From: Pseudosulfitobacter pseudonitzschiae
Lineage (GTDB): Bacteria > Pseudomonadota > Alphaproteobacteria > Rhodobacterales > Rhodobacteraceae
Length of the DNA stretch: 64,000 bases
Reading direction: 5' to 3'
NCBI RefSeq assembly: GCF_900129395.1
Contig: NZ_FQVP01000001.1
Location: forward strand, 434,001 to 498,000
Shown here: positions 1 through 64,000 of the stretch, in pieces
Numbering within the stretch: position 1 is the stretch's first letter
How the letters are laid out: every line of letters starts with the position of its first letter
Position numbers and translations under genes: made by a program
Notes under the pieces: generated by a model
What the model was told of the DNA's origin: nothing
The model's database searches: none
Seen by the model: only the letters and a program-made list of their open reading frames with translations

Positions 1-1080
1 TGGCACCGCGACCATTGCCCCCGCCGTGGCCGTGGCGGGTGGTGTCACGCTGGCCGAGGCAGCCTCGATGGTGATCGTGGCGGTGGCGATGATTTCGCGG
101 TCCTGGTCCAGCACATAGCGGATTTCATAGTCGCCCGGCTCGACCGGCATCTGCACCTGTGCCGGGTTGCCCCTGCTGGTGTAGGCGTAATTGACATAGG
201 GCTCACCCGGTTTGCCAACTGCGATGAAATCGCGTGTATAGTCGGGGCCTTCCCATGGCACCGCGACCATCGCTCCCGCCGTGGCCGTGGCGGGCGGTGA
301 TACGCTGGCGGCGACAGCGACCAGCGTGATGGGTGCTGTGGCGATGATCTCGCGGTCCTGATCCAGAACATAGCGGATCTCGTAGTCGCCCGGCTCGGTC
401 GGCATCTGCAATTGTGCGGGTGTGCCGTTTCGGGTGTAGGCATAGTTGATATACGCCTCGCCCGGTTTGCCAACCGCGATGAAGTCGCGTTTGTAATCCG
501 GTCCTTCCCACGGCACCGCGATGGTGGCGCCAACGGTGGCTTGGGCGGGCGGGGTGACCGTGGCGGTCACGTCCACCACTTGGATCACGAGGGTGGCGAT
601 TGTGGTGCGGTCCTGGTCCATCACATAGCGCAGCTCGTAAGTGCCCGGTTGCGTTGGCATCTGCAGCTGTGCAGGGCTGCCTTTGCTGGTGTAGACATAG
701 TTGATATACGGCTTGCCCTGTTCCCCCACGGCGATAAAGTCGCGCTTATAGTCCGGTCCCTGCCACGTGACCGCCAGATCGGCGCCCGCCGGCGCGGTCT
801 CGGTCGCCTCAAGCAGGGCGGTCACCGGCGTGACGGTGATCGGACGGGTGCCGATCACGGTGCGGTCCTTCTGATAATAGCGCAGCTCGAAGGTGCCCTC
901 GCGCGGTGGCATGGTGACGCTGACGGGGTTGCCATCGCGCACGTAGGTGTAGTTGATCACACGGCCACTGTCGTCCAGCGGGTCCACAACGGCGATATAG
1001 TCGTCCTTGCCTGCCGGCCCTTGCCACGTGACCTGCGTGTCGCTGCCCATAGGGGCGCTTTCGGCGGCCTCAAGCGTGGC
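1..1080 (-). repeat. 255-bp in-frame tandem repeats in the vWA gene
   Basis: Near-identical blocks begin at 1, 256 and 511, each starting with a form of tggcaccgcga. They are exactly 255 bp (85 codons) apart, and a more diverged unit lies on the promoter-proximal side (about 825-1080). The units nearest the left edge are the most alike, which suggests recent duplication there. The array probably continues past the edge. Confidence 0.85.
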
Positions 1081-1980
1081 CAGAACGGCGGGTTTTTCAA
1101 ACACGACGGTCAGGGTGTTGTTTGCCCCCGCAAGGACCTGCAACTGGCCCTTCTGTTCGATTTCCTCCTGGATGCGGTAGGCGGTGACCGTGTAGGCACC
1201 GGGCAGCACGTCCAGCACCAGCGGATTGACCTGCTGGTCTGTCGCCACGACGGTTCCGTCCGGTCCGGTCATCGTCCACAGCACCGGATCTTCGAGCAGC
1301 GGCGCGTTGGCGTCGCCTTCGACCGCGCGCAGGATGGCCGGGACGGGAACAGGGGCGGGTTCCGTGGCAACCGTGGTCAGGGCCGCTGTCAGCTCGTCCG
1401 CGTCCGAGGCGGTCAGAAAGGTGCCGCCGGTTTCCTCGGCCAGACACTGCATCTGGGCCAGCGCCTCGGCGTCGGTCACGTCAAAGCCGATGACGTGGGC
1501 GGTGAAATCAATCCCTGCCTCTTCCAGCAGGCGCGCGGCGGCGCAGGGATCGGGGTTGCAGGTTTCAATTCCGTCGGACACCAGAATGACGGTGGCCTTT
1601 TCTTCGGTATAGCGCAGCGCCTGCGCGGCGGCGATCACCGCGTCTGTCATCGGCGTCTTGCCCAGCGGCTTGATCCCGCGCACGGCCTTGCCGATGGCGT
1701 CGCGGGTGTCGGGGCCGGGGGGCACGAGGGTTTCGATGTCGGTACAGTCGCCACGGGTGCGATGGCCGTAAACGGTCAGGCCCAGCTGCTGGTCGTTGGG
1801 GATCGTGCTCAGCAATTTGCCCACGACCTCCTGCGCGATCGTGATCTTCGCCACGTCGTCGATCTGGCCCCACATCGAGCCTGAGCCGTCCAGAACCAGA
1901 ATTGTATTGGCCCGGTCCTGCGCCAGCAAAGGTTGGGCAAGCAGTCCCAGAATACTTATCACCGCCAGCAGATATCGCAT
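1..1980 (-). CDS. Secreted vWA-domain protein with tandem C-terminal repeats (3' end beyond window)
   Basis: The frame stays open for 660 codons from an ATG at 1980 to the left edge, so the C-terminus is missing. Residues 1-20 form a Sec signal peptide ending LLA-QD. A von Willebrand factor A domain follows (about residues 25-210), with the MIDAS metal-binding motif DGSGSM at residues 31-36 and a later SDGIETC strand. After a linker come four full repeats of about 85 residues and part of a fifth, each carrying motifs like WEGPDYKRDFIAVG and PGDYEIRYV. These look like Ig-like or carbohydrate-binding-like beta domains. vWA proteins bind ligands through a metal ion, so an exported adhesion or envelope role is likely, but the ligand is unknown. 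It is divergent from uvrA. The vWA call is firm; the repeat fold is inference. Confidence 0.85.
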   Translation of the reverse strand, partial: MRYLLAVISILGLLAQPLLAQDRANTILVLDGSGSMWGQIDDVAKITIAQEVVGKLLSTIPNDQQLGLTVYGHRTRGDCTDIETLVPPGPDTRDAIGKAVRGIKPLGKTPMTDAVIAAAQALRYTEEKATVILVSDGIETCNPDPCAAARLLEEAGIDFTAHVIGFDVTDAEALAQMQCLAEETGGTFLTASDADELTAALTTVATEPAPVPVPAILRAVEGDANAPLLEDPVLWTMTGPDGTVVATDQQVNPLVLDVLPGAYTVTAYRIQEEIEQKGQLQVLAGANNTLTVVFEKPAVLATLEAAESAPMGSDTQVTWQGPAGKDDYIAVVDPLDDSGRVINYTYVRDGNPVSVTMPPREGTFELRYYQKDRTVIGTRPITVTPVTALLEATETAPAGADLAVTWQGPDYKRDFIAVGEQGKPYINYVYTSKGSPAQLQMPTQPGTYELRYVMDQDRTTIATLVIQVVDVTATVTPPAQATVGATIAVPWEGPDYKRDFIAVGKPGEAYINYAYTRNGTPAQLQMPTEPGDYEIRYVLDQDREIIATAPITLVAVAASVSPPATATAGAMVAVPWEGPDYTRDFIAVGKPGEPYVNYAYTSRGNPAQVQMPVEPGDYEIRYVLDQDREIIATATITIEAASASVTPPATATAGAMVAVP

Positions 1981-2117
1981 CGTAAAACCTCTTTGGAAAA
2001 ATGTGCCATTTAATGTGCGATTAAGTCAGACCATGACTTTGCGAGTCGGTCTATCCCAAAGTCCGCAACACCCCGCAACAGGCGGTTGCTGACACATATT
2101 GTCAGTAGTTCGCCGAT

Positions 2118-2132
2118 GTTCTCCATTGGTTC
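2118..2132 (+). promoter_or_regulatory. SOS box (LexA operator) of uvrA
   Basis: The sequence is GTTC-TCCATTG-GTTC, an exact match to the alphaproteobacterial LexA consensus GTTC-N7-GTTC. It lies 65 bp upstream of the chosen uvrA ATG at 2197. Its presence argues against the longer possible start at 2086, because the operator would then lie inside the gene. Confidence 0.88.
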
Positions 2133-2196
2133 TGTTTTAGCCATTGGAGAATCCGCCACTCAGGACTATGTACAAATCGTTAACCGTGGGGCGGAT

Positions 2197-5076
<2,880 letters not shown>

Positions 5077-5094
5077 GGCGGCGACCTGCCTCAT

Positions 5095-6132
5095 TCACAG
5101 GATCGCGCGGGCGATGCGGATCAGTTGCAGCGTTTCGAACGCATCATCATCCAGCAGCAGTACGTCGCCGTTCACGGCTGAATAGTTGTATCCCGGCTGG
5201 GGGGCAGGCAGGCGGTACATGCGCTGCATCTCGGCTTGGGTCAACGCCGCAGTGGGGGCCAGACGCAGCCCGTCCGGAAGATCAACAACGCGCGCCAAGC
5301 CGTTGACTTTCAACAACGTATCATACTCATCGAGGTCCAGGAGAACCGGCATTCCGTCGATCAGCGCATAGCGTTGGCCAACAGGCGCAGGTGCCAGGTT
5401 GTAAAGGTTCGCAATCTGGTTCGAGTTCAGAAGAAGCTCGTCATAGGGGCGCACGTCGCGGTCGCGATAGACGTCCACACGGTCGCGCAGCAGGCCGTCA
5501 TAATAACGGTCGTCGTGGTCGATCCATTCGTCGTAGGTCACACCCTTCTTGGCAAGTCCGGGCGGCACGCAGGGCGGGTTCTTTTTGGCCAGGCCCGGCG
5601 GGCAGTTGCGATAGCGCAGCAGCTCGTCGTCGGGAATATCCGCATAGACGCGATCCAGCCCCAACAATGCCAGCGGCAAGGCTGCGATAATGCCGCGCAG
5701 GTCGCGGTCCTTGGGTGCCTGTACGTCCAGAACCTCGCGCGCGATCCGGTCCAGATCGGAACGGTCGCGGGACTTGCGGGCAAAGTCGAACCCGTTGCCT
5801 TTGCCCTTGTCGGCGCGATCATTGCCATTGTTGGACTTGTCTTTTTCCGGCCCTTTGTCGGCCTTGTCGAATTTTGGGCCCTTGTCGTCTTTGGGGCCTT
5901 TGTCCGCTTTCGGGCCCTTGTCAGCTTTGGGGCCTTTGCCGGGTTTGTCGTCTTTGTGACCTTTCCCGGCACCCTTGTCGGGTTTACCGGGTTTTTCCTT
6001 GTCGTTCTTGACCAGCAGAACCGGGCCATCCGCGATCTGGACATTCGGGATGGCCGTTGCGGCCTGTGCCGGCGCGGCAAAGCCCGTGCTTGCCACAGCT
6101 ATGGAGGTGGCGAGTGTGAGGAGGTGTTTCAT
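5095..6132 (-). CDS. Secreted Lys/Asp/Gly-rich hypothetical protein
   Basis: This 345-residue protein begins with a clear signal peptide (about residues 1-24, ending AQA). Residues of roughly 45-110 are a low-complexity tract built on the tetrapeptide theme K-x-D-K-G-P (GPKADKGPKADKG). The centre carries two copies of a PPGLAKK motif, one in the form NPPCVPPGLAKKG. The C-terminal half looks folded and ends in a hydrophobic segment (LIRIARAIL). Its ATG overlaps the TGA of the upstream AI-2E permease gene (ATGA), so the two are probably translationally coupled. Function is unknown; a charged periplasmic or surface protein is the most that can be said. Confidence 0.75.
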   Translation of the reverse strand: MKHLLTLATSIAVASTGFAAPAQAATAIPNVQIADGPVLLVKNDKEKPGKPDKGAGKGHKDDKPGKGPKADKGPKADKGPKDDKGPKFDKADKGPEKDKSNNGNDRADKGKGNGFDFARKSRDRSDLDRIAREVLDVQAPKDRDLRGIIAALPLALLGLDRVYADIPDDELLRYRNCPPGLAKKNPPCVPPGLAKKGVTYDEWIDHDDRYYDGLLRDRVDVYRDRDVRPYDELLLNSNQIANLYNLAPAPVGQRYALIDGMPVLLDLDEYDTLLKVNGLARVVDLPDGLRLAPTAALTQAEMQRMYRLPAPQPGYNYSAVNGDVLLLDDDAFETLQLIRIARAIL

Positions 6133-7259
6133 TTTGATTTTGCTCCATTTTTCAAAACATTTATGTCGCTTCGAGTTTGTCCTGCGTCATCAACATCCTG
6201 CGCGTCTCCCAGAAAGCGGCCCAGATGACGCACGGGCGCGATTTCGTCCAGGATGATCTTGGCCACGATCAACAGCGGCACGGCGACGATCATGCCGATC
6301 ACTGACCAGATGTAGGCAAAAAAGGCGACGACCAGGAACAGCACTGGCGCGTTCAGATGCATCCGCCGCGAGATCAGCAACGGTGTCACGATCTGGCCTT
6401 CGATGCTGGTACACGCCATGTAAACCGCAAAAACCAGTGCAGGCGACCATAGGGTGCCGAACTGAGATGACGCCACCAATGCCGCGACACAAGCCCCAGC
6501 CAATCCGCCAAAGTAGGGGATAAAGTTCAGCGCAAAGGCCATGACCCCGATGGCCATGTATTGATTGACCCCAAGGGCAAACATCGCGGCGCCAATGGTC
6601 AGTCCCAGCCCGGCGTTGATCAGCGTGATGCCGCCCAGATAGCGGCCCAGCCTGCGTTCGATGGTCGCCACAACCTCAAGCGCGCGCGCCTTGTCTTCGG
6701 TGCGGGCGATGTTCTCGATGGCGCGTTGCAGGAAAAAATCGCCGGAACTGAGCAGGAAGAACAGCAAAAGCACCGCGAACAGCAGCTGGCTGACCAGTTG
6801 CGGCGCCAAGGTCAGGATGTGGCGTGTCGAGATGTCCTTTTCGACGACCGACACTTCTACGGGCTGCTCCTCGGTGCTGTCCTCGGTTTCCTCGATCATG
6901 TTGTCGACGGCTTCGGCGGCTTCTGCCACGGCCTTGATGGTGTCGTTCGATGCAGAGTTGACCCGACCTTGAAGTTGTTCAAGCAGTTCGGGAACATCGC
7001 GGATCATCATGCTGACCGGAGATGAAAAGTAGTACAGTGACAGCGACAGCAGGGCGATGATCATGCCGGTAAAGCCAAATGCCACCAGCCCGCTTGGCAG
7101 GCCCAGCCGTTCCAGCCCGCGACGGGGGCGGCTGAGGACGAAATAGCCCAGGATGGCGGCAGTTACCGGAATCAGGAACGACGCGGCTGCGACCAGTCCG
7201 TAGATCAGCATGATGATGAAAATGCCAATCACCGGCAGCGCCGTTGTTTTCTGGCTCAT
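6129..7259 (-). CDS. AI-2E family transporter (PerM/TqsA-type permease)
   Basis: This is an integral membrane protein of 376 residues with about eight hydrophobic segments and the FALNFIPYFGG motif typical of the AI-2E exporter/PerM family. A hydrophilic loop at about residues 120-165 is rich in Glu and Thr. Family members export autoinducer-2 or act in Na+/H+ antiport, and the sequence does not decide between these. The start MSQKTT (7259) is preferred over an in-frame ATG 39 bp upstream because the family begins just before the first membrane helix. It is first in a two-gene unit with the secreted Lys/Asp/Gly-rich protein. Confidence 0.88.
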   Translation of the reverse strand: MSQKTTALPVIGIFIIMLIYGLVAAASFLIPVTAAILGYFVLSRPRRGLERLGLPSGLVAFGFTGMIIALLSLSLYYFSSPVSMMIRDVPELLEQLQGRVNSASNDTIKAVAEAAEAVDNMIEETEDSTEEQPVEVSVVEKDISTRHILTLAPQLVSQLLFAVLLLFFLLSSGDFFLQRAIENIARTEDKARALEVVATIERRLGRYLGGITLINAGLGLTIGAAMFALGVNQYMAIGVMAFALNFIPYFGGLAGACVAALVASSQFGTLWSPALVFAVYMACTSIEGQIVTPLLISRRMHLNAPVLFLVVAFFAYIWSVIGMIVAVPLLIVAKIILDEIAPVRHLGRFLGDAQDVDDAGQTRSDINVLKNGAKSK

Positions 7260-7330
7260 GATAGCGTTGCCCCCCAGGACGCATGGTTCGAGGGACAACG
7301 CGGTTTAGGCGTAAAGGGTTCCCTGAGGGG

Positions 7331-8203
7331 TTAGCCGCGGCCCCGTTCGGCAAAGCGCGGGAGCATCGCGCTGAAGTCGCGGCCCTTGCCGCCTTCGTTC
7401 TCGACAAAGGTTTTATAGAGAGACAGGGCCAGCTTTCCCATCGGTGTATCGGCATCGGCGGCTTCGGCGGCCTGTTGGCTCAGGCCGAGGTCCTTCAGCA
7501 TCAGCTCGGCAGCAAACCCTGGTTTATAGTCGTTGTCGGCAGGCGATTGCGGCCCTACGCCGGGGGCAGGGCAATAGGCGTTCATGCTCCACGAATAGCC
7601 CGACGAGGTGCTGACCACGTCGAACATCTTTTGCCGTTCCAGCCCCAGCTTGTCGGCCAGCGCAAAGGCTTCGCAGGTGGCGATCATCGTGGCGCCCAGG
7701 ATCATGTTGTTGCAGATCTTGGCGGCTTGTCCGGCACCGGCCTCGCCGCAATGCACAGCCTTTTGGCCCATGATCTCGAACAGCGGTTCCGCCTTGGCAA
7801 AGGCATCGGCGCTGCCGCCCGCCATAAAGGTCAGCGTGCCGCCCGCAGCGCCGCCGATGCCACCCGAGACGGGGGCGTCTACCGCCAGCAGGCCCGCTTT
7901 TTCAGCGTCCTGCGCCACGGCGCGGGCACTGTCCACGTCCACCGTGGAACAGTCGACAAAGCACGCACCCTTGGCCATCAGCGGGATGATCTGTGCGGCG
8001 ACATCGCGCAGGATTGCACCGTTGGGCAACATGGTGATGACCACGTCCATCCCTGTGGCGGCCTCGTCTATTTTGGTCGCAACGGCTGCGCCTTCGGCGG
8101 TGGTGCCTGCCACGTCAAAACCTGTGACTTCGTGGCCCGCTTTGGCCAGATTGGCCGCCATCGGGGCACCCATGTTGCCAAGGCCGATAAATCCGATCTT
8201 CAT
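7331..8203 (-). CDS. mmsB: 3-hydroxyisobutyrate dehydrogenase
   Basis: The enzyme oxidises 3-hydroxyisobutyrate to methylmalonate semialdehyde with NAD+, a late step of valine degradation. The 290-residue length is normal. The N-terminal Rossmann motif GFIGLGNMG (residues 4-12), the substrate loop DAPVSGG and the segment GAGQAAKICNN with the catalytic Lys are all present. The start codon overlaps the stop of the preceding hydrolase gene by 4 nt. It is the last gene of the mmsA-acd-hydrolase-mmsB unit, so the four steps from isobutyryl-CoA to propionyl-CoA are covered here. Confidence 0.94.
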   Translation of the reverse strand: MKIGFIGLGNMGAPMAANLAKAGHEVTGFDVAGTTAEGAAVATKIDEAATGMDVVITMLPNGAILRDVAAQIIPLMAKGACFVDCSTVDVDSARAVAQDAEKAGLLAVDAPVSGGIGGAAGGTLTFMAGGSADAFAKAEPLFEIMGQKAVHCGEAGAGQAAKICNNMILGATMIATCEAFALADKLGLERQKMFDVVSTSSGYSWSMNAYCPAPGVGPQSPADNDYKPGFAAELMLKDLGLSQQAAEAADADTPMGKLALSLYKTFVENEGGKGRDFSAMLPRFAERGRG

Positions 8204-9246
8204 GTCTTTGTTCCTCCCAGTTTCAAGGCCATGTCACCCAGCGGGCGCAGCATCTTGCTGACAGCACTTGGCGGCACGTCGGTGTCTGCATATTGCCATT
8301 TCGGGCTGCGGTCCTTGTCGATGATCGCGGCGCGGATGCCTTCGAGGAAATCGCCATGCTCCATCGCGCGGGCGGTGAACCGATACTCCAGATCCAGCGC
8401 CTTTTCGATGGTCAGGGACGGACCACGCAGGCGGTGCAGGGCCTCGATGGTGCAGGCCATGGACAAGGGGCTGTTGCGCCCCAGCGATTTCAGTGCCGCG
8501 CGGGCAAAGTCGCTGTCTTCGGCGCTGAGCGAACGCAATATGTCGCCCAGTCCCTCGCCGCCGAAATGCCGGTTGATGTCGTCCATCTGCGCTTGCAGCG
8601 GGCCGGTGTCGGGCGTTTCTGCCGCTGTGTCCAAAAGCTCGGTGTAGCCGGTGGTCTCAAGCTGGTCGATCAGGTTCGGCCACTTTGATTGTGGGATGTA
8701 ACTATCCGCAAATCCTGCGAAAATCGCATCGGATGGCCCCATGCGCGATGCCGTGGTGCCCAGATATTCACCCAGCCGCCCCGGTGCCAGCGCCAGCATC
8801 AGCGTGCCGCCCACGTCAGGGATCAGGCCGATGCCGACCTCGGGCATGGCGATCTGGCTGCTTTCGCCCACGATCCGGTGCGAACCGTGACAACCGATGC
8901 CCACACCGCCGCCCATCACGAACCCTTGCAGGAAGCTGACGACCGGTTTGGGATAGGTGAAAATCTTGGCGTTCAGGCGGTATTCGTCGGCCCAGAACTT
9001 TTGCCCATAGGCGAAATCACCCTTGCGCCCCGATGCATAGAGGTCGGCAATATCGCCGCCCGAGCAGAACGCGCGGTCGCCTTCGGCGTCGATCACGACC
9101 AGCTGCACCGCGTCGTCGTCGCGCCAGCGATCCAGAGCGTCCTCGATGGCCAGACACATGTCATAGGTCATCGCGTTCAGCGCCTTGGGGCGGGTTAGGG
9201 TGATGCGGCCGGCGACACCCGTGATGCGGATGGAAATATCGCTCAT
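8200..9246 (-). CDS. 3-hydroxyisobutyryl-CoA hydrolase
   Basis: This 348-residue crotonase-fold protein has a length typical of 3-hydroxyisobutyryl-CoA hydrolase, longer than simple enoyl-CoA hydratases (about 260). It contains the CoA-binding oxyanion segments FCSGGDI and GFVMGGGVGIGCHGSHRI, and the hydrolase-type PEVGIGLIPDVGGT with its conserved Glu and Asp. It releases CoA from 3-hydroxyisobutyryl-CoA before MmsB acts. ATGA overlaps join it to the genes on both sides. A plain enoyl-CoA hydratase is less likely given length and context. Confidence 0.9.
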   Translation of the reverse strand: MSDISIRITGVAGRITLTRPKALNAMTYDMCLAIEDALDRWRDDDAVQLVVIDAEGDRAFCSGGDIADLYASGRKGDFAYGQKFWADEYRLNAKIFTYPKPVVSFLQGFVMGGGVGIGCHGSHRIVGESSQIAMPEVGIGLIPDVGGTLMLALAPGRLGEYLGTTASRMGPSDAIFAGFADSYIPQSKWPNLIDQLETTGYTELLDTAAETPDTGPLQAQMDDINRHFGGEGLGDILRSLSAEDSDFARAALKSLGRNSPLSMACTIEALHRLRGPSLTIEKALDLEYRFTARAMEHGDFLEGIRAAIIDKDRSPKWQYADTDVPPSAVSKMLRPLGDMALKLGGTKT

Positions 9247-10385
9247 CGGTTTTTCAGCATGTCACGCGCCACGATCACGCGCATGATCTCGTTGGTGCCT
9301 TCCAGGATCTGGTGCACCCGCAGGTCACGCACCAGTTTTTCGATGCCGTAATCGGCCAGATAGCCATAGCCGCCGTGCAATTGCAGACATTGGTCGACCA
9401 CTTTTGATCCGGTTTCGGTCACGAACTTCTTGGCCATAGCGCAGAACTTGGTGGCGTCGGGCGCGCCCTGGTCCAGTTTCCACGCGGCTTGCCGCAGGAA
9501 CACGCGTGCGGCTTGCAACTCGATTTCCATGTCGGCCAGACGCCATTGCAGCCCCTGAAACTGGTCGATGCTTTGACCGAAGGCCTTGCGTTCGCCCATG
9601 TAGGTCAGCGTGGCGTTCAGGGCGGTCTGCGCGGCGCCCAGCGAACAGGCGGCAATGTTCAGACGGCCACCATCCAGCCCCATCATCGCATATTTGAAAC
9701 CTTTGCCTTCTTCACCGATCAGATTGTCGGCAGAGATTTTGCAATCGTCGAACTGCACCTGTGCCGTGGGTTGCGACCGCCAGCCCATTTTGTCCTCAAG
9801 CGCGCCAAACGACAGCCCGTCTGTGCCGTCCTTGACATAAACGGTGCTGACGCCGCCGGCACCTGCGTCCCCGGTGCGCACCATGCACACGTAAGCGTCG
9901 GAATAGCCGCCGCCCGAGATGAACGCTTTGGTCCCGTTAAGGGTGTAGCCTTCGTTCGTGCGATCCGCGCGGGTTTTCAGCGCCACCGCGTCTGATCCCG
10001 ACCCCGGTTCGGTCAGGCAATAGCTGAGCACGGTGTTCATCGTCAGCACATCGGGCAGCACACGGGCCTTGAAATCATCGCTGGCAAAGCTGTCGATCAT
10101 GCGCGCGCACATGTTGTGGATGGACAGGAAGGCCGCAACAGACGGGCAGGCCATGCTCAATGCCTCGAACACCAACGTGGCGTCCAGACGGCCCAGACCG
10201 GCACCGCCCGATTCTTCCGAGACATAAAGACCGCCAAAGCCCAGCTCGCCCACTTGAGGCCACAGCTCTTTGGGGATCGTGCCCTGGGCCTCCCAATCGC
10301 GGGCATGGGGCGCGATGTTGTCCTGCCCAAAGGCATAGGCCATGTCGAAAATTGCTGATTGTTCGTCTGTCAGTGCGAAGTCCAT
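9243..10385 (-). CDS. Acyl-CoA dehydrogenase, probably isobutyryl-CoA dehydrogenase
   Basis: This FAD-dependent acyl-CoA dehydrogenase of 380 residues starts MDFALTDEQ. It has the family signatures CLTEPGSGSDA (FAD/substrate), KAFISGGG, and the C-terminal LEGTNEIMR that carries the catalytic Glu. The ATG at 10385 has a strong ribosome site, AGGGAGG, just upstream; an earlier in-frame ATG at 10469 lacks support. Its place between mmsA and the 3-hydroxyisobutyryl-CoA hydrolase gene points to isobutyryl-CoA as substrate. No enoyl-CoA hydratase for the methacrylyl-CoA step is adjacent. Confidence 0.9.
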   Translation of the reverse strand: MDFALTDEQSAIFDMAYAFGQDNIAPHARDWEAQGTIPKELWPQVGELGFGGLYVSEESGGAGLGRLDATLVFEALSMACPSVAAFLSIHNMCARMIDSFASDDFKARVLPDVLTMNTVLSYCLTEPGSGSDAVALKTRADRTNEGYTLNGTKAFISGGGYSDAYVCMVRTGDAGAGGVSTVYVKDGTDGLSFGALEDKMGWRSQPTAQVQFDDCKISADNLIGEEGKGFKYAMMGLDGGRLNIAACSLGAAQTALNATLTYMGERKAFGQSIDQFQGLQWRLADMEIELQAARVFLRQAAWKLDQGAPDATKFCAMAKKFVTETGSKVVDQCLQLHGGYGYLADYGIEKLVRDLRVHQILEGTNEIMRVIVARDMLKNR

Positions 10386-10504
10386 CGCATCCTCCCTGAT
10401 CGCCGAAATGAACGCTTGTTTAATAATCGGGTCCCGAGCGCGGGCTTGCAAGCCCTTTGTCAGGCGCACCGATCCGGGGCCGCGTTACGCCCCGATCAGG
10501 AAAT

Positions 10505-10533
10505 CCGCCCCGATGCGCGATGCACCGGGGCGG
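10505..10533 (-). terminator. GC hairpin between mmsA and the acyl-CoA dehydrogenase gene
   Basis: Perfect 8-bp arms CCGCCCCG (10505-10512) and CGGGGCGG (10526-10533) enclose a 13-nt loop just after the mmsA stop. The T-tract is weak (ATTTCCT), so it probably attenuates or stabilises mmsA mRNA and does not fully separate the genes. Confidence 0.55.
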
Positions 10534-10541
10534 AGGCAGTG

Positions 10542-12041
10542 TTATTCCATCACCGGGATTGAGAATTCGCCGCCTTCTTTGATGCCCGAGGGCCAGCGCG
10601 CGGTCACGGTTTTGGTGCGCGTGTAGAATTTGAACGCATCCGGGCCGTGCTGGTTCAGGTCACCGAACACGGATTTCTTCCAGCCGCCAAAGGTATGATA
10701 GGCCAGCGGCACAGGGATCGGCACGTTGATGCCGACCATGCCGATGTTGATCCGGTTGGCGAAATCACGGGCCGCGTCGCCGTCACGGGTAAAGATCGCG
10801 GTGCCGTTGCCGTATTCGTGGTCCATCGCCAGACCCAGCGCCTCTTCATAGTCTTGCGCGCGCACGCATGTCAGCACGGGGCCAAAGATTTCCTGCGTGT
10901 AGATGTCCATGTCTTTGGTGGCGTGGTCGAACAGGTGCGGGCCGACGAAATAGCCGTCCTCATAGCCTTGCAGCTTGAAGCCACGACCATCAACAACCAG
11001 TTTCGCGCCTTGGTCGATGCCGGTTTGCACCAGACGTTCGATGTTGGCCTTGGCCGCAGCGGTCACAACGGGGCCGTAATCCACGTCGTTACCTGCTGTG
11101 TAGGGGCCGACTTTCAACGCTTCGACGCGGGGGATCAGTTTTTCCATCAGGCGGTCGGCGGTTTCGTCACCGACGGGCACGGCGACCGAGATCGCCATGC
11201 AGCGTTCGCCTGCCGCACCGTAACCGGCACCGATCAGCGCGTCGGCGGCCTGATCCATGTCCGCATCGGGCATGATGATCATGTGGTTTTTCGCGCCGCC
11301 AAAGCACTGCACGCGTTTGCCGTTGGCGCAGCCGGTGGCATAGATGTATTCCGCAATCGGGGTCGAGCCGACAAAGCCGACCGACTGAATCACGTCGTGG
11401 TGCAGGATCGCGTCAACCGCTTCCTTGTCGCCGTTCACGACCTGAAGGATGCCCTTGGGCAGGCCCGCTTCTTCCATCAACTCGGCCAGCATCAAAGGCA
11501 CGGAGGGGTCACGCTCGGAGGGTTTGAGGATAAAGGCGTTGCCGCAGGCGATGGCCGGGGCGAACATCCACATCGGGATCATCGCAGGGAAGTTGAAGGG
11601 GGTGATCCCCGCAGTAACACCCAGCGCCTGACGCATGGAATACATGTCGATGCCGGGGCCCGCGCTGTCGGTGTATTCACCTTTCAGCAGTTGCGGCGCG
11701 CCGATGCAGTATTCGACGACTTCCAGACCGCGCTGCACGTCACCGGCGGCATCGGGCAGGGTCTTGCCGTGCTCGCGGCTCAGCGCCTCGGCCAGTTTGT
11801 CCATGTCGCGGTTCAGCAGGTCGACGAATTTCATCAGCACACGGGCGCGGCGCTGCGGGTTGGTGGCGGCCCATTTCGGCTGGGCGGCGGCGGCGTATTC
11901 CACGGCCTTGTTCAGCTCTTCGGCGTTGGCCAGCGGCACGCGGCCCTGCACTTCGCCGGTCGCAGGGTTCATGACGTCGGCAAAGCGGCCCGAGGTGCCT
12001 TTGACGTGTTCGCCGTTCAGATAATGGGTCATCTCTTGCAT
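10542..12041 (-). CDS. mmsA: CoA-acylating methylmalonate-semialdehyde dehydrogenase
   Basis: This converts methylmalonate semialdehyde to propionyl-CoA in valine degradation. From MQEMTHYLNG it has 499 residues, the usual size. It shows ALDH motifs: FNFPAMIPMWM, the catalytic-cysteine segment GAAGERCMAIS, and the C-terminal MVGINVPIPVPLAYHTFGG loop characteristic of the MMSDH subfamily. ATG 12041 was chosen because AAGGA lies at the correct distance; an in-frame ATG 15 nt upstream would overlap that site. It is first gene of the valine operon and divergent from a LysR regulator. Confidence 0.95.
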   Translation of the reverse strand: MQEMTHYLNGEHVKGTSGRFADVMNPATGEVQGRVPLANAEELNKAVEYAAAAQPKWAATNPQRRARVLMKFVDLLNRDMDKLAEALSREHGKTLPDAAGDVQRGLEVVEYCIGAPQLLKGEYTDSAGPGIDMYSMRQALGVTAGITPFNFPAMIPMWMFAPAIACGNAFILKPSERDPSVPLMLAELMEEAGLPKGILQVVNGDKEAVDAILHHDVIQSVGFVGSTPIAEYIYATGCANGKRVQCFGGAKNHMIIMPDADMDQAADALIGAGYGAAGERCMAISVAVPVGDETADRLMEKLIPRVEALKVGPYTAGNDVDYGPVVTAAAKANIERLVQTGIDQGAKLVVDGRGFKLQGYEDGYFVGPHLFDHATKDMDIYTQEIFGPVLTCVRAQDYEEALGLAMDHEYGNGTAIFTRDGDAARDFANRINIGMVGINVPIPVPLAYHTFGGWKKSVFGDLNQHGPDAFKFYTRTKTVTARWPSGIKEGGEFSIPVME

Positions 12042-12083
12042 GGGAAATCCTTCCAATGGTGTTCCGTTGCGCGCACTCTAGGC

Positions 12084-12139
12084 TTGCAAAAACACATGTA
12101 AAAGACGCATCTTTCCAAAATAGTATTGCATTTTTGCAA
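12084..12139. promoter_or_regulatory. Inverted repeats in the mmsA/LysR divergent promoter
   Basis: TTGCAAAAA (12084-12092) and TTTTTGCAA (12131-12139) form an inverted pair. The right copy belongs to a compact palindrome, TTGCA-TTTT-TGCAA (12126-12139), which contains a T-N11-A core as in LysR-type operators. Its position between a LysR gene and mmsA suggests autoregulation and control of the valine operon. This is inference from pattern and place. Confidence 0.5.
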
Positions 12140-12166
12140 AATGAATTCTGGCAGAGGCACGGTATC

Positions 12167-13066
12167 ATGGAAACCCACTGGGACGATCTGCGGCTGTTTC
12201 TTGCTGTTGCGCGCGAGGCCAGCCTGACAGCGGCGGGCAAGACGTTGCGGTTGGACCCGGCCACGTTGGGCCGCCGTATGGGACGGCTCGAAACATCGTT
12301 GGGTGCGACATTGTTCGTGAAATCCCCGCAAGGCTATGCCCTGACCGAGGCAGGGGTTGTCCTGTTGGACAAGGCCGAGGCGGCCGAGGCCGCAATGCGC
12401 GCGGCAACCTCGACGCTGTCCGGGGCGCAATCCGATCGATTGACGGGGCAAGTGCGCATTGGGGCGCCGGACGGCTGCGCCAACTACCTGATGCCGCAGG
12501 TCTGCGCGGATCTGGCCGACCGCCACCCCGATCTGGACATTCAGGTCGTGGCATTGCCGCGCGTGTTCAACCTGTCACGGCGCGAGGCCGATCTGGCCAT
12601 CGGCGTCAGCGCACCCACGGCGGGCCGTCTGACAGTGCAGAAAATCACCGATTACCGCCTGCATCTGGCCGCCGCTGACAGCTATCTGGCGCAACACCCG
12701 CAGATCAGCACCACCGCCGACCTGCAAGGGCACCGGATCGTGGGTTACATCCCTGACATGATCTTTGACCGCGAACTGGATTATCTGGCGGACATCGGCC
12801 TGCCGCGCACGGCGCTGGCGTCGAATTCGGTCTCGGTCCAGTTGAACCTCTTGCGGGCCGGGGGCGGCGTCGGGATCGTGCACGATTTTGCGCTGCCCGC
12901 CGCGCCCGGATTGCGCCGTATCCTGACCGACCGGATCAGCCTGACCCGTGCTTTTTACCTGATCCGTCATGCGGATGACCGCAACAACGCACGGTTGACG
13001 CGCTTTGCAGATGACCTGGTGGCAGGGCTTCGTGTGGAACTGGCGCGGCTTGAGGCGCACGCTTGA
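12167..13066 (+). CDS. LysR-family transcriptional regulator, likely of valine catabolism
   Basis: This 299-residue regulator has an N-terminal winged helix-turn-helix (LRLFLAVAREASLTAAGKTL, about residues 6-25, continuing LGRRMGRLE) and a type 2 periplasmic-binding-like effector domain. ATG 12167 (METHWDD) is favoured because LysR proteins place the HTH within the first 25 residues; the possible start at 12056 would run through the divergent promoter. It is transcribed away from mmsA with palindromes between them, so it probably controls that operon. The effector is unknown. Confidence 0.88.
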   Translation: METHWDDLRLFLAVAREASLTAAGKTLRLDPATLGRRMGRLETSLGATLFVKSPQGYALTEAGVVLLDKAEAAEAAMRAATSTLSGAQSDRLTGQVRIGAPDGCANYLMPQVCADLADRHPDLDIQVVALPRVFNLSRREADLAIGVSAPTAGRLTVQKITDYRLHLAAADSYLAQHPQISTTADLQGHRIVGYIPDMIFDRELDYLADIGLPRTALASNSVSVQLNLLRAGGGVGIVHDFALPAAPGLRRILTDRISLTRAFYLIRHADDRNNARLTRFADDLVAGLRVELARLEAHA

Positions 13067-13129
13067 CACAAACCGGGTTTGCGGGGACGATCAAACTATC
13101 GTCTGTTCAACCATCACACGAGGTTTGCC

Positions 13130-13564
13130 ATGCTTGTCCAACAAATCCTGCAATCGAAATCCAGTGACGAGGTGATTACTGTCAAACCCGGCACAAGCGT
13201 TTCTGATGCCGCGAAAATTCTGGCCAAGCACAAGTTCGGCAGCGTGGTCGTGTCGCGCGACGGGACGACTGCGGACGGTATCCTGTCGGAACGCGACATC
13301 GTGCGCGAACTGGCGATGCGCGGCGCAACCTGTCTGCAAGACCCGGTCGAGGCCTACATGACCACGAAACTGGTGACCTGCACCCGTCAGGACAGCGTCG
13401 AAAGCGTGTTGCAACACATGTCAGACGGCCGGTTCCGTCACATGCCTGTGGTCGAGGAGGGCAAGCTGGTTGGCCTGATCACCCAAGGGGACGTGGTCAA
13501 GGCGCGCCTGTCCAAGGTGTCGATGGAGAAAGAGGCCCTGCAAGGGATGATCATGGGCCACTGA
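13130..13564 (+). CDS. CBS-pair domain protein
   Basis: This 144-residue protein consists almost entirely of two CBS domains (about residues 10-65 and 75-130), with typical GSVVVSRDG, GILSERDIVRELA and GLITQGDVVK segments. Such stand-alone CBS pairs bind adenine nucleotides or SAM and act as energy-sensing regulators, often through partners. The start MLVQQIL at 13130 has CGAGG upstream. The gene lies alone between the LysR gene and coaD, so its partner cannot be deduced from context. Confidence 0.88.
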   Translation: MLVQQILQSKSSDEVITVKPGTSVSDAAKILAKHKFGSVVVSRDGTTADGILSERDIVRELAMRGATCLQDPVEAYMTTKLVTCTRQDSVESVLQHMSDGRFRHMPVVEEGKLVGLITQGDVVKARLSKVSMEKEALQGMIMGH

Positions 13565-13672
13565 ACCGCCGACGGTTATAATTTAACGCCGCTGCGTCTT
13601 GGTACTTGCATTCTTGTGCCCCTAGTGGTTGCTTGCCGCGAAATAATATTACCCTGACCACGGAGCACGCCC

Positions 13673-14167
13673 ATGCGCGTTGGCCTTTACCCCGGCACTT
13701 TCGACCCCATCACCCTGGGACATATCGACATTATCCGCCGCGCCACGTCTTTGGTGGACCGGCTGGTGATCGGCGTTGCGATCAACCGGGACAAGGGACC
13801 GCTGTTCCGTCTGGAAGAGCGTGTCGCGATGATCGAGGCGGAATGCGCCAAGCTGATCGAGCAGACCCAGACCGAGATCGTCGTACATCCCTTCGAGAAT
13901 CTGTTGATTGATTGCGCAGCGGATGTCGGGGCGCAGATGATCATCCGGGGCCTGCGGGCGGTGGCCGATTTCGAATATGAATATCAGATGGTTGGTATGA
14001 ACCGCCAGTTGAACGACGAGATCGAGACAGTGTTCCTGATGGCCGAAGCCACGCATCAGGCGATTGCGTCGAAACTGGTCAAGGAAATCGCGCGGCTGGA
14101 CGGCGATGTCAGCAAATTTGTCACGCCTCAGGTCAATGAGGCGCTGATCACGAAACTTTCAGGCTAA
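13673..14167 (+). CDS. coaD: Phosphopantetheine adenylyltransferase
   Basis: CoaD makes dephospho-CoA from 4'-phosphopantetheine and ATP, the penultimate step of CoA synthesis. The 164-residue length is standard. The nucleotidyltransferase motif PGTFDPITLGH (residues 7-17) and the segments RGLRAVADFEYE and MNRQLN are clear. The canonical downstream [ST]SS region is replaced by KFVTPQVNEAL, as in many alphaproteobacteria. It ends shortly before a hairpin that abuts the next gene. Confidence 0.95.
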   Translation: MRVGLYPGTFDPITLGHIDIIRRATSLVDRLVIGVAINRDKGPLFRLEERVAMIEAECAKLIEQTQTEIVVHPFENLLIDCAADVGAQMIIRGLRAVADFEYEYQMVGMNRQLNDEIETVFLMAEATHQAIASKLVKEIARLDGDVSKFVTPQVNEALITKLSG

Positions 14168-14178
14168 GACGGGAACTG

Positions 14179-14204
14179 GCCAGCCAACGGGTACGTTGGT
14201 TGGC
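14179..14204. other. 11-bp hairpin abutting a start codon
   Basis: Arms GCCAGCCAACG (14179-14189) and CGTTGGTTGGC (14194-14204) pair with one G-U wobble around a 4-nt loop, and end exactly at the ATG (14205) of the L,D-transpeptidase gene. No T-tract follows, so a terminator for coaD is doubtful. It would cover the ribosome-binding region of the next gene. Confidence 0.6.
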
Positions 14205-15584
14205 ATGTCATACACATCGCACATCGCCCGCATCACCCTGTTGACGCTGATCGCGTCCCCACTGGTCGCGCAGACCCCGACAACGACACAGCTTGATCCT
14301 GCGCCAATCGTTCCCCCGGTCACGCAACAACCGATTGCGCCTCAACAGGCGCCTGCCGCCCCGCAATCCGATGCGCCTGCGGCGGGTGACCCGATCATTC
14401 CCATGGCAGAATCCGCACTGGACGATGTTCAGGTGGAACCTGGCGTACAGGGGAATCCTTCAGACACGCGCATCCCCAGCGTTTCGGAACTGTCCAAAGC
14501 TTTGCAGGACAAGGAGAACGGAGAAACGCAGGGTGACGTTGGCCTGGGCACAGATAATGTCATCACGATCAACCCCGATACGGTCGAGCCGAATCCCGGA
14601 CCACCACAGGACACAGGTCAGGCGACGGGGCAGGGCGTCGGGGGCATCACGCCCGCCGCACAGCCCCCGATCCCGTCACAGCCCGTTACACCCGCCACCG
14701 TCAACGCGGCCAGCTATTCGGGGGTTGGTGGCCTGCCCGAAGGGCGCAGCCCCGTCACCGTAAAGCTTCAAGTGCTTCTGGACCGCGCCGGCGTATCGGT
14801 ATCGATCATTGACGGCGTCAAGGGCGGCATGACGGAAAGCGCGTTGAAAGCCTATGAGGCGCGGATGGGTCTGCCGGTGGACGGTCTGCTGGATGCAGAG
14901 GTTTGGGACATGCTGGGCGGCAACGACATTGACGTCTACATGAAACAGTACACGATCACCGAAGCCGACACCCAAGGTCTGTCAGCGCCCTTGCCGCGTG
15001 ACTACGGCGAATTGGCAAAGCTGGACCGCATGGGCTATACCAGCGTCAGTGAAAAGCTGGCCGAACGCTTTCACATGAGCGAGAGTTTCCTGAAGCTCGT
15101 GAACCCCGGTGCCGGTTTCTATGCCGGTGAAACCATTGTTGTGGTGGAACCGGGTGCCAATGCTGTGGGGAAAGTGGTCAAGATCATCATCGACAAATCC
15201 GACCGCCGCCTGCGTGCCTGGGATGCGACGGGGACCGAGATTGCCAACTATCCCGTGGCCATTGGATCCGCGGGTACACCTTCGCCCTCGGGCCACATGA
15301 CGGTCGAAGCCGTGGCGCTTGAGCCAACCTATCACTACAACCCCAGTGTGAATTTCAAACAGGGTGACAATGACAAGCCGCTGACCCTGCCGCCCGGACC
15401 GAACGGCCCTGTCGGGCTGGTGTGGATCGACCTGTCGAAACCCACCTACGGCATCCACGGCACACCGGAACCTGCCAGCCTGTTCACGGCCCACTCGCAT
15501 GGCTGTGTGCGCATGGCGAACTGGGACGCGCAGGAGTTGGCGTCGTTGGTCAGCGAAGGTGTCATTGTCGATTTCCGCGAATGA
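14205..15584 (+). CDS. L,D-transpeptidase with peptidoglycan-binding domain
   Basis: This is an exported 459-residue cell-wall enzyme. A signal peptide (about 1-22, ending VAQ) is followed by a Pro/Gln/Thr-rich linker to about residue 180. A PG_binding_1-like domain follows (LQVLLDRAGVSVSIIDG to VDGLLDAEVW), then a C-terminal YkuD domain with the catalytic HSHGCVRM motif. It makes 3-3 cross-links or attaches proteins to peptidoglycan. No good Shine-Dalgarno is visible because a hairpin occupies that position; an in-frame TTG at 14196 is an alternative start. Its TGA overlaps the ATG of the extensin-like gene. Confidence 0.9.
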   Translation: MSYTSHIARITLLTLIASPLVAQTPTTTQLDPAPIVPPVTQQPIAPQQAPAAPQSDAPAAGDPIIPMAESALDDVQVEPGVQGNPSDTRIPSVSELSKALQDKENGETQGDVGLGTDNVITINPDTVEPNPGPPQDTGQATGQGVGGITPAAQPPIPSQPVTPATVNAASYSGVGGLPEGRSPVTVKLQVLLDRAGVSVSIIDGVKGGMTESALKAYEARMGLPVDGLLDAEVWDMLGGNDIDVYMKQYTITEADTQGLSAPLPRDYGELAKLDRMGYTSVSEKLAERFHMSESFLKLVNPGAGFYAGETIVVVEPGANAVGKVVKIIIDKSDRRLRAWDATGTEIANYPVAIGSAGTPSPSGHMTVEAVALEPTYHYNPSVNFKQGDNDKPLTLPPGPNGPVGLVWIDLSKPTYGIHGTPEPASLFTAHSHGCVRMANWDAQELASLVSEGVIVDFRE

Positions 15585-16420
15585 AACGCGCGGTGGCCGT
15601 CCTGCTGCTGATGATACCATCAGTGGTCTGGGGGCAGGGCGCGCCTGATACGTCGCGTCTGCCTCCGGTGAAACCGGACGCGTTGACTGATGTTGACGGC
15701 GACGTGGACGCACCGGAGATATCCAAGGTGCCACCGAAAACGGCAACACCGCCCCGGCCCGAGGAGGCTCAGGACAGTGAAGCAGACACCGAAGAGGCGG
15801 CCGAGGACCCTGCAACACCTCCGGAGCCGCTTGCGCCGCCGGTCTGGCAAACCCTGCAAGAGACAGACGACGCCTTTGTTGCCTGCCTTGGGGCGCTGAA
15901 TGAACTGGGTGCTATGTACAAGGTTGCCGATCCGCAGACCGAGGAAGACCGCGATTGCGGCATCGCCAATCCGGTGCGCCTGTCGGAGCCTGTGCCGGGT
16001 GTCCAGATCGACAGCCCCGCGCTGATGCGCTGTGAGACAGCGGTGGCGCTTGGCACGTGGTTGCGTGACTTCGTGAAGCCTGCCGCCGCGACGCTGAAAC
16101 GCGGGCCGGTGGTTACCTTGGCCAAGGGCAGCGGCTATCAGTGCCGCCGCCGCAACAATTTGCCCGACGGCAAGCTGTCCGAGCATGCCTATGGCAATGC
16201 CATCGACATCATGGCCTTTGGTTTCAAGGACGGATCACAGATCAAGGTCACTCCGCGCGAGCGTGAAGGCTCGCGCGAGGAAAGCTTTCAGGACGCGGTG
16301 CGTGCCACGGCTTGCTTGTATTTCTCGACCGTTCTGGGGCCGGGATCGGACGAGGCGCACAACGACCATCTGCATCTGGACGTGATCGCCCGAGACGGCG
16401 GCTTTCGCCTTTGCCAGTGA
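15581..16420 (+). CDS. Extensin-like C-terminal domain protein
   Basis: This 279-residue exported protein has a signal peptide (residues 1-20, ending VWG) and a Pro/Glu-rich spacer of about 70 residues. The extensin-like C-terminal domain contains SGYQCRRRNN, LSEHAYGNAIDI and HNDHLHLDV. The His/Asp pattern resembles M15-type (D-Ala-D-Ala peptidase) zinc folds, so a cell-wall role is plausible and fits coupling to the L,D-transpeptidase through an ATGA overlap. Activity is unproven. It ends at 16420 directly against the stop of convergent gap, with no spacer. Confidence 0.85.
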   Translation: MKRAVAVLLLMIPSVVWGQGAPDTSRLPPVKPDALTDVDGDVDAPEISKVPPKTATPPRPEEAQDSEADTEEAAEDPATPPEPLAPPVWQTLQETDDAFVACLGALNELGAMYKVADPQTEEDRDCGIANPVRLSEPVPGVQIDSPALMRCETAVALGTWLRDFVKPAAATLKRGPVVTLAKGSGYQCRRRNNLPDGKLSEHAYGNAIDIMAFGFKDGSQIKVTPREREGSREESFQDAVRATACLYFSTVLGPGSDEAHNDHLHLDVIARDGGFRLCQ

Positions 16421-17419
16421 TTACTTCGCGTTGGCCATCGCCAGCGCCGTGTCCAGCATCCGGTTGGAAAAGCCCCATTCGTTGTCGTACCATGACAGGA
16501 TGCGGACCAGCGTGCCGTTCTGAACATGTGTCTGGTCCAGCGCCACGGTGGAACTGGCCGGGGTATGGTTGAAATCCACCGACACCAGCGGGCGGGCTTC
16601 GACCTCCAGCACACCACCCGAGGCGCGGGCGGCTTTGGACAGGGCGGCGTTCACCCCTGCGATGTCGGTCTCTTTCGCCACTTCGACGGTCAGGTCCACA
16701 CAGGACACGTTGGGCGTGGGCACCCGCAACGAGGTGCCAAAGATCAGCCCGTCCAGTTCCGGCATCACCAGACCAATGGCCTTGGCCGCACCGGTCGAGG
16801 TGGGCACCATCGACAGCGCCGCAGCCCGGCCCCGCGCCAGATCGCTGGCGGCACGGTCATGGGTGGGCTGGCCGCCGGTGTAGGCGTGGATCGTGGTCAT
16901 GGTGCCGCGCAGAATGCCGAATTCTTCGTGCAGCGCCTTGCACAGCGGGGCCAGACAGTTGGTGGTGCACGATGCATTCGACACGATTTTATCGTCTGCG
17001 GTCAGGATGTCGTGGTTCACACCATAGACAATGGTTTTCATCTCGCCCTTGCCGGGGGCCGAGATCAGCACCTTGCCGCTGCCGTTTTTCAGGTGCGCGC
17101 CTGCGGTTTCGTCGGTCTTGAAGAAACCGGTGCATTCCAGCGCGATGTTCACGTCACCCCAATCCAGCTTGGCCGGATCGCGTTCGGCGCTCATGCGGAT
17201 GGGGCCTGCGCCCACGTCCAGCGTGTCACCGGTCAACGTGACGGTGCCGTTATAGCGGCCATGGACGCTGTCGAATTCAAACAGATGCGCGTTGGTGGCA
17301 GGATCGGCCAGATCGTTGATGGCGACCACTTGCAGGTCGTCGCCGCCGCGCTCCATCAACGCGCGCAGCACGTTGCGCCCGATACGTCCGAAGCCGTTGA
17401 TTGCGATTTTCGTGGTCAT
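16421..17419 (-). CDS. gap: Type I glyceraldehyde-3-phosphate dehydrogenase (copy 1)
   Basis: The enzyme interconverts glyceraldehyde-3-phosphate and 1,3-bisphosphoglycerate. The product from MTTKIAINGFG has 332 residues with the Rossmann motif NGFGRIGR, the active-site SNASCTTNCLAPL, the conserved HAYTGGQP segment and WYDNEWG near the C-terminus. A second GAPDH lies 330 bp upstream with a small membrane gene between. A perfect palindrome, GTTAGCGCTAAC, lies 20 bp before the ATG and suggests LacI-type control of its own transcript. Cofactor preference and flux direction cannot be read from the sequence. Confidence 0.95.
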   Translation of the reverse strand: MTTKIAINGFGRIGRNVLRALMERGGDDLQVVAINDLADPATNAHLFEFDSVHGRYNGTVTLTGDTLDVGAGPIRMSAERDPAKLDWGDVNIALECTGFFKTDETAGAHLKNGSGKVLISAPGKGEMKTIVYGVNHDILTADDKIVSNASCTTNCLAPLCKALHEEFGILRGTMTTIHAYTGGQPTHDRAASDLARGRAAALSMVPTSTGAAKAIGLVMPELDGLIFGTSLRVPTPNVSCVDLTVEVAKETDIAGVNAALSKAARASGGVLEVEARPLVSVDFNHTPASSTVALDQTHVQNGTLVRILSWYDNEWGFSNRMLDTALAMANAK

Positions 17420-17438
17420 GATCCGCCCCCATTTTTCG

Positions 17439-17450
17439 GTTAGCGCTAAC
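17439..17450. promoter_or_regulatory. Perfect 12-bp palindrome upstream of gap copy 1
   Basis: GTTAGCGCTAAC with a central CG is a typical LacI-family operator pattern. From memory it resembles operators of central-carbon LacI regulators such as CceR in Rhodobacter sphaeroides. A degenerate version precedes the second gap gene. Confidence 0.6.
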
Positions 17451-17530
17451 ATAGAGGGGGCGATCATATTGTCAACCACACCTGCGGCGCGACGCCGTTG
17501 TGATCGATCAAAGTCAAAAAGGGCAGGGCT

Positions 17531-17674
17531 TCAGCGCCAGAAGGCCATCCATTCGATCAGGTCGAACAGCTCTTTGCCCAGAAACACCAGATTGGCACTG
17601 TCGTTGGCGAAGACGTCATAGCTGATCCAGGCGATCAGGATGGCGGCCAGAATCAGCGACAGGGTGTTGGTCAT
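17531..17674 (-). CDS. 47-residue single-span membrane protein between the two gap genes
   Basis: The product starts MTNTLSLILAAILIAW and is one hydrophobic helix (about residues 3-20) plus a short polar tail ending EWMAFWR. No function is known. It sits on the same strand between the two GAPDH genes, flanked on both sides by the same 15-nt sequence (caaaaagggcagggc at 17515 and 17691). The coding call rests on position, a good hydrophobic profile and an intact frame; it is short and could be spurious. Confidence 0.55.
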   Translation of the reverse strand: MTNTLSLILAAILIAWISYDVFANDSANLVFLGKELFDLIEWMAFWR

Positions 17675-17701
17675 CGGGGCAAAGCTCAAACAAAAAGGGC
17701 A

Positions 17702-17719
17702 GGGCCGTTGTGACAGCCC
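17702..17719 (-). terminator. Terminator-like hairpin after gap copy 2
   Basis: On the minus strand GGGCTGT-CACA-ACGGCCC is followed by TGCCC and a TTTTTG tract. It lies between gap copy 2 and the 47-residue gene and probably ends or attenuates the gap transcript. Confidence 0.55.
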
Positions 17720-17748
17720 CGCCCCGATCCCGCAAGTGGCGGTGAATT

Positions 17749-18750
17749 TTACGACAGGCGGCCCATGGCCACGGCGACATCGGCCATGCGGCACGAGAAT
17801 GCCCATTCGTTGTCGTACCATGCCAGCACGCGCACCAGGTTGCCGCCTGTGACCTTGGTCTGGTCGGGGGCAAAGATCGACGAATGTTCGGTGTGGTTGA
17901 AATCGACCGAGACTTTCTGTTCGTCATCATAGGCCAGCACACGGCTCATCGGGCCTTCGGCGGCGGCTTTCATCGCGGCGTTCACTTCGTCCACGGTCAC
18001 GTCGCGGCCGGCAACAAAGGTCAGGTCCACAGCCGAGACATTGGGCGTGGGCACGCGCATGGCGGTGCCGTCCAGCTTGCCCGCCAGTTTCGGCAGCACT
18101 TCCCCCAGCGCCTTGGCGGCACCGGTCGAGGTGGGGATAATGCTCATTGCGGCGGCGCGGGCGCGGTACAGGTCGCTGTGGCGCTTGTCCAGTGTCGGCT
18201 GGTCGCCGGTATAGCTGTGAATGGTGGTCATCAGGCCGCTTTCGATGCCGAACGCATCGTCCAGCGCCTTGGCCAGAGGGGCCAGGCAGTTGGTGGTGCA
18301 CGACCCGTTGCTGACCATGCGGTCGATCTTGGTCAGTTCCTTGTCGTTGACGCCGTAAACCACGGTGCGGTCCACGTTCTTGCCGGGGGCCGACAAAAGG
18401 ACCTTGCCCGCGCCACGCTCAAGGTGGGTTTTCGCTTTCAGGCCGTCGTTGAACATGCCGGTGCATTCCAGAACGACATCACAGCCCTCCCAGTCCAGCG
18501 CGTCCATGTCATAGGTGGACATCACGTCGATGGGGCCACGGCCCAGGTCCAGCGTGTTTTCACCGATTTCGACCATGCCGGGGAATGCACCGTGAACCGA
18601 ATCGTACTTGATCAGGTGTGCGGCGCTTTTCAGCGGGCCGGTGGCGTTCAGTTTGACGACCTGAATGTCGTTGCGGCCGCTTGCGGCGATGTGGGACAGG
18701 GTGCAGCGGCCGATGCGGCCAAACCCGTTGATGCCAACTCTGATGGTCAT
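17749..18750 (-). CDS. Type I glyceraldehyde-3-phosphate dehydrogenase (copy 2)
   Basis: This second GAPDH of 333 residues starts MTIRVGINGFG, with NGFGRIGRC, active-site SNGSCTTNCLAPL, HSYTGDQPT and WYDNEWAF. It differs from copy 1 throughout (for example SNGSC versus SNASC), so it is a paralogue and not a recent duplicate. Paired gap genes can divide glycolytic and gluconeogenic roles; which does which is not decided here. It is divergent from the DUF808 gene, with a degenerate copy of the GTTAGCGCTAAC motif between them. Confidence 0.93.
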   Translation of the reverse strand: MTIRVGINGFGRIGRCTLSHIAASGRNDIQVVKLNATGPLKSAAHLIKYDSVHGAFPGMVEIGENTLDLGRGPIDVMSTYDMDALDWEGCDVVLECTGMFNDGLKAKTHLERGAGKVLLSAPGKNVDRTVVYGVNDKELTKIDRMVSNGSCTTNCLAPLAKALDDAFGIESGLMTTIHSYTGDQPTLDKRHSDLYRARAAAMSIIPTSTGAAKALGEVLPKLAGKLDGTAMRVPTPNVSAVDLTFVAGRDVTVDEVNAAMKAAAEGPMSRVLAYDDEQKVSVDFNHTEHSSIFAPDQTKVTGGNLVRVLAWYDNEWAFSCRMADVAVAMGRLS

Positions 18751-18825
18751 GGTCTGCGTCCTTATGTGGGATGTTGAGGGCTGTATAGCGACAGGCCAAA
18801 ATGGGCGAAACACCTGAAAACAAGC

Positions 18826-18840
18826 TGTTAGCGATAAACC
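18826..18840. promoter_or_regulatory. Degenerate copy of the gap palindrome
   Basis: TGTTAGCGATAAACC keeps the left half GTTAGCG and a diverged right half, compared with GTTAGCGCTAAC before gap copy 1. It lies 76 bp upstream of gap copy 2 in the divergent region shared with the DUF808 gene. Weak on its own; the match to the other gap promoter is the reason to list it. Confidence 0.4.
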
Positions 18841-18923
18841 TGTGACCCATTTGCTGCGTTTGCACGTTTGTCTTTCGCCCGGTCAGTGTTAGCTCTGTAG
18901 CCAGGCAGTTTGAAAGGAACGAC

Positions 18924-19907
18924 ATGAGCGGATTACTGGCCCTATTGGACGACGTGGCAGCGATTGCCAAAGTGGCGGCTGCCTCGGTCGATGATGTGAT
19001 CGGGCAGGCGGCCAAGGCCAGTGCCAAGGCGGCCGGTGCCGTAATCGACGATGCCGCGGTGACGCCAAAATATGTGACCGGTTTTGCCGCCGAACGCGAA
19101 CTGCCGATCATCTGGCGGATCGCCAAGGGGTCGCTGCGCAACAAGCTGCTGTTCCTGCTGCCTGCGGGTCTGGCGCTGAACCAGTTTGCGCCATGGGCGA
19201 TCACGCCGCTGTTGATGCTGGGCGGCTGTTACCTGTGTTTCGAAGGGGCCGAAAAGATCGCCCATGCGGTCGGTGTCGGCGGCAAGGGCCACGAGGACCA
19301 TCCAAAGGCAAAACAAGAAATCGTCGATCCCGCCCATCTGGAAGAGGAAAAAGCCAAGGGCGCGATCAAGACAGATTTCATCCTGTCCGCCGAAATCATG
19401 ACCATCACGCTGGCCGCGATCCCCGAAAGCAACTTCTGGATGGAAGCGGCGACGCTGGCCGGGGCTGCGATCATCATCACGCTGGTGGTCTACGGCTCGG
19501 TCGGGTTGATCGTCAAAGCGGACGACCTGGGTCTGGCGATGGCCAATCGCGGGCGTCTGGGGCTGACGCAGGCGCTGGGGCGCGGCATTGTCCGGGCGAT
19601 GCCGTGGGTGTTGAAAACGCTATTGGTGGTCGGCACTGCGGCGATGCTGTGGGTTGGGGGCAACATCGTTATTCACGGGCTTGAAGTGCAGGGCTATGAC
19701 ACGCTGGGCCACTTTACCCACGACTGGGCTGCGGCAGCGGGTCATGCGGTCAGCGAAAGCTGGCGCGGGGCGGTCGAATGGACGACCAAGGCGGCGATGG
19801 ACGGTGTGTTCGGTCTGGGGCTGGGTCTGGTGCTGATCCCGATTGGCGAAAAGATCATCACGCCGATCTGGCGGGCCGTGTTTCATCGCGAAAAGAAAGC
19901 GGCCTGA
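18924..19907 (+). CDS. DUF808 family membrane protein
   Basis: This 327-residue protein of the DUF808 (YedI) family begins with the family hallmark MSGLLALLDDVAAIAK. It then shows AAGAVIDDAAVTPKYV, a LGGCYLCFEGAEK segment and several hydrophobic helices. The biochemical role is unknown. It ends before a strong bidirectional terminator shared with transketolase. Confidence 0.9.
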   Translation: MSGLLALLDDVAAIAKVAAASVDDVIGQAAKASAKAAGAVIDDAAVTPKYVTGFAAERELPIIWRIAKGSLRNKLLFLLPAGLALNQFAPWAITPLLMLGGCYLCFEGAEKIAHAVGVGGKGHEDHPKAKQEIVDPAHLEEEKAKGAIKTDFILSAEIMTITLAAIPESNFWMEAATLAGAAIIITLVVYGSVGLIVKADDLGLAMANRGRLGLTQALGRGIVRAMPWVLKTLLVVGTAAMLWVGGNIVIHGLEVQGYDTLGHFTHDWAAAAGHAVSESWRGAVEWTTKAAMDGVFGLGLGLVLIPIGEKIITPIWRAVFHREKKAA

Positions 19908-19940
19908 GCCGCGCCGCCATCGTGCTTCTTTCGGTACAAA

Positions 19941-19986
19941 AGAAAAACGGGCCGGTCAGGGATGTCCTGACCGGCCCGTTTCTTTC
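19941..19986. terminator. Bidirectional intrinsic terminator
   Basis: A perfect 14-bp stem (19947-19960 with 19966-19979; core GGGCCGGTCAGG) closes on a 5-nt loop and is flanked by an A-rich run on the left and TTTCTTT on the right. It serves the DUF808 gene (plus) and tkt (minus). Confidence 0.9.
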
Positions 19987-20003
19987 CGTAACCCGGTATC
20001 AGA

Positions 20004-22022
20004 TCAAAGCAGCGCCTTGGCCTTGGCCACGACGTTTTCTGCGGTGATCCCGAATTTTTCGAACAACTCTTCCGCAGGGGCCGATGCGCCGAACCGGTCC
20101 ATGCCGACAAAATCGGCCTTGCCCGCGCGGCCACGTTCGCCCAGCAACCACTGGTCCCAGCCTTGGCGCACGGCGGCTTCGATGCCGATGCGCACGGCGC
20201 TGCCCGCAGGCAGAACCTTGCGGCGATAGGCTTCGTCCTGCTCGGCAAACAGCTCCATACAGGGCATGGACACGACGCGCGTGCCGATCCCGTCCGCCTG
20301 CAGCGCCTCGCGGGCTTTCAGCGCAACCTCGACCTCGGAGCCGGTGGCAATCAGGATCACCTGACGCTTGCCCTCGGCCTCGGCCAGAACATAAGCGCCC
20401 TGAGCGGTGAGGTTCTTGTTCTTGTGCTCGGTCCGCACGGTCGGCAGGCCCTGACGGGTCAGCGACAGAACCGACGGCGTGGTTTTCGAGGTCAGCGCGA
20501 CCTCCCAGGCCTCGGCGGTCTCGATGGTGTCGGCGGGACGGAACACATAGGTGTTAGGCGTTGCACGGCTGATCGCCAGATGCTCGACCGGCTGGTGGGT
20601 CGGGCCGTCTTCGCCCAGACCGATGCTGTCGTGGGTCATGACGAATACCGTCGGCACCTGCATCAACGCTGCCAGACGCATGGCGGGGCGGGCGTAGTCG
20701 GTGAAACACATGAACGTGCCGCCATAGGGGCGCATCCCGCCGTGCAGCGCCATGCCGTTCATCGCCGCCGACATGCCATGTTCACGGATGCCCCAATAGA
20801 CGTAGCGGCCCTTGCGGTTGTCCACGTCAAAGACGCCCAGATCACCGGTCTTGGTGTTGTTCGAACCGGTCAAGTCAGCCGAACCGCCCACGGTTTCCGG
20901 CATGATCGGGTTGATCACTTCCAGCACCTTTTCGCTGCTGGCGCGCGTGGCCAGCTTGGGCGCGCTTTCCGACATCTGCTTTTTGAACGCCTTGATGGTC
21001 GCGCTCAGCTTGCGCGGGGCGTCCAGCGCATAGGCGCGTTCAAACTGGGTGCGCTTGGCGTTGCTGATCGCTTCCATGCGGATTTGCCACTCGGCATGTT
21101 CCGCAGCACCACGTTTGCCGATGGCTTCCCACGCCGCTTTGACATCGGCAGGAATTTCGAAGGGGCCGGTGGTCCATCCATAAGCAGCCTTTGCCGCCGT
21201 CAACTGTTCCGGATCGGTCAGCGCACCGTGCCCTTTCGAGGTGTCTTGCGCCGCGTGGCCCAGGGCGATGTGCGTCTTGCACGCGATCATCGTGGGCTTG
21301 CTGCCCTTCTTGGCCTGCGTCAGGGCGGCGTCGATTTCGTCGGGGTTGTGGCCGTCGATCTCGATCACCTGCCAGCCGGCGGATTTGAAACGCGCCACCT
21401 GATCGGTGCGGTCGCTCAACTCAACGGTGCCATCGATGGTGATGTTGTTGTTGTCCCACAGCACGATCAGCTTGCCCAGCTTGTGACGGCCCGCAAGGGT
21501 GATCGCCTCTTGGCTCACACCTTCCATCAGGCAGCCGTCGCCCGCGATGACATAGGTATAGTGATCGACAACCTTGCGCCCGTACTGCGCGCGCTGCATT
21601 TCTTCGGCCATGGCAAAGCCGACCGAATTGGCAATGCCCTGACCCAGCGGGCCGGTGGTGGTTTCAATCGCATCGGCCAGGAAGTTTTCCGGGTGGCCCG
21701 CCGTGCGTGCGCCCATCTGGCGGAAATTCTTGATCTCTTCGATGGGGAACTGTGCGTCGCCCACAAGATACAACAGCGAATACAGCAGCATCGAGCCGTG
21801 GCCTGCCGACAGGATGAACCGGTCGCGGTCCGGCCAGTTGGGGGCAGAGGCGTCAAACTTCAGGTGTTTTTCGAACAAAACGGTGGCAACATCAGCCATG
21901 CCCATCGGCATGCCCGAGTGACCGGAGTTGGCAGCGGCGACCGCGTCCAGGGTCAGCGCACGGATGGCGGTGGCTTTGGACCAGTGGTCAGGGTTGGCGT
22001 TTGCAAGTGCTTTGAGATCCAC
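20004..22022 (-). CDS. tkt: Transketolase
   Basis: Transketolase moves two-carbon ketol units in the pentose phosphate pathway using thiamine diphosphate. From a GTG at 22022 ([14 protein letters not shown]) the product has 672 residues. AAAGGA lies 8 nt before the GTG, whereas an upstream ATG at 22067 would add 15 residues not expected in the family. It shows [10 protein letters not shown], the ThDP motif GDGCLMEGV...N-N-I, and the C-terminal TGSEVEVAL segment. It lies near the two GAPDH genes, forming a loose central-carbon cluster. Confidence 0.95.
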
Positions 22023-22281
22023 GGCAGCAGTCCTTTGGCTGGAAATGGCGAGCTTGCCACGTTCCATATCAGCCCAAGGGCAGGGGTCAAGCGCCCGAGG
22101 CCATCCGCGCGGTCTTGCACATCAACGCCTGCCCGCAAGTCGTTGATCGCAAAGAGGGCGAATTTTGGGTACCGTTTCGCTAGACTTTGCCTATTGGGGG
22201 CCGCCCGAGCGATTCGCCGGTGGCCAAAGCGTGAAAAACGATAGAGAAACGGTACAAGCCGAACGCAAACAGGGACGACGG

Positions 22282-22791
22282 ATGAGCGATATAATCGAGT
22301 TGCAGCGCCGGATCATGGCCGCGATGGACCGTGTGGCCAGCGGGCTGGGAGAATTGTCAGGCAGCGGGGGGGGCGACGCGGCCACCCAGCAGGCGCTGGA
22401 AGACGAAAAGATTGTCAACGCACAGCTGACGGAGCGCATCCGGATGCTGAGCCAGCGTCACGAGAACGATATGACAAAGCTGCGCGAGACAACCGAGAGC
22501 ACGCAGGCGCAACTGGCGAAGCTGGACGCGGACCTGCAAAAGCTGCGCAAGGCCAACGCGCAACTGTCGCAGTCCAATCAGGCGCTGCGCGATGCCAATG
22601 CCGCAGGCGTGGCCGAGCCGCACCTGATCAACAAGGCGATGATGGCCGAGCTCGAGGCGCTGCGCGCGGCCCGTGCGGCGGACATCTCGGAAGCCAATAC
22701 GATCATCGCGGCGATGACACCCCTGTTGCAGGATGCACCCGGTGGCGAACCTGCCGCAGCAGCCCAAGCCAAGCCAGAAGGAGACGCCTGA
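22282..22791 (+). CDS. Coiled-coil hypothetical protein upstream of zapA
   Basis: The 169-residue product (MSDIIELQRRI) is dominated by a long heptad-rich coiled coil (about residues 40-120) with a Gly-rich patch at about 26-33 and an Ala/Pro-rich tail. AGGGA precedes the ATG at 22282; a longer frame from 22165 has no such support. It overlaps zapA by one base (TGATG), so the two are co-translated. A cell-division-related role beside ZapA, itself a coiled-coil protein, is plausible but unproven. Confidence 0.78.
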   Translation: MSDIIELQRRIMAAMDRVASGLGELSGSGGGDAATQQALEDEKIVNAQLTERIRMLSQRHENDMTKLRETTESTQAQLAKLDADLQKLRKANAQLSQSNQALRDANAAGVAEPHLINKAMMAELEALRAARAADISEANTIIAAMTPLLQDAPGGEPAAAAQAKPEGDA

Positions 22792-23195
22792 TGCCCGAAG
22801 TGATCATTACCATCGGGGGCCGCCAGTTCGAAGTGGCCTGTCAGGAGGGCGAGGACGCCTATCTGCATTCCGCCGCCAAGATGCTGGACGACGAGGCCAA
22901 GGTGCTGTCCGATCAGGTGGGCCGGATGCCCGAGGCGCGGATGCTGCTGATGGCGGGCCTGATGCTGGCCGACAAGACCGCCAGCGTCGAGGACCGCGTG
23001 GCCGAGATCCAGGCCAAGCTTGCCGAGCGCGAGGCGGAGCTGGAAGGGCTGCGCAACCAAGTGATCGAGCCCGAGCGGATCGAGGTCCCGGTGGTGCCGC
23101 AATCGGTGACGGACACGCTGGCCGAACTGGCCGCCCGCGCCGAGTCGCTGGCCGAAGAGGTGCAGGAGCGGCTGGACGGGACATACGAAGGATAG
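22791..23195 (+). CDS. zapA: Cell division protein ZapA
   Basis: ZapA binds FtsZ polymers and stabilises the Z-ring. The 134-residue product has the ZapA N-terminal beta-hairpin (VIITIGGRQFEVACQEGE), the helix HSAAKMLDDEAKVL, the MLLMAGLMLADK segment, and a C-terminal coiled coil. Length fits. It is translationally coupled to the upstream coiled-coil gene. In many bacteria zapA is followed by 6S RNA and a 5-formyl-THF cyclo-ligase gene; here a structured non-coding stretch follows and the cyclo-ligase gene is absent. Confidence 0.92.
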   Translation: MPEVIITIGGRQFEVACQEGEDAYLHSAAKMLDDEAKVLSDQVGRMPEARMLLMAGLMLADKTASVEDRVAEIQAKLAEREAELEGLRNQVIEPERIEVPVVPQSVTDTLAELAARAESLAEEVQERLDGTYEG

Positions 23196-23244
23196 GTATC
23201 CTTTTCGATCAAAGGCTTGATAGATCAATCTAAGGTGATTTTTC

Positions 23245-23316
23245 GCGCCCGACCGCCCGTCACGCCGAAGGCGTGCCTAAGACAGTGGGCGCACCTTTGG
23301 TGCGACGGTCGGGCGC
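23245..23316. other. Cloverleaf-like structured element after zapA
   Basis: A perfect 11-bp outer stem (GCGCCCGACCG 23245-23255 with CGGTCGGGCGC 23306-23316) encloses two perfect 6-bp hairpins: CACGCC-GAA-GGCGTG (23261-23275) and CGCACC-TTT-GGTGCG (23290-23304). It could be a dispersed palindromic element or part of a small RNA. It does not carry tRNA features. Confidence 0.6.
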
Positions 23317-23329
23317 TGCCCTATGTGGC

Positions 23330-23384
23330 AAGGTCGTTCTGGGCTTTTTCAGACCTTCCTCACAGACCGAGAATGCAAGGTCTG
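23330..23384 (+). ncRNA. Possible small RNA segment (two hairpins), zapA-GNAT interval
   Basis: AAGGTC (23330-23335) pairs with GACCTT (23352-23357), with CTG/CAG inside, and CAGACC (23363-23368) pairs with GGTCTG (23379-23384). Together with the cloverleaf element just upstream this makes a ~140-nt stretch that is folded and non-coding. The position after zapA is where 6S RNA is often found, but I could not match a 6S consensus, so this is a weak proposal. Confidence 0.25.
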
Positions 23385-23401
23385 CGGCCGTGAAATATGC
23401 T

Positions 23402-23920
23402 TTATTGAACTGAACCCAACCGATAGGCATAAACGTTGTTCAGATAGCCCTCGTCGCCGATACGAAAATGCGTTTCGCCAACTTTCTCAAAGCCTTGGGA
23501 CAGGTAGAATGCGATAGCCGGATCATTTCCGGCATTGGTTGTCAGCCAGACAGATTGAACATTGCAAGCGCGGCAATGGTTCAGAGCTGCCTTCAGAAGC
23601 TGTGTCCCGATCCCTTTGCCATGATGGCGCGGTTGCACATAGAATGTCGCAATCTCCATGTCAGAACACCCTTCAACGGGTGCCACGCTTGATGAGGCGA
23701 CACATATAAATCCGTCGATCCCCTCTGCATTGTCGGAAACAAGGATGAACCGGTCAGGATCGTCGATCAGCGCAGCGATCTTTGCGGTGGTAAACTGTTC
23801 CAGAACGTAGTCCGCAAAGAACCTGTTCACCCCGCGTTTCAGATAGGTGCCAACCCAAACCTCGATCGAGATTGCCGCGATGCTGGATGCATCTGAGATG
23901 TCGGGTGCGCGTAAAGCCAT
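23402..23920 (-). CDS. GNAT-family N-acetyltransferase
   Basis: This 172-residue acyl-CoA-dependent N-acetyltransferase has the acetyl-CoA loop motif VQPRHHGKGIGTQLL (about residues 94-108) and C-terminal TNAGNDPAIAFYLSQGF. The substrate is unknown. It lies alone, convergent with the zapA unit, in a place where conserved housekeeping genes would be expected, and its base composition is somewhat less GC-rich than its neighbours. It may be an insertion into a conserved neighbourhood. Confidence 0.85.
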   Translation of the reverse strand: MALRAPDISDASSIAAISIEVWVGTYLKRGVNRFFADYVLEQFTTAKIAALIDDPDRFILVSDNAEGIDGFICVASSSVAPVEGCSDMEIATFYVQPRHHGKGIGTQLLKAALNHCRACNVQSVWLTTNAGNDPAIAFYLSQGFEKVGETHFRIGDEGYLNNVYAYRLGSVQ

Positions 23921-23984
23921 AGGCGCAGAAAAACCAAGTTTGATCGGACCTTCAAGGCCGATCTGCGATGTCCGTCCAAACGCA

Positions 23985-24011
23985 AAAGGGCCAGCCCAAG
24001 GCCAGCCCTTT
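23985..24011 (-). terminator. Terminator of the bolA-grxD unit
   Basis: Arms AAAGGGC (23985-23991) and GCCCTTT (24005-24011), with an inner GCC/GGC pair, are followed on the minus strand by TTTTGCG. Confidence 0.7.
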
Positions 24012-24032
24012 CAACGTCAATCCAAAACCGTC

Positions 24033-24395
24033 TCAGCCGTTGGCTTCGCGGATCTTTTCTGCGGCGTCCTTGTCGTAAGCCACGCCGTTCTGTTCGAACA
24101 ACGTGTCCAGCTCGCCGGACAGGGTCATCTCGGTGATGATGTCGCAGCCGCCGACGAATTCGCCCTTTACGTAAAGCTGCGGGATCGTGGGCCAGTCGGA
24201 ATAATCCTTGATGCCCTGGCGGATACCGTCATCGGCTAGCACGTTAACGTCGGTGAACTCGACGCCCATATAGTTCAGCACCCCGGCCACACGGCTGGAA
24301 AAGCCGCATTGCGGCATGGTTTTGGTGCCCTTCATGAACAGCACAACGTCGTTGCTGGTCACGGTCTCTTTGATTTGCGTTGTTGCATCGGTCAT
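24033..24395 (-). CDS. grxD: Monothiol glutaredoxin (Grx4/GrxD type)
   Basis: This 120-residue monothiol glutaredoxin has the CGFS active site (in TMPQCGFS), the glutathione-binding WPTIPQLYV and GGCDI segments. Such proteins carry [2Fe-2S] clusters as homodimers or with BolA. The bolA gene is two positions upstream in the same unit, which supports a Grx-BolA Fe-S/iron-signalling pair. The ATG overlaps the stop of the 81-residue membrane gene by 4 nt. Confidence 0.95.
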
Positions 24396-24637
24396 TTGCG
24401 TTTGTTCCTTGGGACAAAGGTTTTTGCGTATTCCTGCGGGTCGCGCGGCACCTTGAAGCTGTAAGAGTGTCCGCCTCCGGCCCCGCCGGAGTGATAGTTG
24501 GCTTCGACCTCGTGATAGCCCGTACCGGGATCAGAGCCGCGTTCGCTGTCTTTGTGGTGCCGGATCGACTGGGCCGCCCTGAGCACCGCAAACAGCAGCA
24601 CCGCGCCGCTTAATACGATGATGAGGGTCAGGTCCAT
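24392..24637 (-). CDS. 81-residue membrane-anchored hypothetical protein
   Basis: It has one N-terminal hydrophobic helix (about residues 2-20) and a polar tail with a Gly/His-rich stretch ([15 protein letters not shown]) ending in basic residues RNKRK. Unknown function. It is embedded between bolA and grxD with a short gap and a 4-nt overlap, so it is part of their operon. The His-rich tail could bind metal, but this is only a suggestion. Confidence 0.7.
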
Positions 24638-24644
24638 GGCGGGC

Positions 24645-24887
24645 TTACTCCGGCGCCTTGGTGGTCAGGGCCAGCGCGTGCAATTCGCCTTGGCTGCCAT
24701 CCATCTTGCCCTTGAGGGCGGCATAGACGGCGCGTTGTTGCTGCACGCGGTTCTGGCCTTTGAAAGACGCATCAATCACCTCGGCGGCATAGTGGTTGCC
24801 GTCCCCCGCAAGGTCGGTGATCGTGATCTTGGCGTCAGGAAAGGACAACCGGATCAGGTCTTCGATGTCCTTGGCTTGCATGGCCAT
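24645..24887 (-). CDS. BolA family protein
   Basis: This 80-residue BolA-fold protein has the core DIEDLIRLSFPDAKITITDLAGDGNHY split over the usual beta-alpha-beta layout, then the conserved FKGQNRVQQQRAVYAAL helix. BolA partners monothiol glutaredoxins in Fe-S cluster trafficking; grxD lies downstream. GGAGAG precedes the ATG at 24887. The short length and sequence are closer to the BolA2/IbaG branch than to E. coli BolA. Confidence 0.9.
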   Translation of the reverse strand: MAMQAKDIEDLIRLSFPDAKITITDLAGDGNHYAAEVIDASFKGQNRVQQQRAVYAALKGKMDGSQGELHALALTTKAPE

Positions 24888-25048
24888 ATGCGGCTCTCCA
24901 GTCTGGTCGTGATGTTCTCTCTAGATTTAGGGGCCATGAGGGGACTGTGCAAGCGACTAAGCTTGCGGGCGGCACGCGGGCTGCTTAGCTTGCGGTCAGA
25001 CGGGACGTGCGGGCCGCGCGATTGCGGGGTACGTCAGGGAGAATGCGC

Positions 25049-26013
<965 letters not shown>

Positions 26014-26017
<4 letters not shown>

Positions 26018-27027
26018 TCTTTGGAGACGTGCCGCTGGATCAGGCCGAGGGGGCGATCCTGGCCCATTCGATGCCTGCGGTCAAAGACGGCCAGCCGCAC
26101 CGGATTGCCAAGGGCACGGTGCTGACCGCCGACCACCTGCGCGCATTGGCGGAGGCGGGGCGTGATCACGTGGTGGTGGCACGACTGGGGGCCGACGACA
26201 TCGAGGAAAACGCCGCCGCGCTGGAACTGGCGCAGGCGCTGGTGCCCGACGCCGCGACGCAGGGCCTGCGGATCTCGGGGGCTGGTGCCGGGCGGGTAAA
26301 CCTTTATGCCACCACGCCCGGCGTGGCGGTGATGGATGTGGCTGCGATAAATGCGCTGAACGCGGTGCATCCGATGATCACGCTGGCCACCGTTCCGCAA
26401 TATCACCGTTGTGACGCCGGTGGCATGGTGGCGACGATCAAGATCATTGCCTATGGCGTGCCGCGCGAGGCATTGGCGCAGGCCGCGACAGCGGGCCGCG
26501 CTGCGCTGCACATCGCGCCGCCCCGTTATGCCACGGCGACTCTGGTCGAAAGCCAGGTGGCCGGTGCCACGCCATCGACCAAGGGGCGAGAGGCCATGGC
26601 CGGACGGCTGGAGCGTCTGGATATGACGCTGACCCCCCGCGTCGTCTGTGACCATACAACCGAAGCGCTGGCGCAGGCGATTGCGCAGGCTGCCGGTGAC
26701 GTGGTGTTGGTGCTGACAGCCTCGGCCACCTCGGACCCTGACGATGTCGCCCCACAGGCGCTGCGCGTGGCGGGGGGGCAGGTGGCGGCCTTTGGCATGC
26801 CGGTTGATCCGGGCAACCTGTTGTTTTTCGGAGCCATCGGAGACAAGCCGGTGATCGGCCTGCCGGGTTGCGCGCGGTCGCCTGCGTTGAACGGGGCCGA
26901 CTGGGTGCTGGAACGGCTGGTGTGCGGTCTGACCCTGGATCAGGGTGACATTTCTGCAATGGGCGTGGGCGGTTTGCTCAAGGAAATTCCCACGCGTCCG
27001 CGCCCCCGCAGCGCATCAAAGCCCTGA
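26014..27027 (+). CDS. Molybdopterin-binding protein (MoeA/CinA-like)
   Basis: This 337-residue protein has an N-terminal segment typical of MoeA-like molybdopterin-binding proteins associated with XdhC ([14 protein letters not shown]...[12 protein letters not shown]), and a C-terminal MoCF-type domain with [10 protein letters not shown] and [13 protein letters not shown]. It probably handles molybdenum cofactor or its cytidine dinucleotide form for the Cox-like enzyme. ATGA overlap with xdhC shows co-expression. A true MoeA is larger (about 400), so the exact reaction is uncertain. Confidence 0.82.
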
Positions 27028-27132
27028 GACAGTTCACGCTGTTTTGTCGCGAGCCTCCCGAAGATAGCAGTTTTCAAACCGCAGGTTGCGTGCTTAACTT
27101 CGAACAATGGAGACGAAATCAGGGAGATCATC

Positions 27133-27618
27133 ATGACACAGGTCAATATGACTGTGAACGGCAAGGCGGCGTCGGGCGATGTCGAAGGCCGGACACTGCT
27201 GGCGCAATTCTTGCGTGACTCACAGGGGCTGACCGGCACCCACGTCGGCTGCGATACCAGCCAGTGCGGCGCCTGTGTCGTGCATGTGGATGGCAAGGCG
27301 GTGAAATCCTGCACCATGCTGGCGCTGGAAGCCGACGGGGCCGAGGTCAGCACCATCGAAGGTCAGGCCAATGCGGATGGATCGCTGAACGTGATCCAGC
27401 AGGCGTTTCAGGACCACCACGGCCTGCAGTGCGGTTTCTGCACCCCCGGCATGGTGATGAGTGCGGCGGCGCTGTTGAAAGACAACCCCAAGCCCACCGA
27501 GACCGAAGTGCGCGACTATCTGGAGGGGAACATCTGTCGCTGCACGGGATACCACAACATCGTCAAAGCGATCCTCGCGGCATCCGGTCAGGATGTCAGC
27601 GCCATCGCCGCGGAATAA
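27133..27618 (+). CDS. coxS: Aerobic CODH-type small subunit, [2Fe-2S] (form II)
   Basis: This 161-residue iron-sulfur subunit of a molybdenum hydroxylase has a plant-ferredoxin-type cluster site ([11 protein letters not shown]...SC) and the C-terminal helical cluster site ([10 protein letters not shown]...CRCTGYHNI). It passes electrons from the Mo site in CoxL to FAD in CoxM. First of the S-L-M set. The gene is separated from coxL by a 98-bp gap containing a GC hairpin also found between coxL and coxM. Confidence 0.93.
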
Positions 27619-27631
27619 TCTGAAATCAATT

Positions 27632-27656
27632 GGGGGCCAGCCCCCAAACCCCCGGG
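27632..27656. repeat. Intergenic GC hairpin, copy 1
   Basis: The 25-nt element begins GGGGGCCAGCCCCC (a 5-bp stem with a 4-nt loop) and ends CCCCCGGG. A second copy at 30093-30117 matches at 23 of 25 positions. Confidence 0.7.
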
Positions 27657-27716
27657 ATATCGAATGCCAGAAGAAAAGGGGGCGCGGGAGAGGGTCGCAT
27701 TTAGGGAGGACTAAAT

Positions 27717-30077
27717 ATGCCAAAAGACGGAGGCATCGGCGCCAGCTCGAAACGGCGTGAGGACATCCGGTTTCTGACGGGTGCGGGAAATTACACCGAC
27801 GATATCAACCTGCGTGGACAAGCCTATGTGTTTTTCCTGCGCTCGGATATCGCGCACGGGACGATCAACAATATCGACACATCGGCGGCTGAGGGGATGC
27901 CGGGTGTTGTGAAAATCTTTACCGCCGAGGATTTTGCGGGCGTGGGCGGAATGCCATGCGGCTGGCAGGTCACCGACAAGCACGGTGAAGTCATGCAGGA
28001 ACCGGGGCACCCGATTCTGGCCACCGGCAAGGTCCGCCACGTCGGAGAGCCAATCGCCGCCGTCGTCGCCGAGACCTTGGGACAGGCGCGTGATGCGGCC
28101 GAGGCCATCGATGTGGACATCACCGAACTGCCTGCGGTGATCGACATGAAGGATGCGCTGAAGACCGACGCACCCAAGGTGCATGACGATCTGAAGAACA
28201 ACCTTTGCTATGACTGGGGCTTTGTCGAGGAGAACAAGGCCGCCGTCGAAGAGGCGTTCCAGAAGGCGGCGCATGTCACCACGCTGGAATTGCGCAACAA
28301 CCGTCTGGTGGCCAACCCGATGGAACCGCGCGTGGCAGTGGGTGATTTTGCCCGCGGCACCGGCGAGCACACGCTGTACACAACCAGCCAGAACCCCCAT
28401 GTGATCCGTCTGTTGATGGGCGCATTTGTTCTGGGCATTCCCGAACACAAGCTGCGGGTCGTCGCACCGGATGTGGGCGGCGGCTTTGGCACCAAGATCT
28501 TCCACTACCAGGAAGAGGCGTTCGTGACCTTTGCGGCCAAGGCGTGCAACCGTCCGGTCAAATGGACATCCAGCCGGTCCGAGGCGTTCATGTCGGACGC
28601 CCATGGCCGCGACCACGTGACCACGATCCAGCTTGCGCTGGACGCGGACAACAACTTTACCGCGCTGCGCACGGACACATATGCGAATATGGGCGCGTAC
28701 CTCAGCACCTTTGCGCCGTCGGTGCCCACATGGCTGCATGGCACGCTGATGGCAGGGAACTACAAGACCCCGCTGATCTACGTGAACGTCAAGGCGGTGT
28801 TCACCAACACCGTACCCGTTGACGCCTATCGTGGTGCCGGACGGCCCGAGGCGACGTTCCAGCTGGAGCGGGTCATCGACAAGGCCGCGATCGAACTGGG
28901 CGTGGATGCGATCGAGCTGCGCCGCCAGAACTTTATCACCGAGTTCCCCTATGCCACCCCTGTGGCAGTGGAATATGACACCGGCGATTATTTTGCGACG
29001 ATGGACAAGCTGACCGAGATTGCGGATCTCGCCGGGTTCGAGGCCCGCCGCAAGGAGAGCGAAGCGCGTGGCAAGCTGCGGGGCCTTGGCGTGAACTGTT
29101 ATATCGAGGCTTGCGGCATCGCGCCCAGCAACCTTGTCGGGCAGTTGGGCGCACGGGCCGGTCTGTACGAAAGCGCCACGGTGCGGGTCAATGCGACCGG
29201 CGGGCTGGTCGTGATGACGGGCAGTCACAGTCACGGGCAGGGCCACGAAACCGCGTTCCCGCAGGTGATCGCCGAGATGATCGGCATTGACGAAAGCATG
29301 ATCGAAATCGTGCATGGCGACACGGCCAACACGCCGATGGGCATGGGTACCTATGGATCGCGCTCTATTGCGGTGGGCGGGTCGGCCATGGTGCGCGCGA
29401 CCGAAAAGATCATCGCCAAGGCCAAGAAGATCGCCAGCCACCTGCTGGAAGCCTCGGAAAGCGACATCGAGTTGAAGGACGGCGCGTTCAGCGTGGCCGG
29501 CACCGACAAGTCGGTTGCCTGGGGGGATGTGACGCTGGCCGCTTATGTGCCGCACAACTATCCGCTGGAGGACATCGAACCGGGGCTGGAAGAGACGGCG
29601 TTTTACGATCCGTCCAACTTTACCTATCCCTCGGGTGCCTATGCCTGCGAGGTCGAAGTGGACCGTGACACGGGGCAGGTGACCATCGAACGGTTCTCGG
29701 CTGCGGACGACTTTGGCAACATCATCAACCCGATGATCGTGTCGGGTCAGGTGCATGGCGGCATTGCCCAAGGGATCGGGCAGGCCTTGCTGGAAAACTG
29801 TGCCTACGACGAGAACGGTCAGCTTCTGAGCGCGTCCTATATGGATTACGCCATGCCACGTGCCTATGACATGCCGTTCTTCTCGGTTGACCATTCCTGT
29901 CAGACGCCGTGCACGCACAACCCCTTGGGCGTGAAAGGCTGTGGCGAGGCCGGGGCCATCGGCTCGCCGCCTGCGGTGGTGGGGGCCGTGGTCGATGCGC
30001 TGCGCTCGGCAGGCAAGGATGTCACGCACGTCGATATGCCGCTGTCACCGTCGCGCGTTTGGGCGGCGATGCAATAA
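27717..30077 (+). CDS. coxL: Molybdenum hydroxylase large subunit, CODH form II (CoxL-like)
   Basis: This 786-residue molybdopterin subunit of the xanthine dehydrogenase/CO dehydrogenase family has active-site loop AYRGAGR (residues 370-376), the form II signature; bona fide CO dehydrogenases (form I) have AYRCSFR. It therefore lacks the Cys that coordinates Cu in form I. Other motifs are GGGFGTK, SHSHGQGHET, and catalytic Glu744 in GCGEAGAIG. Substrate is uncertain: form II enzymes may oxidise CO weakly or act on other compounds. Gene order S-L-M is also the form II pattern. Confidence 0.92.
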   Translation: MPKDGGIGASSKRREDIRFLTGAGNYTDDINLRGQAYVFFLRSDIAHGTINNIDTSAAEGMPGVVKIFTAEDFAGVGGMPCGWQVTDKHGEVMQEPGHPILATGKVRHVGEPIAAVVAETLGQARDAAEAIDVDITELPAVIDMKDALKTDAPKVHDDLKNNLCYDWGFVEENKAAVEEAFQKAAHVTTLELRNNRLVANPMEPRVAVGDFARGTGEHTLYTTSQNPHVIRLLMGAFVLGIPEHKLRVVAPDVGGGFGTKIFHYQEEAFVTFAAKACNRPVKWTSSRSEAFMSDAHGRDHVTTIQLALDADNNFTALRTDTYANMGAYLSTFAPSVPTWLHGTLMAGNYKTPLIYVNVKAVFTNTVPVDAYRGAGRPEATFQLERVIDKAAIELGVDAIELRRQNFITEFPYATPVAVEYDTGDYFATMDKLTEIADLAGFEARRKESEARGKLRGLGVNCYIEACGIAPSNLVGQLGARAGLYESATVRVNATGGLVVMTGSHSHGQGHETAFPQVIAEMIGIDESMIEIVHGDTANTPMGMGTYGSRSIAVGGSAMVRATEKIIAKAKKIASHLLEASESDIELKDGAFSVAGTDKSVAWGDVTLAAYVPHNYPLEDIEPGLEETAFYDPSNFTYPSGAYACEVEVDRDTGQVTIERFSAADDFGNIINPMIVSGQVHGGIAQGIGQALLENCAYDENGQLLSASYMDYAMPRAYDMPFFSVDHSCQTPCTHNPLGVKGCGEAGAIGSPPAVVGAVVDALRSAGKDVTHVDMPLSPSRVWAAMQ

Positions 30078-30092
30078 GCTGAAGGGTGGTTC

Positions 30093-30117
30093 GGGGGCCA
30101 GCCCCCGGACCCCCGGG
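30093..30117. repeat. Intergenic GC hairpin, copy 2
   Basis: Same element as at 27632, GGGGGCCAGCCCCC followed by GGACCCCCGGG, between coxL and coxM. It may stabilise or segment the cox mRNA. Confidence 0.7.
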
Positions 30118-30178
30118 TTATTTTGGGCCAACAGACCCGGCAAAGCCGTTTCTTTGGCCACATGGAAAGGACGCAGGA

Positions 30179-30967
30179 ATGTATAACTTTGATTTTGTGA
30201 AACCCGCGACGGTGGACGAGGCCGTCAAGGCGCTGGCCGACGACGAGGCACAGGCGCTGGGCGGCGGTCAGACGCTGATCCCCACGCTGAAACAGCGGCT
30301 GGCCAGCCCGTCAAAGCTGGTCAGTCTGACCGGTATTGCCGAGATGAAGGGCGTGTCGAAACAAGGCGACACGGTCGTGATCGGCGGCGGCACCACCCAC
30401 CGCACGGTGGCGGAAGAGGCGGCAAGCGCCTATCCGGGGCTGGCGGACCTGGCCGGTCGCATTGGTGATCCCGCAGTGCGCAACCGGGGCACCATTGGCG
30501 GGTCGCTGGCCAACAACGATCCCTCTGCCTGCTATCCGGCCGCCGCACTGGGATCGGGCGCGACGATTGTCACCAACAGCCGCGAGATCGCGGCGGACGA
30601 CTATTTCCAGGGCATGTTCACAACCGCGCTGGAAGAGGGTGAGATCATCACCGAAGTGCGCTTTCCGATCCCGAAAAAGTCGGCCTATGCCAAGATCGCA
30701 CAGCCTGCCTCGCGGTTCCCGCTGGTGGCGGTGTTCGTGGCGCAATACGCCGACGGTGTGCGTGTTGCCGTGACCGGGGCGTCGAACAACGGTGTCTTCC
30801 GGTGGTCCGAGGCCGAGGCGGCGCTGTCGGGCAACTTTGCGGCCGATGCGCTGGACGGGCTGACCGTGGCCAGCGACGATATGATCGGTGACCTGCATGG
30901 CACGGCTGCCTATCGTGCACATTTGGTAGGCGTCATGGCAAAACGGGCCGTGGCTGCAGCAAGCTGA
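30179..30967 (+). CDS. coxM: Molybdenum hydroxylase FAD subunit (CoxM-like)
   Basis: This 262-residue medium subunit has FAD-binding motifs LGGGQTLIPTLKQRL (about residues 32-46) and TIGGSLANNDP, which contact the pyrophosphate and the isoalloxazine ring. The start MYNFDFVKP (30179) has AGGA upstream; an earlier in-frame start would run through the intergenic hairpin. It completes the S-L-M complex. No coxD/E/F-type maturation genes follow; the next gene is an unrelated OmpA protein after a terminator. Confidence 0.93.
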   Translation: MYNFDFVKPATVDEAVKALADDEAQALGGGQTLIPTLKQRLASPSKLVSLTGIAEMKGVSKQGDTVVIGGGTTHRTVAEEAASAYPGLADLAGRIGDPAVRNRGTIGGSLANNDPSACYPAAALGSGATIVTNSREIAADDYFQGMFTTALEEGEIITEVRFPIPKKSAYAKIAQPASRFPLVAVFVAQYADGVRVAVTGASNNGVFRWSEAEAALSGNFAADALDGLTVASDDMIGDLHGTAAYRAHLVGVMAKRAVAAAS

Positions 30968-30990
30968 CAACCAGCGCGTGAACATGAGCG

Positions 30991-31020
30991 GGCCCTCGCC
31001 GATGGCGGGGGCCTTATTTG
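30991..31020 (+). terminator. Terminator of the cox operon
   Basis: GGCCCTCGCC (30991-31000) pairs with GGCGGGGGCC (31004-31013) with one wobble, followed by TTATTTGTTT. Confidence 0.8.
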
Positions 31021-31160
31021 TTTGAAAAACCGCAATTATTCCGGCTGATATTGAATAACAAAGCCCCATAGCCCCACCTTTCTTGGGAACGCGCAACTGC
31101 CTTTCCGCGTTGGAGCGGCAGAGCGTTGAATGTTCGAGCGCATAAAGAAAGGTCGAAAAG

Positions 31161-33188
31161 ATGAAATCTATTCTTAAACGAACGACAGCTATGGTGTTGT
31201 GCACTGCCCTTATGGTGCCGGTGCCAAGCTATGCACAGGTCGCGGCCCAAGGCGAAACCCAGGGTGACGCGCAGCTGAAGCTGGACGAAAACGGCATCGC
31301 GATCGAAGCGGACGCTTCTGCGGATGCAGAGGCTTCGGCCGATGCGGCGGACGAGGTTCAGGCCACGGACGACGAAGCCACAAAAGCCGAGAAGAAAGCT
31401 CGCAAGGCCGAACGCAAAGCTGCCAAAGCTGCTGAAGCCGCCGAGGCCGCAACTGCGGAAGCCGAGGCCAAGCTGAAGGCCGAAGCCGACGCGGATGCCG
31501 CTGATGCGGATGCGGCGGTTGCCGAAGCGGCGGCTGCCGAAGCCGAGGCGAAGGCCAAGGAAGAACGCGCCGCACGCAAGGAACAGCAGCGCGCTGAAAA
31601 GGCGGCACAGGCCGATGCTGACGCCCAGCAAGCGGATGCTGATGCAGCGGCCAAAGCCGAGGCAGATGCAAACGCCAAGGCTGCGATTGAAGCGCAAGCA
31701 GATGCAGACGCCAAGGCCACTGCAGAAACGCAAGCCGACACCGGCGCAACGCCCGAGCCTGTGACCGAAACCCAAGGCACTGCCGCAACAGATGCAGATC
31801 CTGATGAGGTGGCCAAGGCAGAGCGCGCAGCCCGCAAGGCAGAGCAACGCGCTGCGAAGGAAGCCGAGGCCAAAGCTGCGGCCGAAGCAGCAACAGCTGA
31901 AACCCAAGCTGAAACCGAAAGCGATACCGCGACGGACACGACTGCTGACACCACGGCTGATACAGCGACAGGCACGAATGCCGACGCTGATCTGGACGCC
32001 GAGGCCATAGCCAAGGCGAAGGAAGAGCGCGCTGCCCGCAAGCAGGCCCAGCGTGAGGACAAAGCTGCTGAAGAAGAGCAGGCGGCGATGACCGAAGAGG
32101 AAAAGGCCAAAGAGGCGAAAATCGAAGAACGCCGCGCGGCCCGTCAGGAAGAGCGTCAGGCTGCCCGTAAGGAAGCCGCAGCCGCTCAGGAAGAAGCCGA
32201 AGCCGAGAACGTCGTCGAGGAAGTCGTGACCGAAGAAAATTCGCGTTCGAGTGACGAAGACTTTGACACCAAAGCCAACGCATCTGCTGCCATCGAAGAA
32301 GACAGCGGCGGTCTGAGCAAGTTTGAAAAAGCGTTGCTGGTCGGTCTTGGTGCCGTGGTTGTCGGCAAAGTGCTGAGCAACGGTGACGAAGTCGTGTCAA
32401 ACTCGGGCGACCGTGTGGTCGTGCGTCGTGACGGCGACCTGCGCGTTCTGAAGAGCGACAACGAATTGCTGCGCCAGCCGGGTTCGGACGTGCGCACCGA
32501 GCAGTTCAACGACGGTTCGACCCGCACCACGGTCACCCGTCAGGATGGCAGCCAGGTGGTCACGATCGCCTCTGCTGACGGTACGGTTGTGGAACGTTTC
32601 CTGCGTCGCACCGATGGCTCGGAGATCACATTGATCGACGATACCCGCGATGTAGAGCCCGTGTCCATGTCGTTCCTGGAGACACGCACCGACCGCACCA
32701 CCCCCGCGGCGAGTGCAGATGATGTGGCTGCGTTGCGTTCGGCCTTGTCCGCGCAACAGGGCAACACATCGGGTCGGACGTTCTCGCTGAGCCAGGTGCG
32801 CGAAATCCGTGCCGTGCGCGAGTTGGTGCCAACGATCGAGCTGAACAACGTTACCTTTGACACCGGGTCGGCAGCTATTCGTGCCTCGCAGGCCGAAGAG
32901 TTGGCAGAAGTGGGTGGGGCCATCGTGGACGCGATTGAGCAAGACCCAAGTGCGATTTTCCTGATTGAAGGTCACACAGATGCGGTGGGCGACGATGCCT
33001 ATAACCTTGCGCTGTCTGACCGTCGTGCGGAAACCGTGGCGCTGGCGCTGACCGAGTATTTCGACGTTCCGCCGGAAAACCTGATCACGCAAGGCTATGG
33101 TGAAAGCGCGCTGAAGATCCGCACCCAGGCCGCCGAACGGGCCAACCGTCGTGCCGCCGTGCGCAACGTGACTTCGCTCATGCGTTAA
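31161..33188 (+). CDS. OmpA-family protein with long Ala/Glu/Lys-rich region
   Basis: This 675-residue envelope protein has a signal peptide (about 1-25, ending SYA) and a very long low-complexity region rich in Ala, Glu, Lys, Asp and Thr (about 30-370). That region contains repeated KAERAARKAEQRA-like heptads and probably forms a TolA-like helical rod. A short hydrophobic patch (ALLVGLGAVVVGKVL) at about 395 follows, then a C-terminal OmpA peptidoglycan-binding domain with VTFDTGSAAI, EGHTDAVGDDAYNLALSDRRAETVA and GYGESAL. It probably links the outer membrane to peptidoglycan. It is isolated between two terminators. Confidence 0.9.
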   Translation: MKSILKRTTAMVLCTALMVPVPSYAQVAAQGETQGDAQLKLDENGIAIEADASADAEASADAADEVQATDDEATKAEKKARKAERKAAKAAEAAEAATAEAEAKLKAEADADAADADAAVAEAAAAEAEAKAKEERAARKEQQRAEKAAQADADAQQADADAAAKAEADANAKAAIEAQADADAKATAETQADTGATPEPVTETQGTAATDADPDEVAKAERAARKAEQRAAKEAEAKAAAEAATAETQAETESDTATDTTADTTADTATGTNADADLDAEAIAKAKEERAARKQAQREDKAAEEEQAAMTEEEKAKEAKIEERRAARQEERQAARKEAAAAQEEAEAENVVEEVVTEENSRSSDEDFDTKANASAAIEEDSGGLSKFEKALLVGLGAVVVGKVLSNGDEVVSNSGDRVVVRRDGDLRVLKSDNELLRQPGSDVRTEQFNDGSTRTTVTRQDGSQVVTIASADGTVVERFLRRTDGSEITLIDDTRDVEPVSMSFLETRTDRTTPAASADDVAALRSALSAQQGNTSGRTFSLSQVREIRAVRELVPTIELNNVTFDTGSAAIRASQAEELAEVGGAIVDAIEQDPSAIFLIEGHTDAVGDDAYNLALSDRRAETVALALTEYFDVPPENLITQGYGESALKIRTQAAERANRRAAVRNVTSLMR

Positions 33189-33208
33189 TCTGCAGTCACA
33201 AGAAAACA

Positions 33209-33239
33209 AAAAGGGCGCTGCTTCGTGCAGCGCCCTTTT
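33209..33239. terminator. Strong bidirectional terminator between ompA-like gene and the infC array
   Basis: A 13-bp perfect stem (AAAAGGGCGCTGC, 33209-33221; GCAGCGCCCTTTT, 33227-33239) with a 5-nt loop. It has A and T runs on both sides, so it can end both the OmpA transcript and minus-strand transcripts from infC. Confidence 0.9.
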
Positions 33240-33258
33240 GCATTGGGATGATGGGGGA

Positions 33259-33281
33259 TCAGCCTTTGGAGGCGACCGGCC
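33259..33281 (-). pseudogene. Second, synonymously different infC 3' tail remnant
   Basis: Read on the minus strand this encodes PVASKG-stop (CCG GTC GCC TCC AAA GGC TGA). The live infC ends PVASKG with CCG GTC GCA TCC AAG GGT TAA. Six residues are identical while three codons and the stop differ, and the remnant is joined to the tandem array at a GGCCG sequence. It looks like the original or another allele's gene end left behind by recombination. Confidence 0.65.
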
Positions 33282-33729
33282 TTAACCCTTGGATACGACC
33301 GGCCCGTTCAGCATAACCATCTGGCGGCCTTCTCAGAGTCCGGCATGGCCGGGCGCGTCAGAAGGCCGCTTTTGTTGGAAAGGCTGTTCGGCCTTAACCC
33401 TTGGATGCGACCGGCCCGTTCAGCATAACCATCTGGCGGCCTTCTCAGAGTCCGGCATGGCCGGGCGCGTCAGAAGGCCGCTTTTGTTGGAAAGGCTGTT
33501 CGGCCTTAACCCTTGGATACGACCGGCCCGATCAGCATAACCATCTGGCGGCCTTCTCAGAGTCCGGCATGGCCGGGCGCGTCAGAAGGCCGCTTTTGTT
33601 GGAAAGGCTGTTCGGCCTTAACCCTTGGATGCGACCGGCCCGATCAGCATGACCATCTGGCGGCCTTCTCAAAGTCCGGCATGGCCGGGCGCGTCAGAAG
33701 GCCGCTTTTGTTGGAGAGGCTGTTCGGCC
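33282..33729 (-). repeat. Four 112-bp tandem repeats made from the infC 3' end
   Basis: Units start at 33282, 33394, 33506 and 33618; the real infC stop is at 33730. Each has 51 bp equal to the last 16 codons and stop of infC, then a 61-bp spacer that includes an inverted repeat. Unit 4, next to infC, is closest to the gene. Unit endings vary ([28 protein letters not shown] from far to near). On the plus strand every unit has the hairpin GCGGCCTTCT...AGAAGGCCGC followed by TTTTGTT. This explains the main gene-free stretch of the window (33189-33729, 541 bp). Confidence 0.93.
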
Positions 33730-34284
33730 TTAACCCTTGGATGCGACCGGCCCGATCAGCATGACCATCTGGCGGCCTTCCATCTTGGGAAAGTTCTCGA
33801 TCTTGCCCACGTCCTTGGTGTCTTCGGCGACACGTTCCAGCAACTCGCGGCCCAGGTTCTGGTGTGCCATTTCGCGGCCACGAAAGCGCAGGGTGATCTT
33901 CACCTTGTCGCCGTTTTCCAGGAATTTGAACACGTTGCGCATCTTGACCTGATAGTCATTGGTATCCGTGTTGGGACGGAACTTGACCTCTTTGATCTCG
34001 ATGATCTTTTGTTTCTTGCGGGCTTCGCTCTCGCGTTTCTGCTGTTCATATTTGAACTTGCCGAAATCCATGATCTTGCACACGGGCGGCACAGCATTTG
34101 GCGAAATCTCGACCAGGTCCAGCCCTGCCTCTTCGGCCATCGCCATCGCGCGGGCCGGTGTTACGACACCGACGTTCTCGCCCTCGGCGCCGATCAGGCG
34201 GATTTCATTGGAACGGATTTTCTCATTGATGCGCGGGCCGGTTTCACGTTGCGGCGGCGCGTTATGTGGTCTGCGAGCGATGAT
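33730..34284 (-). CDS. infC: Translation initiation factor IF-3 (non-AUG start)
   Basis: IF-3 binds the 30S subunit and checks start-codon fidelity. The frame extends upstream of the first ATG (34146) through [21 protein letters not shown], the conserved IF-3 N-terminus, to tandem ATC codons at 34284 and 34281 with AAAGGA 5-8 nt before them. An AUC/AUU start is the known mark of infC, allowing IF-3 to limit its own synthesis. Length is 184 residues. It contains the core [15 protein letters not shown] and GREMAH. The 3' end has been tandemly copied downstream. rpmI and rplT do not follow. Confidence 0.95.
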
Positions 34285-34484
34285 GTAGGTCCTTTGATCA
34301 TTGCAATATTTTCAAGGTGTCAAACTAGACCCAGCCCTGTCTGCATTCAAGGCGCAAAACGGCATCGAGGACAGGAAACGACGGAAATTCCCCTTGCACC
34401 GGTTCCAAACAGTGCGCATCTGAGGCTTAATGAACTGCGCGGGGCGCGGGTCTTGCTGCGAATGGACTATCAGAGGACTTTGAA

Positions 34485-35315
34485 ATGAAAAACCTGTTGT
34501 GGATTGTTGTGGCTGCTGTGATTGCCATTGGCGGCTATCTTTTGTGGTCGGGTCGTAGCATTCAGGAGGTCGCAACAGAAGCGGCTGACGCCGTGAATGC
34601 ACCTGCCGCGCTGGACAGCGCATCGGATGCGGCGGGCACTGCTGCCGAAGTGACCGAAGGTGCCGTTGCGGAGGCTGTCGAAGCCGCAAGCGAAGCGGGC
34701 ACTGCGGTTGCCGAAGCTGCAAAAGATGCATCCGAAGCCATTGCCGACACCGCATCTGCAGCGGGTGAAGCCGTTTCCGATGCAGTTGACGCCGTTTCGG
34801 AAAGCGCAAAGAAAACCGCTGAGGAAGCCGCCGCTGCGACAAACGACGCGGCAGAGGCCACCGAAGACATGGCATCGGAAGCGGCGACAGCGACAGAAGA
34901 GGTTGTGACGGAAACACCGGCCACCACGACTGAAACATCGACCGATACCACGACATCGACGGACACCACCGCCACCACATCGACCGATGGTGCCGCTGCA
35001 TCCGCTGACACAGCGACAACCGAAACCAACGACACCACCACCGCCGTTGCCGAAGGCACCGAAGGCGCGTCGGTCTCGGTGGACATGAACACCGAGGCAG
35101 AGGCCGCAGCCGATGTTCCGACCGATCCGGCGTCGATGGCCGAACTGCTGACCGTTGAGGGTTTCGACTATGACAAGGTCAGCGCGATGGTCGAACAATC
35201 CGATCTGGGTGCCGTGCAGAAGAAACTGTTGACCAGCGGTCTGGAAAAAGCCCGTGACAACCCCGAAGCTTTGAAGCTGATGCTGGCGCAAATCCGTGAA
35301 GCGATGGGCATGTAA
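34485..35315 (+). CDS. Membrane-anchored Ala/Thr-rich hypothetical protein
   Basis: The 276-residue product has an N-terminal membrane anchor (about residues 4-21) and a long Ala/Glu/Thr/Ser-rich low-complexity region (25-205), including a run of TSTDTT repeats. A conserved-looking C-terminal helical domain of about 65 residues (DPASMAELLTVEGFDYDKV to LAQIREAMGM) follows. Function is unknown. The low-complexity part resembles that of the OmpA-like protein on the other side of infC in composition only. It is followed by a strong terminator. Confidence 0.75.
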   Translation: MKNLLWIVVAAVIAIGGYLLWSGRSIQEVATEAADAVNAPAALDSASDAAGTAAEVTEGAVAEAVEAASEAGTAVAEAAKDASEAIADTASAAGEAVSDAVDAVSESAKKTAEEAAAATNDAAEATEDMASEAATATEEVVTETPATTTETSTDTTTSTDTTATTSTDGAAASADTATTETNDTTTAVAEGTEGASVSVDMNTEAEAAADVPTDPASMAELLTVEGFDYDKVSAMVEQSDLGAVQKKLLTSGLEKARDNPEALKLMLAQIREAMGM

Positions 35316-35341
35316 GGTCCGTCACTCAAGGCTGAAACAGG

Positions 35342-35373
35342 AAAACCGCGCCCTGATCGGGGCGCGGTTTTTT
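35342..35373. terminator. Bidirectional terminator
   Basis: AAAACCGCGCCC (35342-35353) and GGGCGCGGTTTT (35360-35371) pair perfectly around a 6-nt loop and are followed by further T residues. Shared by the Ala/Thr-rich gene and fpr. Confidence 0.88.
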
Positions 35374-35398
35374 CATGTCCGGCAAGGGGTTAGGGCGC

Positions 35399-36256
35399 TT
35401 AGACGCCGTCGCCCACGAATGCTTTCTCGATCACGTAGTGACCCGGCTCGCTGTTGGCGCCTTCTTTCAGGCCATAGCCTTCCATCAGCGCCTGGATGTC
35501 CTTGTTGAACGCCAGCGATCCACAGACCATGGCGCGGTCGGTTTTCGGAGAAATCGCCGGCACGCCCAGATCGGCAAAGACGGTGCCGTTCTCGAGCAGC
35601 GTTGTGATGCGGCCCATCTTGGGGCTCTGCTCGCGCGTTGTGGTGGGATAATAGCGGATCTTGGCCAGGTTCTCGGTGCCGATCAGTTCCTGCATCAGCT
35701 CATCTGCTTTCAGATCCTCGATCAGTTTGGCACCATAGGCCAGCTCGGCAACATCGCGGCAGGTGTGGGTGATGATGACCTCGTCGTAATCCTCATAGGT
35801 CTGCGGTTCGCGCAGCAGCGACGCAAAAGGGGCAAAGCCGGTGCCGGTCGAGAAGAACCACAGCCGTTTGCCGGGCAGCAGCGCATCGTGCACCAGCGTG
35901 CCGACAGGCTTGGGGCGCAGGATGATCTCGTCGCCCACCTGGATGTGCTGCAGTTTCGATGTCAGCGGACCGTCCGGCACCTTGATCGAATAGAACTCCA
36001 ACTCGTCATCCCACGCGGGCGACGCGATGGAATAGGCACGCAACAGCGGCTTTTGCTTGCCGGTCTCGGGGTGCGGGTCGCCCATCAGGCCGATCATCAC
36101 AAATTCACCCGACCGGAACCGCAGCGACGCAGGGCGCGTCACGCGGAAGGAAAACAGGCGATCTGTCCAGTGGGTCACCGATGTGACGGTCTGGGCATCG
36201 GGCAAGGTGGGGGCCTTGACGGCGGCAGCTTGGTTCACGGGTGTTTGCTCGGTCAT
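35399..36256 (-). CDS. fpr: Ferredoxin/flavodoxin-NADP+ reductase
   Basis: This 285-residue FAD enzyme moves electrons between NADPH and ferredoxin. It shows the FAD-binding RAYSIAS (within LLRAYSIASPAW), the NADP-binding GTGFAPFASLLR and the CGSLAFNKDI segment. The C-terminal extension ending EKAFVGDGV is like bacterial subclass I FNRs. It is on the same strand as, and 72 bp after, the cys genes. Reduced ferredoxin is a plausible electron donor for the siroheme sulfite reductase upstream, so it may serve sulfur assimilation. Confidence 0.93.
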   Translation of the reverse strand: MTEQTPVNQAAAVKAPTLPDAQTVTSVTHWTDRLFSFRVTRPASLRFRSGEFVMIGLMGDPHPETGKQKPLLRAYSIASPAWDDELEFYSIKVPDGPLTSKLQHIQVGDEIILRPKPVGTLVHDALLPGKRLWFFSTGTGFAPFASLLREPQTYEDYDEVIITHTCRDVAELAYGAKLIEDLKADELMQELIGTENLAKIRYYPTTTREQSPKMGRITTLLENGTVFADLGVPAISPKTDRAMVCGSLAFNKDIQALMEGYGLKEGANSEPGHYVIEKAFVGDGV

Positions 36257-36328
36257 TTGTTCACATTCACGCAGGCATCGGAGCTGCGCGCCTTCTTGAT
36301 AACGGGGAGGGCGAATGGGCGAAAGGCG

Positions 36329-36751
36329 TCAGATGGCCGCGTTGGTCTGGCCACGCAGGCGGGCCTGATAGTCGTGGGCCTGCCAGTCGGCGCGGAACAG
36401 CCATTGGTCTTCGGGCTGGCGGGCGGCCAGCGTCTGGCTGATTTCCACCTCGTCAAAGCCACAGCGGCGTGCCATTGCGTATTGGTCGGCGATCACGTGG
36501 CCACGGGCACGCAAGCGGCCCGTATAGCCGCGCAGACGCAGCAGCCGCGCAATGGTGAACCCGCGTCCGTCGTGCGAGGACGGAAAATCAACGCGCACCA
36601 TTTTCAGGCTGGACGACAGGGGAATGTCGGCGGGGTTGGTGTCGCTGGGCACGTCCAGTGCGGTCACGTCGTTTGTGGCCTCGCCAAAGGCGGTATAGCC
36701 CTGTTCCCAGGTGTCCGGGCCAAATCCGGTGTCTGTCACGATAATGCTCAT
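36329..36751 (-). CDS. DUF934 domain protein of sulfate assimilation
   Basis: This 140-residue DUF934 protein (MSIIVTDTGFGPDTW) is common next to cysH and cysI in proteobacteria; its exact role is unknown. It contains the conserved VDFPSSHDGRGFTIARLLR and RLRARGHVIADQ segments. ATG 36751 overlaps the cysH stop by 4 nt. The context strongly suggests an accessory role in sulfite reduction. Confidence 0.88.
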   Translation of the reverse strand: MSIIVTDTGFGPDTWEQGYTAFGEATNDVTALDVPSDTNPADIPLSSSLKMVRVDFPSSHDGRGFTIARLLRLRGYTGRLRARGHVIADQYAMARRCGFDEVEISQTLAARQPEDQWLFRADWQAHDYQARLRGQTNAAI

Positions 36752-37518
36752 TGTTGTGCTCCTGTGCGAACCATCTTGCCGTCGACAAAGTGAATGCCGC
36801 ATTCGTCTTTTTGTGAATTCCGCCACCGTCCGGCGCGGGGGTCTTCGCCTTCGGCCACGGGCGATGTGCAGGGGGCACAGCCAATGGACGGATAGCCCTG
36901 CGCCACCAGCGGGTGACGGGGCAGGCGGTTTTCGGTCATGTATTCGCGCACGTCTTCCGGGGTCCAGCGGGCCAGGGGATTGACCTTGATCCGTGCCCCT
37001 GTGGGGGCCTCTTCGACCTCGAAAAACTCCAGCTGGGCGCGCTGGCCCGACTGGTAGCGCTTGCGTCCGGTGATCCAGCCACCATGACCCGCCAGCGCAT
37101 TTTGCAGCGGGCGCGTCTTGCGCAGCGCACAGCAGGCGTCGGTGTCGAACTGATGCAGCGTGCCGTCGGGGTCTTCGATGTGCAGCTCGTGGTCGTCGGC
37201 GCGGATGATGCGCAGGTCTTTCAGGCGCAGCCGTTCGGCCACCTCTTGTTGATAGACCAGCGTTTCGGTGAACAGCATTTCGGTGTCGATGAACAGCACC
37301 GGCACGGATGGGTCAACCATCGCCACAAGGTGCAGCAGCGCCACCGATTCCGCGCCAAAGGACGACACGAGTGCCAGACCTTCGATTTCGTTCACGGCCG
37401 CGCGCAACACATCCGTTGCGCCGTGGTGGCGCAACCGGTCGTTCAGCTCTGCCGCCTGACGGTGCAGGTCCGCAGAGACCTGGTCCCGCGGCAGAGTGTC
37501 CTTGGCTAGATGAAGCAT
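36748..37518 (-). CDS. cysH: APS/PAPS reductase, [4Fe-4S] APS type
   Basis: It reduces adenylyl sulfate to sulfite in assimilation. The 256-residue product (MLHLAKDTLP; a GTG at 37527 would add three residues) has the PAPS-reductase fold motif SSFGAESVALLHL. It carries the Cys pairs of the Fe-S type, ACCALRK and GCAPC, and the catalytic C-terminal ECGIH. The double Cys pairs indicate an APS reductase and not the cluster-free PAPS reductase of E. coli. It lies between cysI (6-15 bp gap) and DUF934 (4-nt overlap). Confidence 0.92.
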   Translation of the reverse strand: MLHLAKDTLPRDQVSADLHRQAAELNDRLRHHGATDVLRAAVNEIEGLALVSSFGAESVALLHLVAMVDPSVPVLFIDTEMLFTETLVYQQEVAERLRLKDLRIIRADDHELHIEDPDGTLHQFDTDACCALRKTRPLQNALAGHGGWITGRKRYQSGQRAQLEFFEVEEAPTGARIKVNPLARWTPEDVREYMTENRLPRHPLVAQGYPSIGCAPCTSPVAEGEDPRAGRWRNSQKDECGIHFVDGKMVRTGAQQ

Positions 37519-37533
37519 GGGTTTCACTTTTGC

Positions 37534-39201
37534 TTACTCGGCCGCGACGGCTTTGGATTCAGGGTAGAGGGCGGCCTTGAAGGGCGCCATGCCGAGGCGG
37601 CGATAGGTTTGCAGGAAAGTCTCGGATTTCTCTGTGCGGTGTTCCAGATAGGCATCGACCAGACGTTCGATGGCGGGCACGATGGCATCGGCAGAGAAAC
37701 CGGGGCCTGCACGCTCGCCAATGGCAGCCGTCTGCGTGTGGTCGCCGCCCAGCGTGATCTGGTAGTTCTCCACGCCGGCGCGATCCAGACCCAGAATGCC
37801 GATGTGTCCGACATGGTGGTGGCCGCAGGCGTTGATGCAGCCCGAGATCTTGATCTTCAGCTCGCCGATGTCGTGTTCCAGCTTGAGGTCGTCAAAGCGG
37901 GTGGCGATTTCCTGTGCGATCGGGATCGAACGGGCGGTGGCCAGCGCGCAATAGTCCATGCCGGGGCAGGCGATGATGTCCGAGATCAGGTTGATGTTGG
38001 CCGTGGCCAGCCCGTGCTCTTTCAGCTTGGCGTGGATCGCGGGCAGGTCGGCGCGGTGCACATGTGGCAGGATCACGTTCTGCTCGTGGCTGATGCGCAG
38101 CTCGTCATGGCCGTACTGGCGGGCCAGATCGGCCATCACGCGCATCTGCTCGGCTGTGGCGTCGCCGGGGGTCGCTCCGTGTGCCTTGAGCGAGATCGAC
38201 ACGATCGAATACCCTTCGGCGCGGTGCGCGGTCAGGTTGGTGTCGGCCCAGGCGCGGAACACCGGATCGTCGTTATAGGCCTGATTGAACGGACCCACGG
38301 ATTTTTTCACGAAATCAGGGGCTTCGAACTGGGCCTTGATGCGGGCAAAGTGGTCCTGATCGACGCCGGTGAACAGCGGTTTGACCAGCGCGAAACGCTC
38401 TTCCACCAGACGGCGGATTTCGTCCAGGCCAACCTCGTGCACGGTGATCTTGATGCGCGCCTTGTACTTGTTGTCACGGCGGCCGATCTGGTTCCAGACG
38501 CTGACGATGCTTTCCAGATAGGGCAGCAGGTCTTCTTCGGGCAGGAAGTCGTGGATCACCTTGCCGATCATCGGCGTGCGGCCCAGACCGCCGCCGACCA
38601 GAACCTCGTAGCCGATCACACCGTCGCGTTCGACGATGCGCAGGCCGATGTCATGGGCGCGGATCACGGCGCGGTCGTTTTCGGCACCGGTCACCGCAAC
38701 CTTGAACTTGCGCGGCATCGACTGGAATTCCGGGTGGTCGGTGGACCACTGGCGCACCAGTTCGGCCACGGGGCGCGGGTCGGCGACCTCGTCGGCGGCG
38801 GCACCGGCAAAATGGTCTGCGGTTACGTTGCGGATGGTGTTGCCCGAGGTCTGAATGGCGTGCATTTGCACTTCGCCCAGGGCGTCCAGCATATCCGGCA
38901 CATCCCGCAGTTCGGGCCAGTTGTACTGAATGTTCTGCCGCGTGGTGAAGTGGCCGTAACCCTTGTCCCACTTTTCGGCCAGATAGGCGAGCTGATCCAT
39001 CTGGCGGCTGCTGAGCGTGCCATAGGGGATCGCCACGCGCAGCATATAGGCGTGCAATTGCAGGTACAGGCCGTTCATCAGGCGCAGGGGCTTGAATTCA
39101 TCCTCGGTCAGGCTGCCGTCGATGCGGCGTTCAACCTGAGCGCGGAACTGGCGGTTGCGCTCGGCGACGAAGGCGGCGTCGAAATCGGTATAGGTATACA
39201 T
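37534..39201 (-). CDS. cysI: Siroheme nitrite/sulfite reductase, sulfite assimilation
   Basis: This 555-residue siroheme-[4Fe-4S] enzyme probably reduces sulfite to sulfide. It has the N-terminal ferredoxin-like half (KWDKGYGHFTTRQNIQYNW) and the cluster and siroheme cysteines in IACPGMDYCALA and KISGCINACGHHH. The short single-chain form is like the ferredoxin- or plant-type reductases. Its ATG overlaps the DUF2849 stop (ATGA). Context with cysG and cysH favours sulfite over nitrite. Confidence 0.93.
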   Translation of the reverse strand: MYTYTDFDAAFVAERNRQFRAQVERRIDGSLTEDEFKPLRLMNGLYLQLHAYMLRVAIPYGTLSSRQMDQLAYLAEKWDKGYGHFTTRQNIQYNWPELRDVPDMLDALGEVQMHAIQTSGNTIRNVTADHFAGAAADEVADPRPVAELVRQWSTDHPEFQSMPRKFKVAVTGAENDRAVIRAHDIGLRIVERDGVIGYEVLVGGGLGRTPMIGKVIHDFLPEEDLLPYLESIVSVWNQIGRRDNKYKARIKITVHEVGLDEIRRLVEERFALVKPLFTGVDQDHFARIKAQFEAPDFVKKSVGPFNQAYNDDPVFRAWADTNLTAHRAEGYSIVSISLKAHGATPGDATAEQMRVMADLARQYGHDELRISHEQNVILPHVHRADLPAIHAKLKEHGLATANINLISDIIACPGMDYCALATARSIPIAQEIATRFDDLKLEHDIGELKIKISGCINACGHHHVGHIGILGLDRAGVENYQITLGGDHTQTAAIGERAGPGFSADAIVPAIERLVDAYLEHRTEKSETFLQTYRRLGMAPFKAALYPESKAVAAE

Positions 39202-39500
39202 CAGTTCAGCTCCGTTTGTTTGCCGTGGGCATAGTTCGAGGGGCCTTTGGCGCGGAAGGCTTCGCGGAAGTGGGCAGGTGCGGGCACACCTTTCGAGGTG
39301 TCCACGTCGGCCAGATAGGCCCCGACCACTTCGCCGGTTTGCTGTGCGGCCTCGATCAGGCGCAGGTCAGCGTGCGCCTCGTCGGTCAGCACTTCTGCAT
39401 CGGCCAGCTTGCGGCTCCAGCCATCACGGGTTTGATAGATCACGTCGCCCGCAAGCAGGTGGTTCGCGGTCACGACTTTGGGTGTGTAGGGTTTGGGCAT
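39201..39500 (-). CDS. DUF2849 domain protein
   Basis: This 99-residue DUF2849 protein (MPKPYTPKVVTANHLLAGDVIY) is conserved between cysG and cysI in Rhodobacterales and Rhizobiales. Its role is unknown; a small beta-rich fold and its placement suggest assistance to the sulfite reductase. Both ends overlap neighbours: ATG with the cysG stop, and TGA with the cysI start. Confidence 0.88.
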   Translation of the reverse strand: MPKPYTPKVVTANHLLAGDVIYQTRDGWSRKLADAEVLTDEAHADLRLIEAAQQTGEVVGAYLADVDTSKGVPAPAHFREAFRAKGPSNYAHGKQTELN

Positions 39501-40894
39501 CACAGGGCCTCTTGCAGAATTTGAGCAATGGGTTGGGCGGCCGCCGCGCGCGGGGCGAGGCCATAGAACATCAGGGCGGGGCCGGTCATGTCGGCATCGG
39601 TCAGGGTTTGCGGCAGATCGGCCAGCGTGGTGCCGATGATCCGCTGTTCGGGGCGCGATGCGTTTTCGATCACGGTCACGGGCGTCGCGCGGTCGGCGCC
39701 GTGCATCATCAGGCGGCCCTGAATGAAGCGCGCGGATTTCTTGCCCATATAAATCGCGGCAACTTCGCCGGGACGGGCCAGCGCAGACCAGTCGTGGTCG
39801 GCAAAGCCTTTCATGTCGTGGCCGGTCAGGAACCGCACCGACGAATTGCGGTTGCGCTTGGTCAGGCTTTGCCCGATGGCAGCGACAGCGGCAGAGGCGG
39901 ATGTGATCCCCGGCACGATATGCCATCCAATCTGGGCCTCGGTCACCGCGTCAATCTCTTCGTCCAGACGGCCAAAGACTGTGGCATCGCCCGATTTCAA
40001 ACGCACGACCTGCGCGCCGGTGCGGGCATGTTCGACGATCAGCGCGTTGATGTCCTCTTGGGTCATCGAGGGGCCAAAGCCCTCTTTGCCGGCGTCCACC
40101 ATCACCGCCTCGCGGCGGGCCAGTTCCAGGATCTCGGGGCTGATCAGCCGATCGTGGATCACCACGTCGGCCTCGTCCAGCGCGCGGCGGGCTTTCAGCG
40201 TCAGCAGTTCCGGATCACCGGGGCCTGCGCCGACAAATGCCACGTGACCGTCGCGGGCGGTGTGGGCCAGATGGCTGTCCAACAGGTCATCAAGGGCAGG
40301 GCGCACGGCATCCTCGCCCGCAGCAATCGCGCGCGGGCCGGAGGTAAAGTAATAGTCGCGCCAGAAATCACGACGCGGGCGGCCAAAGGGCAGGGCGTCG
40401 GCGGCGCCACGAAACGCCTTGCCGATGCGCGCCAATGTGCCCAGCGTTGTGGGCAGGCGTTCCTCAAGGTCGGCCTTGATCGCGCGGGCCAGCACGGGCG
40501 CGGCCCCTTCGGTGCCGATGGCCACGGTCACAGGGTCGCGGTCGACGATGGCGGGGGTGATGAATTCGCTGTCGTGCAGGTTGTCAACGATGTTGACCAG
40601 CGCGCCGTCGGCCTTGGCGATGGCGGCGGTGCGGGCATCCTCGGCCTCGTCCTCGTCGGCGGCATAGAACAGAGCGGCACCGGCGGTGTCACCGGCGCGC
40701 AGGGCGCGGTCGACCAATGTCAGCTTGCCTTGGGTGGCCCATGTCTTGATCTGCGCATCTGCGTCAGCCGCAAAGACAGTGATCGCAGCCTGGGATTTCA
40801 TCAGCAGGCGCAGCTTGGCCAACGCAGCCTCGCCACCGCCCGAAAGGACGATGCTGCGGCCTGCGGTGGCCAGAAAGATCGGAAAATGGTTCAT
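39500..40894 (-). CDS. cysG: Siroheme synthase (multifunctional CysG)
   Basis: This 464-residue protein fuses an N-terminal precorrin-2 dehydrogenase/ferrochelatase domain (FLATAGRSIVLSGGGEAALAKLR, NAD site near residue 18) with a C-terminal SAM-dependent uroporphyrinogen III methyltransferase. The latter has VGAGPGDPELLTLKA, DRLISPEIL and RLKSGDATVFGR. It makes siroheme for the CysI reductase encoded downstream. It is first gene of the cys run and divergent from an Lrp regulator. Confidence 0.95.
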   Translation of the reverse strand: MNHFPIFLATAGRSIVLSGGGEAALAKLRLLMKSQAAITVFAADADAQIKTWATQGKLTLVDRALRAGDTAGAALFYAADEDEAEDARTAAIAKADGALVNIVDNLHDSEFITPAIVDRDPVTVAIGTEGAAPVLARAIKADLEERLPTTLGTLARIGKAFRGAADALPFGRPRRDFWRDYYFTSGPRAIAAGEDAVRPALDDLLDSHLAHTARDGHVAFVGAGPGDPELLTLKARRALDEADVVIHDRLISPEILELARREAVMVDAGKEGFGPSMTQEDINALIVEHARTGAQVVRLKSGDATVFGRLDEEIDAVTEAQIGWHIVPGITSASAAVAAIGQSLTKRNRNSSVRFLTGHDMKGFADHDWSALARPGEVAAIYMGKKSARFIQGRLMMHGADRATPVTVIENASRPEQRIIGTTLADLPQTLTDADMTGPALMFYGLAPRAAAAQPIAQILQEAL

Positions 40895-40934
40895 GGCGCT
40901 GCGATCCCGTGCTTCGTTGACTTGACCTCATATA

Positions 40935-40952
40935 TAGGAAATATTCCCCCTA
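40935..40952. promoter_or_regulatory. Possible Lrp-type operator between cysG and lrp
   Basis: TAGGAAATATTCCCCCTA contains the near-palindrome GGAA-ATA-TTCC in an AT-rich stretch, unlike the GC-rich surroundings. It sits in the divergent promoter and partly fits the loose Lrp consensus. Suggestive only. Confidence 0.35.
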
Positions 40953-41040
40953 TTGCGCCATATGCCCGCGCAGATAAGGACATACGTTCCATGCCGCAGT
41001 GCAGATAGAACGCTCGTACCAAGATGAGAGGAATGCGCGA

Positions 41041-41502
41041 ATGACTGTTCGCATCGACGACACAGACCGGAAGATTTTGGCAGAACTGCAGCGCGACGCC
41101 AGCCAGTCGCTGGACGATATCGCCAAGGCTGTGGGCAGTTCCAAAACGCCGGTGTGGAACCGGATTCGCAAATTGCGCGATGGTGGCGTGATCGGCCAGC
41201 ACACGGTGTTTCTGGACGCCGACGCGCTGGGTTTCGAGGCGTGCTTCTTCGTGCTGATCCGCACCTCAGAGCATGACGCGGACTGGCAGGCCAAGTTCCT
41301 CAAGGCGCTGAAGGACCGCGCCGAGGTGCAAGAGGCACACCGGCTGGCGGGTGACATCGACTATATCCTCAAGGTGCGGGTGAAGAACGCGCGTGCCTAT
41401 GATGTGTTTTATCAGGCGCTGATTTCCGAGGTGAAGGTGCACAACGTGACGGCATTGCTGTCGATGGAAGAGATCAAATCGACCACCATGCTGCCACTAT
41501 AG
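41041..41502 (+). CDS. Lrp/AsnC-family transcriptional regulator
   Basis: This 153-residue Lrp-type regulator has an N-terminal HTH (DDTDRKILAELQRDA, then KTPVWNRIRKLRDGGVI) and a C-terminal RAM ligand domain with EVQEAHRLAGDIDYILKVRV. ATG 41041 (MTVRIDD) has AGAGGA upstream. It is divergent from cysG and probably controls the sulfur-assimilation genes; regulators of this type beside cysG occur in related bacteria. Its end overlaps the convergent P450 gene by 6 nt. Confidence 0.88.
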   Translation: MTVRIDDTDRKILAELQRDASQSLDDIAKAVGSSKTPVWNRIRKLRDGGVIGQHTVFLDADALGFEACFFVLIRTSEHDADWQAKFLKALKDRAEVQEAHRLAGDIDYILKVRVKNARAYDVFYQALISEVKVHNVTALLSMEEIKSTTMLPL

Positions 41503-42663
41503 GCGCACCATCAGCCGTTCAAGCTTGTGAAAATGAAAGCTGTCGGCATAGCGCGGTGCCTGGGTCTCGTGCAGGTCGGGGCAGGCGTCAAACAACGCGC
41601 TCAGCGCCACCTGCATCTCCAGCCGCGCCAGCGGGGCACCCACGCAAAAGTGCAGGCCGCCGCCAAAGGCCACGTGGGCCGTGGCCTTGCGGTCGGGGTC
41701 GAACTGTTCGGGGGCGGTGTAGACCGCCGGATCGCGTCCCGCAGCGCCCAGCATCAACGCCACCTGATCGCCGGGGTACAGCGTCAGGTCGCCCACCTGC
41801 ACCTCTTCATAGGCATAGCGCGTGAACATATGCAGCGGCGGGTCATAGCGCAGCACTTCCTCGACCACTTGCGGGGTGATCGCGGGCACGGTGTTTTGCA
41901 GCAGGCAGTGCACGGCGTTGCCCAGTGAATGCACCGTCGCCTCGTGGCCCGCGTTCAGCAGCAGCACACAGGTGCCGATCAGGCTTTCGGTGCTCAGTTT
42001 CTGGCCGTCCTCCTCGGCGGCAATCAGTTGGGTGATCAGATCGTCGCGCGGATCGTTGCGGCGGGCGTCGATATAGCCGCGCAGGAAATCGGAAAACTCG
42101 CGGGCGGCGGTGTTGGCCGCATCCTCGATCGCGCGATCGCGGCCCGCCTGATACATCGCCACCATCGCACCGGACCAGCGCAGCAGGTCGGGGCCCATAT
42201 CCTCGGGCACGCCCAGCAAGCGGGCGATGACGCGCACCGGCACCTCGGTGCAATAGGCAGGGATCAGGTCGAAATCGGCATCGCGGGGGAATTTGGCGAT
42301 CAGGTCGGCACAAATCTCTTCGATGTCGCCTTGCAGCCCCGCAATCCGACGCGAGGTGAACGCGCGCAGAACCAGCCCGCGCAATTCGGTGTGGCGGGGC
42401 GGTTCGTGTTCCAGCATCGAATGCTGCTCGACCGCGTAGAAATCCGTCAGGTGATCGGGCACCGGCATCCGCAGATCGTCCGGTATCTCGCGCCCCAACC
42501 GCTTGTCGCGCAGCAATGCATGCACCGTGGCATGGTCAAAGGCGGCCAGCATTCCGTAATCGGCCCAGTACAACACCGGACCCGTGGCACGGGCAGTGTC
42601 GTAAAAACGGTATGGGTCCTGCACAAAGGCGGGCTCAAGCGGGGATTGGTCAAGCGTTATCAT
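41497..42663 (-). CDS. Cytochrome P450
   Basis: This 388-residue soluble bacterial P450 has the heme-binding loop FGGGLHFCVGAPLAR with the axial Cys, the oxygen-binding I-helix motif LLNAGHEATVHS, and an ExxR-type helix before LHMFTRYAYE. ATG 42663 (MITLDQSPLEP) is the natural start; the frame remains open much further upstream, but that extension lies antisense to the dctB gene. No ferredoxin or reductase gene is adjacent, and the substrate is unknown. It may use Fpr-derived electrons. Confidence 0.93.
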   Translation of the reverse strand: MITLDQSPLEPAFVQDPYRFYDTARATGPVLYWADYGMLAAFDHATVHALLRDKRLGREIPDDLRMPVPDHLTDFYAVEQHSMLEHEPPRHTELRGLVLRAFTSRRIAGLQGDIEEICADLIAKFPRDADFDLIPAYCTEVPVRVIARLLGVPEDMGPDLLRWSGAMVAMYQAGRDRAIEDAANTAAREFSDFLRGYIDARRNDPRDDLITQLIAAEEDGQKLSTESLIGTCVLLLNAGHEATVHSLGNAVHCLLQNTVPAITPQVVEEVLRYDPPLHMFTRYAYEEVQVGDLTLYPGDQVALMLGAAGRDPAVYTAPEQFDPDRKATAHVAFGGGLHFCVGAPLARLEMQVALSALFDACPDLHETQAPRYADSFHFHKLERLMVRL

Positions 42664-42723
42664 AGCGCCAAATGATAGCGTGGCTCTGGTGTTTGCAAGG
42701 CTGACGTTGGTAAACTTCGGCGC

Positions 42724-44472
42724 ATGAATGCTCATATCCGCAAACGCAACCTGATCGTGCTTGGCTTTGTTGCCGTGGTGGCCCTGTCCGCACTGGGCCT
42801 GTGGCGGTCGGGATATGTGCAGGCGCTGGAGCGGTTGCAGCGGCAGGGCTTTTCGGATCTGGCGCTGGCGTCCGACCGGCTGACCGCGCAATTGCAACGG
42901 TATCGCGAGCTTGCCGTGTTCATGTCCGAGCATCCGACCGTCACGGCCGTGCTGAACGGAGGCGGCGCAGGACCTGCCTCTGACCTGTTTCTCGATGTGG
43001 CCGACAAGACATCGGCGCTGGACGTGATGCTGGTCGACCTTTCCGGGCGGGTGAGGGCGGCGGCAAATGGCTCCGTCGGCCTGAATCTGGGTGAAACCGC
43101 CTATGTGCGCCGCGCGATGCAGGGGGCATTGGGGACCGGTCACGGGATCGGCACGCCGTTGCGGGGCCGCGCCTATTACTTTGCAACACCGATCTTTGGC
43201 CCATCCTCGGGGCGGGTGATTGGTGCGGTGATCGTTGCGGCGGATGTCAACGTGCTGGAAGCTGACTGGCGCGGTTCGCAGCCGGCGGTTTTCCTGACCG
43301 ATCCGCAGGGAGTGGTGTTCATATCCAACCGGTCCGAGCTGTTGCTTTGGCGGCGGGGACCGGACGGGTTGCTGCAAACTGCCGAGCGGGCCGGATCTGC
43401 GTTCAGCTATTCCGACGCTGCGGGCTATGACATCTGGCATCAGACATGGGACCCCTACCTGCCGCGCATCGGGCTGCTCATCCAGCGTCCCTTGCCGGTG
43501 ATCGGCTTTCAGGGAAACGCATTGATCGACGTGGCCCCGGCGCAGCGCATTGCCGTGTTGCAGGCGGCGGCCTTTGCCGCGCTGTGTCTGGCCTTTGGTG
43601 CGCTGCTGCTGGTCGCAACCGAACGGCGGCGCACGCTGGCGCAGGCCAATGCGCTGCTCGAGGCGCGGGTGGCGGAACGCACCGCGGCCCTTGTCGGCAC
43701 CAATGCGCAACTGCTGCGCGAGGCCGCCGAGCGGGAAGAGGCGCAAGCCGCATTGGCCCGGGCGCAGGCCGATCTGGTGCAGGCGGGCAAGCTCAGCGCG
43801 CTTGGCCAGCTAAGCGCGGGCATCAGCCACGAGCTGAACCAGCCGCTGATGGCCATCGGGTCTTTTGCCGAAAATGGCGTGACCTTCCTGGACAAGAACC
43901 GCCCCGACCGCGCCCGCGAAAATCTGTCGCGGATCGGTGAGATGGCGCAGCGTATGGCGCGGATCATCAGCAACCTGCGGGCCTTTGCGCGTCAGGAAAG
44001 CTCGCCCTCGGTGCGGGTCGATGTCTGTGCGGTGTTGCGCAGCGCGGTGGAAATCACCGGCCCGCGCCTGCGCGAGGCGGATGTGACAGCCACGCTGGAT
44101 GCGCCCGACACGCCGGTCTGGGTGCGCGGGGGGGACGTGCGGCTGGGGCAGGTGTTCGTGAACCTGATCACCAACGCGGTTGATGCGATGGAAGGACGCC
44201 CCGAACGGGCCTTGCACATCACCGTGCAGGACGGCGCGCATCCATCTGTGACCGTGCGTGACACGGGGCCGGGGATCGACGTGCCAGATCAGGTGTTCGA
44301 TCCGTTCTACACCACGAAAAGCCTGGGTCGGGCCGAAGGCATGGGGCTGGGGCTGTCGATTTCCTATGGTATCGTGCAAAGCTTTGGCGGAGAGATACGC
44401 GGCGAAAACACGGGTGAGGGGGCGGCCTTTACCGTGCAACTGGTCCCCTGGGACGAAAGCGAGGCGGCATGA
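42724..44472 (+). CDS. dctB: Sensor histidine kinase DctB
   Basis: This 582-residue membrane kinase has a short cytoplasmic N-terminus, TM1 (about 10-27), and a periplasmic double-PAS-like sensor region with the DctB-type RRAMQGALGTGHGIGT segment. TM2 (about 277-298) follows, then a coiled coil, an H-box GISHELNQPLMAIGS (His369) and an ATPase domain (NLITNAVDAM, DTGPGID, GLGLSISYGIV). It should sense C4-dicarboxylates for the TRAP genes downstream. It overlaps dctD by 4 nt. Confidence 0.93.
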   Translation: MNAHIRKRNLIVLGFVAVVALSALGLWRSGYVQALERLQRQGFSDLALASDRLTAQLQRYRELAVFMSEHPTVTAVLNGGGAGPASDLFLDVADKTSALDVMLVDLSGRVRAAANGSVGLNLGETAYVRRAMQGALGTGHGIGTPLRGRAYYFATPIFGPSSGRVIGAVIVAADVNVLEADWRGSQPAVFLTDPQGVVFISNRSELLLWRRGPDGLLQTAERAGSAFSYSDAAGYDIWHQTWDPYLPRIGLLIQRPLPVIGFQGNALIDVAPAQRIAVLQAAAFAALCLAFGALLLVATERRRTLAQANALLEARVAERTAALVGTNAQLLREAAEREEAQAALARAQADLVQAGKLSALGQLSAGISHELNQPLMAIGSFAENGVTFLDKNRPDRARENLSRIGEMAQRMARIISNLRAFARQESSPSVRVDVCAVLRSAVEITGPRLREADVTATLDAPDTPVWVRGGDVRLGQVFVNLITNAVDAMEGRPERALHITVQDGAHPSVTVRDTGPGIDVPDQVFDPFYTTKSLGRAEGMGLGLSISYGIVQSFGGEIRGENTGEGAAFTVQLVPWDESEAA

Positions 44473-45698
44473 GCGTTCGGGTTCTGGTGGTGGATGACGA
44501 CGCAGCCGTGCGCGACGCGGTGGTGCAGACGCTTGAGCTGGCGGACCTTGAGCCGTTGGCGGCCAGTTCCTTTGTGGCGGCCAAGGATCACATCACCCCG
44601 GAGTTCGACGGGGTGATCCTGTCGGATATGCGTATGCCGGGGCGCGACGGGTTCCATTTGCTGCAATACGCGTTGGCGCAGGACACGGACCTGCCAGTGA
44701 TCTTGCTGACCGGGCAGGGTGATATCCCGATGGCAGTCGATGCCATGGCCAGGGGCGCGTTCGGCTTTCTGGAAAAACCCTGTGCGCCCGCCGACCTGCT
44801 GGCGACGGTGGAACGCGGCCTGAAAACCCGTGCGCTTGTGCTGGAAAACCGGCGCCTGCGCGCGCTGGTGCAAAGCGGAGATGCCGCCGAGCGGATGCTG
44901 TTCGGCCAGTCCGAACTGGCCCACAGCCTGCGCGCCCGTGTGCGGCAACTGGCGGCGGTCGAGACGCAGGTGCTGGTGCAGGGGGCTCCCGGTACAGGCG
45001 TGTCCAAGGTGGCCGAGGTGATACATCTGTGCTCGCCCCGGTCAAAGGCGCCTTTTGTCAAACGCGCCAGCGCAGGCATGGAACCCGAGACGCTGCGCGA
45101 GGCGGTGAAAGAGGCGCAGGACGGCAGCTTGTTCATCGACGAGATCAGTCAATTGCCTGCCGCGACCCAGATGACCTTGGCCGGTGCCTTGGAAAGCGGT
45201 CTGCGGTGCAGGCTGATCGCGGGCAGCACGCAGGATTTGCAGGCAGCGGTGGAGAGCGGCTTGCTGAACGCCGACCTCTATTATGGCGTGGCGATGATGC
45301 CTGTGCGTATTCCGTCGCTGTCGGAACGCCCCGAGGACATTCCCGTGCTGTTCCGCCATTATGTCGAACAGGCCGCCGAGCAGGCGGGATTGGGCGTGCC
45401 CGAGATCAACCCGGAGCATCTGGCGGCACTTATGGCGCAGGACTGGCCGGGCAATGCACGTTCCCTGATGAGTGCGGCCATGCGCTTTGTGTTGGGGATG
45501 CCGGAAGAGGTGGCCGAGGCCACTGAACTGGGGCTGAGCGAACAGCTGGCGCGGGTCGAGCGTGCCTTGTTGATTGCCGCATTGGGGCGGCAGAACGGAC
45601 ATGCCAGCGCGGCAGCCTCGGCGTTGAAACTGCCGCGCAAGACCTTCTACGACAAGCTGGCCCGCTACGGGATTCGCGCCGAGGATTATCGTCGCTGA
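44469..45698 (+). CDS. dctD: DctD-like response regulator with degenerate AAA+ domain
   Basis: This 409-residue partner of DctB has an intact receiver domain (acidic Asp9-11, phospho-acceptor Asp53, Lys in EKPCAP). The central domain is NtrC/DctD-like but lacks the Walker A Lys (GAPGTGVSK, 172-180; normally GESGTGKE). It also lacks the GAFTGA loop that contacts sigma-54, because FVKRASAGMEPETL runs straight on to GSLFIDEI (Walker B, 219-226). The C-terminal Fis-type HTH (ASALKLPRKTFYDKL) is present. It probably acts as a sigma-70 type activator or repressor. Confidence 0.9.
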   Translation: MSVRVLVVDDDAAVRDAVVQTLELADLEPLAASSFVAAKDHITPEFDGVILSDMRMPGRDGFHLLQYALAQDTDLPVILLTGQGDIPMAVDAMARGAFGFLEKPCAPADLLATVERGLKTRALVLENRRLRALVQSGDAAERMLFGQSELAHSLRARVRQLAAVETQVLVQGAPGTGVSKVAEVIHLCSPRSKAPFVKRASAGMEPETLREAVKEAQDGSLFIDEISQLPAATQMTLAGALESGLRCRLIAGSTQDLQAAVESGLLNADLYYGVAMMPVRIPSLSERPEDIPVLFRHYVEQAAEQAGLGVPEINPEHLAALMAQDWPGNARSLMSAAMRFVLGMPEEVAEATELGLSEQLARVERALLIAALGRQNGHASAAASALKLPRKTFYDKLARYGIRAEDYRR

Positions 45699-45701
45699 AG
45701 G

Positions 45702-45752
45702 TGTGCGGATTTCCGCACATAGGTGGCGGGGCGGCGTGCGGTTTTCCGCACG
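45702..45752. promoter_or_regulatory. Two palindromic sites between dctD and dctP
   Basis: TGTGCGGA-TT-TCCGCACA (45702-45719) and CGTGCGG-TTTT-CCGCACG (45735-45752) share the arm GTGCGG/CCGCAC. Their centres are 33 bp apart, about three helical turns, suiting a dimeric regulator bound side by side. They resemble the inverted GTGCGG sites I recall for DctD upstream of dct transport genes in rhizobia. The rest of the 249-bp interval (45753-45947) is AT-richer and presumably holds the dctP promoter. Confidence 0.75.
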
Positions 45753-45947
45753 GTGTCGGAACTGTGTCCAGATGCGTAACTTTAGATGATGCCTTTAATC
45801 CACTGTAATTATTTCAATATTTTGGGATGCACCATTCCGTTTCTGACAAACTTGCGACGCGTCCATCACTGATGTTCACTCTGCTGTGACGCGACGCTTG
45901 GGAGAGGGTCGTGCAGAAATGCAAAAGCAAACTCTGGGAGGAGTATC

Positions 45948-46952
45948 ATGAAGTTCTTTACAGCCGCAGCCGTGGCCTTGAGCCTGTCCGTTTCCGCCGG
46001 TGCCGTACAGGCCGCCTGTGACGACGGCGAAATCGTGATCAAGTTCAGCCACGTCACCAACACCGACAAACACCCCAAGGGCATTGCTGCCTCGCTGCTG
46101 GAACAGCGCGTCAACGACGAGATGAACGGCAAGGTGTGCATGGAAGTGTTCCCGAACTCCACACTTTACAACGACAACCAGGTGCTTGAGGCGATGCTGC
46201 AAGGCGACGTTCAGATGGCCGCACCGTCGCTGTCGAAGTTCGAGCAGTTCACCAAGCAATTCCGCATCTTCGATCTGCCCTTCATGTTCACCAACATCGA
46301 CGCGGTTGACCAGTTCCAGAACTCGGAAACCGGCCAGGCGATGAAAGAATCGATGACACGCCGCGGCCTGCTGGGCCTGGGTTTCTGGCACAACGGCATG
46401 AAACAGATGTCGGCCAACGTTCCGCTTATTGAACCCACCGACGCGAAGGGCCTGAAATTCCGGGTGCAGAACTCGGACGTGCTCAAGGCGCAAATGGCCG
46501 CCATGGGTGGTTCGCCCCAGCCGATGGCCTTTTCCGAAGTGTATGGCGCGCTGCAGACCGGCGTTGTGGACGGGCAGGAAAACAGCTGGTCGAACATCTA
46601 TGGCCAGAAGTTCTTTGAAGTGCAGGACGGTGTGACCGAAACCAACCACGGTGTTCTGGACTATATGCTGGTCACCTCGACCGACTTCTGGGACAGCCTG
46701 GACGATGACACGCGCACACAACTTGCGACCATCATCGACGAAGTCACCGCGACGCGGAACGCCGAGTCCACGCGTGTGAACGCAGAAGCCAAGCAGGCGA
46801 TTATCGATGCCGGTGGCGTCGTGCGCGAACTGACACCGGAACAGCGTCAGGCCTGGGTCGACGCGATGAAACCCGTCTGGGAAGAGTTCAAAGCTGACGT
46901 TGGTCAGGAAAACATCGACGCAGCACAGGCGATCAACGCCGCAATCAACTAA
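45948..46952 (+). CDS. dctP: TRAP transporter substrate-binding protein DctP
   Basis: This 334-residue periplasmic binding protein of the TRAP family has a signal peptide (about 1-23, ending VQA). It also has IKFSHVTNTDKHPKG, VCMEVFPNSTLYND, the family Arg motif region KGLKFRVQNSD and QTGVVDGQENSW. It captures C4-dicarboxylates or similar acids and delivers them to DctQM. GGGAGGAG precedes the ATG. It lies directly after dctBD and is followed by a hairpin that may raise its expression over dctQM. Confidence 0.94.
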   Translation: MKFFTAAAVALSLSVSAGAVQAACDDGEIVIKFSHVTNTDKHPKGIAASLLEQRVNDEMNGKVCMEVFPNSTLYNDNQVLEAMLQGDVQMAAPSLSKFEQFTKQFRIFDLPFMFTNIDAVDQFQNSETGQAMKESMTRRGLLGLGFWHNGMKQMSANVPLIEPTDAKGLKFRVQNSDVLKAQMAAMGGSPQPMAFSEVYGALQTGVVDGQENSWSNIYGQKFFEVQDGVTETNHGVLDYMLVTSTDFWDSLDDDTRTQLATIIDEVTATRNAESTRVNAEAKQAIIDAGGVVRELTPEQRQAWVDAMKPVWEEFKADVGQENIDAAQAINAAIN

Positions 46953-46967
46953 GCCTTCGCGGCTTGC

Positions 46968-47000
46968 GCGCCCGGCCCTTCGTAGAAAAAGGCCGGGCGC
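46968..47000. terminator. Attenuator-type hairpin between dctP and dctQ
   Basis: GCGCCCGGCC (46968-46977) pairs perfectly with GGCCGGGCGC (46991-47000); the loop holds the A-run and no T-tract follows. It probably protects dctP mRNA or attenuates read-through. Confidence 0.65.
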
Positions 47001-47029
47001 AGTCTTTCACACATCAGGGAGGGGCGGGC

Positions 47030-47719
47030 ATGGCACAAAGCTATGAACCCAAAACCACGCTGGGCCGCATCGTCAACGAGCTCGAAGAGACCGTGATCGC
47101 GCTGCTGCTGGCGGGTATGACGATCATTACGTTCATCAACGTGATCCTGCGCTATGGCTATAATACCGGCCTGATCTGGGGGCTGGAGATGGTGACCTTT
47201 CTCTTTGCCTGGCTGGTTCTGTTCGGGGTCAGCTATGCGGTCAAAACCACGTCGCACCTGGGTGTGGACGCGCTGATCAACCTGTTTTCCATGCCTGTAC
47301 GGCGCGTGATTGCGCTGGTGGCGGCAGCGATCTGCATAGCTTACGCGGTTCTGTTGTTGAAAGGCTCCTGGGACTATTGGGCGAACTTCGCCAACCTGCC
47401 GCAGACCACGGGCAGCGTGCTGCCCACGGGTTTCGAAGAGATGAAACGCTCGTCCTATCGGGGCTGGTACGAGGTCATCGACATTCCGTTTCCCGAATGG
47501 CTGCGATGGATCGAACCGATCATGAACGAGGGTGAGCACTACGAGAAGATCCCGCGTTTCATCCCTTATGCGATCCTGCCGTTCGGCATGGCACTGCTGT
47601 TGTTCCGGTTCATTCAGGCCGGCGTGCGCATCTGGACCGGCGAAGCCGAAAGCCTGATCGTCAGCCACGAGGCCGAAGACGATGTAGACGCGGTCGCCCA
47701 CATGAACCGCGAGGAATAA
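47030..47719 (+). CDS. dctQ: TRAP transporter small permease DctQ
   Basis: This 229-residue four-helix membrane subunit starts MAQSYEPKTTLG at 47030, with AGGGAGG upstream; an earlier start would overlap the hairpin. The first helices (VIALLLAGMTIITFINVILRY) and the WGLEMVTFLFAWLVLFGVSYAVK segment are typical. A long loop (about 130-185) between later helices is unusual for very small DctQ but seen in dicarboxylate systems. It pairs with DctM, which begins 3 bp after its stop. Confidence 0.92.
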   Translation: MAQSYEPKTTLGRIVNELEETVIALLLAGMTIITFINVILRYGYNTGLIWGLEMVTFLFAWLVLFGVSYAVKTTSHLGVDALINLFSMPVRRVIALVAAAICIAYAVLLLKGSWDYWANFANLPQTTGSVLPTGFEEMKRSSYRGWYEVIDIPFPEWLRWIEPIMNEGEHYEKIPRFIPYAILPFGMALLLFRFIQAGVRIWTGEAESLIVSHEAEDDVDAVAHMNREE

Positions 47720-47722
47720 GTC

Positions 47723-49102
47723 ATGGAAGTTGTTGTTCTTTTTGTCATGGTCATCGGCCTGATGCTGATCGGGGTGCCGATTGCCGTGTCGCTTGGCATG
47801 TCTTCGATCGTGTTCTTGCTGGTGCTGTCCGACACATCGCTGGCGTCCGTGGCCAACTCGCTGTTTCAGGCGATGGCGGGGCATTATACCTTGCTCGCTA
47901 TCCCGTTCTTCATCCTGGCCTCGATCTTCATGTCGACGGGGGGCGTGGCCAAGCGGATCATCCGGTTCTCCATTGCCATTGTCGGGCATTTTCCGGGCGG
48001 TCTGGCGATTGCAGGTGTCTTTGCCTGTATGATGTTCGCGGCCCTGTCCGGCTCCAGCCCGGCAACGGTTGTGGCCATCGGGTCCATCGTGATCGCCGGG
48101 ATGCGGCAGGTGGGCTATACCAAGGAATTCGCCGCCGGTGTCATCGCCAACGCGGGGACGCTGGGCATCCTGATCCCGCCCAGCATCGTGATGGTGGTTT
48201 ACGCCAGCGCCACGGACGTGTCGGTGGGGCGGATGTTCCTGGCGGGTGTCATTCCGGGCCTGATGGCGGGCACCATGCTGATGATCACCATCTATGCGAT
48301 GGCCGTGGTCAAGAAACTGCCCAAGGGCGAATGGCAGGGTTGGAACGAAGTGCTGAACTCGGGCCTGAGCGCGTCCGGTGGCCTGTTCCTGATCGTCATC
48401 ATCCTGGGCGGCATCTACGGCGGTATCTTCACCCCGACCGAGGCGGCGGCGGTGGCGGCGGTCTATGCGTTCCTTGTGGCCAGCTTTGTCTACCGCGACA
48501 TGGGACCGTTGCATTCCAAGGAAGAGGGGGTGGCGAACCACAGTCTGCTGACCAAACCCTGGGCGCTGCTGACCGTTTTCTGGCACCGCGATACGCGCGA
48601 TGCCTTCTTTGAAGCGGGCAAGCTGACGGTGACGCTGATGTTCATCATCGCCAACGCGCTGATCCTCAAACATGTGCTGACGGATGAGCAGATCCCCCAA
48701 CAGATCGCAGCGGCGATGCTGGACGCGGGGTTCAACTGGGTGGTGTTTCTGATCATCGTCAACGTGATCCTGTTGATCGGCGGTCAGTTCATGGAGCCCT
48801 CGGGCCTGTTGGTCATCGTCGCTCCGCTGGTGTTCCCGATTGCCATCGAACTGGGCATCGATCCGATCCATCTGGGCATCATCATGGTGGTGAACATGGA
48901 AATCGGGATGATCACGCCGCCCGTGGGTCTGAACCTGTTCGTGACCTCTGGCGTGGCAGGGATGCCGATGATGGCCGTGGTGCGCGCGGCGCTGCCGTTC
49001 CTGGCCGTGCTGTTCGTGTTCCTGATCATGGTGACCTATATTCCGGCGATTTCAACCTGGTTGCCCACGATGATGATGGGGCCGGAGATTATCACCAAAT
49101 AG
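47723..49102 (+). CDS. dctM: TRAP transporter large permease DctM
   Basis: This 459-residue, about 12-helix membrane subunit carries out Na+-driven substrate translocation. It has family motifs GVPIAVSLGMSS, ALSGSSPATVVAIGS, LGILIPPSIVMVVYA and the C-terminal GMITPPVGLNLFV. It completes DctPQM. A rho-independent terminator lies 43 bp after the stop. Confidence 0.95.
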   Translation: MEVVVLFVMVIGLMLIGVPIAVSLGMSSIVFLLVLSDTSLASVANSLFQAMAGHYTLLAIPFFILASIFMSTGGVAKRIIRFSIAIVGHFPGGLAIAGVFACMMFAALSGSSPATVVAIGSIVIAGMRQVGYTKEFAAGVIANAGTLGILIPPSIVMVVYASATDVSVGRMFLAGVIPGLMAGTMLMITIYAMAVVKKLPKGEWQGWNEVLNSGLSASGGLFLIVIILGGIYGGIFTPTEAAAVAAVYAFLVASFVYRDMGPLHSKEEGVANHSLLTKPWALLTVFWHRDTRDAFFEAGKLTVTLMFIIANALILKHVLTDEQIPQQIAAAMLDAGFNWVVFLIIVNVILLIGGQFMEPSGLLVIVAPLVFPIAIELGIDPIHLGIIMVVNMEIGMITPPVGLNLFVTSGVAGMPMMAVVRAALPFLAVLFVFLIMVTYIPAISTWLPTMMMGPEIITK

Positions 49103-49144
49103 TTTTTAATGAGTGTCGGGCCACCTTGTGACCCGGAGAGTAAG

Positions 49145-49172
49145 CCCCCGCAGGAAACTGCGGGGGTTGTTT
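49145..49172 (+). terminator. Terminator of the dct operon
   Basis: CCCCCGCAG (49145-49153), GAAA loop, CTGCGGGGG (49158-49166), then TTGTTTC. Confidence 0.88.
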
Positions 49173-49238
49173 CGTTTGTGCCTCTGGGGCGTCAGATTGG
49201 GGGTATACACGAGGCTATCCGCGCGGCTTTGGCTGTGC

Positions 49239-50156
49239 CTATGGCGCAGCGGGTCGCGTTTGCAGGTGCACGTAAGTCTCGGAAAACCGCTTTTCCATGT
49301 GATCGCCCGCGCGGATGACGTCCGCAGAGCCGATGGGGGCCACATTGGTGTCATGGGCGGGGTTGAAAAACAGCGGGACGGAAATGCGTTCGGCATCGGT
49401 GCCCACCACGCGGTGCGGTGTGGCCTGAACGCGGCCCTTGGTCCACATCTCCATCATCTCGCCAAAGTTGATGATGAATTCGCCCGGTGGCGCCTGCACC
49501 GGAATCCAGCCGCCACCGCGCTTGCGCACTTCAAGCCCCGGCGTGCCATCCGTGGCCAGCAGGGTCAGGCATCCATAGTCGGTGTGCGTGGCGATGCCGA
49601 AATCCTGCGCCGTCGCCCAGGCGGGCCGTTGCGGATAATAGTTGCCACGCAACAGCGCCATGGGCTTGTCGAACGCCGCATCAAAGTAATCGCGGGGCGC
49701 GTCAATCGCCTCGGCAATGCCGCGCAGCACTGTCATCGCGACGTTGCAAGCATCGCGGTAATAGGCCGTTATCACGGCTTGGAACGCTTCCGGCTGCGCG
49801 GGCCAGCGGTTCGGCGCATAGACCGACAGCGCTGCCAGTGGATCATCCGCGGGCAGGGCAAAGCCTGCGTCAAAGAATTGTTTGTAATCGGGGTTGGCGT
49901 CGGGATCGACCTGTTCGGACCCCGCCGCACCCCAGCCACGGTTCGATCCGGTGCGGGCCATGTCGACGTCACGCTTTTGCGCCTCGGGCAGGTGAAAAAA
50001 CGCGCGGTAGGTTTCGATCACCTCGCGCACGCGCGTCTCGGTCAGCGGGGTGTTGTGAACTGTGGCAAACCCGGTGCCCTGTGCCGCCTGCGACAAGGCT
50101 GCGATGGTGTCCGCGTCGCGTGCCGCGATCTTGGCCGCGTCCAGTCTGGGGATCAT
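49239..50156 (-). CDS. Isopenicillin N synthase-like 2-oxoglutarate/Fe(II) dioxygenase
   Basis: This 305-residue non-heme iron oxygenase has a DIOX_N-type N-terminus (MIPRLDAAKIAARDAD) and the catalytic domain with metal ligands THTDYGCLTLL (His-x-Asp) and ATPHRVV, plus the 2OG-binding RISVPLFFNP. The name reflects the family; the substrate is not predictable, and penicillin synthesis is not implied. AGGTGAAGG lies about 10 nt before the start at 50156. It is divergent from tpiA and otherwise isolated. Confidence 0.88.
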   Translation of the reverse strand: MIPRLDAAKIAARDADTIAALSQAAQGTGFATVHNTPLTETRVREVIETYRAFFHLPEAQKRDVDMARTGSNRGWGAAGSEQVDPDANPDYKQFFDAGFALPADDPLAALSVYAPNRWPAQPEAFQAVITAYYRDACNVAMTVLRGIAEAIDAPRDYFDAAFDKPMALLRGNYYPQRPAWATAQDFGIATHTDYGCLTLLATDGTPGLEVRKRGGGWIPVQAPPGEFIINFGEMMEMWTKGRVQATPHRVVGTDAERISVPLFFNPAHDTNVAPIGSADVIRAGDHMEKRFSETYVHLQTRPAAP

Positions 50157-50274
50157 GTCTGGTACCTTCACCTCATTGTGCGGGCCGCCGCCTTGCCCGC
50201 CAAACCCTACATTGCCCGCCCGGCACCGCAATGCTAAATCAGGGCAAAGCAATCCACAAACAGGCGGGACAAAG

Positions 50275-51027
50275 ATGCGGCGCAAGATGGCAGCAGGCAA
50301 CTGGAAGATGAACGGCAGCAGCGCCGCGCTCAGCGTGATCTCGGATCTCGCGGCGGCCCATGCCGACAACACCGACACTGACATCGTGATCTGCCCGCCT
50401 GCGCCCCTGTTGTTCCGCGCCAGCGAAATTGCACGCAGCAGTGCGGTGACCATCGGTGCACAGGACTGTCACAGCGAAACCGCAGGGGCGTTTACCGGCG
50501 ACATCGCGGCACCGATGATCGCGGATGCCGGTGCGACCCATGTGATCGTCGGCCATTCGGAACGCCGCGACGCCTATCGCGAAAGCAACAGCGATGTGCG
50601 GGCCAAGGCCAAGGCGGCCTGGGAGGCGGGGCTGGTTGCGATCCTGTGCATCGGAGAAAGCGCCGAGGACCGCGAGGCCGACAACACGCTGGATATCATC
50701 GCGGGGCAATTGTCGGGATCTGTGCCAAACGGCAGCACGGGCGACAATCTGGTGGTCGCTTACGAACCTGTCTGGGCCATCGGCACGGGTGCGGTCGCCA
50801 CCACCGCACAGATCGACGAGGTGCATGATTTCATCCGCGCCCGTCTGGTGCAGCGGTTTGGCGCAGAGGTCGGCAATGCAATCCGGTTGCTGTACGGCGG
50901 CTCGGTCAAACCGGGCAATGCCGTCGAGATTTTTCAATGCGACAACGTGGATGGCGCGCTCGTGGGAGGTGCCAGCCTGAAGGCACAGGATTTCACACCG
51001 ATTATCGAGGCGCTGATCGCAAGCTGA
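50275..51027 (+). CDS. tpiA: Triosephosphate isomerase
   Basis: It interconverts dihydroxyacetone phosphate and glyceraldehyde-3-phosphate. The 250-residue product (MRRKMAAGNWKMNG) has the substrate Lys in GNWKMNG, the catalytic His in VIVGHSERR, the catalytic Glu in AYEPVWAIGTG (loop 6), and GALVGGASL phosphate-binding. The start at 50275 fits the family; upstream in-frame ATGs lie in the divergent promoter. Located far from the gap cluster. Confidence 0.96.
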   Translation: MRRKMAAGNWKMNGSSAALSVISDLAAAHADNTDTDIVICPPAPLLFRASEIARSSAVTIGAQDCHSETAGAFTGDIAAPMIADAGATHVIVGHSERRDAYRESNSDVRAKAKAAWEAGLVAILCIGESAEDREADNTLDIIAGQLSGSVPNGSTGDNLVVAYEPVWAIGTGAVATTAQIDEVHDFIRARLVQRFGAEVGNAIRLLYGGSVKPGNAVEIFQCDNVDGALVGGASLKAQDFTPIIEALIAS

Positions 51028-51062
51028 GACCGTCGGCGCGAGCTGAGGATGCGGTTTAACCT

Positions 51063-51386
51063 CTACAGACGGGCAATCGCCTGCCGCGCCAGATCGGTCG
51101 CCTCGTCAGGATCATCCAGCGCACTGTCCGGCAGCTCCCAATAGGGCATCGCCGCTGGTTTTTGACCGGGCCGTTGGTAGGTCCAGCGCACCATGCCCAA
51201 CGCGTCGAACCGCGCCTGCATGTCGCCCGCACCCTTCAGCATCAGGCGGCCATCGGACATCAGCAGGGCAAAGATCTGGCCGTCGATGTAAAACCCCATG
51301 CCGCCGAACATGCGCCGCGTTGTCACCGGCCCCACGTCGCGCAAGAGGTCCAGCGCCATTTCAACGGCTTCACCGGACACGGCCAC
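51063..51386 (-). CDS. TfoX N-terminal domain protein
   Basis: This 107-residue single-domain TfoX/Sxy-like protein has the family pattern TRRMFGGMGFYIDGQIFALLM and the WTYQ...PYWELPD C-terminal half. In gammaproteobacteria Sxy regulates competence, but stand-alone TfoX_N proteins of this length are widespread and uncharacterised, so no competence role should be assumed. It follows the A-type Fe-S gene by 6 bp, so the two are probably co-transcribed. Confidence 0.87.
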   Translation of the reverse strand: MAVSGEAVEMALDLLRDVGPVTTRRMFGGMGFYIDGQIFALLMSDGRLMLKGAGDMQARFDALGMVRWTYQRPGQKPAAMPYWELPDSALDDPDEATDLARQAIARL

Positions 51387-51392
51387 GGGCGC

Positions 51393-51773
51393 TTAGCCCT
51401 TGATCAGATGTTCGGCCATTTCGGCGGGGTCCGCAAACTTGATCGACTCGCCGCAGCCGCAGGCTTCGGTCACGTTGGGATTGTTGAACTTAAAGCTCGA
51501 TTCCAGCAGCGAGGTTTCATAGTCGATCTCGGTGCCGAACAGGAACATCTGCGCCATCGGCGCAATCAGCACCCGCGCGCCGTCCTGTTCGACAGCTTCG
51601 TCGTTGGGGTCCTGTTCGTCCACATACTCCATGGTGTATTCCATGCCTGCACAGCCGCCTTTCTTGACGCCGATGCGCAGCCCCTTGTGACCGTCCGCTG
51701 CCATAAGCTTGGCAATCTGGGCGGCGGCGCGGGGGGTGATGGTGACGGCCTGCTTGCCGGGGATGGAAAACAT
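51393..51773 (-). CDS. A-type iron-sulfur carrier (IscA/SufA/HesB family)
   Basis: This 126-residue A-type carrier delivers Fe-S clusters to apoproteins. The three conserved cysteines are present: GGCAGMEY and the C-terminal ACGCGESI. ATG 51773 (MFSIPGKQAV) is preferred over an in-frame start 21 nt upstream, which adds residues not typical of the family. The N-terminal extension before VTITPRAA is slightly long. It is not next to other suf genes; the SufT-like gene is 5 kb away. Confidence 0.92.
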   Translation of the reverse strand: MFSIPGKQAVTITPRAAAQIAKLMAADGHKGLRIGVKKGGCAGMEYTMEYVDEQDPNDEAVEQDGARVLIAPMAQMFLFGTEIDYETSLLESSFKFNNPNVTEACGCGESIKFADPAEMAEHLIKG

Positions 51774-51824
51774 AAACAGAACTCCTTTGACCACAATGTA
51801 AGGGCGTCGTGCTGCAATCTCAAG

Positions 51825-52487
51825 CTATCGCAGCATTGCGATTATGCTTTGTGCGGCAAAGCCCCAGGCCAGCGCCCAGCCGAAGGATGCCAAAGTGCCG
51901 ATGATCACGTATTCGCTGGCCTTTTGATCGCGCGAGGCTGTCTCGAACCGCAGGATGGATTTGGCCGCGATCAGGAATCCGATGCCGGTTGGCTCGCCAA
52001 TCATCACCATCAGGTAGATCAGCGCGCGTTCCATCAACCCGATGATGCGGCCCGCGTTGTCCAGTCCTTCGATCTGTGCGGCGGCGCGCCAGGGGGCCAT
52101 CAACAGGCCAACGGCGGGACCACCCATCAGGGTGGCGGCAATCACGCCGCCCAGCATGACCGCGATGGGCGCGATTGTATGGGCATAGGCGCCCCAAAGG
52201 CCGTTGGCAAAAGCCCCTGGCATCCACAAAAGCACGGCAACGATCACCATCACATGGGCCGCTTGCGTGCCCAGATAGGACCACAGATGCACGGGCAACC
52301 GTTTCGCGGCCAAGGCCACGGCCGTGTGACCCAGGGCAGCAGCCGCTGCCATATGCGCAGCACCGCCCAGCGCCCCCCAACCCAGCGCAAAGACCACTGC
52401 GATGCGCAGGGCCAGCGGCGCGCGGGCAGGCAGCAGGTGAAAGGCCAGCAACCACGCCAGTATCAGGGCCAGGGCTGTCTCGGTCAT
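51825..52487 (-). CDS. DUF3307 family membrane protein
   Basis: This 220-residue integral membrane protein with about six helices belongs to the DUF3307 family (LILAWLLAFHLLP start, HLWSYLGTQAAHVMVI core). The C-terminal third has an ERALIYLMVMIGEPTGIGFLIAAKSILRF segment split by a polar turn, followed by SEYVIIGTLASF. Function is unknown. It lies 69 bp downstream of a satD-like gene on the same strand; DUF3307 and SatD genes are commonly neighbours. The gap between them holds two matching palindromes. Confidence 0.82.
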   Translation of the reverse strand: MTETALALILAWLLAFHLLPARAPLALRIAVVFALGWGALGGAAHMAAAAALGHTAVALAAKRLPVHLWSYLGTQAAHVMVIVAVLLWMPGAFANGLWGAYAHTIAPIAVMLGGVIAATLMGGPAVGLLMAPWRAAAQIEGLDNAGRIIGLMERALIYLMVMIGEPTGIGFLIAAKSILRFETASRDQKASEYVIIGTLASFGWALAWGFAAQSIIAMLR

Positions 52488-52498
52488 AGCGCAGAGAG

Positions 52499-52545
52499 GC
52501 AGCCGTTTTTGGCTGCTATTGCTATATGCAGCCGAATTTGACTGC
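52499..52545. promoter_or_regulatory. Two 18-bp palindromes between satD-like and DUF3307 genes
   Basis: Read on the minus strand the boxes are GCAGTCAAATTCGGCTGC (52545-52528) and GCAGCCAAAAACGGCTGC (52516-52499): 15 of 18 positions match, starts are 29 bp apart, and both have GCAG/CTGC arms. They lie just upstream of the DUF3307 start and are good candidates for operators of the SatD-like protein, which ends in a helix-turn-helix. Confidence 0.6.
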
Positions 52546-52556
52546 TTTTTAAGAAA

Positions 52557-53162
52557 TCAGCCATGTTCCAGCATCTCGCAAACTTCGATCAACGCGCGCA
52601 GGCCTGCGGCCTCTTGCAGGCTGTGAACGGTCTGGCGGCTGACGTCAAAGCGCGCGGCCAGCGTGTCCTGGGTCGGCGTCGGCAGCGCAAGCGACACCAG
52701 CGCGATCTGCGCCTGCCGCACGGTCCAGCGGCTGCTGATGTGATCGGCAAGGGGCAGGGCGGTTTGCAGCGCCACGGGGGCGGTATCTGTCGCCAGTCGC
52801 GCGGTGCGGGCCATATCGTCCAGCGCCCGGCCCGAGGCGACAAAGGCGGGGCCGTCGGCATCGGACAAATCCGCGCCCGTGACGGTTCCGTCACCCGTGG
52901 CCAGGCCGATGCGGGTGTCATGCCCCTTGCCTGTCATCCGCACGCCCGCGCGGAACACCAGTGCTGCACGCAAGGCAAAGGGCGCGGCACAGACCGCCTG
53001 CCAGCTGTCGCCGCGCGCACGGGTCAGACGGGGGGCCACGTCCTGCCATTCCGCCACGGCCGCCGCAGCGGCGTCCAGCCCGTCAAAGACCTGCGCCAGC
53101 CCGCCCTCGGGCAGGGCGGATGATTTCACGATGTCTCCGGTCAGAACGGCCAGTTGCGGCAT
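52557..53162 (-). CDS. SatD-like protein with C-terminal helix-turn-helix
   Basis: This 201-residue protein starts MPQLAVLTGDIVKSS, matching the SatD family (LxGDIxxSR-type start). It has an RGDSWQ core and a C-terminal HTH (LAARFDVSRQTVHSLQEA, about residues 166-183). SatD was named from a streptococcal acid-tolerance locus; molecular function is not settled, though the HTH implies DNA binding. It sits between a RES-domain gene (85 bp upstream) and a DUF3307 gene (69 bp downstream), all on one strand. Confidence 0.8.
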   Translation of the reverse strand: MPQLAVLTGDIVKSSALPEGGLAQVFDGLDAAAAAVAEWQDVAPRLTRARGDSWQAVCAAPFALRAALVFRAGVRMTGKGHDTRIGLATGDGTVTGADLSDADGPAFVASGRALDDMARTARLATDTAPVALQTALPLADHISSRWTVRQAQIALVSLALPTPTQDTLAARFDVSRQTVHSLQEAAGLRALIEVCEMLEHG

Positions 53163-53247
53163 TGGGCTTCCTCTTTGACGTCCAGTTGTGCGGGCAAATC
53201 CACGGCCTTGCAACTGTCCCGCAGGCGGGCGGGCTAAAAAAGGGATC

Positions 53248-53691
53248 TCAGGGGACGAACGGTGTGGCCGGACCGACCGCGCGCAGGCGGGTGGGGTCAA
53301 AGACCACGACATGCGACAGGTCGGGGCGCGACCGGGAAGAATAAAGCATGGCCTGGGCACCCGTGGCACGCGCGGCATCGGAAATGGCCCATGTGGGAGA
53401 GGGCTTGCCGCCCGCACGAATGTCCTGCCAGACGACCGATGCCGCGAGGTTGCCGCGTTCGTCGACGACATGCGGCGCTGTCAGCCACATCGGAACCAAT
53501 TCGCGTGGAACTGCATCGGTCAGATACCGCTGGATCGCAACCCGTGCACCCTCGGCGCTGAGCGAGGCATAGGCGGCGATCTGGCCGGAATGGTGGAACC
53601 GCCCCTCGGGCGCGCGTGCAGCCGTCGCCGGCGGCAGGCCACAAGGCAGGATACGCCACACGGGCAGGTCGAGGGGGATCAGACGTGTCAT
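53248..53691 (-). CDS. RES-domain protein (possible NAD+ phosphorylase toxin)
   Basis: This 147-residue protein has the RES pattern: EGRFHHSGQIAAYAS with the conserved Arg and Tyr, and LYSSRSRPDLSHVVVF with the conserved Ser. RES toxins degrade NAD+ and are normally paired with an upstream Xre/MbcA-type antitoxin. No such gene is upstream here, and the Glu usually found about nine residues after the YAS motif appears as Ala. It may be inactive, or controlled by another partner such as the SatD-like protein. ATG 53691 was chosen to match the family start. Confidence 0.78.
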   Translation of the reverse strand: MTRLIPLDLPVWRILPCGLPPATAARAPEGRFHHSGQIAAYASLSAEGARVAIQRYLTDAVPRELVPMWLTAPHVVDERGNLAASVVWQDIRAGGKPSPTWAISDAARATGAQAMLYSSRSRPDLSHVVVFDPTRLRAVGPATPFVP

Positions 53692-53792
53692 GCAGGCTTT
53701 ATAGCGCTGGGGTGAACGTGCGCCAGACTGTCCCTGCGGTGATATGGCAAAACAGGACAACGGGTTGGTGCTGCTTCGCACGCGATCTTCGA

Positions 53793-53822
53793 CAAAAAAG
53801 GCCGCCCCCGAAAGGACGGCCC
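53793..53822 (-). terminator. Terminator of the glycerophosphodiesterase gene
   Basis: GGCCGCC (53800-53806) pairs with the GGACGGCC side (53814-53821) with one mismatch; read on the minus strand the stem is followed by TTTTTTG. Confidence 0.75.
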
Positions 53823-53847
53823 GATCACCGCATAGGGTTGGGGGTAC

Positions 53848-55059
53848 TCAGAGACCCATGCAGTTGGCGTAATAGGTCACGGTTGCAGGCCAGTCCGAGA
53901 ACACGCCTTCGACACCGATGTCTTGCGCGATCACGTCCAGTGCCACCAGATAGTCGCTGTCGTCCTTGACCACGTCACCGACCGACTGGAAGTACCAGCC
54001 GCCACCCGAGGCCAGCGGGCCCGAGCGTTCCAGTGTCCATGCAATCAGCTTCAGACCCGCTTCTTTGGCGGCCAGCGCATAGGCCGACGCGGCAATCGCG
54101 CCGTTGTCGTCGGTCAGCAGCATGTTCAGCGAGGGTGCCAGATATTGCACGCCTTGCTCTTTCAGCGCAGCGAAATCTTCGTTCCATGTGGCCTTGTCCT
54201 GCTCGTCAAAGCCGTCGGACCATTCCACCAGATACACGGCTTGTTTGCCAAATTCGGGCTCGTTGTTCACCCAGTACAGAACGTCGTCCAGGTTGAACGA
54301 TTGCGCCCAGACGTCGGACGCAGGAATGCCTGCGGCCTTGTATTCGTCGATCATCTTCTGCGCATAGTCTTCCTGGCTGAAACCGTCATGCGGCATCTCG
54401 ACCGACGGGCTTTTCAACTCGGGTGTGAACTTGGCGCCCAGCGATTTGATCAGTTCGATCGATTCCGCGTGGGTCATCAGGTTGGCCTTGTCGGTGTAAA
54501 GCGTGGTGCGGTACCCCGCGACGCCGCCCTGATAGGCTTCGGCGGTGGTGGCCGTGGCGTCGGCGCTGTCCATCTTCGGCGTCAGCGTGCGGAATTGGTC
54601 CAGCGTCAGCTCGGATGTGCGGCATTCGGCGTTGGCCTTGGTGTCGCCCGACGCAGGTGTGAACGCGGTGTTGCAGGTGTCGGCCAGATCGCTCACCAGG
54701 ATGTTGGTGGTGGTGTGCAGGTCGTTCTGTGCGTGGCGGCAAACCAGTTCGTGGTCCTTGGTAAATGTCACGTCACATTCCAGGATGCCTGCGCCCTGAC
54801 GGGCACCGGCGATATAGGATTGGTCGGTATGCTCGGGGAACTGCAATGCCGCACCACGGTGACCGATGGAAAAGGCGGTCGGCGCGGGTGTCTGCCCCAT
54901 GCAGCTTGCCAGCTTTTCCTTCAGCGGACCCTCGGGCAGCTTGTCGACCAGATAGGCAGGGCGGGCGCCGTAGGATACGGCTGTCGACTGGCCGTGACCG
55001 TCGGCAAAAGCCACGGCAGGCAGCGCGGCAAGGGTGGCCGCGATCAATGTGATACGCAT
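53848..55059 (-). CDS. glpQ: Periplasmic glycerophosphodiester phosphodiesterase
   Basis: This exported 403-residue enzyme hydrolyses glycerophosphodiesters to glycerol-3-phosphate and an alcohol. A signal peptide (about 1-19, ending AFA) is followed by the GDPD domain with FSIGHRGAALQFPEHT (catalytic His), LECDVTFTKDHELVCRHA and ELKSPSVEMP. It may scavenge phosphate or carbon from lipids. It is monocistronic, with a terminator at its 3' end, and divergent from the catalase gene across 237 bp. Confidence 0.92.
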   Translation of the reverse strand: MRITLIAATLAALPAVAFADGHGQSTAVSYGARPAYLVDKLPEGPLKEKLASCMGQTPAPTAFSIGHRGAALQFPEHTDQSYIAGARQGAGILECDVTFTKDHELVCRHAQNDLHTTTNILVSDLADTCNTAFTPASGDTKANAECRTSELTLDQFRTLTPKMDSADATATTAEAYQGGVAGYRTTLYTDKANLMTHAESIELIKSLGAKFTPELKSPSVEMPHDGFSQEDYAQKMIDEYKAAGIPASDVWAQSFNLDDVLYWVNNEPEFGKQAVYLVEWSDGFDEQDKATWNEDFAALKEQGVQYLAPSLNMLLTDDNGAIAASAYALAAKEAGLKLIAWTLERSGPLASGGGWYFQSVGDVVKDDSDYLVALDVIAQDIGVEGVFSDWPATVTYYANCMGL

Positions 55060-55296
55060 GAAAAGCTCCGATTGTCAGATTGTTATCTCAAGGCCTTCTG
55101 GAGGCTGTGTGTAACAGATCTGTGATCATTTTGCGAAGCTCGCGTAAAATCAACGTTCTATCTGGGCGGGAATCTGCTGGTGCACCGAGGCCAAATTCGC
55201 GGGCCTCTCTATGCCACAGGGTGCGAATTGCGTCGGGGAACTTAACGTCGTGCCATCCGTTTCCCCCGTGACGCACCAGACATCGGAGAAATGGCC

Positions 55297-56814
55297 ATGG
55301 CAGATCGCAAAGACACCCCGCACACCACGACAGACGCAGGCATTCGCGTCCAGAGCGACGAACACTCGCTGACCGTAGGCCCGGATGGCCCGATTGTTCT
55401 GAACGACCACTACCTGCTTGAGCAGATGGCGAACTTTAACCGCGAGCGCATCCCCGAGCGTCAGCCACACGCCAAGGGGTCGGGGGCGTTCGGCACCTTC
55501 GAGACGACGCAGGATATGTCCAAATACACCATGGCCGGTATCTTCCAGAAGGGTGCAAGCTGTGACGTGGTCATGCGCTTTTCCACCGTGGCCGGCGAAC
55601 GTGGCAGCCCCGACACCTGGCGTGACCCGCGCGGGTTTTCGGTCAAGATGTACACCGACGAAGGCAACTTTGACATGGTGGGCAACAACACGCCCGTCTT
55701 CTTCATCCGCGACCCGCTGAAGTTCCAGCATTTCATCCGCAGCCAGAAGCGCCGCGCCGACAACAACATGCGCGATCACGACATGCAGTGGGATTTCTGG
55801 ACGCTGTCACCTGAAAGCGCGCATCAGGTGGCCTATCTGATGGGCGACCGCGGCATTCCGAAAACATGGCGTGAGATGAACGGCTATTCCAGCCATACCT
55901 ATTCGCTGGTCAATGCAGAGGGTGAAAAGTTCTGGGTCAAGTTCCACTTTCACACCGATCAGGGCGACGGGAATGCCTATCTGTCGCAGGACGAGGCCGA
56001 CAAACTGGCGGGCACGGATGGCGACTATCACCGCCGTGACCTGTTCAACGCGATCCGCGACGGCAATCACCCAAGCTGGACGCTGAAATGGCAGGTGATG
56101 CCCTTCGAGGATGCCAAGACTTATCGCATCAACCCCTTTGATCTGACCAAGGTCTGGCCGCATGCCGACTATCCGCTGATCGAGGTGGGCAAGCTGACGC
56201 TGAACCGCAACCCGACCGATTTCCACACCCAGATCGAACAGGCCGCCTTCGAGCCGAACAACATGGTGCCGGGTATCGGCCTGTCACCTGACAAGATGCT
56301 GCTGGCGCGCGGATTTGCCTATGCCGACGCGCACCGTGCGCGGCTGGGGGTGAACTACAAACAAATCCCGGTGAACGGTGCCAAATCCGAGGTGAACAGC
56401 TATTCCAGGGACGGGGCAGGGCGCACGCAGAACGTGGCCGATCCGGTCTATGCGCCGAACTCCTACGGCGGACCGTCCGCGCAGCCCACGGCACACGATG
56501 CGGGGCTGTGGTACACCGACGGTGACATGGTGCGCCAGGCCTATACGCTGCGCGAGGATGACGACGACTGGAGCCAGGCGGGCGCGCTGGTGCGTGACGT
56601 GATGGACGATGCGGCACGCGACCGGCTGGTGTCGAACGTGGCGGGCCACCTGTGCGACGGCGTCAGCGAAAAGGTCCTGGTGCGCGCCTTCGAGTATTGG
56701 CGGAACATCGACGCCGATGTGGGTGACAAGATCGAAGCCGCCGTGCGCGAGAAGCTGGGCGGAAAATCCAAGGCTCCCGGCATGGCCTCGGCAGAGAGCA
56801 TCGGCGGGAAGTAA
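55297..56814 (+). CDS. katA: Monofunctional heme catalase
   Basis: This 505-residue small-subunit (clade 3) catalase decomposes hydrogen peroxide. It has the distal-His segment [42 protein letters not shown] and the proximal heme Tyr region [13 protein letters not shown]. Of two in-frame ATGs, 55297 (MADRKD) is better placed: GGAG is 8 nt upstream, whereas the ATG at 55291 is too close to it. No signal peptide. Upstream 55060-55296 shows no clear OxyR-type site to me. Confidence 0.95.
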
Positions 56815-56819
56815 ATTGA

Positions 56820-56850
56820 AAAAAGCGGGGCCATTGGTCCCGCTTTTGTC
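56820..56850 (+). terminator. Terminator of katA
   Basis: AGCGGG...CCCGCT with an inner GCC/GGT pair is preceded by an A-run and followed by TTTTG. Confidence 0.82.
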
Positions 56851-56906
56851 CGACTTGCGCAATGCGCTTTTGAAGGATGTTCTGGGGCGCGTCAGACGCG
56901 AAGCCC

Positions 56907-57269
56907 TTACATGAACCCCAATTCCAGCCGCGCCTCGTCCGACATCATTTCCATGCCCCAGGGCGGCTCCCACGTCAGTTCGACATCAACGGTTTTGACA
57001 CCGGGCAAAGGTTCCACTGCATCGGCAACCCAGCCGGGCATCTCACCGGCCACAGGGCAGCCAGGAGCTGTCAGAGACATGATCACACGCACCGCGCCAT
57101 CGTCGGAAATGTCGATGGTGTAGATCAGGCCCAGTTCGTAGATATTCACAGGAATCTCAGGGTCATAAACCGTACGACACGCATCGACGACCGCGTCGTA
57201 CAGCGGGTGGTCGGTCGAGGACGGCGCAATCAGCGGCGTCCCCTCTAGCATTTCTTTGGACTGGTCCAT
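56907..57269 (-). CDS. SufT/MIP18-type Fe-S assembly protein (DUF59)
   Basis: This 120-residue MIP18-family protein has the conserved DPEIPVNIYELGLIY and the Cys motif LTAPGCPVAGEMP. The C-terminal WEPPWGMEMMSDEARLELG is typical of SufT-like proteins of SUF operons. It helps mature Fe-S proteins. Here it stands alone, without sufBCDS in the window. The short N-terminal extension (LIAPSSTDH) precedes the domain. Confidence 0.9.
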   Translation of the reverse strand: MDQSKEMLEGTPLIAPSSTDHPLYDAVVDACRTVYDPEIPVNIYELGLIYTIDISDDGAVRVIMSLTAPGCPVAGEMPGWVADAVEPLPGVKTVDVELTWEPPWGMEMMSDEARLELGFM

Positions 57270-57344
57270 GGGGCCTCACTCTGGTTCCTGACTGATTATA
57301 TAGGGATAACACACCCAAGCGTCCAGAGGGGCAGGCCGTCACAG

Positions 57345-58679
57345 TCAGGCGATATCGAGAATGAAATCGGCCTCGGTCAGCAAGTGGTTCTTGCGCATGT
57401 CGATCTCCAGGTCCGAAAAACCGTCGCCGTCCACATCGACAAGGATGTATTTGCTTACTGCGATGATTTCTCCCGCGGTGCCCGAGAAGCTGCCCGCATC
57501 GTTGAAAAACGCGCCTTCGATGCCCGACATGTCGATCAGGTCGCCCTGCGGTCTGCGGAAATCACGGATCTGGTCGCGCGCCGACGGATCGCTGTCGCCT
57601 GCAACGAACACGAACACGTCCGCACCCTTGCCGCCGACAATGATGTCGCGTCCTGCACCGCCAGAGATCGTGTCGTTGCCACCGCTGCCCAGAATGGTCT
57701 CGTCGCCCGAACCGCCCAGGAACACGTCGTCGCCGTTGCCCAGCGTCGCGCGCACGTCCTTTGACTTGCTCAGGCTCATGTCCACGATGTCATCGCCTTT
57801 GCCGCCCGTGATGTTGCCGATATAGCTGCCGGTCAGCACCAGCGTGTCCGCACCACCGCCCAAAGCGATGTCGCCGTTTACGGCACCGTTCAGCGTGACA
57901 CTGTCAAAGCCGCTGCCCATGTCGATCCTGCCGGTGATCGAAAGCGTGGTGTTGTCGGTGATGGTGTTTGCGGTGTTGTCGCCCTGAACGGTCAGGGCCG
58001 TCGCATCATTGGTCGCGTTGGTGACCGTGCTGCTTCCGGCACGGTTGACCCATGCGTCCTCACCATTCAGAAAAATCTGTCCTTGGAGATAAAACACACC
58101 CGTCAGCAAGCCGCCGTTCACCGTCAGCGTGTGCCCGCCAATCACCGAAGAATAGATCATATCAAGCTGTGAATATTCATCGGTCATGACGTCGGCGTAA
58201 ACGGATGATGAACTGATACTGATCGAACGGTCCACCGCATCGGATTGCATAAAGCTCAGGAACAGCGGTGTTTCTTCAAGGCCGGCGAACTCTTCGTTGT
58301 CAAATTCGATGGACGAGAACCGCACCAGACCGTCAAAGTTGATCGTCCCTGTGCTGCCGAAAGCCCCGTAATCGAAAAAGATCCGGTCGCCGTTGCCATT
58401 TCCAATCACGCCACCATCGACAACGCGATATAGATCGTCGCGGCTGTCGCCGGATAGGTACTGAGCCCCATTGCTGGTGATGCTGTTGATCACGACATTG
58501 TTGAAAACCTGATTGGCTTGAAGCGGTACGCTGGGCGGGGCGTCCAGGATGATGTCGACGGTCTGACCGACGAAATCGTCCATCGACACCAGGGTGTCTG
58601 TTTCGTCAAACCAGGCGTCCGAGGTTTCCAGGATTGTACCCTCGAAAGAGGCGTCCAGGCGAAGGGTTGTGATGGGCAT
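57345..58679 (-). CDS. RTX calcium-binding secreted protein, paralogue 1
   Basis: The 444-residue acidic protein has no N-terminal signal peptide. Residues 1-280 look like beta-rich unique sequence with several GGxDTL-like turns. Glycine-rich RTX nonapeptides lie at about 290-370 (GNGDDVFLGGSGDETILGSG; GGAGRDIIVGGKGADVF). It ends with a serralysin-like C-terminal domain and a DFILDIA tail, which suits type I secretion. Similar in layout to the next RTX gene. No type I exporter genes are present here. Start MPITTLRLDA. Confidence 0.88.
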   Translation of the reverse strand: MPITTLRLDASFEGTILETSDAWFDETDTLVSMDDFVGQTVDIILDAPPSVPLQANQVFNNVVINSITSNGAQYLSGDSRDDLYRVVDGGVIGNGNGDRIFFDYGAFGSTGTINFDGLVRFSSIEFDNEEFAGLEETPLFLSFMQSDAVDRSISISSSSVYADVMTDEYSQLDMIYSSVIGGHTLTVNGGLLTGVFYLQGQIFLNGEDAWVNRAGSSTVTNATNDATALTVQGDNTANTITDNTTLSITGRIDMGSGFDSVTLNGAVNGDIALGGGADTLVLTGSYIGNITGGKGDDIVDMSLSKSKDVRATLGNGDDVFLGGSGDETILGSGGNDTISGGAGRDIIVGGKGADVFVFVAGDSDPSARDQIRDFRRPQGDLIDMSGIEGAFFNDAGSFSGTAGEIIAVSKYILVDVDGDGFSDLEIDMRKNHLLTEADFILDIA

Positions 58680-58824
58680 GCGCAGTCTCTTTCAATTCAA
58701 AGTAGAAAAAAGTCACATATAATTCAATGCGATGGGCAGCACGTTAGGAAATGTGGCGATTGTGTGGCAAGGATTTTTTCCTTTTTCTCAACTTGCGTCC
58801 CCGACTGTGTCCCTTCGACACGGC

Positions 58825-58862
58825 CTTTTGCCCCCGGCACACGGTTGTGTGGGGGGCAAAAG
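58825..58862. terminator. Hairpin between the RTX paralogues
   Basis: CTTTTGCCCCC (58825-58835) and GGGGGCAAAAG (58852-58862) form a perfect 11-bp stem after the minus-strand stop of RTX paralogue 2. The T residues lie inside the stem base and not in a separate tract. The 211-bp gap 58680-58890 shows nothing else clear. Confidence 0.6.
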
Positions 58863-58890
58863 CCGGATGGTGTGGCAGGGGGGCTGAAAA

Positions 58891-60240
58891 TCAGAACATT
58901 TCAAACCCGAAGGTCAGGATGAAATCATCCGCCGTCAGGCCAAGATCGCTGCGCATGTCGATTTCCATATCGGCCACGCGGTCGCCGTCGATGTCGATCT
59001 GAACCAACCGGCCCACAGCGATCACCTCGCCCGAAGCGCCGGTAAAGCTGTTGCCGTCGTGGAAATGGTTCGCGGTAAAGGTCAGGTCGATCTTGTCGCC
59101 ATCGGCCTTTGAAAAATCGCGGATCATATCGCGCGCTTCGGGCGTGCTGTCGCCGGCGGCAAAGACGAACACGTCGGCCCCTGAACGACCCACCAGAATG
59201 TCACGGCCCGCGCCGCCAGAGATCGTGTCGTTGCCACCATCGCCGACGATCACCTCGTTGCCGGACGAGCCATAGATCAGGTCGTCGCCATTGCCGCCGT
59301 GAACGCTGATGCCTGCGTTGGTGGCGTCGAACAGGTTGATGGTGTCCGCTCCACGCCCGCCGAAAATCTTCGAGGTGACGGTCCCCGTCAGGGTCAGCGT
59401 GTCGCTGCCGTTGCCCAGAATGATGCGCCCGTGCACATCACCGGTCAGGTCGACAAGATCGCTGCCGTCACCCATGTCGATGCGCCCGATGACGTCAAAT
59501 GCGCCCTCCAAACGGTTCCCTGCGCGATCACCCAGTACAACAAGCGCCCCTGCGCGCCCATCGGCCGAGGTCAGTTGAGAGGCACTGTAGGCGCTGAACG
59601 CCTCAGTCCCGTTCAGTCGTAGCAGGCCGGACAATTCCGAGTTGTCAAACTGTGCACCACCCCCCACCGTCAGGGTGCCCCCGATATAGCTGTCATCGAT
59701 GTCCAGGCTGGTGAATTTGTCCGTCGTGGCCGTTCCGTCCAGTTCAACACTGTCCCAGGTCGCCGTGCGATAGAATTTGTCGGACTGTTCGAAAACCACG
59801 TTTACGGCGCGGTTGACGGTTCCGCCGGGACCGGCGGGGCCATTGGTATTCAGATCGAATAAATCGTTGTCAAAGAACACGTTGCGCAATGCGGTCTCGC
59901 CGTCAAAGGTCAACGTACCTGCGCTGGCAATGATGCCCCCGTCGAGCGTGAACAGATCACGATCCGCACTGCCCACCCGCGCGCCATCGGCAAAGTTCAA
60001 CTGGCTGCCGCCGGCTTGGGTCAGCGTAAAATCGTCTTCCGAAGTCATCCCCGCCAGCAACACGTCGTTGAACAGATTTTCGGCATTCAGCGCGGTGTCG
60101 AACCCCAGGTAGATCTGAACGGTGCTGCCCTGAAAGTCCTGCATCGACACAAGCGTATAGCTGGTGTCACGCCAGCCGTCCGTGGTGTCGGTGTAGGTTC
60201 CCGAGATCAGATCAAGGATGATCGTTGGATTGGCTGACAT
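58891..60240 (-). CDS. RTX calcium-binding secreted protein, paralogue 2
   Basis: The 449-residue protein has the same architecture as its neighbour: MSANPTIILDLISGTYTDTTDGW N-terminus without signal peptide, beta-rich middle, RTX repeats (GGRGADTINLF, GGNGDDLIYGSSGNEV, GGAGRDILVGRSGADVF), and a C-terminal DFILTFGFEMF tail. Both begin with a threonine-aspartate-rich segment about a Trp (DTWxxT/SDAW) then SMxDFxG. Presumably exported by a type I system elsewhere. The function after secretion is unknown; surface or S-layer-like matrix is possible. Confidence 0.88.
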   Translation of the reverse strand: MSANPTIILDLISGTYTDTTDGWRDTSYTLVSMQDFQGSTVQIYLGFDTALNAENLFNDVLLAGMTSEDDFTLTQAGGSQLNFADGARVGSADRDLFTLDGGIIASAGTLTFDGETALRNVFFDNDLFDLNTNGPAGPGGTVNRAVNVVFEQSDKFYRTATWDSVELDGTATTDKFTSLDIDDSYIGGTLTVGGGAQFDNSELSGLLRLNGTEAFSAYSASQLTSADGRAGALVVLGDRAGNRLEGAFDVIGRIDMGDGSDLVDLTGDVHGRIILGNGSDTLTLTGTVTSKIFGGRGADTINLFDATNAGISVHGGNGDDLIYGSSGNEVIVGDGGNDTISGGAGRDILVGRSGADVFVFAAGDSTPEARDMIRDFSKADGDKIDLTFTANHFHDGNSFTGASGEVIAVGRLVQIDIDGDRVADMEIDMRSDLGLTADDFILTFGFEMF

Positions 60241-60373
60241 AATCTGTGTCCCTCAAAACTGGCGTCGACTGGTTCTGAGGGACAAAAATGGTCAGTTCAT
60301 GACGCTGTCTGGGCATTGTGGGGACTTGGGTGCGCAACCAGGCTGCGCCGCACTTGCTGGCCGGTCCGGTGCC

Positions 60374-61753
60374 TCACCCCTTGCGCTTGCGCACTGGCTG
60401 CGGTTTCACCCGTGCCTCGATCATGTCGTAGAGCATGCCGACGATGTCTTTGCCAGTGGCCTTTTCGATGCCCTCGAACCCGGGTGACGAGTTGACCTCG
60501 AGCACTTTCGGCCCCGTTTCCGACCGCAACAGGTCAACGCCCGCCTTGCCCAGACCGAAAGCCCGTGCGGCACGCAGGGCGGTGTCGCGTTCTTCCTTGG
60601 TGATGCGCACGGTTCTGGCCGATCCGCCCCGGTGCAGGTTCGAGCGGAAATCGCCCTCGGCCCCGGTGCGTTTCATCGATGCGACCACTTTGCCGTCGAT
60701 CACCAGACAGCGGATGTCCTCGCCCGCGGCTTCCTTGACGAACTGCTGCACCAGAAAGTTGGCGCGCAGGCCGCGAAAGGCGTCGATGACACTTTCGGCG
60801 GCCTTCTTGGTTTCGGCCAGAACAACGCCCTTGCCCTGGGTCGATTCCAGCAATTTGACGATCAGCGGGGCCGCGCCCACCAGACCGATCAGGTTACCGG
60901 TGTCCTTTGGCGAGGCGGCAAAGGCGGTTGTCGGCATACCGATGCGCTTGCTGGCCAGCACCTGATGCGCGTGCAGCTTGTCGCGGCTGGCGGTGATGCC
61001 TGCGCTTCCGTTGACGCAATAGGTGCCGATGGTTTCGAACTGGCGGATCACGGCAGTGCCATAGGGCGTGATCGACGCACCGATGCGCGGCACGATGGCG
61101 TCATAGCGGGGCAGGCGCTTGCCGTCGTAATGCACCTCGGGCGCCATGGTGTTGATCGCCATGTAGCAGCGCGTGGTGTCGATCACCTCGACCGTGTGGC
61201 CGCGTGCCTCGCCGACCTCGACCAGCCGGTTGGTGGAATAATTGTCCTCACGGCTCAGCACGGCGATGCGCAGGGCGCGCTTGGGGGCGGCGCGACGGAC
61301 GGCTGCGGAATGGTAGACATCATAGCTGAGGTCCGGTTGCAGACGCTTTTCCGTGGCAGTGATCGAGATGTGATCCTGCAGGGCCTGACGGCCCAGCAAC
61401 ATGCGGCTGGTCATGCCGGAGCGGTCGGTCAGGGTCACTTCGATGGGCCACGATTGCCCTGCGACCGACAGCGTGGTTTCGATCACATAGCGCAGTTCGG
61501 ATTCGCCGTTGGACGAGGTCACCTCGCGGCGGTCCTTGATCGGGGCCGAGCATGTCACCTGTACCTGCGTCTGTCCCGCGACAGGGTATACGTTAAAGCG
61601 CACCTTGGGCTTGGCGGCGGGGCCGAACACTTCGATGTCATGGGCATGCAGCGCCGAGGTGCGTGCGCCGGTGTCGATCTTGGCCTTGAGCGCGGGCAGG
61701 CCCAGTTCGGGCAATCCGATCCATTCTTCCCAGCCGAAATGTAGACTGTCCAT
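60374..61753 (-). CDS. Fusion of RimB-type aspartic protease domain with RimK ATP-grasp ligase
   Basis: The 459-residue protein has two parts. Residues 1-150 match the RimB/'ATP-dependent zinc protease' retropepsin-like family ([15 protein letters not shown] with the active Asp; MLLGRQAL). Residues about 160-445 are a RimK-type alpha-L-glutamate ligase ATP-grasp ([63 protein letters not shown]). RimK adds Glu tails to proteins such as ribosomal S6 and RimB can trim them, so adding and removing activities may be joined in one chain. Target unknown. It ends in a basic tail. Confidence 0.9.
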
Positions 61754-61823
61754 TGGGTACTCCTGTCAAAGGCGGGCGGCGCCAATGTGGCGCGGCAATT
61801 GTGTCAAAGATGTTAAGGGGCTG

Positions 61824-62618
61824 TCAGGCCTTGAACGTTTTCACAGTGGCCTTGGCGGCTTCGGCTGCAAGACGTCCGGGGTCCAAGAAGTGTTCGATCA
61901 TCACCGGTGTCGCCACCGCATAGGCCTCGTGCAGCGGCAGGTCGCGGTGGGCCTGCAACGCGGCTTTTCCCGAGGAAATAGCGCCGGGGTTGCGGGTGGC
62001 AAGGGTGGTGGCAAAAGACGTCGTTTCGGCGTCGAGCGTTCCGTCCGGACAGATCCGGTTGAACAGCCCCGCAGCCTGCGCCCAGTCCGCCGTCATCGGC
62101 GTGCCGGTCAGCGTCAGCTCCATCAGGTGTTTCGGCCCTACATTGCGCGAGACCGCCACCGCTGGCGTGGTGCAAAAGCCGCCGTTGGTCACGCCGGGCA
62201 GGCAGACAGTGGCACGCGGGCTGGCGAAAGCCAGATCGCACGAGGCCACCAGTTGCAGCCCCGCCGCCGTGGCGATGCCGTCCACCATGGCGATGGTCGG
62301 CTTGGGGAAGGTGGCCAGCGTCGTCATCATCGCGGCGCAGGCTTCGAACAACTCGGTCAGAAAGGCGCGGCCCTGATCCGCATCCGCCCGGTGGCGGGCG
62401 ATTTCCTTGAGGTCGTGACCGGCGCAAAAGATGTGGCCGGGGCCGGTGATCACCACGACACGCACGGTATCATCTGCGGCCAGATCGTTCAGCGTTGCGT
62501 GCAGTGTCCTGATCATGCCCAGCGACAACGCATGGGCCACCCCGCCGCCAAGGGCCAGCGTCGCCACGCCATCGGTCACATCACAGGTGACAAGATCTGG
62601 GGTCTGCATCTGGTTCAT
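61824..62618 (-). CDS. Enoyl-CoA hydratase/isomerase family protein
   Basis: This 264-residue crotonase-fold protein starts MNQMQTPDLV, with AAAGGAG just upstream of ATG 62618. Oxyanion-hole segments are FCAGHDLKEIAR and VDGIATAAGLQLVASCDLA. The position of the usual second catalytic Glu reads CLPGVTNGGFCTTPAV, so one or both hydratase Glu residues may be absent and the reaction could be isomerase- or hydrolase-like. Enoyl-CoA hydratase for valine (methacrylyl-CoA) would be needed by the cell but is not established here. Confidence 0.85.
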   Translation of the reverse strand: MNQMQTPDLVTCDVTDGVATLALGGGVAHALSLGMIRTLHATLNDLAADDTVRVVVITGPGHIFCAGHDLKEIARHRADADQGRAFLTELFEACAAMMTTLATFPKPTIAMVDGIATAAGLQLVASCDLAFASPRATVCLPGVTNGGFCTTPAVAVSRNVGPKHLMELTLTGTPMTADWAQAAGLFNRICPDGTLDAETTSFATTLATRNPGAISSGKAALQAHRDLPLHEAYAVATPVMIEHFLDPGRLAAEAAKATVKTFKA

Positions 62619-62897
62619 CGCGGCTCCTTTGGCACAGTATGCCATGGCGCGGCAATGGTGCGCAACGCGATCCGGCGGGGTGGGGCGCGAGAGGCATTCG
62701 TCACATGGGAGCGGGATGCAGTGCGCTGCTACAGCCGTTCGACAATCGGTGGGTTTTGGAAGGTCGTGAGTGTCCCTTTCGAGCCATTGTGGCCTATTCT
62801 GCACCGCACACTTATTAGCACAAAGGACGGTGCAGGATGTCTCGGACACCGCACAACAAGCTGTTATGGGTTCTGGCTGTGACTAAGTGTAGGCCAC

Positions 62898-63767
62898 TCA
62901 AGGATCGAAGTTGACCTCGCCTACATCGTCATTTTTTGGCGCTTCTTTTGGGAAACGGGCTAAAATCTCTTTCTCAATTCCATATAATTGAGATGATCGA
63001 ATTGCATTGCCTAAGTGCATCATGGCCGACACCTGAACCTTAGGTTGTTGCTGCAGTACTATCTTGCCATCATTTGTAATTAATGGGCCACTATAAAGGA
63101 TGCCAACAAAATGGATCCTACTAGCCCCAATATTGTAGGTGTTGGTTCTTCGGTCGAGGTATCCATTGCGGTCATATACGAAGATCGGCGACCCAGACGA
63201 GCCCGGAAAACAGGCCATATCTACCATGAACTCATGTTTGCCTCCGTATAGCTTGGTTAACGAAGATGCTGTATTTCCTCGTCGCGTTATTGGCAGGTTG
63301 TTGAAGTCGTCAAATATGCCTCTAGGACATCCAATCATTATGACCTCTTCCAATGCATCAAAGTACTGCCAATCATCGTCTTTTGGTACGACCTCAAAGC
63401 CTAAAGGACTATAGAATAATGGAGTGCCATTGGCCTCTGCTTGATTCAAAATTGGTCCAAATGGTATTGCGCACAGATCAACATCTGGGTCTGGGTGAAG
63501 CAATACAGCGCCAGGTCTGGCATCCAGATGACAAGGAATGAATTTTCCTGAAGGTCCAGATTCTTCTGCGGTATGGCAAACTACAGTGATTTGGTCGCAT
63601 CCGTTAACGACATGTTTGTTTGTGATGATTGCTGGAATAAACTGGTCTTCCGTAACCTTGAAGTTAAAGAAAAATCCAGTTCCGACCCCCACCTGGGCGC
63701 CGTTCAGCGAGGCTGAAATGCGCGTAGTGGTTAGAGTAAGGCGCTCTGCCAAAGTCAATTCAGGCAT
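62898..63767 (-). CDS. Trypsin-like serine protease, AT-rich
   Basis: The 289-residue protein has a chymotrypsin-fold catalytic triad: His52 (TNKHVVNG), Asp97 (DPDVDLCAI) and Ser191 (FPGSSGSPIF). No signal peptide is visible, so it may act in the cytoplasm or with a partner. The DNA is clearly less GC-rich than everything to its left, and codon use differs, which points to horizontal transfer. Such trypsin-like proteins occur in accessory islands and some defence loci. Nothing diagnostic is next to it before the window ends, so its partner, if any, lies beyond 64000. Confidence 0.85.
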   Translation of the reverse strand: MPELTLAERLTLTTTRISASLNGAQVGVGTGFFFNFKVTEDQFIPAIITNKHVVNGCDQITVVCHTAEESGPSGKFIPCHLDARPGAVLLHPDPDVDLCAIPFGPILNQAEANGTPLFYSPLGFEVVPKDDDWQYFDALEEVIMIGCPRGIFDDFNNLPITRRGNTASSLTKLYGGKHEFMVDMACFPGSSGSPIFVYDRNGYLDRRTNTYNIGASRIHFVGILYSGPLITNDGKIVLQQQPKVQVSAMMHLGNAIRSSQLYGIEKEILARFPKEAPKNDDVGEVNFDP

Positions 63768-63902
63768 GTAGGAAGCTGCTCCATAATCATGAGTTTAATC
63801 ATTTGACGTTTCAATCTTGCAGGTTGAGCTAAACAGATTTTGCAACTTCTGTTTAGTGTGATGTTATTGGGTGTTGTGAGGCTTTGGCACGCAGTACGCC
63901 TA

Positions 63903-63928
63903 CGTCTGTTTTCTCTCGAAAACAGACG
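63903..63928. other. 11-bp perfect hairpin near the right edge
   Basis: CGTCTGTTTTC (63903-63913) and GAAAACAGACG (63918-63928) enclose TCTC. No obvious T-tract or coding region accompanies it. The last 233 bp (63768-64000) show no gene I can support. Confidence 0.5.
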
Positions 63929-64000
63929 GCAACACATGCTGCAAAAATCGCTCGCTTTTGGAACACTCGCAAACCACCCCTTTTCGACGCTGCCAAGAAC

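Follow-up and report, generated by a model that had tools for sequence, protein, structure and literature searches.

The window analysed here, a stretch of 64,000 nucleotides from Pseudosulfitobacter pseudonitzschiae, carries on its minus strand the live infC gene, encoding IF3 (33730–34284). The reading frame extends to 33730, and the upstream frame together with a Shine-Dalgarno sequence suggests a start at an ATC codon (34284–34282) with AAAGGA ahead of it, upstream of the first ATG (34146). Non-standard infC starts are known from E. coli. Directly behind the gene lies a tandem array, delimited by Tandem Repeats Finder to 33277–33780 (period 112, 4.5 copies, 98% matches). Read on the minus strand, the end of live infC is followed by four 61-bp spacers alternating with four further 51-bp tails, each corresponding to the last 16 codons and stop of infC, and finally by a 23-bp remnant. 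The live tail, T0 (33730–33780), ends in TAA and begins with GAAGGCCGCC, the break point that is common, within 2 nt, to the carriers found. Spacer 1 (33669–33729) differs at two positions from spacers 2 (33557–33617), 3 (33445–33505), and 4 (33333–33393), which are identical, so that the gene-proximal spacer is the odd one. The tail copies T1 (33618–33668), T2 (33506–33556), T3 (33394–33444), and T4 (33282–33332) show 0, 2, 2, and 3 differences from the live tail, respectively, and these variants form a mosaic across the copies. The array is truncated after T4, which is fused to a remnant of another tail (33259–33281; ..PVASKG, TGA), recognized as that of the displaced original by comparison with other genomes of the genus (G001, G002, and G004, see below). 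Because the downstream tails carry amino-acid changes (I to N and A to V), a coding function for them is unlikely.

A 46-bp palindrome, GCGGCCTTCT-core-AGAAGGCCGC, was delineated from folds and from matches of the R2 model described below, with derived coordinates of 33660–33705; its right arm falls within T1, and it recurs at 33548–33593, 33436–33481, and 33324–33369. On the strand opposite infC, a TTTT run comes after the palindrome in this genome (G000) and in that of a sister species (G004). A role of the array as an antisense terminator is unproven, and a hairpin terminator, read from the sequence by eye, is already present outside the array at 33210–33239, in the interval between infC and a convergent gene; a similar hairpin was seen by eye at the same place in G001–G005. 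None of the 8 loci searched matched a known Rfam RNA at gathering score, the best match touching an array being S15-Halobacteria (26.9 bits versus a gathering score of 49, in locus L003), and a known RNA was accordingly discarded as the identity of the array. The convergent gene (31161–33188) is Ala/Glu-rich and repetitive in its first half and looks OmpA-like at its end by eye, and positions 1–774 of the window hold 255-bp repeats (77–82% matches, Tandem Repeats Finder).

History of the array within the genus

The six genomes of the genus, i.e., the window's own and five others (G001–G005), were searched and their infC-region sequences compared. In G001 and G002, a single infC tail ending in TGA is directly followed by the flank with its terminator, without any spacer. 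G005 likewise has one TGA tail and a similar flank, with a short, ambiguous similarity behind the stop (score 23 versus a shuffle maximum of 21); at another locus of this genome (L122:1499–1704; L labels denote fetched loci), a different hairpin unit is repeated in tandem with a 170-bp period. Three spacers and four tails are present in G004, the far tail being intact, ending in TGA and bordering on plain flank. In G003, the gene-side tail ends in TGA; behind it come a degenerate unit that has suffered an inner deletion and the end of a second tail with TGA. In both G000 and G004, the gene-side tail is of the type proper to the genus (GPVASKG) and has TAA as its stop. The direction of displacement is thus downstream, the TGA tail lying at the far end. 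These sequences show this far tail to be the displaced original infC end, reduced to the remnant in G000. A spacer and a tail were thus inserted first and multiplied afterwards, since G001 and G002 show a single tail without a spacer and G004 keeps the displaced TGA tail.

These comparisons bear on several points of a preliminary description of the locus. The array of 112-bp units derived from the infC end is borne out by both the exact anatomy and Tandem Repeats Finder, as is the drift away from the gene, from MLIGPVA to MLNGPVV. Its extent of four units also stands, except that 33259–33281 had been overlooked as the remnant of another tail. An assembly error is an unlikely source, because the copies differ from one another and a separate genome, G004, shows at this position, within a 3.6-Mb contig, an array that has diverged from that of G000. 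Nothing supports the unit being an ordinary repeat dispersed over the genome: the whole array stretch has one match in its own genome, in which no further full copy was found. A search for the left half of the palindrome, tolerating 3 mismatches at most, found it 4 times in the G000 array, 3 times in the G004 array, and once elsewhere in G000, the last being a partial match with 3 mismatches in 22. The proposed search of related genomes found the 112-base unit at full length only in G000 among 394 genus representatives, the other 51 matching genomes aligning partially, mostly over the first bases of the infC tail. The dual role of GAAGGCCGC, with which the tail starts and which also serves as an arm of the palindrome, is confirmed as well: in the non-independent genomes G000 and G004, the left arm repeats the tail start in inverted orientation over 9 nt (0/2000 shuffles). 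Joining at this short repeat remains a plausible origin, but purely local slippage is unsupported; as infC of G001 and G002 lacks the 61-bp spacer and the original tail lies at the far end of the array, other sequence was brought in.

Recurrence at the same break point and two classes of hairpins

Recurrence of the duplication was assessed with a 26-base infC-tail pattern, allowing up to 3 mismatches, in 394 genomes, one per genus; it matched in 335 of them, which are therefore assessable, and diverged copies would escape it. Genomes with at least two matches were picked by eye and ten were re-examined, five of which proved to be true duplications: G054, with three tails 151 bp apart, and G084, G185, G192, and G237, with tails spaced by 113, 137, 103, and 138 bp, respectively. 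Second matches in G016, G029, G116, G189, G391, G249, G304, and G386 lie elsewhere in the genome and have 3 mismatches. The duplication is hence present in 6 of the 394 genera, G000 included. Among 80 named infC loci, four have a tail duplication within 500 bp (L202, L178, L186, and L211); L178 and L186 come from two Yoonia species with alike insertions, and the infC of L202 is the same as that of G185. Carriers amount to eight lineages (the window's own genus, G054, G084, G185, G192, G237, Yoonia, and L211), not necessarily to eight separate events. In all of them, the second tail begins at the same codon, (G)GAAG, within 2 nt (both G000 and G004 for the window's own genus). At infC, the duplicated block always starts from the hairpin; its end coincides with the stop codon or lies close to it, except in G054 and G237, where the block extends into the downstream flank. 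In G237, a degenerate stretch resembling a hairpin comes after the last tail, and all differences between the two tails are synonymous, which does not speak for decay. The other genome of the G054 genus gave no match to the tail pattern at all (one of the two genomes matched) and is hence uninformative.

The hairpins found at infC fall into two classes, with no model match between them. Class I, found at infC in G054, G084, G185, G237, L178, L186, and L211, consists of CTCTCG-stem-CTGCCG and, behind it, a second hairpin that reaches to the start of the tail, and its copies at infC can be aligned over their whole length. A CTCTCG..CTGCC hairpin lies within 400 bp downstream of infC in 7 of 142 distinct loci, some of which were fetched because of hairpin or duplication features, and all seven have the tail duplication. 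The structure of 12 class I copies, dispersed ones included, comprises a 9-pair stem, an internal loop with sides TCTC (TCAC in one copy) and TGCC, and an outer helix of 3 pairs; its covariation reaches 0.472 versus 0.152 when shuffled (0/500) and at most 0.153 for slid versions, the structure having been chosen on the same sequences. At E ≤ 0.01 and with scoring limited to 17 candidates per genome, the corresponding model, R1, has matches in 176 of the 394 genera. Class I is therefore a structured dispersed repeat of the REP/REPIN kind, with a conserved unpaired motif, a variable stem, and dispersed copies, some of which form REPIN-like inverted pairs. Among the six genomes of the window's genus, its plain pattern clearly exceeds the control only in G000 (10 versus 2) and G004 (25 versus 6). 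The class I frame had 14 viral matches, in which no clear stem could be discerned by eye; they were taken as chance, and a viral source was not retained.

Class I hairpins also lie inside or beside transposase frames of several families (L102, L231, L236, L241, L246, L253, and L254), with three copies in one broken transposase gene at L102:1000–2560 and a frame of 330 aa open through the hairpin in L246 (1191–2180). Of the 30 loci L228–L257, 13 were picked by eye and tested; in 10 of these 13, transposase-type domains were matched by frames lying at the hairpin or running through it. Tandem class I hairpins are found directly behind tRNA-Val without a copied tRNA end (L258:780–1030, 87 bp; L239:1440–1674, 89 bp), and class I-like hairpins occur near tRNA-Ile/tRNA-Ala genes (L240:1240–1540 and L249). 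At 34 of 51 hairpin places, 6 of the 51 being at infC, there is no flanking direct repeat above shuffle level, and duplication is thus not a general result of hairpin insertion.

Class II, to which the hairpin of the window belongs, was found at infC in G000, G004, and G192 and consists of a left arm, CTG(A/T)CGCG, a variable stem, CTGAG, and a right arm inside the tail. The window's hairpin is not a member of the R1 family, the best R1 match touching the array having 9.7 bits (E 0.5). The class II model, R2, built from three genomes and also applied with 17 candidates scored per genome, matched in 7 of 394 genomes, so that REP/REPIN-like dispersal was not found for this class. These matches include the seeds G000 and G192 at infC, then G361, G110, G010, G320, and G112, the last three at E 0.006–0.009. 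The G361 match (E 5.5e-6) is better than that in G110 (E 7e-4), but lies within a long open frame and looks like chance.

The G110 match, in another genus, lies behind a tRNA-Thr(GGT) gene (L275:1377–1451; whole feature, 1377–1567). The last 31 bases of this tRNA are repeated 82 bases further on (30/31 equal, score 57 versus 18 in shuffles), with the class II hairpin between the gene and its 3'-end copy. Its left arm, TCTCGAC, is the inverse of the start of the copy, GTCGAGA (7 nt; 5/2000 shuffles), these letters being unlike those at infC, and no T run follows the hairpin. A single match at E 7e-4 among 394 genomes is weak evidence alone; the duplication of the tRNA 3' end is separate evidence. 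This is the one instance in which class II with the same anatomy was seen away from infC. In G192, the arm at infC is 5 nt long (408/2000 shuffles). Pairing between spacer and break point was better than in most shuffles for G084 (14/500), G054 (21/500), and G185 (34/500), and not clearly above shuffles for G192 (154/500), G237 (135/500), L178 (66/500), L186 (132/500), and L211 (177/500).

Origin of the duplicated gene ends

At a probability of roughly 0.5, we favour a reading in which REP-like hairpins were joined near the gene 3' end through template switching or illegitimate recombination, which duplicated that end, and unequal recombination then multiplied the unit. A short REP-like hairpin would join infC at a fixed point, 16 codons ahead of the stop, and the same event would duplicate the stretch from that point to the stop, so that the gene would keep a full 3' end and the original tail would be displaced downstream along with the old flank. 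Synthesis would pass through the tail and slightly beyond, jump into the hairpin, and return to infC where the hairpin arm matches it (GAAGGCCGC). Once two tails were present, unequal recombination between the repeats could add units, and may also remove them; the downstream tails need not code, and probably have no function. Such a template switch would explain why the start is fixed, the end variable and the tails host-type and, G237 excepted, why no hairpin lies behind the last tail, and blocks running into the flank in G054 and G237 are as expected of a copying event. The IF3 gene is essential, and selection for its integrity could be why only full-tail events are seen. Against this reading, no intermediate of a template switch was found, no donor copy was identified for the window's array, because R1 fails to match its hairpin, pairing of spacer with break point is not clearly above shuffles in G192, G237, L178, L186, and L211, and most hairpin places lack a flanking direct repeat above shuffle level. 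Template switching or illegitimate recombination nonetheless seems the most likely mechanism, common descent being the alternative. A broader proposal, which we advance tentatively, is that a new class of hairpins, mobile or copied, captures the 3' ends of conserved genes, with a fixed inner joining point, the gene end copied in front and one arm built as an inverted copy of the target; in that case infC would be a hot spot that was struck again and again across the family, tRNA-Thr would be a further target, and tandem arrays would arise as a by-product.

Common descent would imply one ancient insertion, inherited vertically and lost many times through tail-tail recombination, a loss that would restore a clean gene. 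The full-length alignment of class I hairpins and the alike insertions of the two Yoonia species agree with such a history. However, there are two hairpin classes at the same break point, and on an infC tree of 142 distinct sequences, 10 with the duplication, 9 changes are needed, at least 6 of them forced by well-supported branches. Carriers are no more clustered than in shuffles (120 of 500 as low), and their grouping as one clade is unsupported; the bootstrap of the tree had not settled. This tree is compatible with repeated gain as well as with an old gain followed by loss; we regard a single ancient insertion as unlikely. It is highly improbable that a foreign infC 3' end and terminator were gained by homologous recombination within infC and closed by illegitimate joining at the terminator arm, GAAGGCCGC. 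Such an uptake would account for the start of the G004 spacer (TAAGGCAAACC..AAGCGGCCT) aligning, from the stop codon onwards, with the natural 3' region of infC in G102 (score 28 versus a shuffled maximum of 24). The match is weak, however: another locus reached 29, though elsewhere, and for the spacer of G000 the score with G102 was 23, under its shuffled maximum of 24. The gene-side tails of G000 and G004 are, moreover, of the GPVASKG type of their own genus.

The 3' ends of tRNA genes serve as attachment sites of integrative elements, at which the gene end is duplicated and restored. By analogy, the infC and tRNA-Thr 3' ends could be targets of a recombinase, with the tails as attL/attR-like scars and the spacer as a leftover of the element. 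Restoration of the gene by the incoming tail with displacement of the original, the fixed break point, and a tRNA 3' end as the second case all resemble such sites, but we doubt that this is the origin: no integrase gene and no insert of more than about 150 bp per unit was seen between the tails, which are 103–151 bp apart. Moreover, the class I spacers are conserved hairpins and not random leftovers, the second pattern matches elsewhere in genomes had 3 mismatches, the tail pattern has no exact match in 2.9 million viral contigs, and a search of 72,556 plasmid records and 50,697 phage records (E 0.01) gave no match to the unit.

Relation to known repeats and meaning

Rickettsia palindromic elements are palindromes that lie inside protein genes. 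The class I copy whose hairpin is read through by an open frame (L246) is reminiscent of them, but the protein genes hit by class I are mainly transposase genes, and infC is duplicated, not extended. Tandem REPIN clusters of Pseudomonas fluorescens SBW25 consist of short hairpins in near-identical tandem units that include flanking sequence (PMC3116915), and share with the infC array both the short hairpins and the tandem units with flank. Unlike in those clusters, the flank here is the coding end of a conserved gene and the break point recurs across genera. The RAYT (Y1) transposase domain, PF01797, is present in one of the six genomes of the genus (G002, with no clear class I stem beside the gene) and absent from G000 and G004, and RAYT-driven mobility within the window's own genome thus finds no support. 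According to PMC3733652, where the name of the Rickettsia palindromic elements also occurs, CGTC-tagged REPs are mostly alpha-proteobacterial and lack a dedicated transposase; they and the GTAG-tagged REPs are dispersed palindromes like class I, whose consensus, however, has flanks CTCTCG and CTGCCG with TCTC/TGCC sides, and neither a CGTC nor a GTAG tag.

Among open-licence papers, searches brought up no described array at infC, in line with the preliminary description, and none of the titles listed deals with these hairpins in this family; in PMC9239051, infC serves only as a phylogenetic marker. The array is not an isolated case: other genera show the same break point combined with different hairpins, and tRNA-Thr shows the same anatomy.

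These observations touch on two open questions, the spread of palindromes without a transposase and the birth of tandem repeats. A nearly nucleotide-exact break point within an essential gene of translation, in several lineages and with different hairpins, together with the tRNA parallel, constitutes a natural experiment that offers empty sites, displaced tails, and array sizes for direct comparison. Repeats of gene ends, which are usually interpreted as attachment scars left by lost islands, may thus have another origin, and the carriers hint at a recurring way by which hairpins duplicate gene ends.
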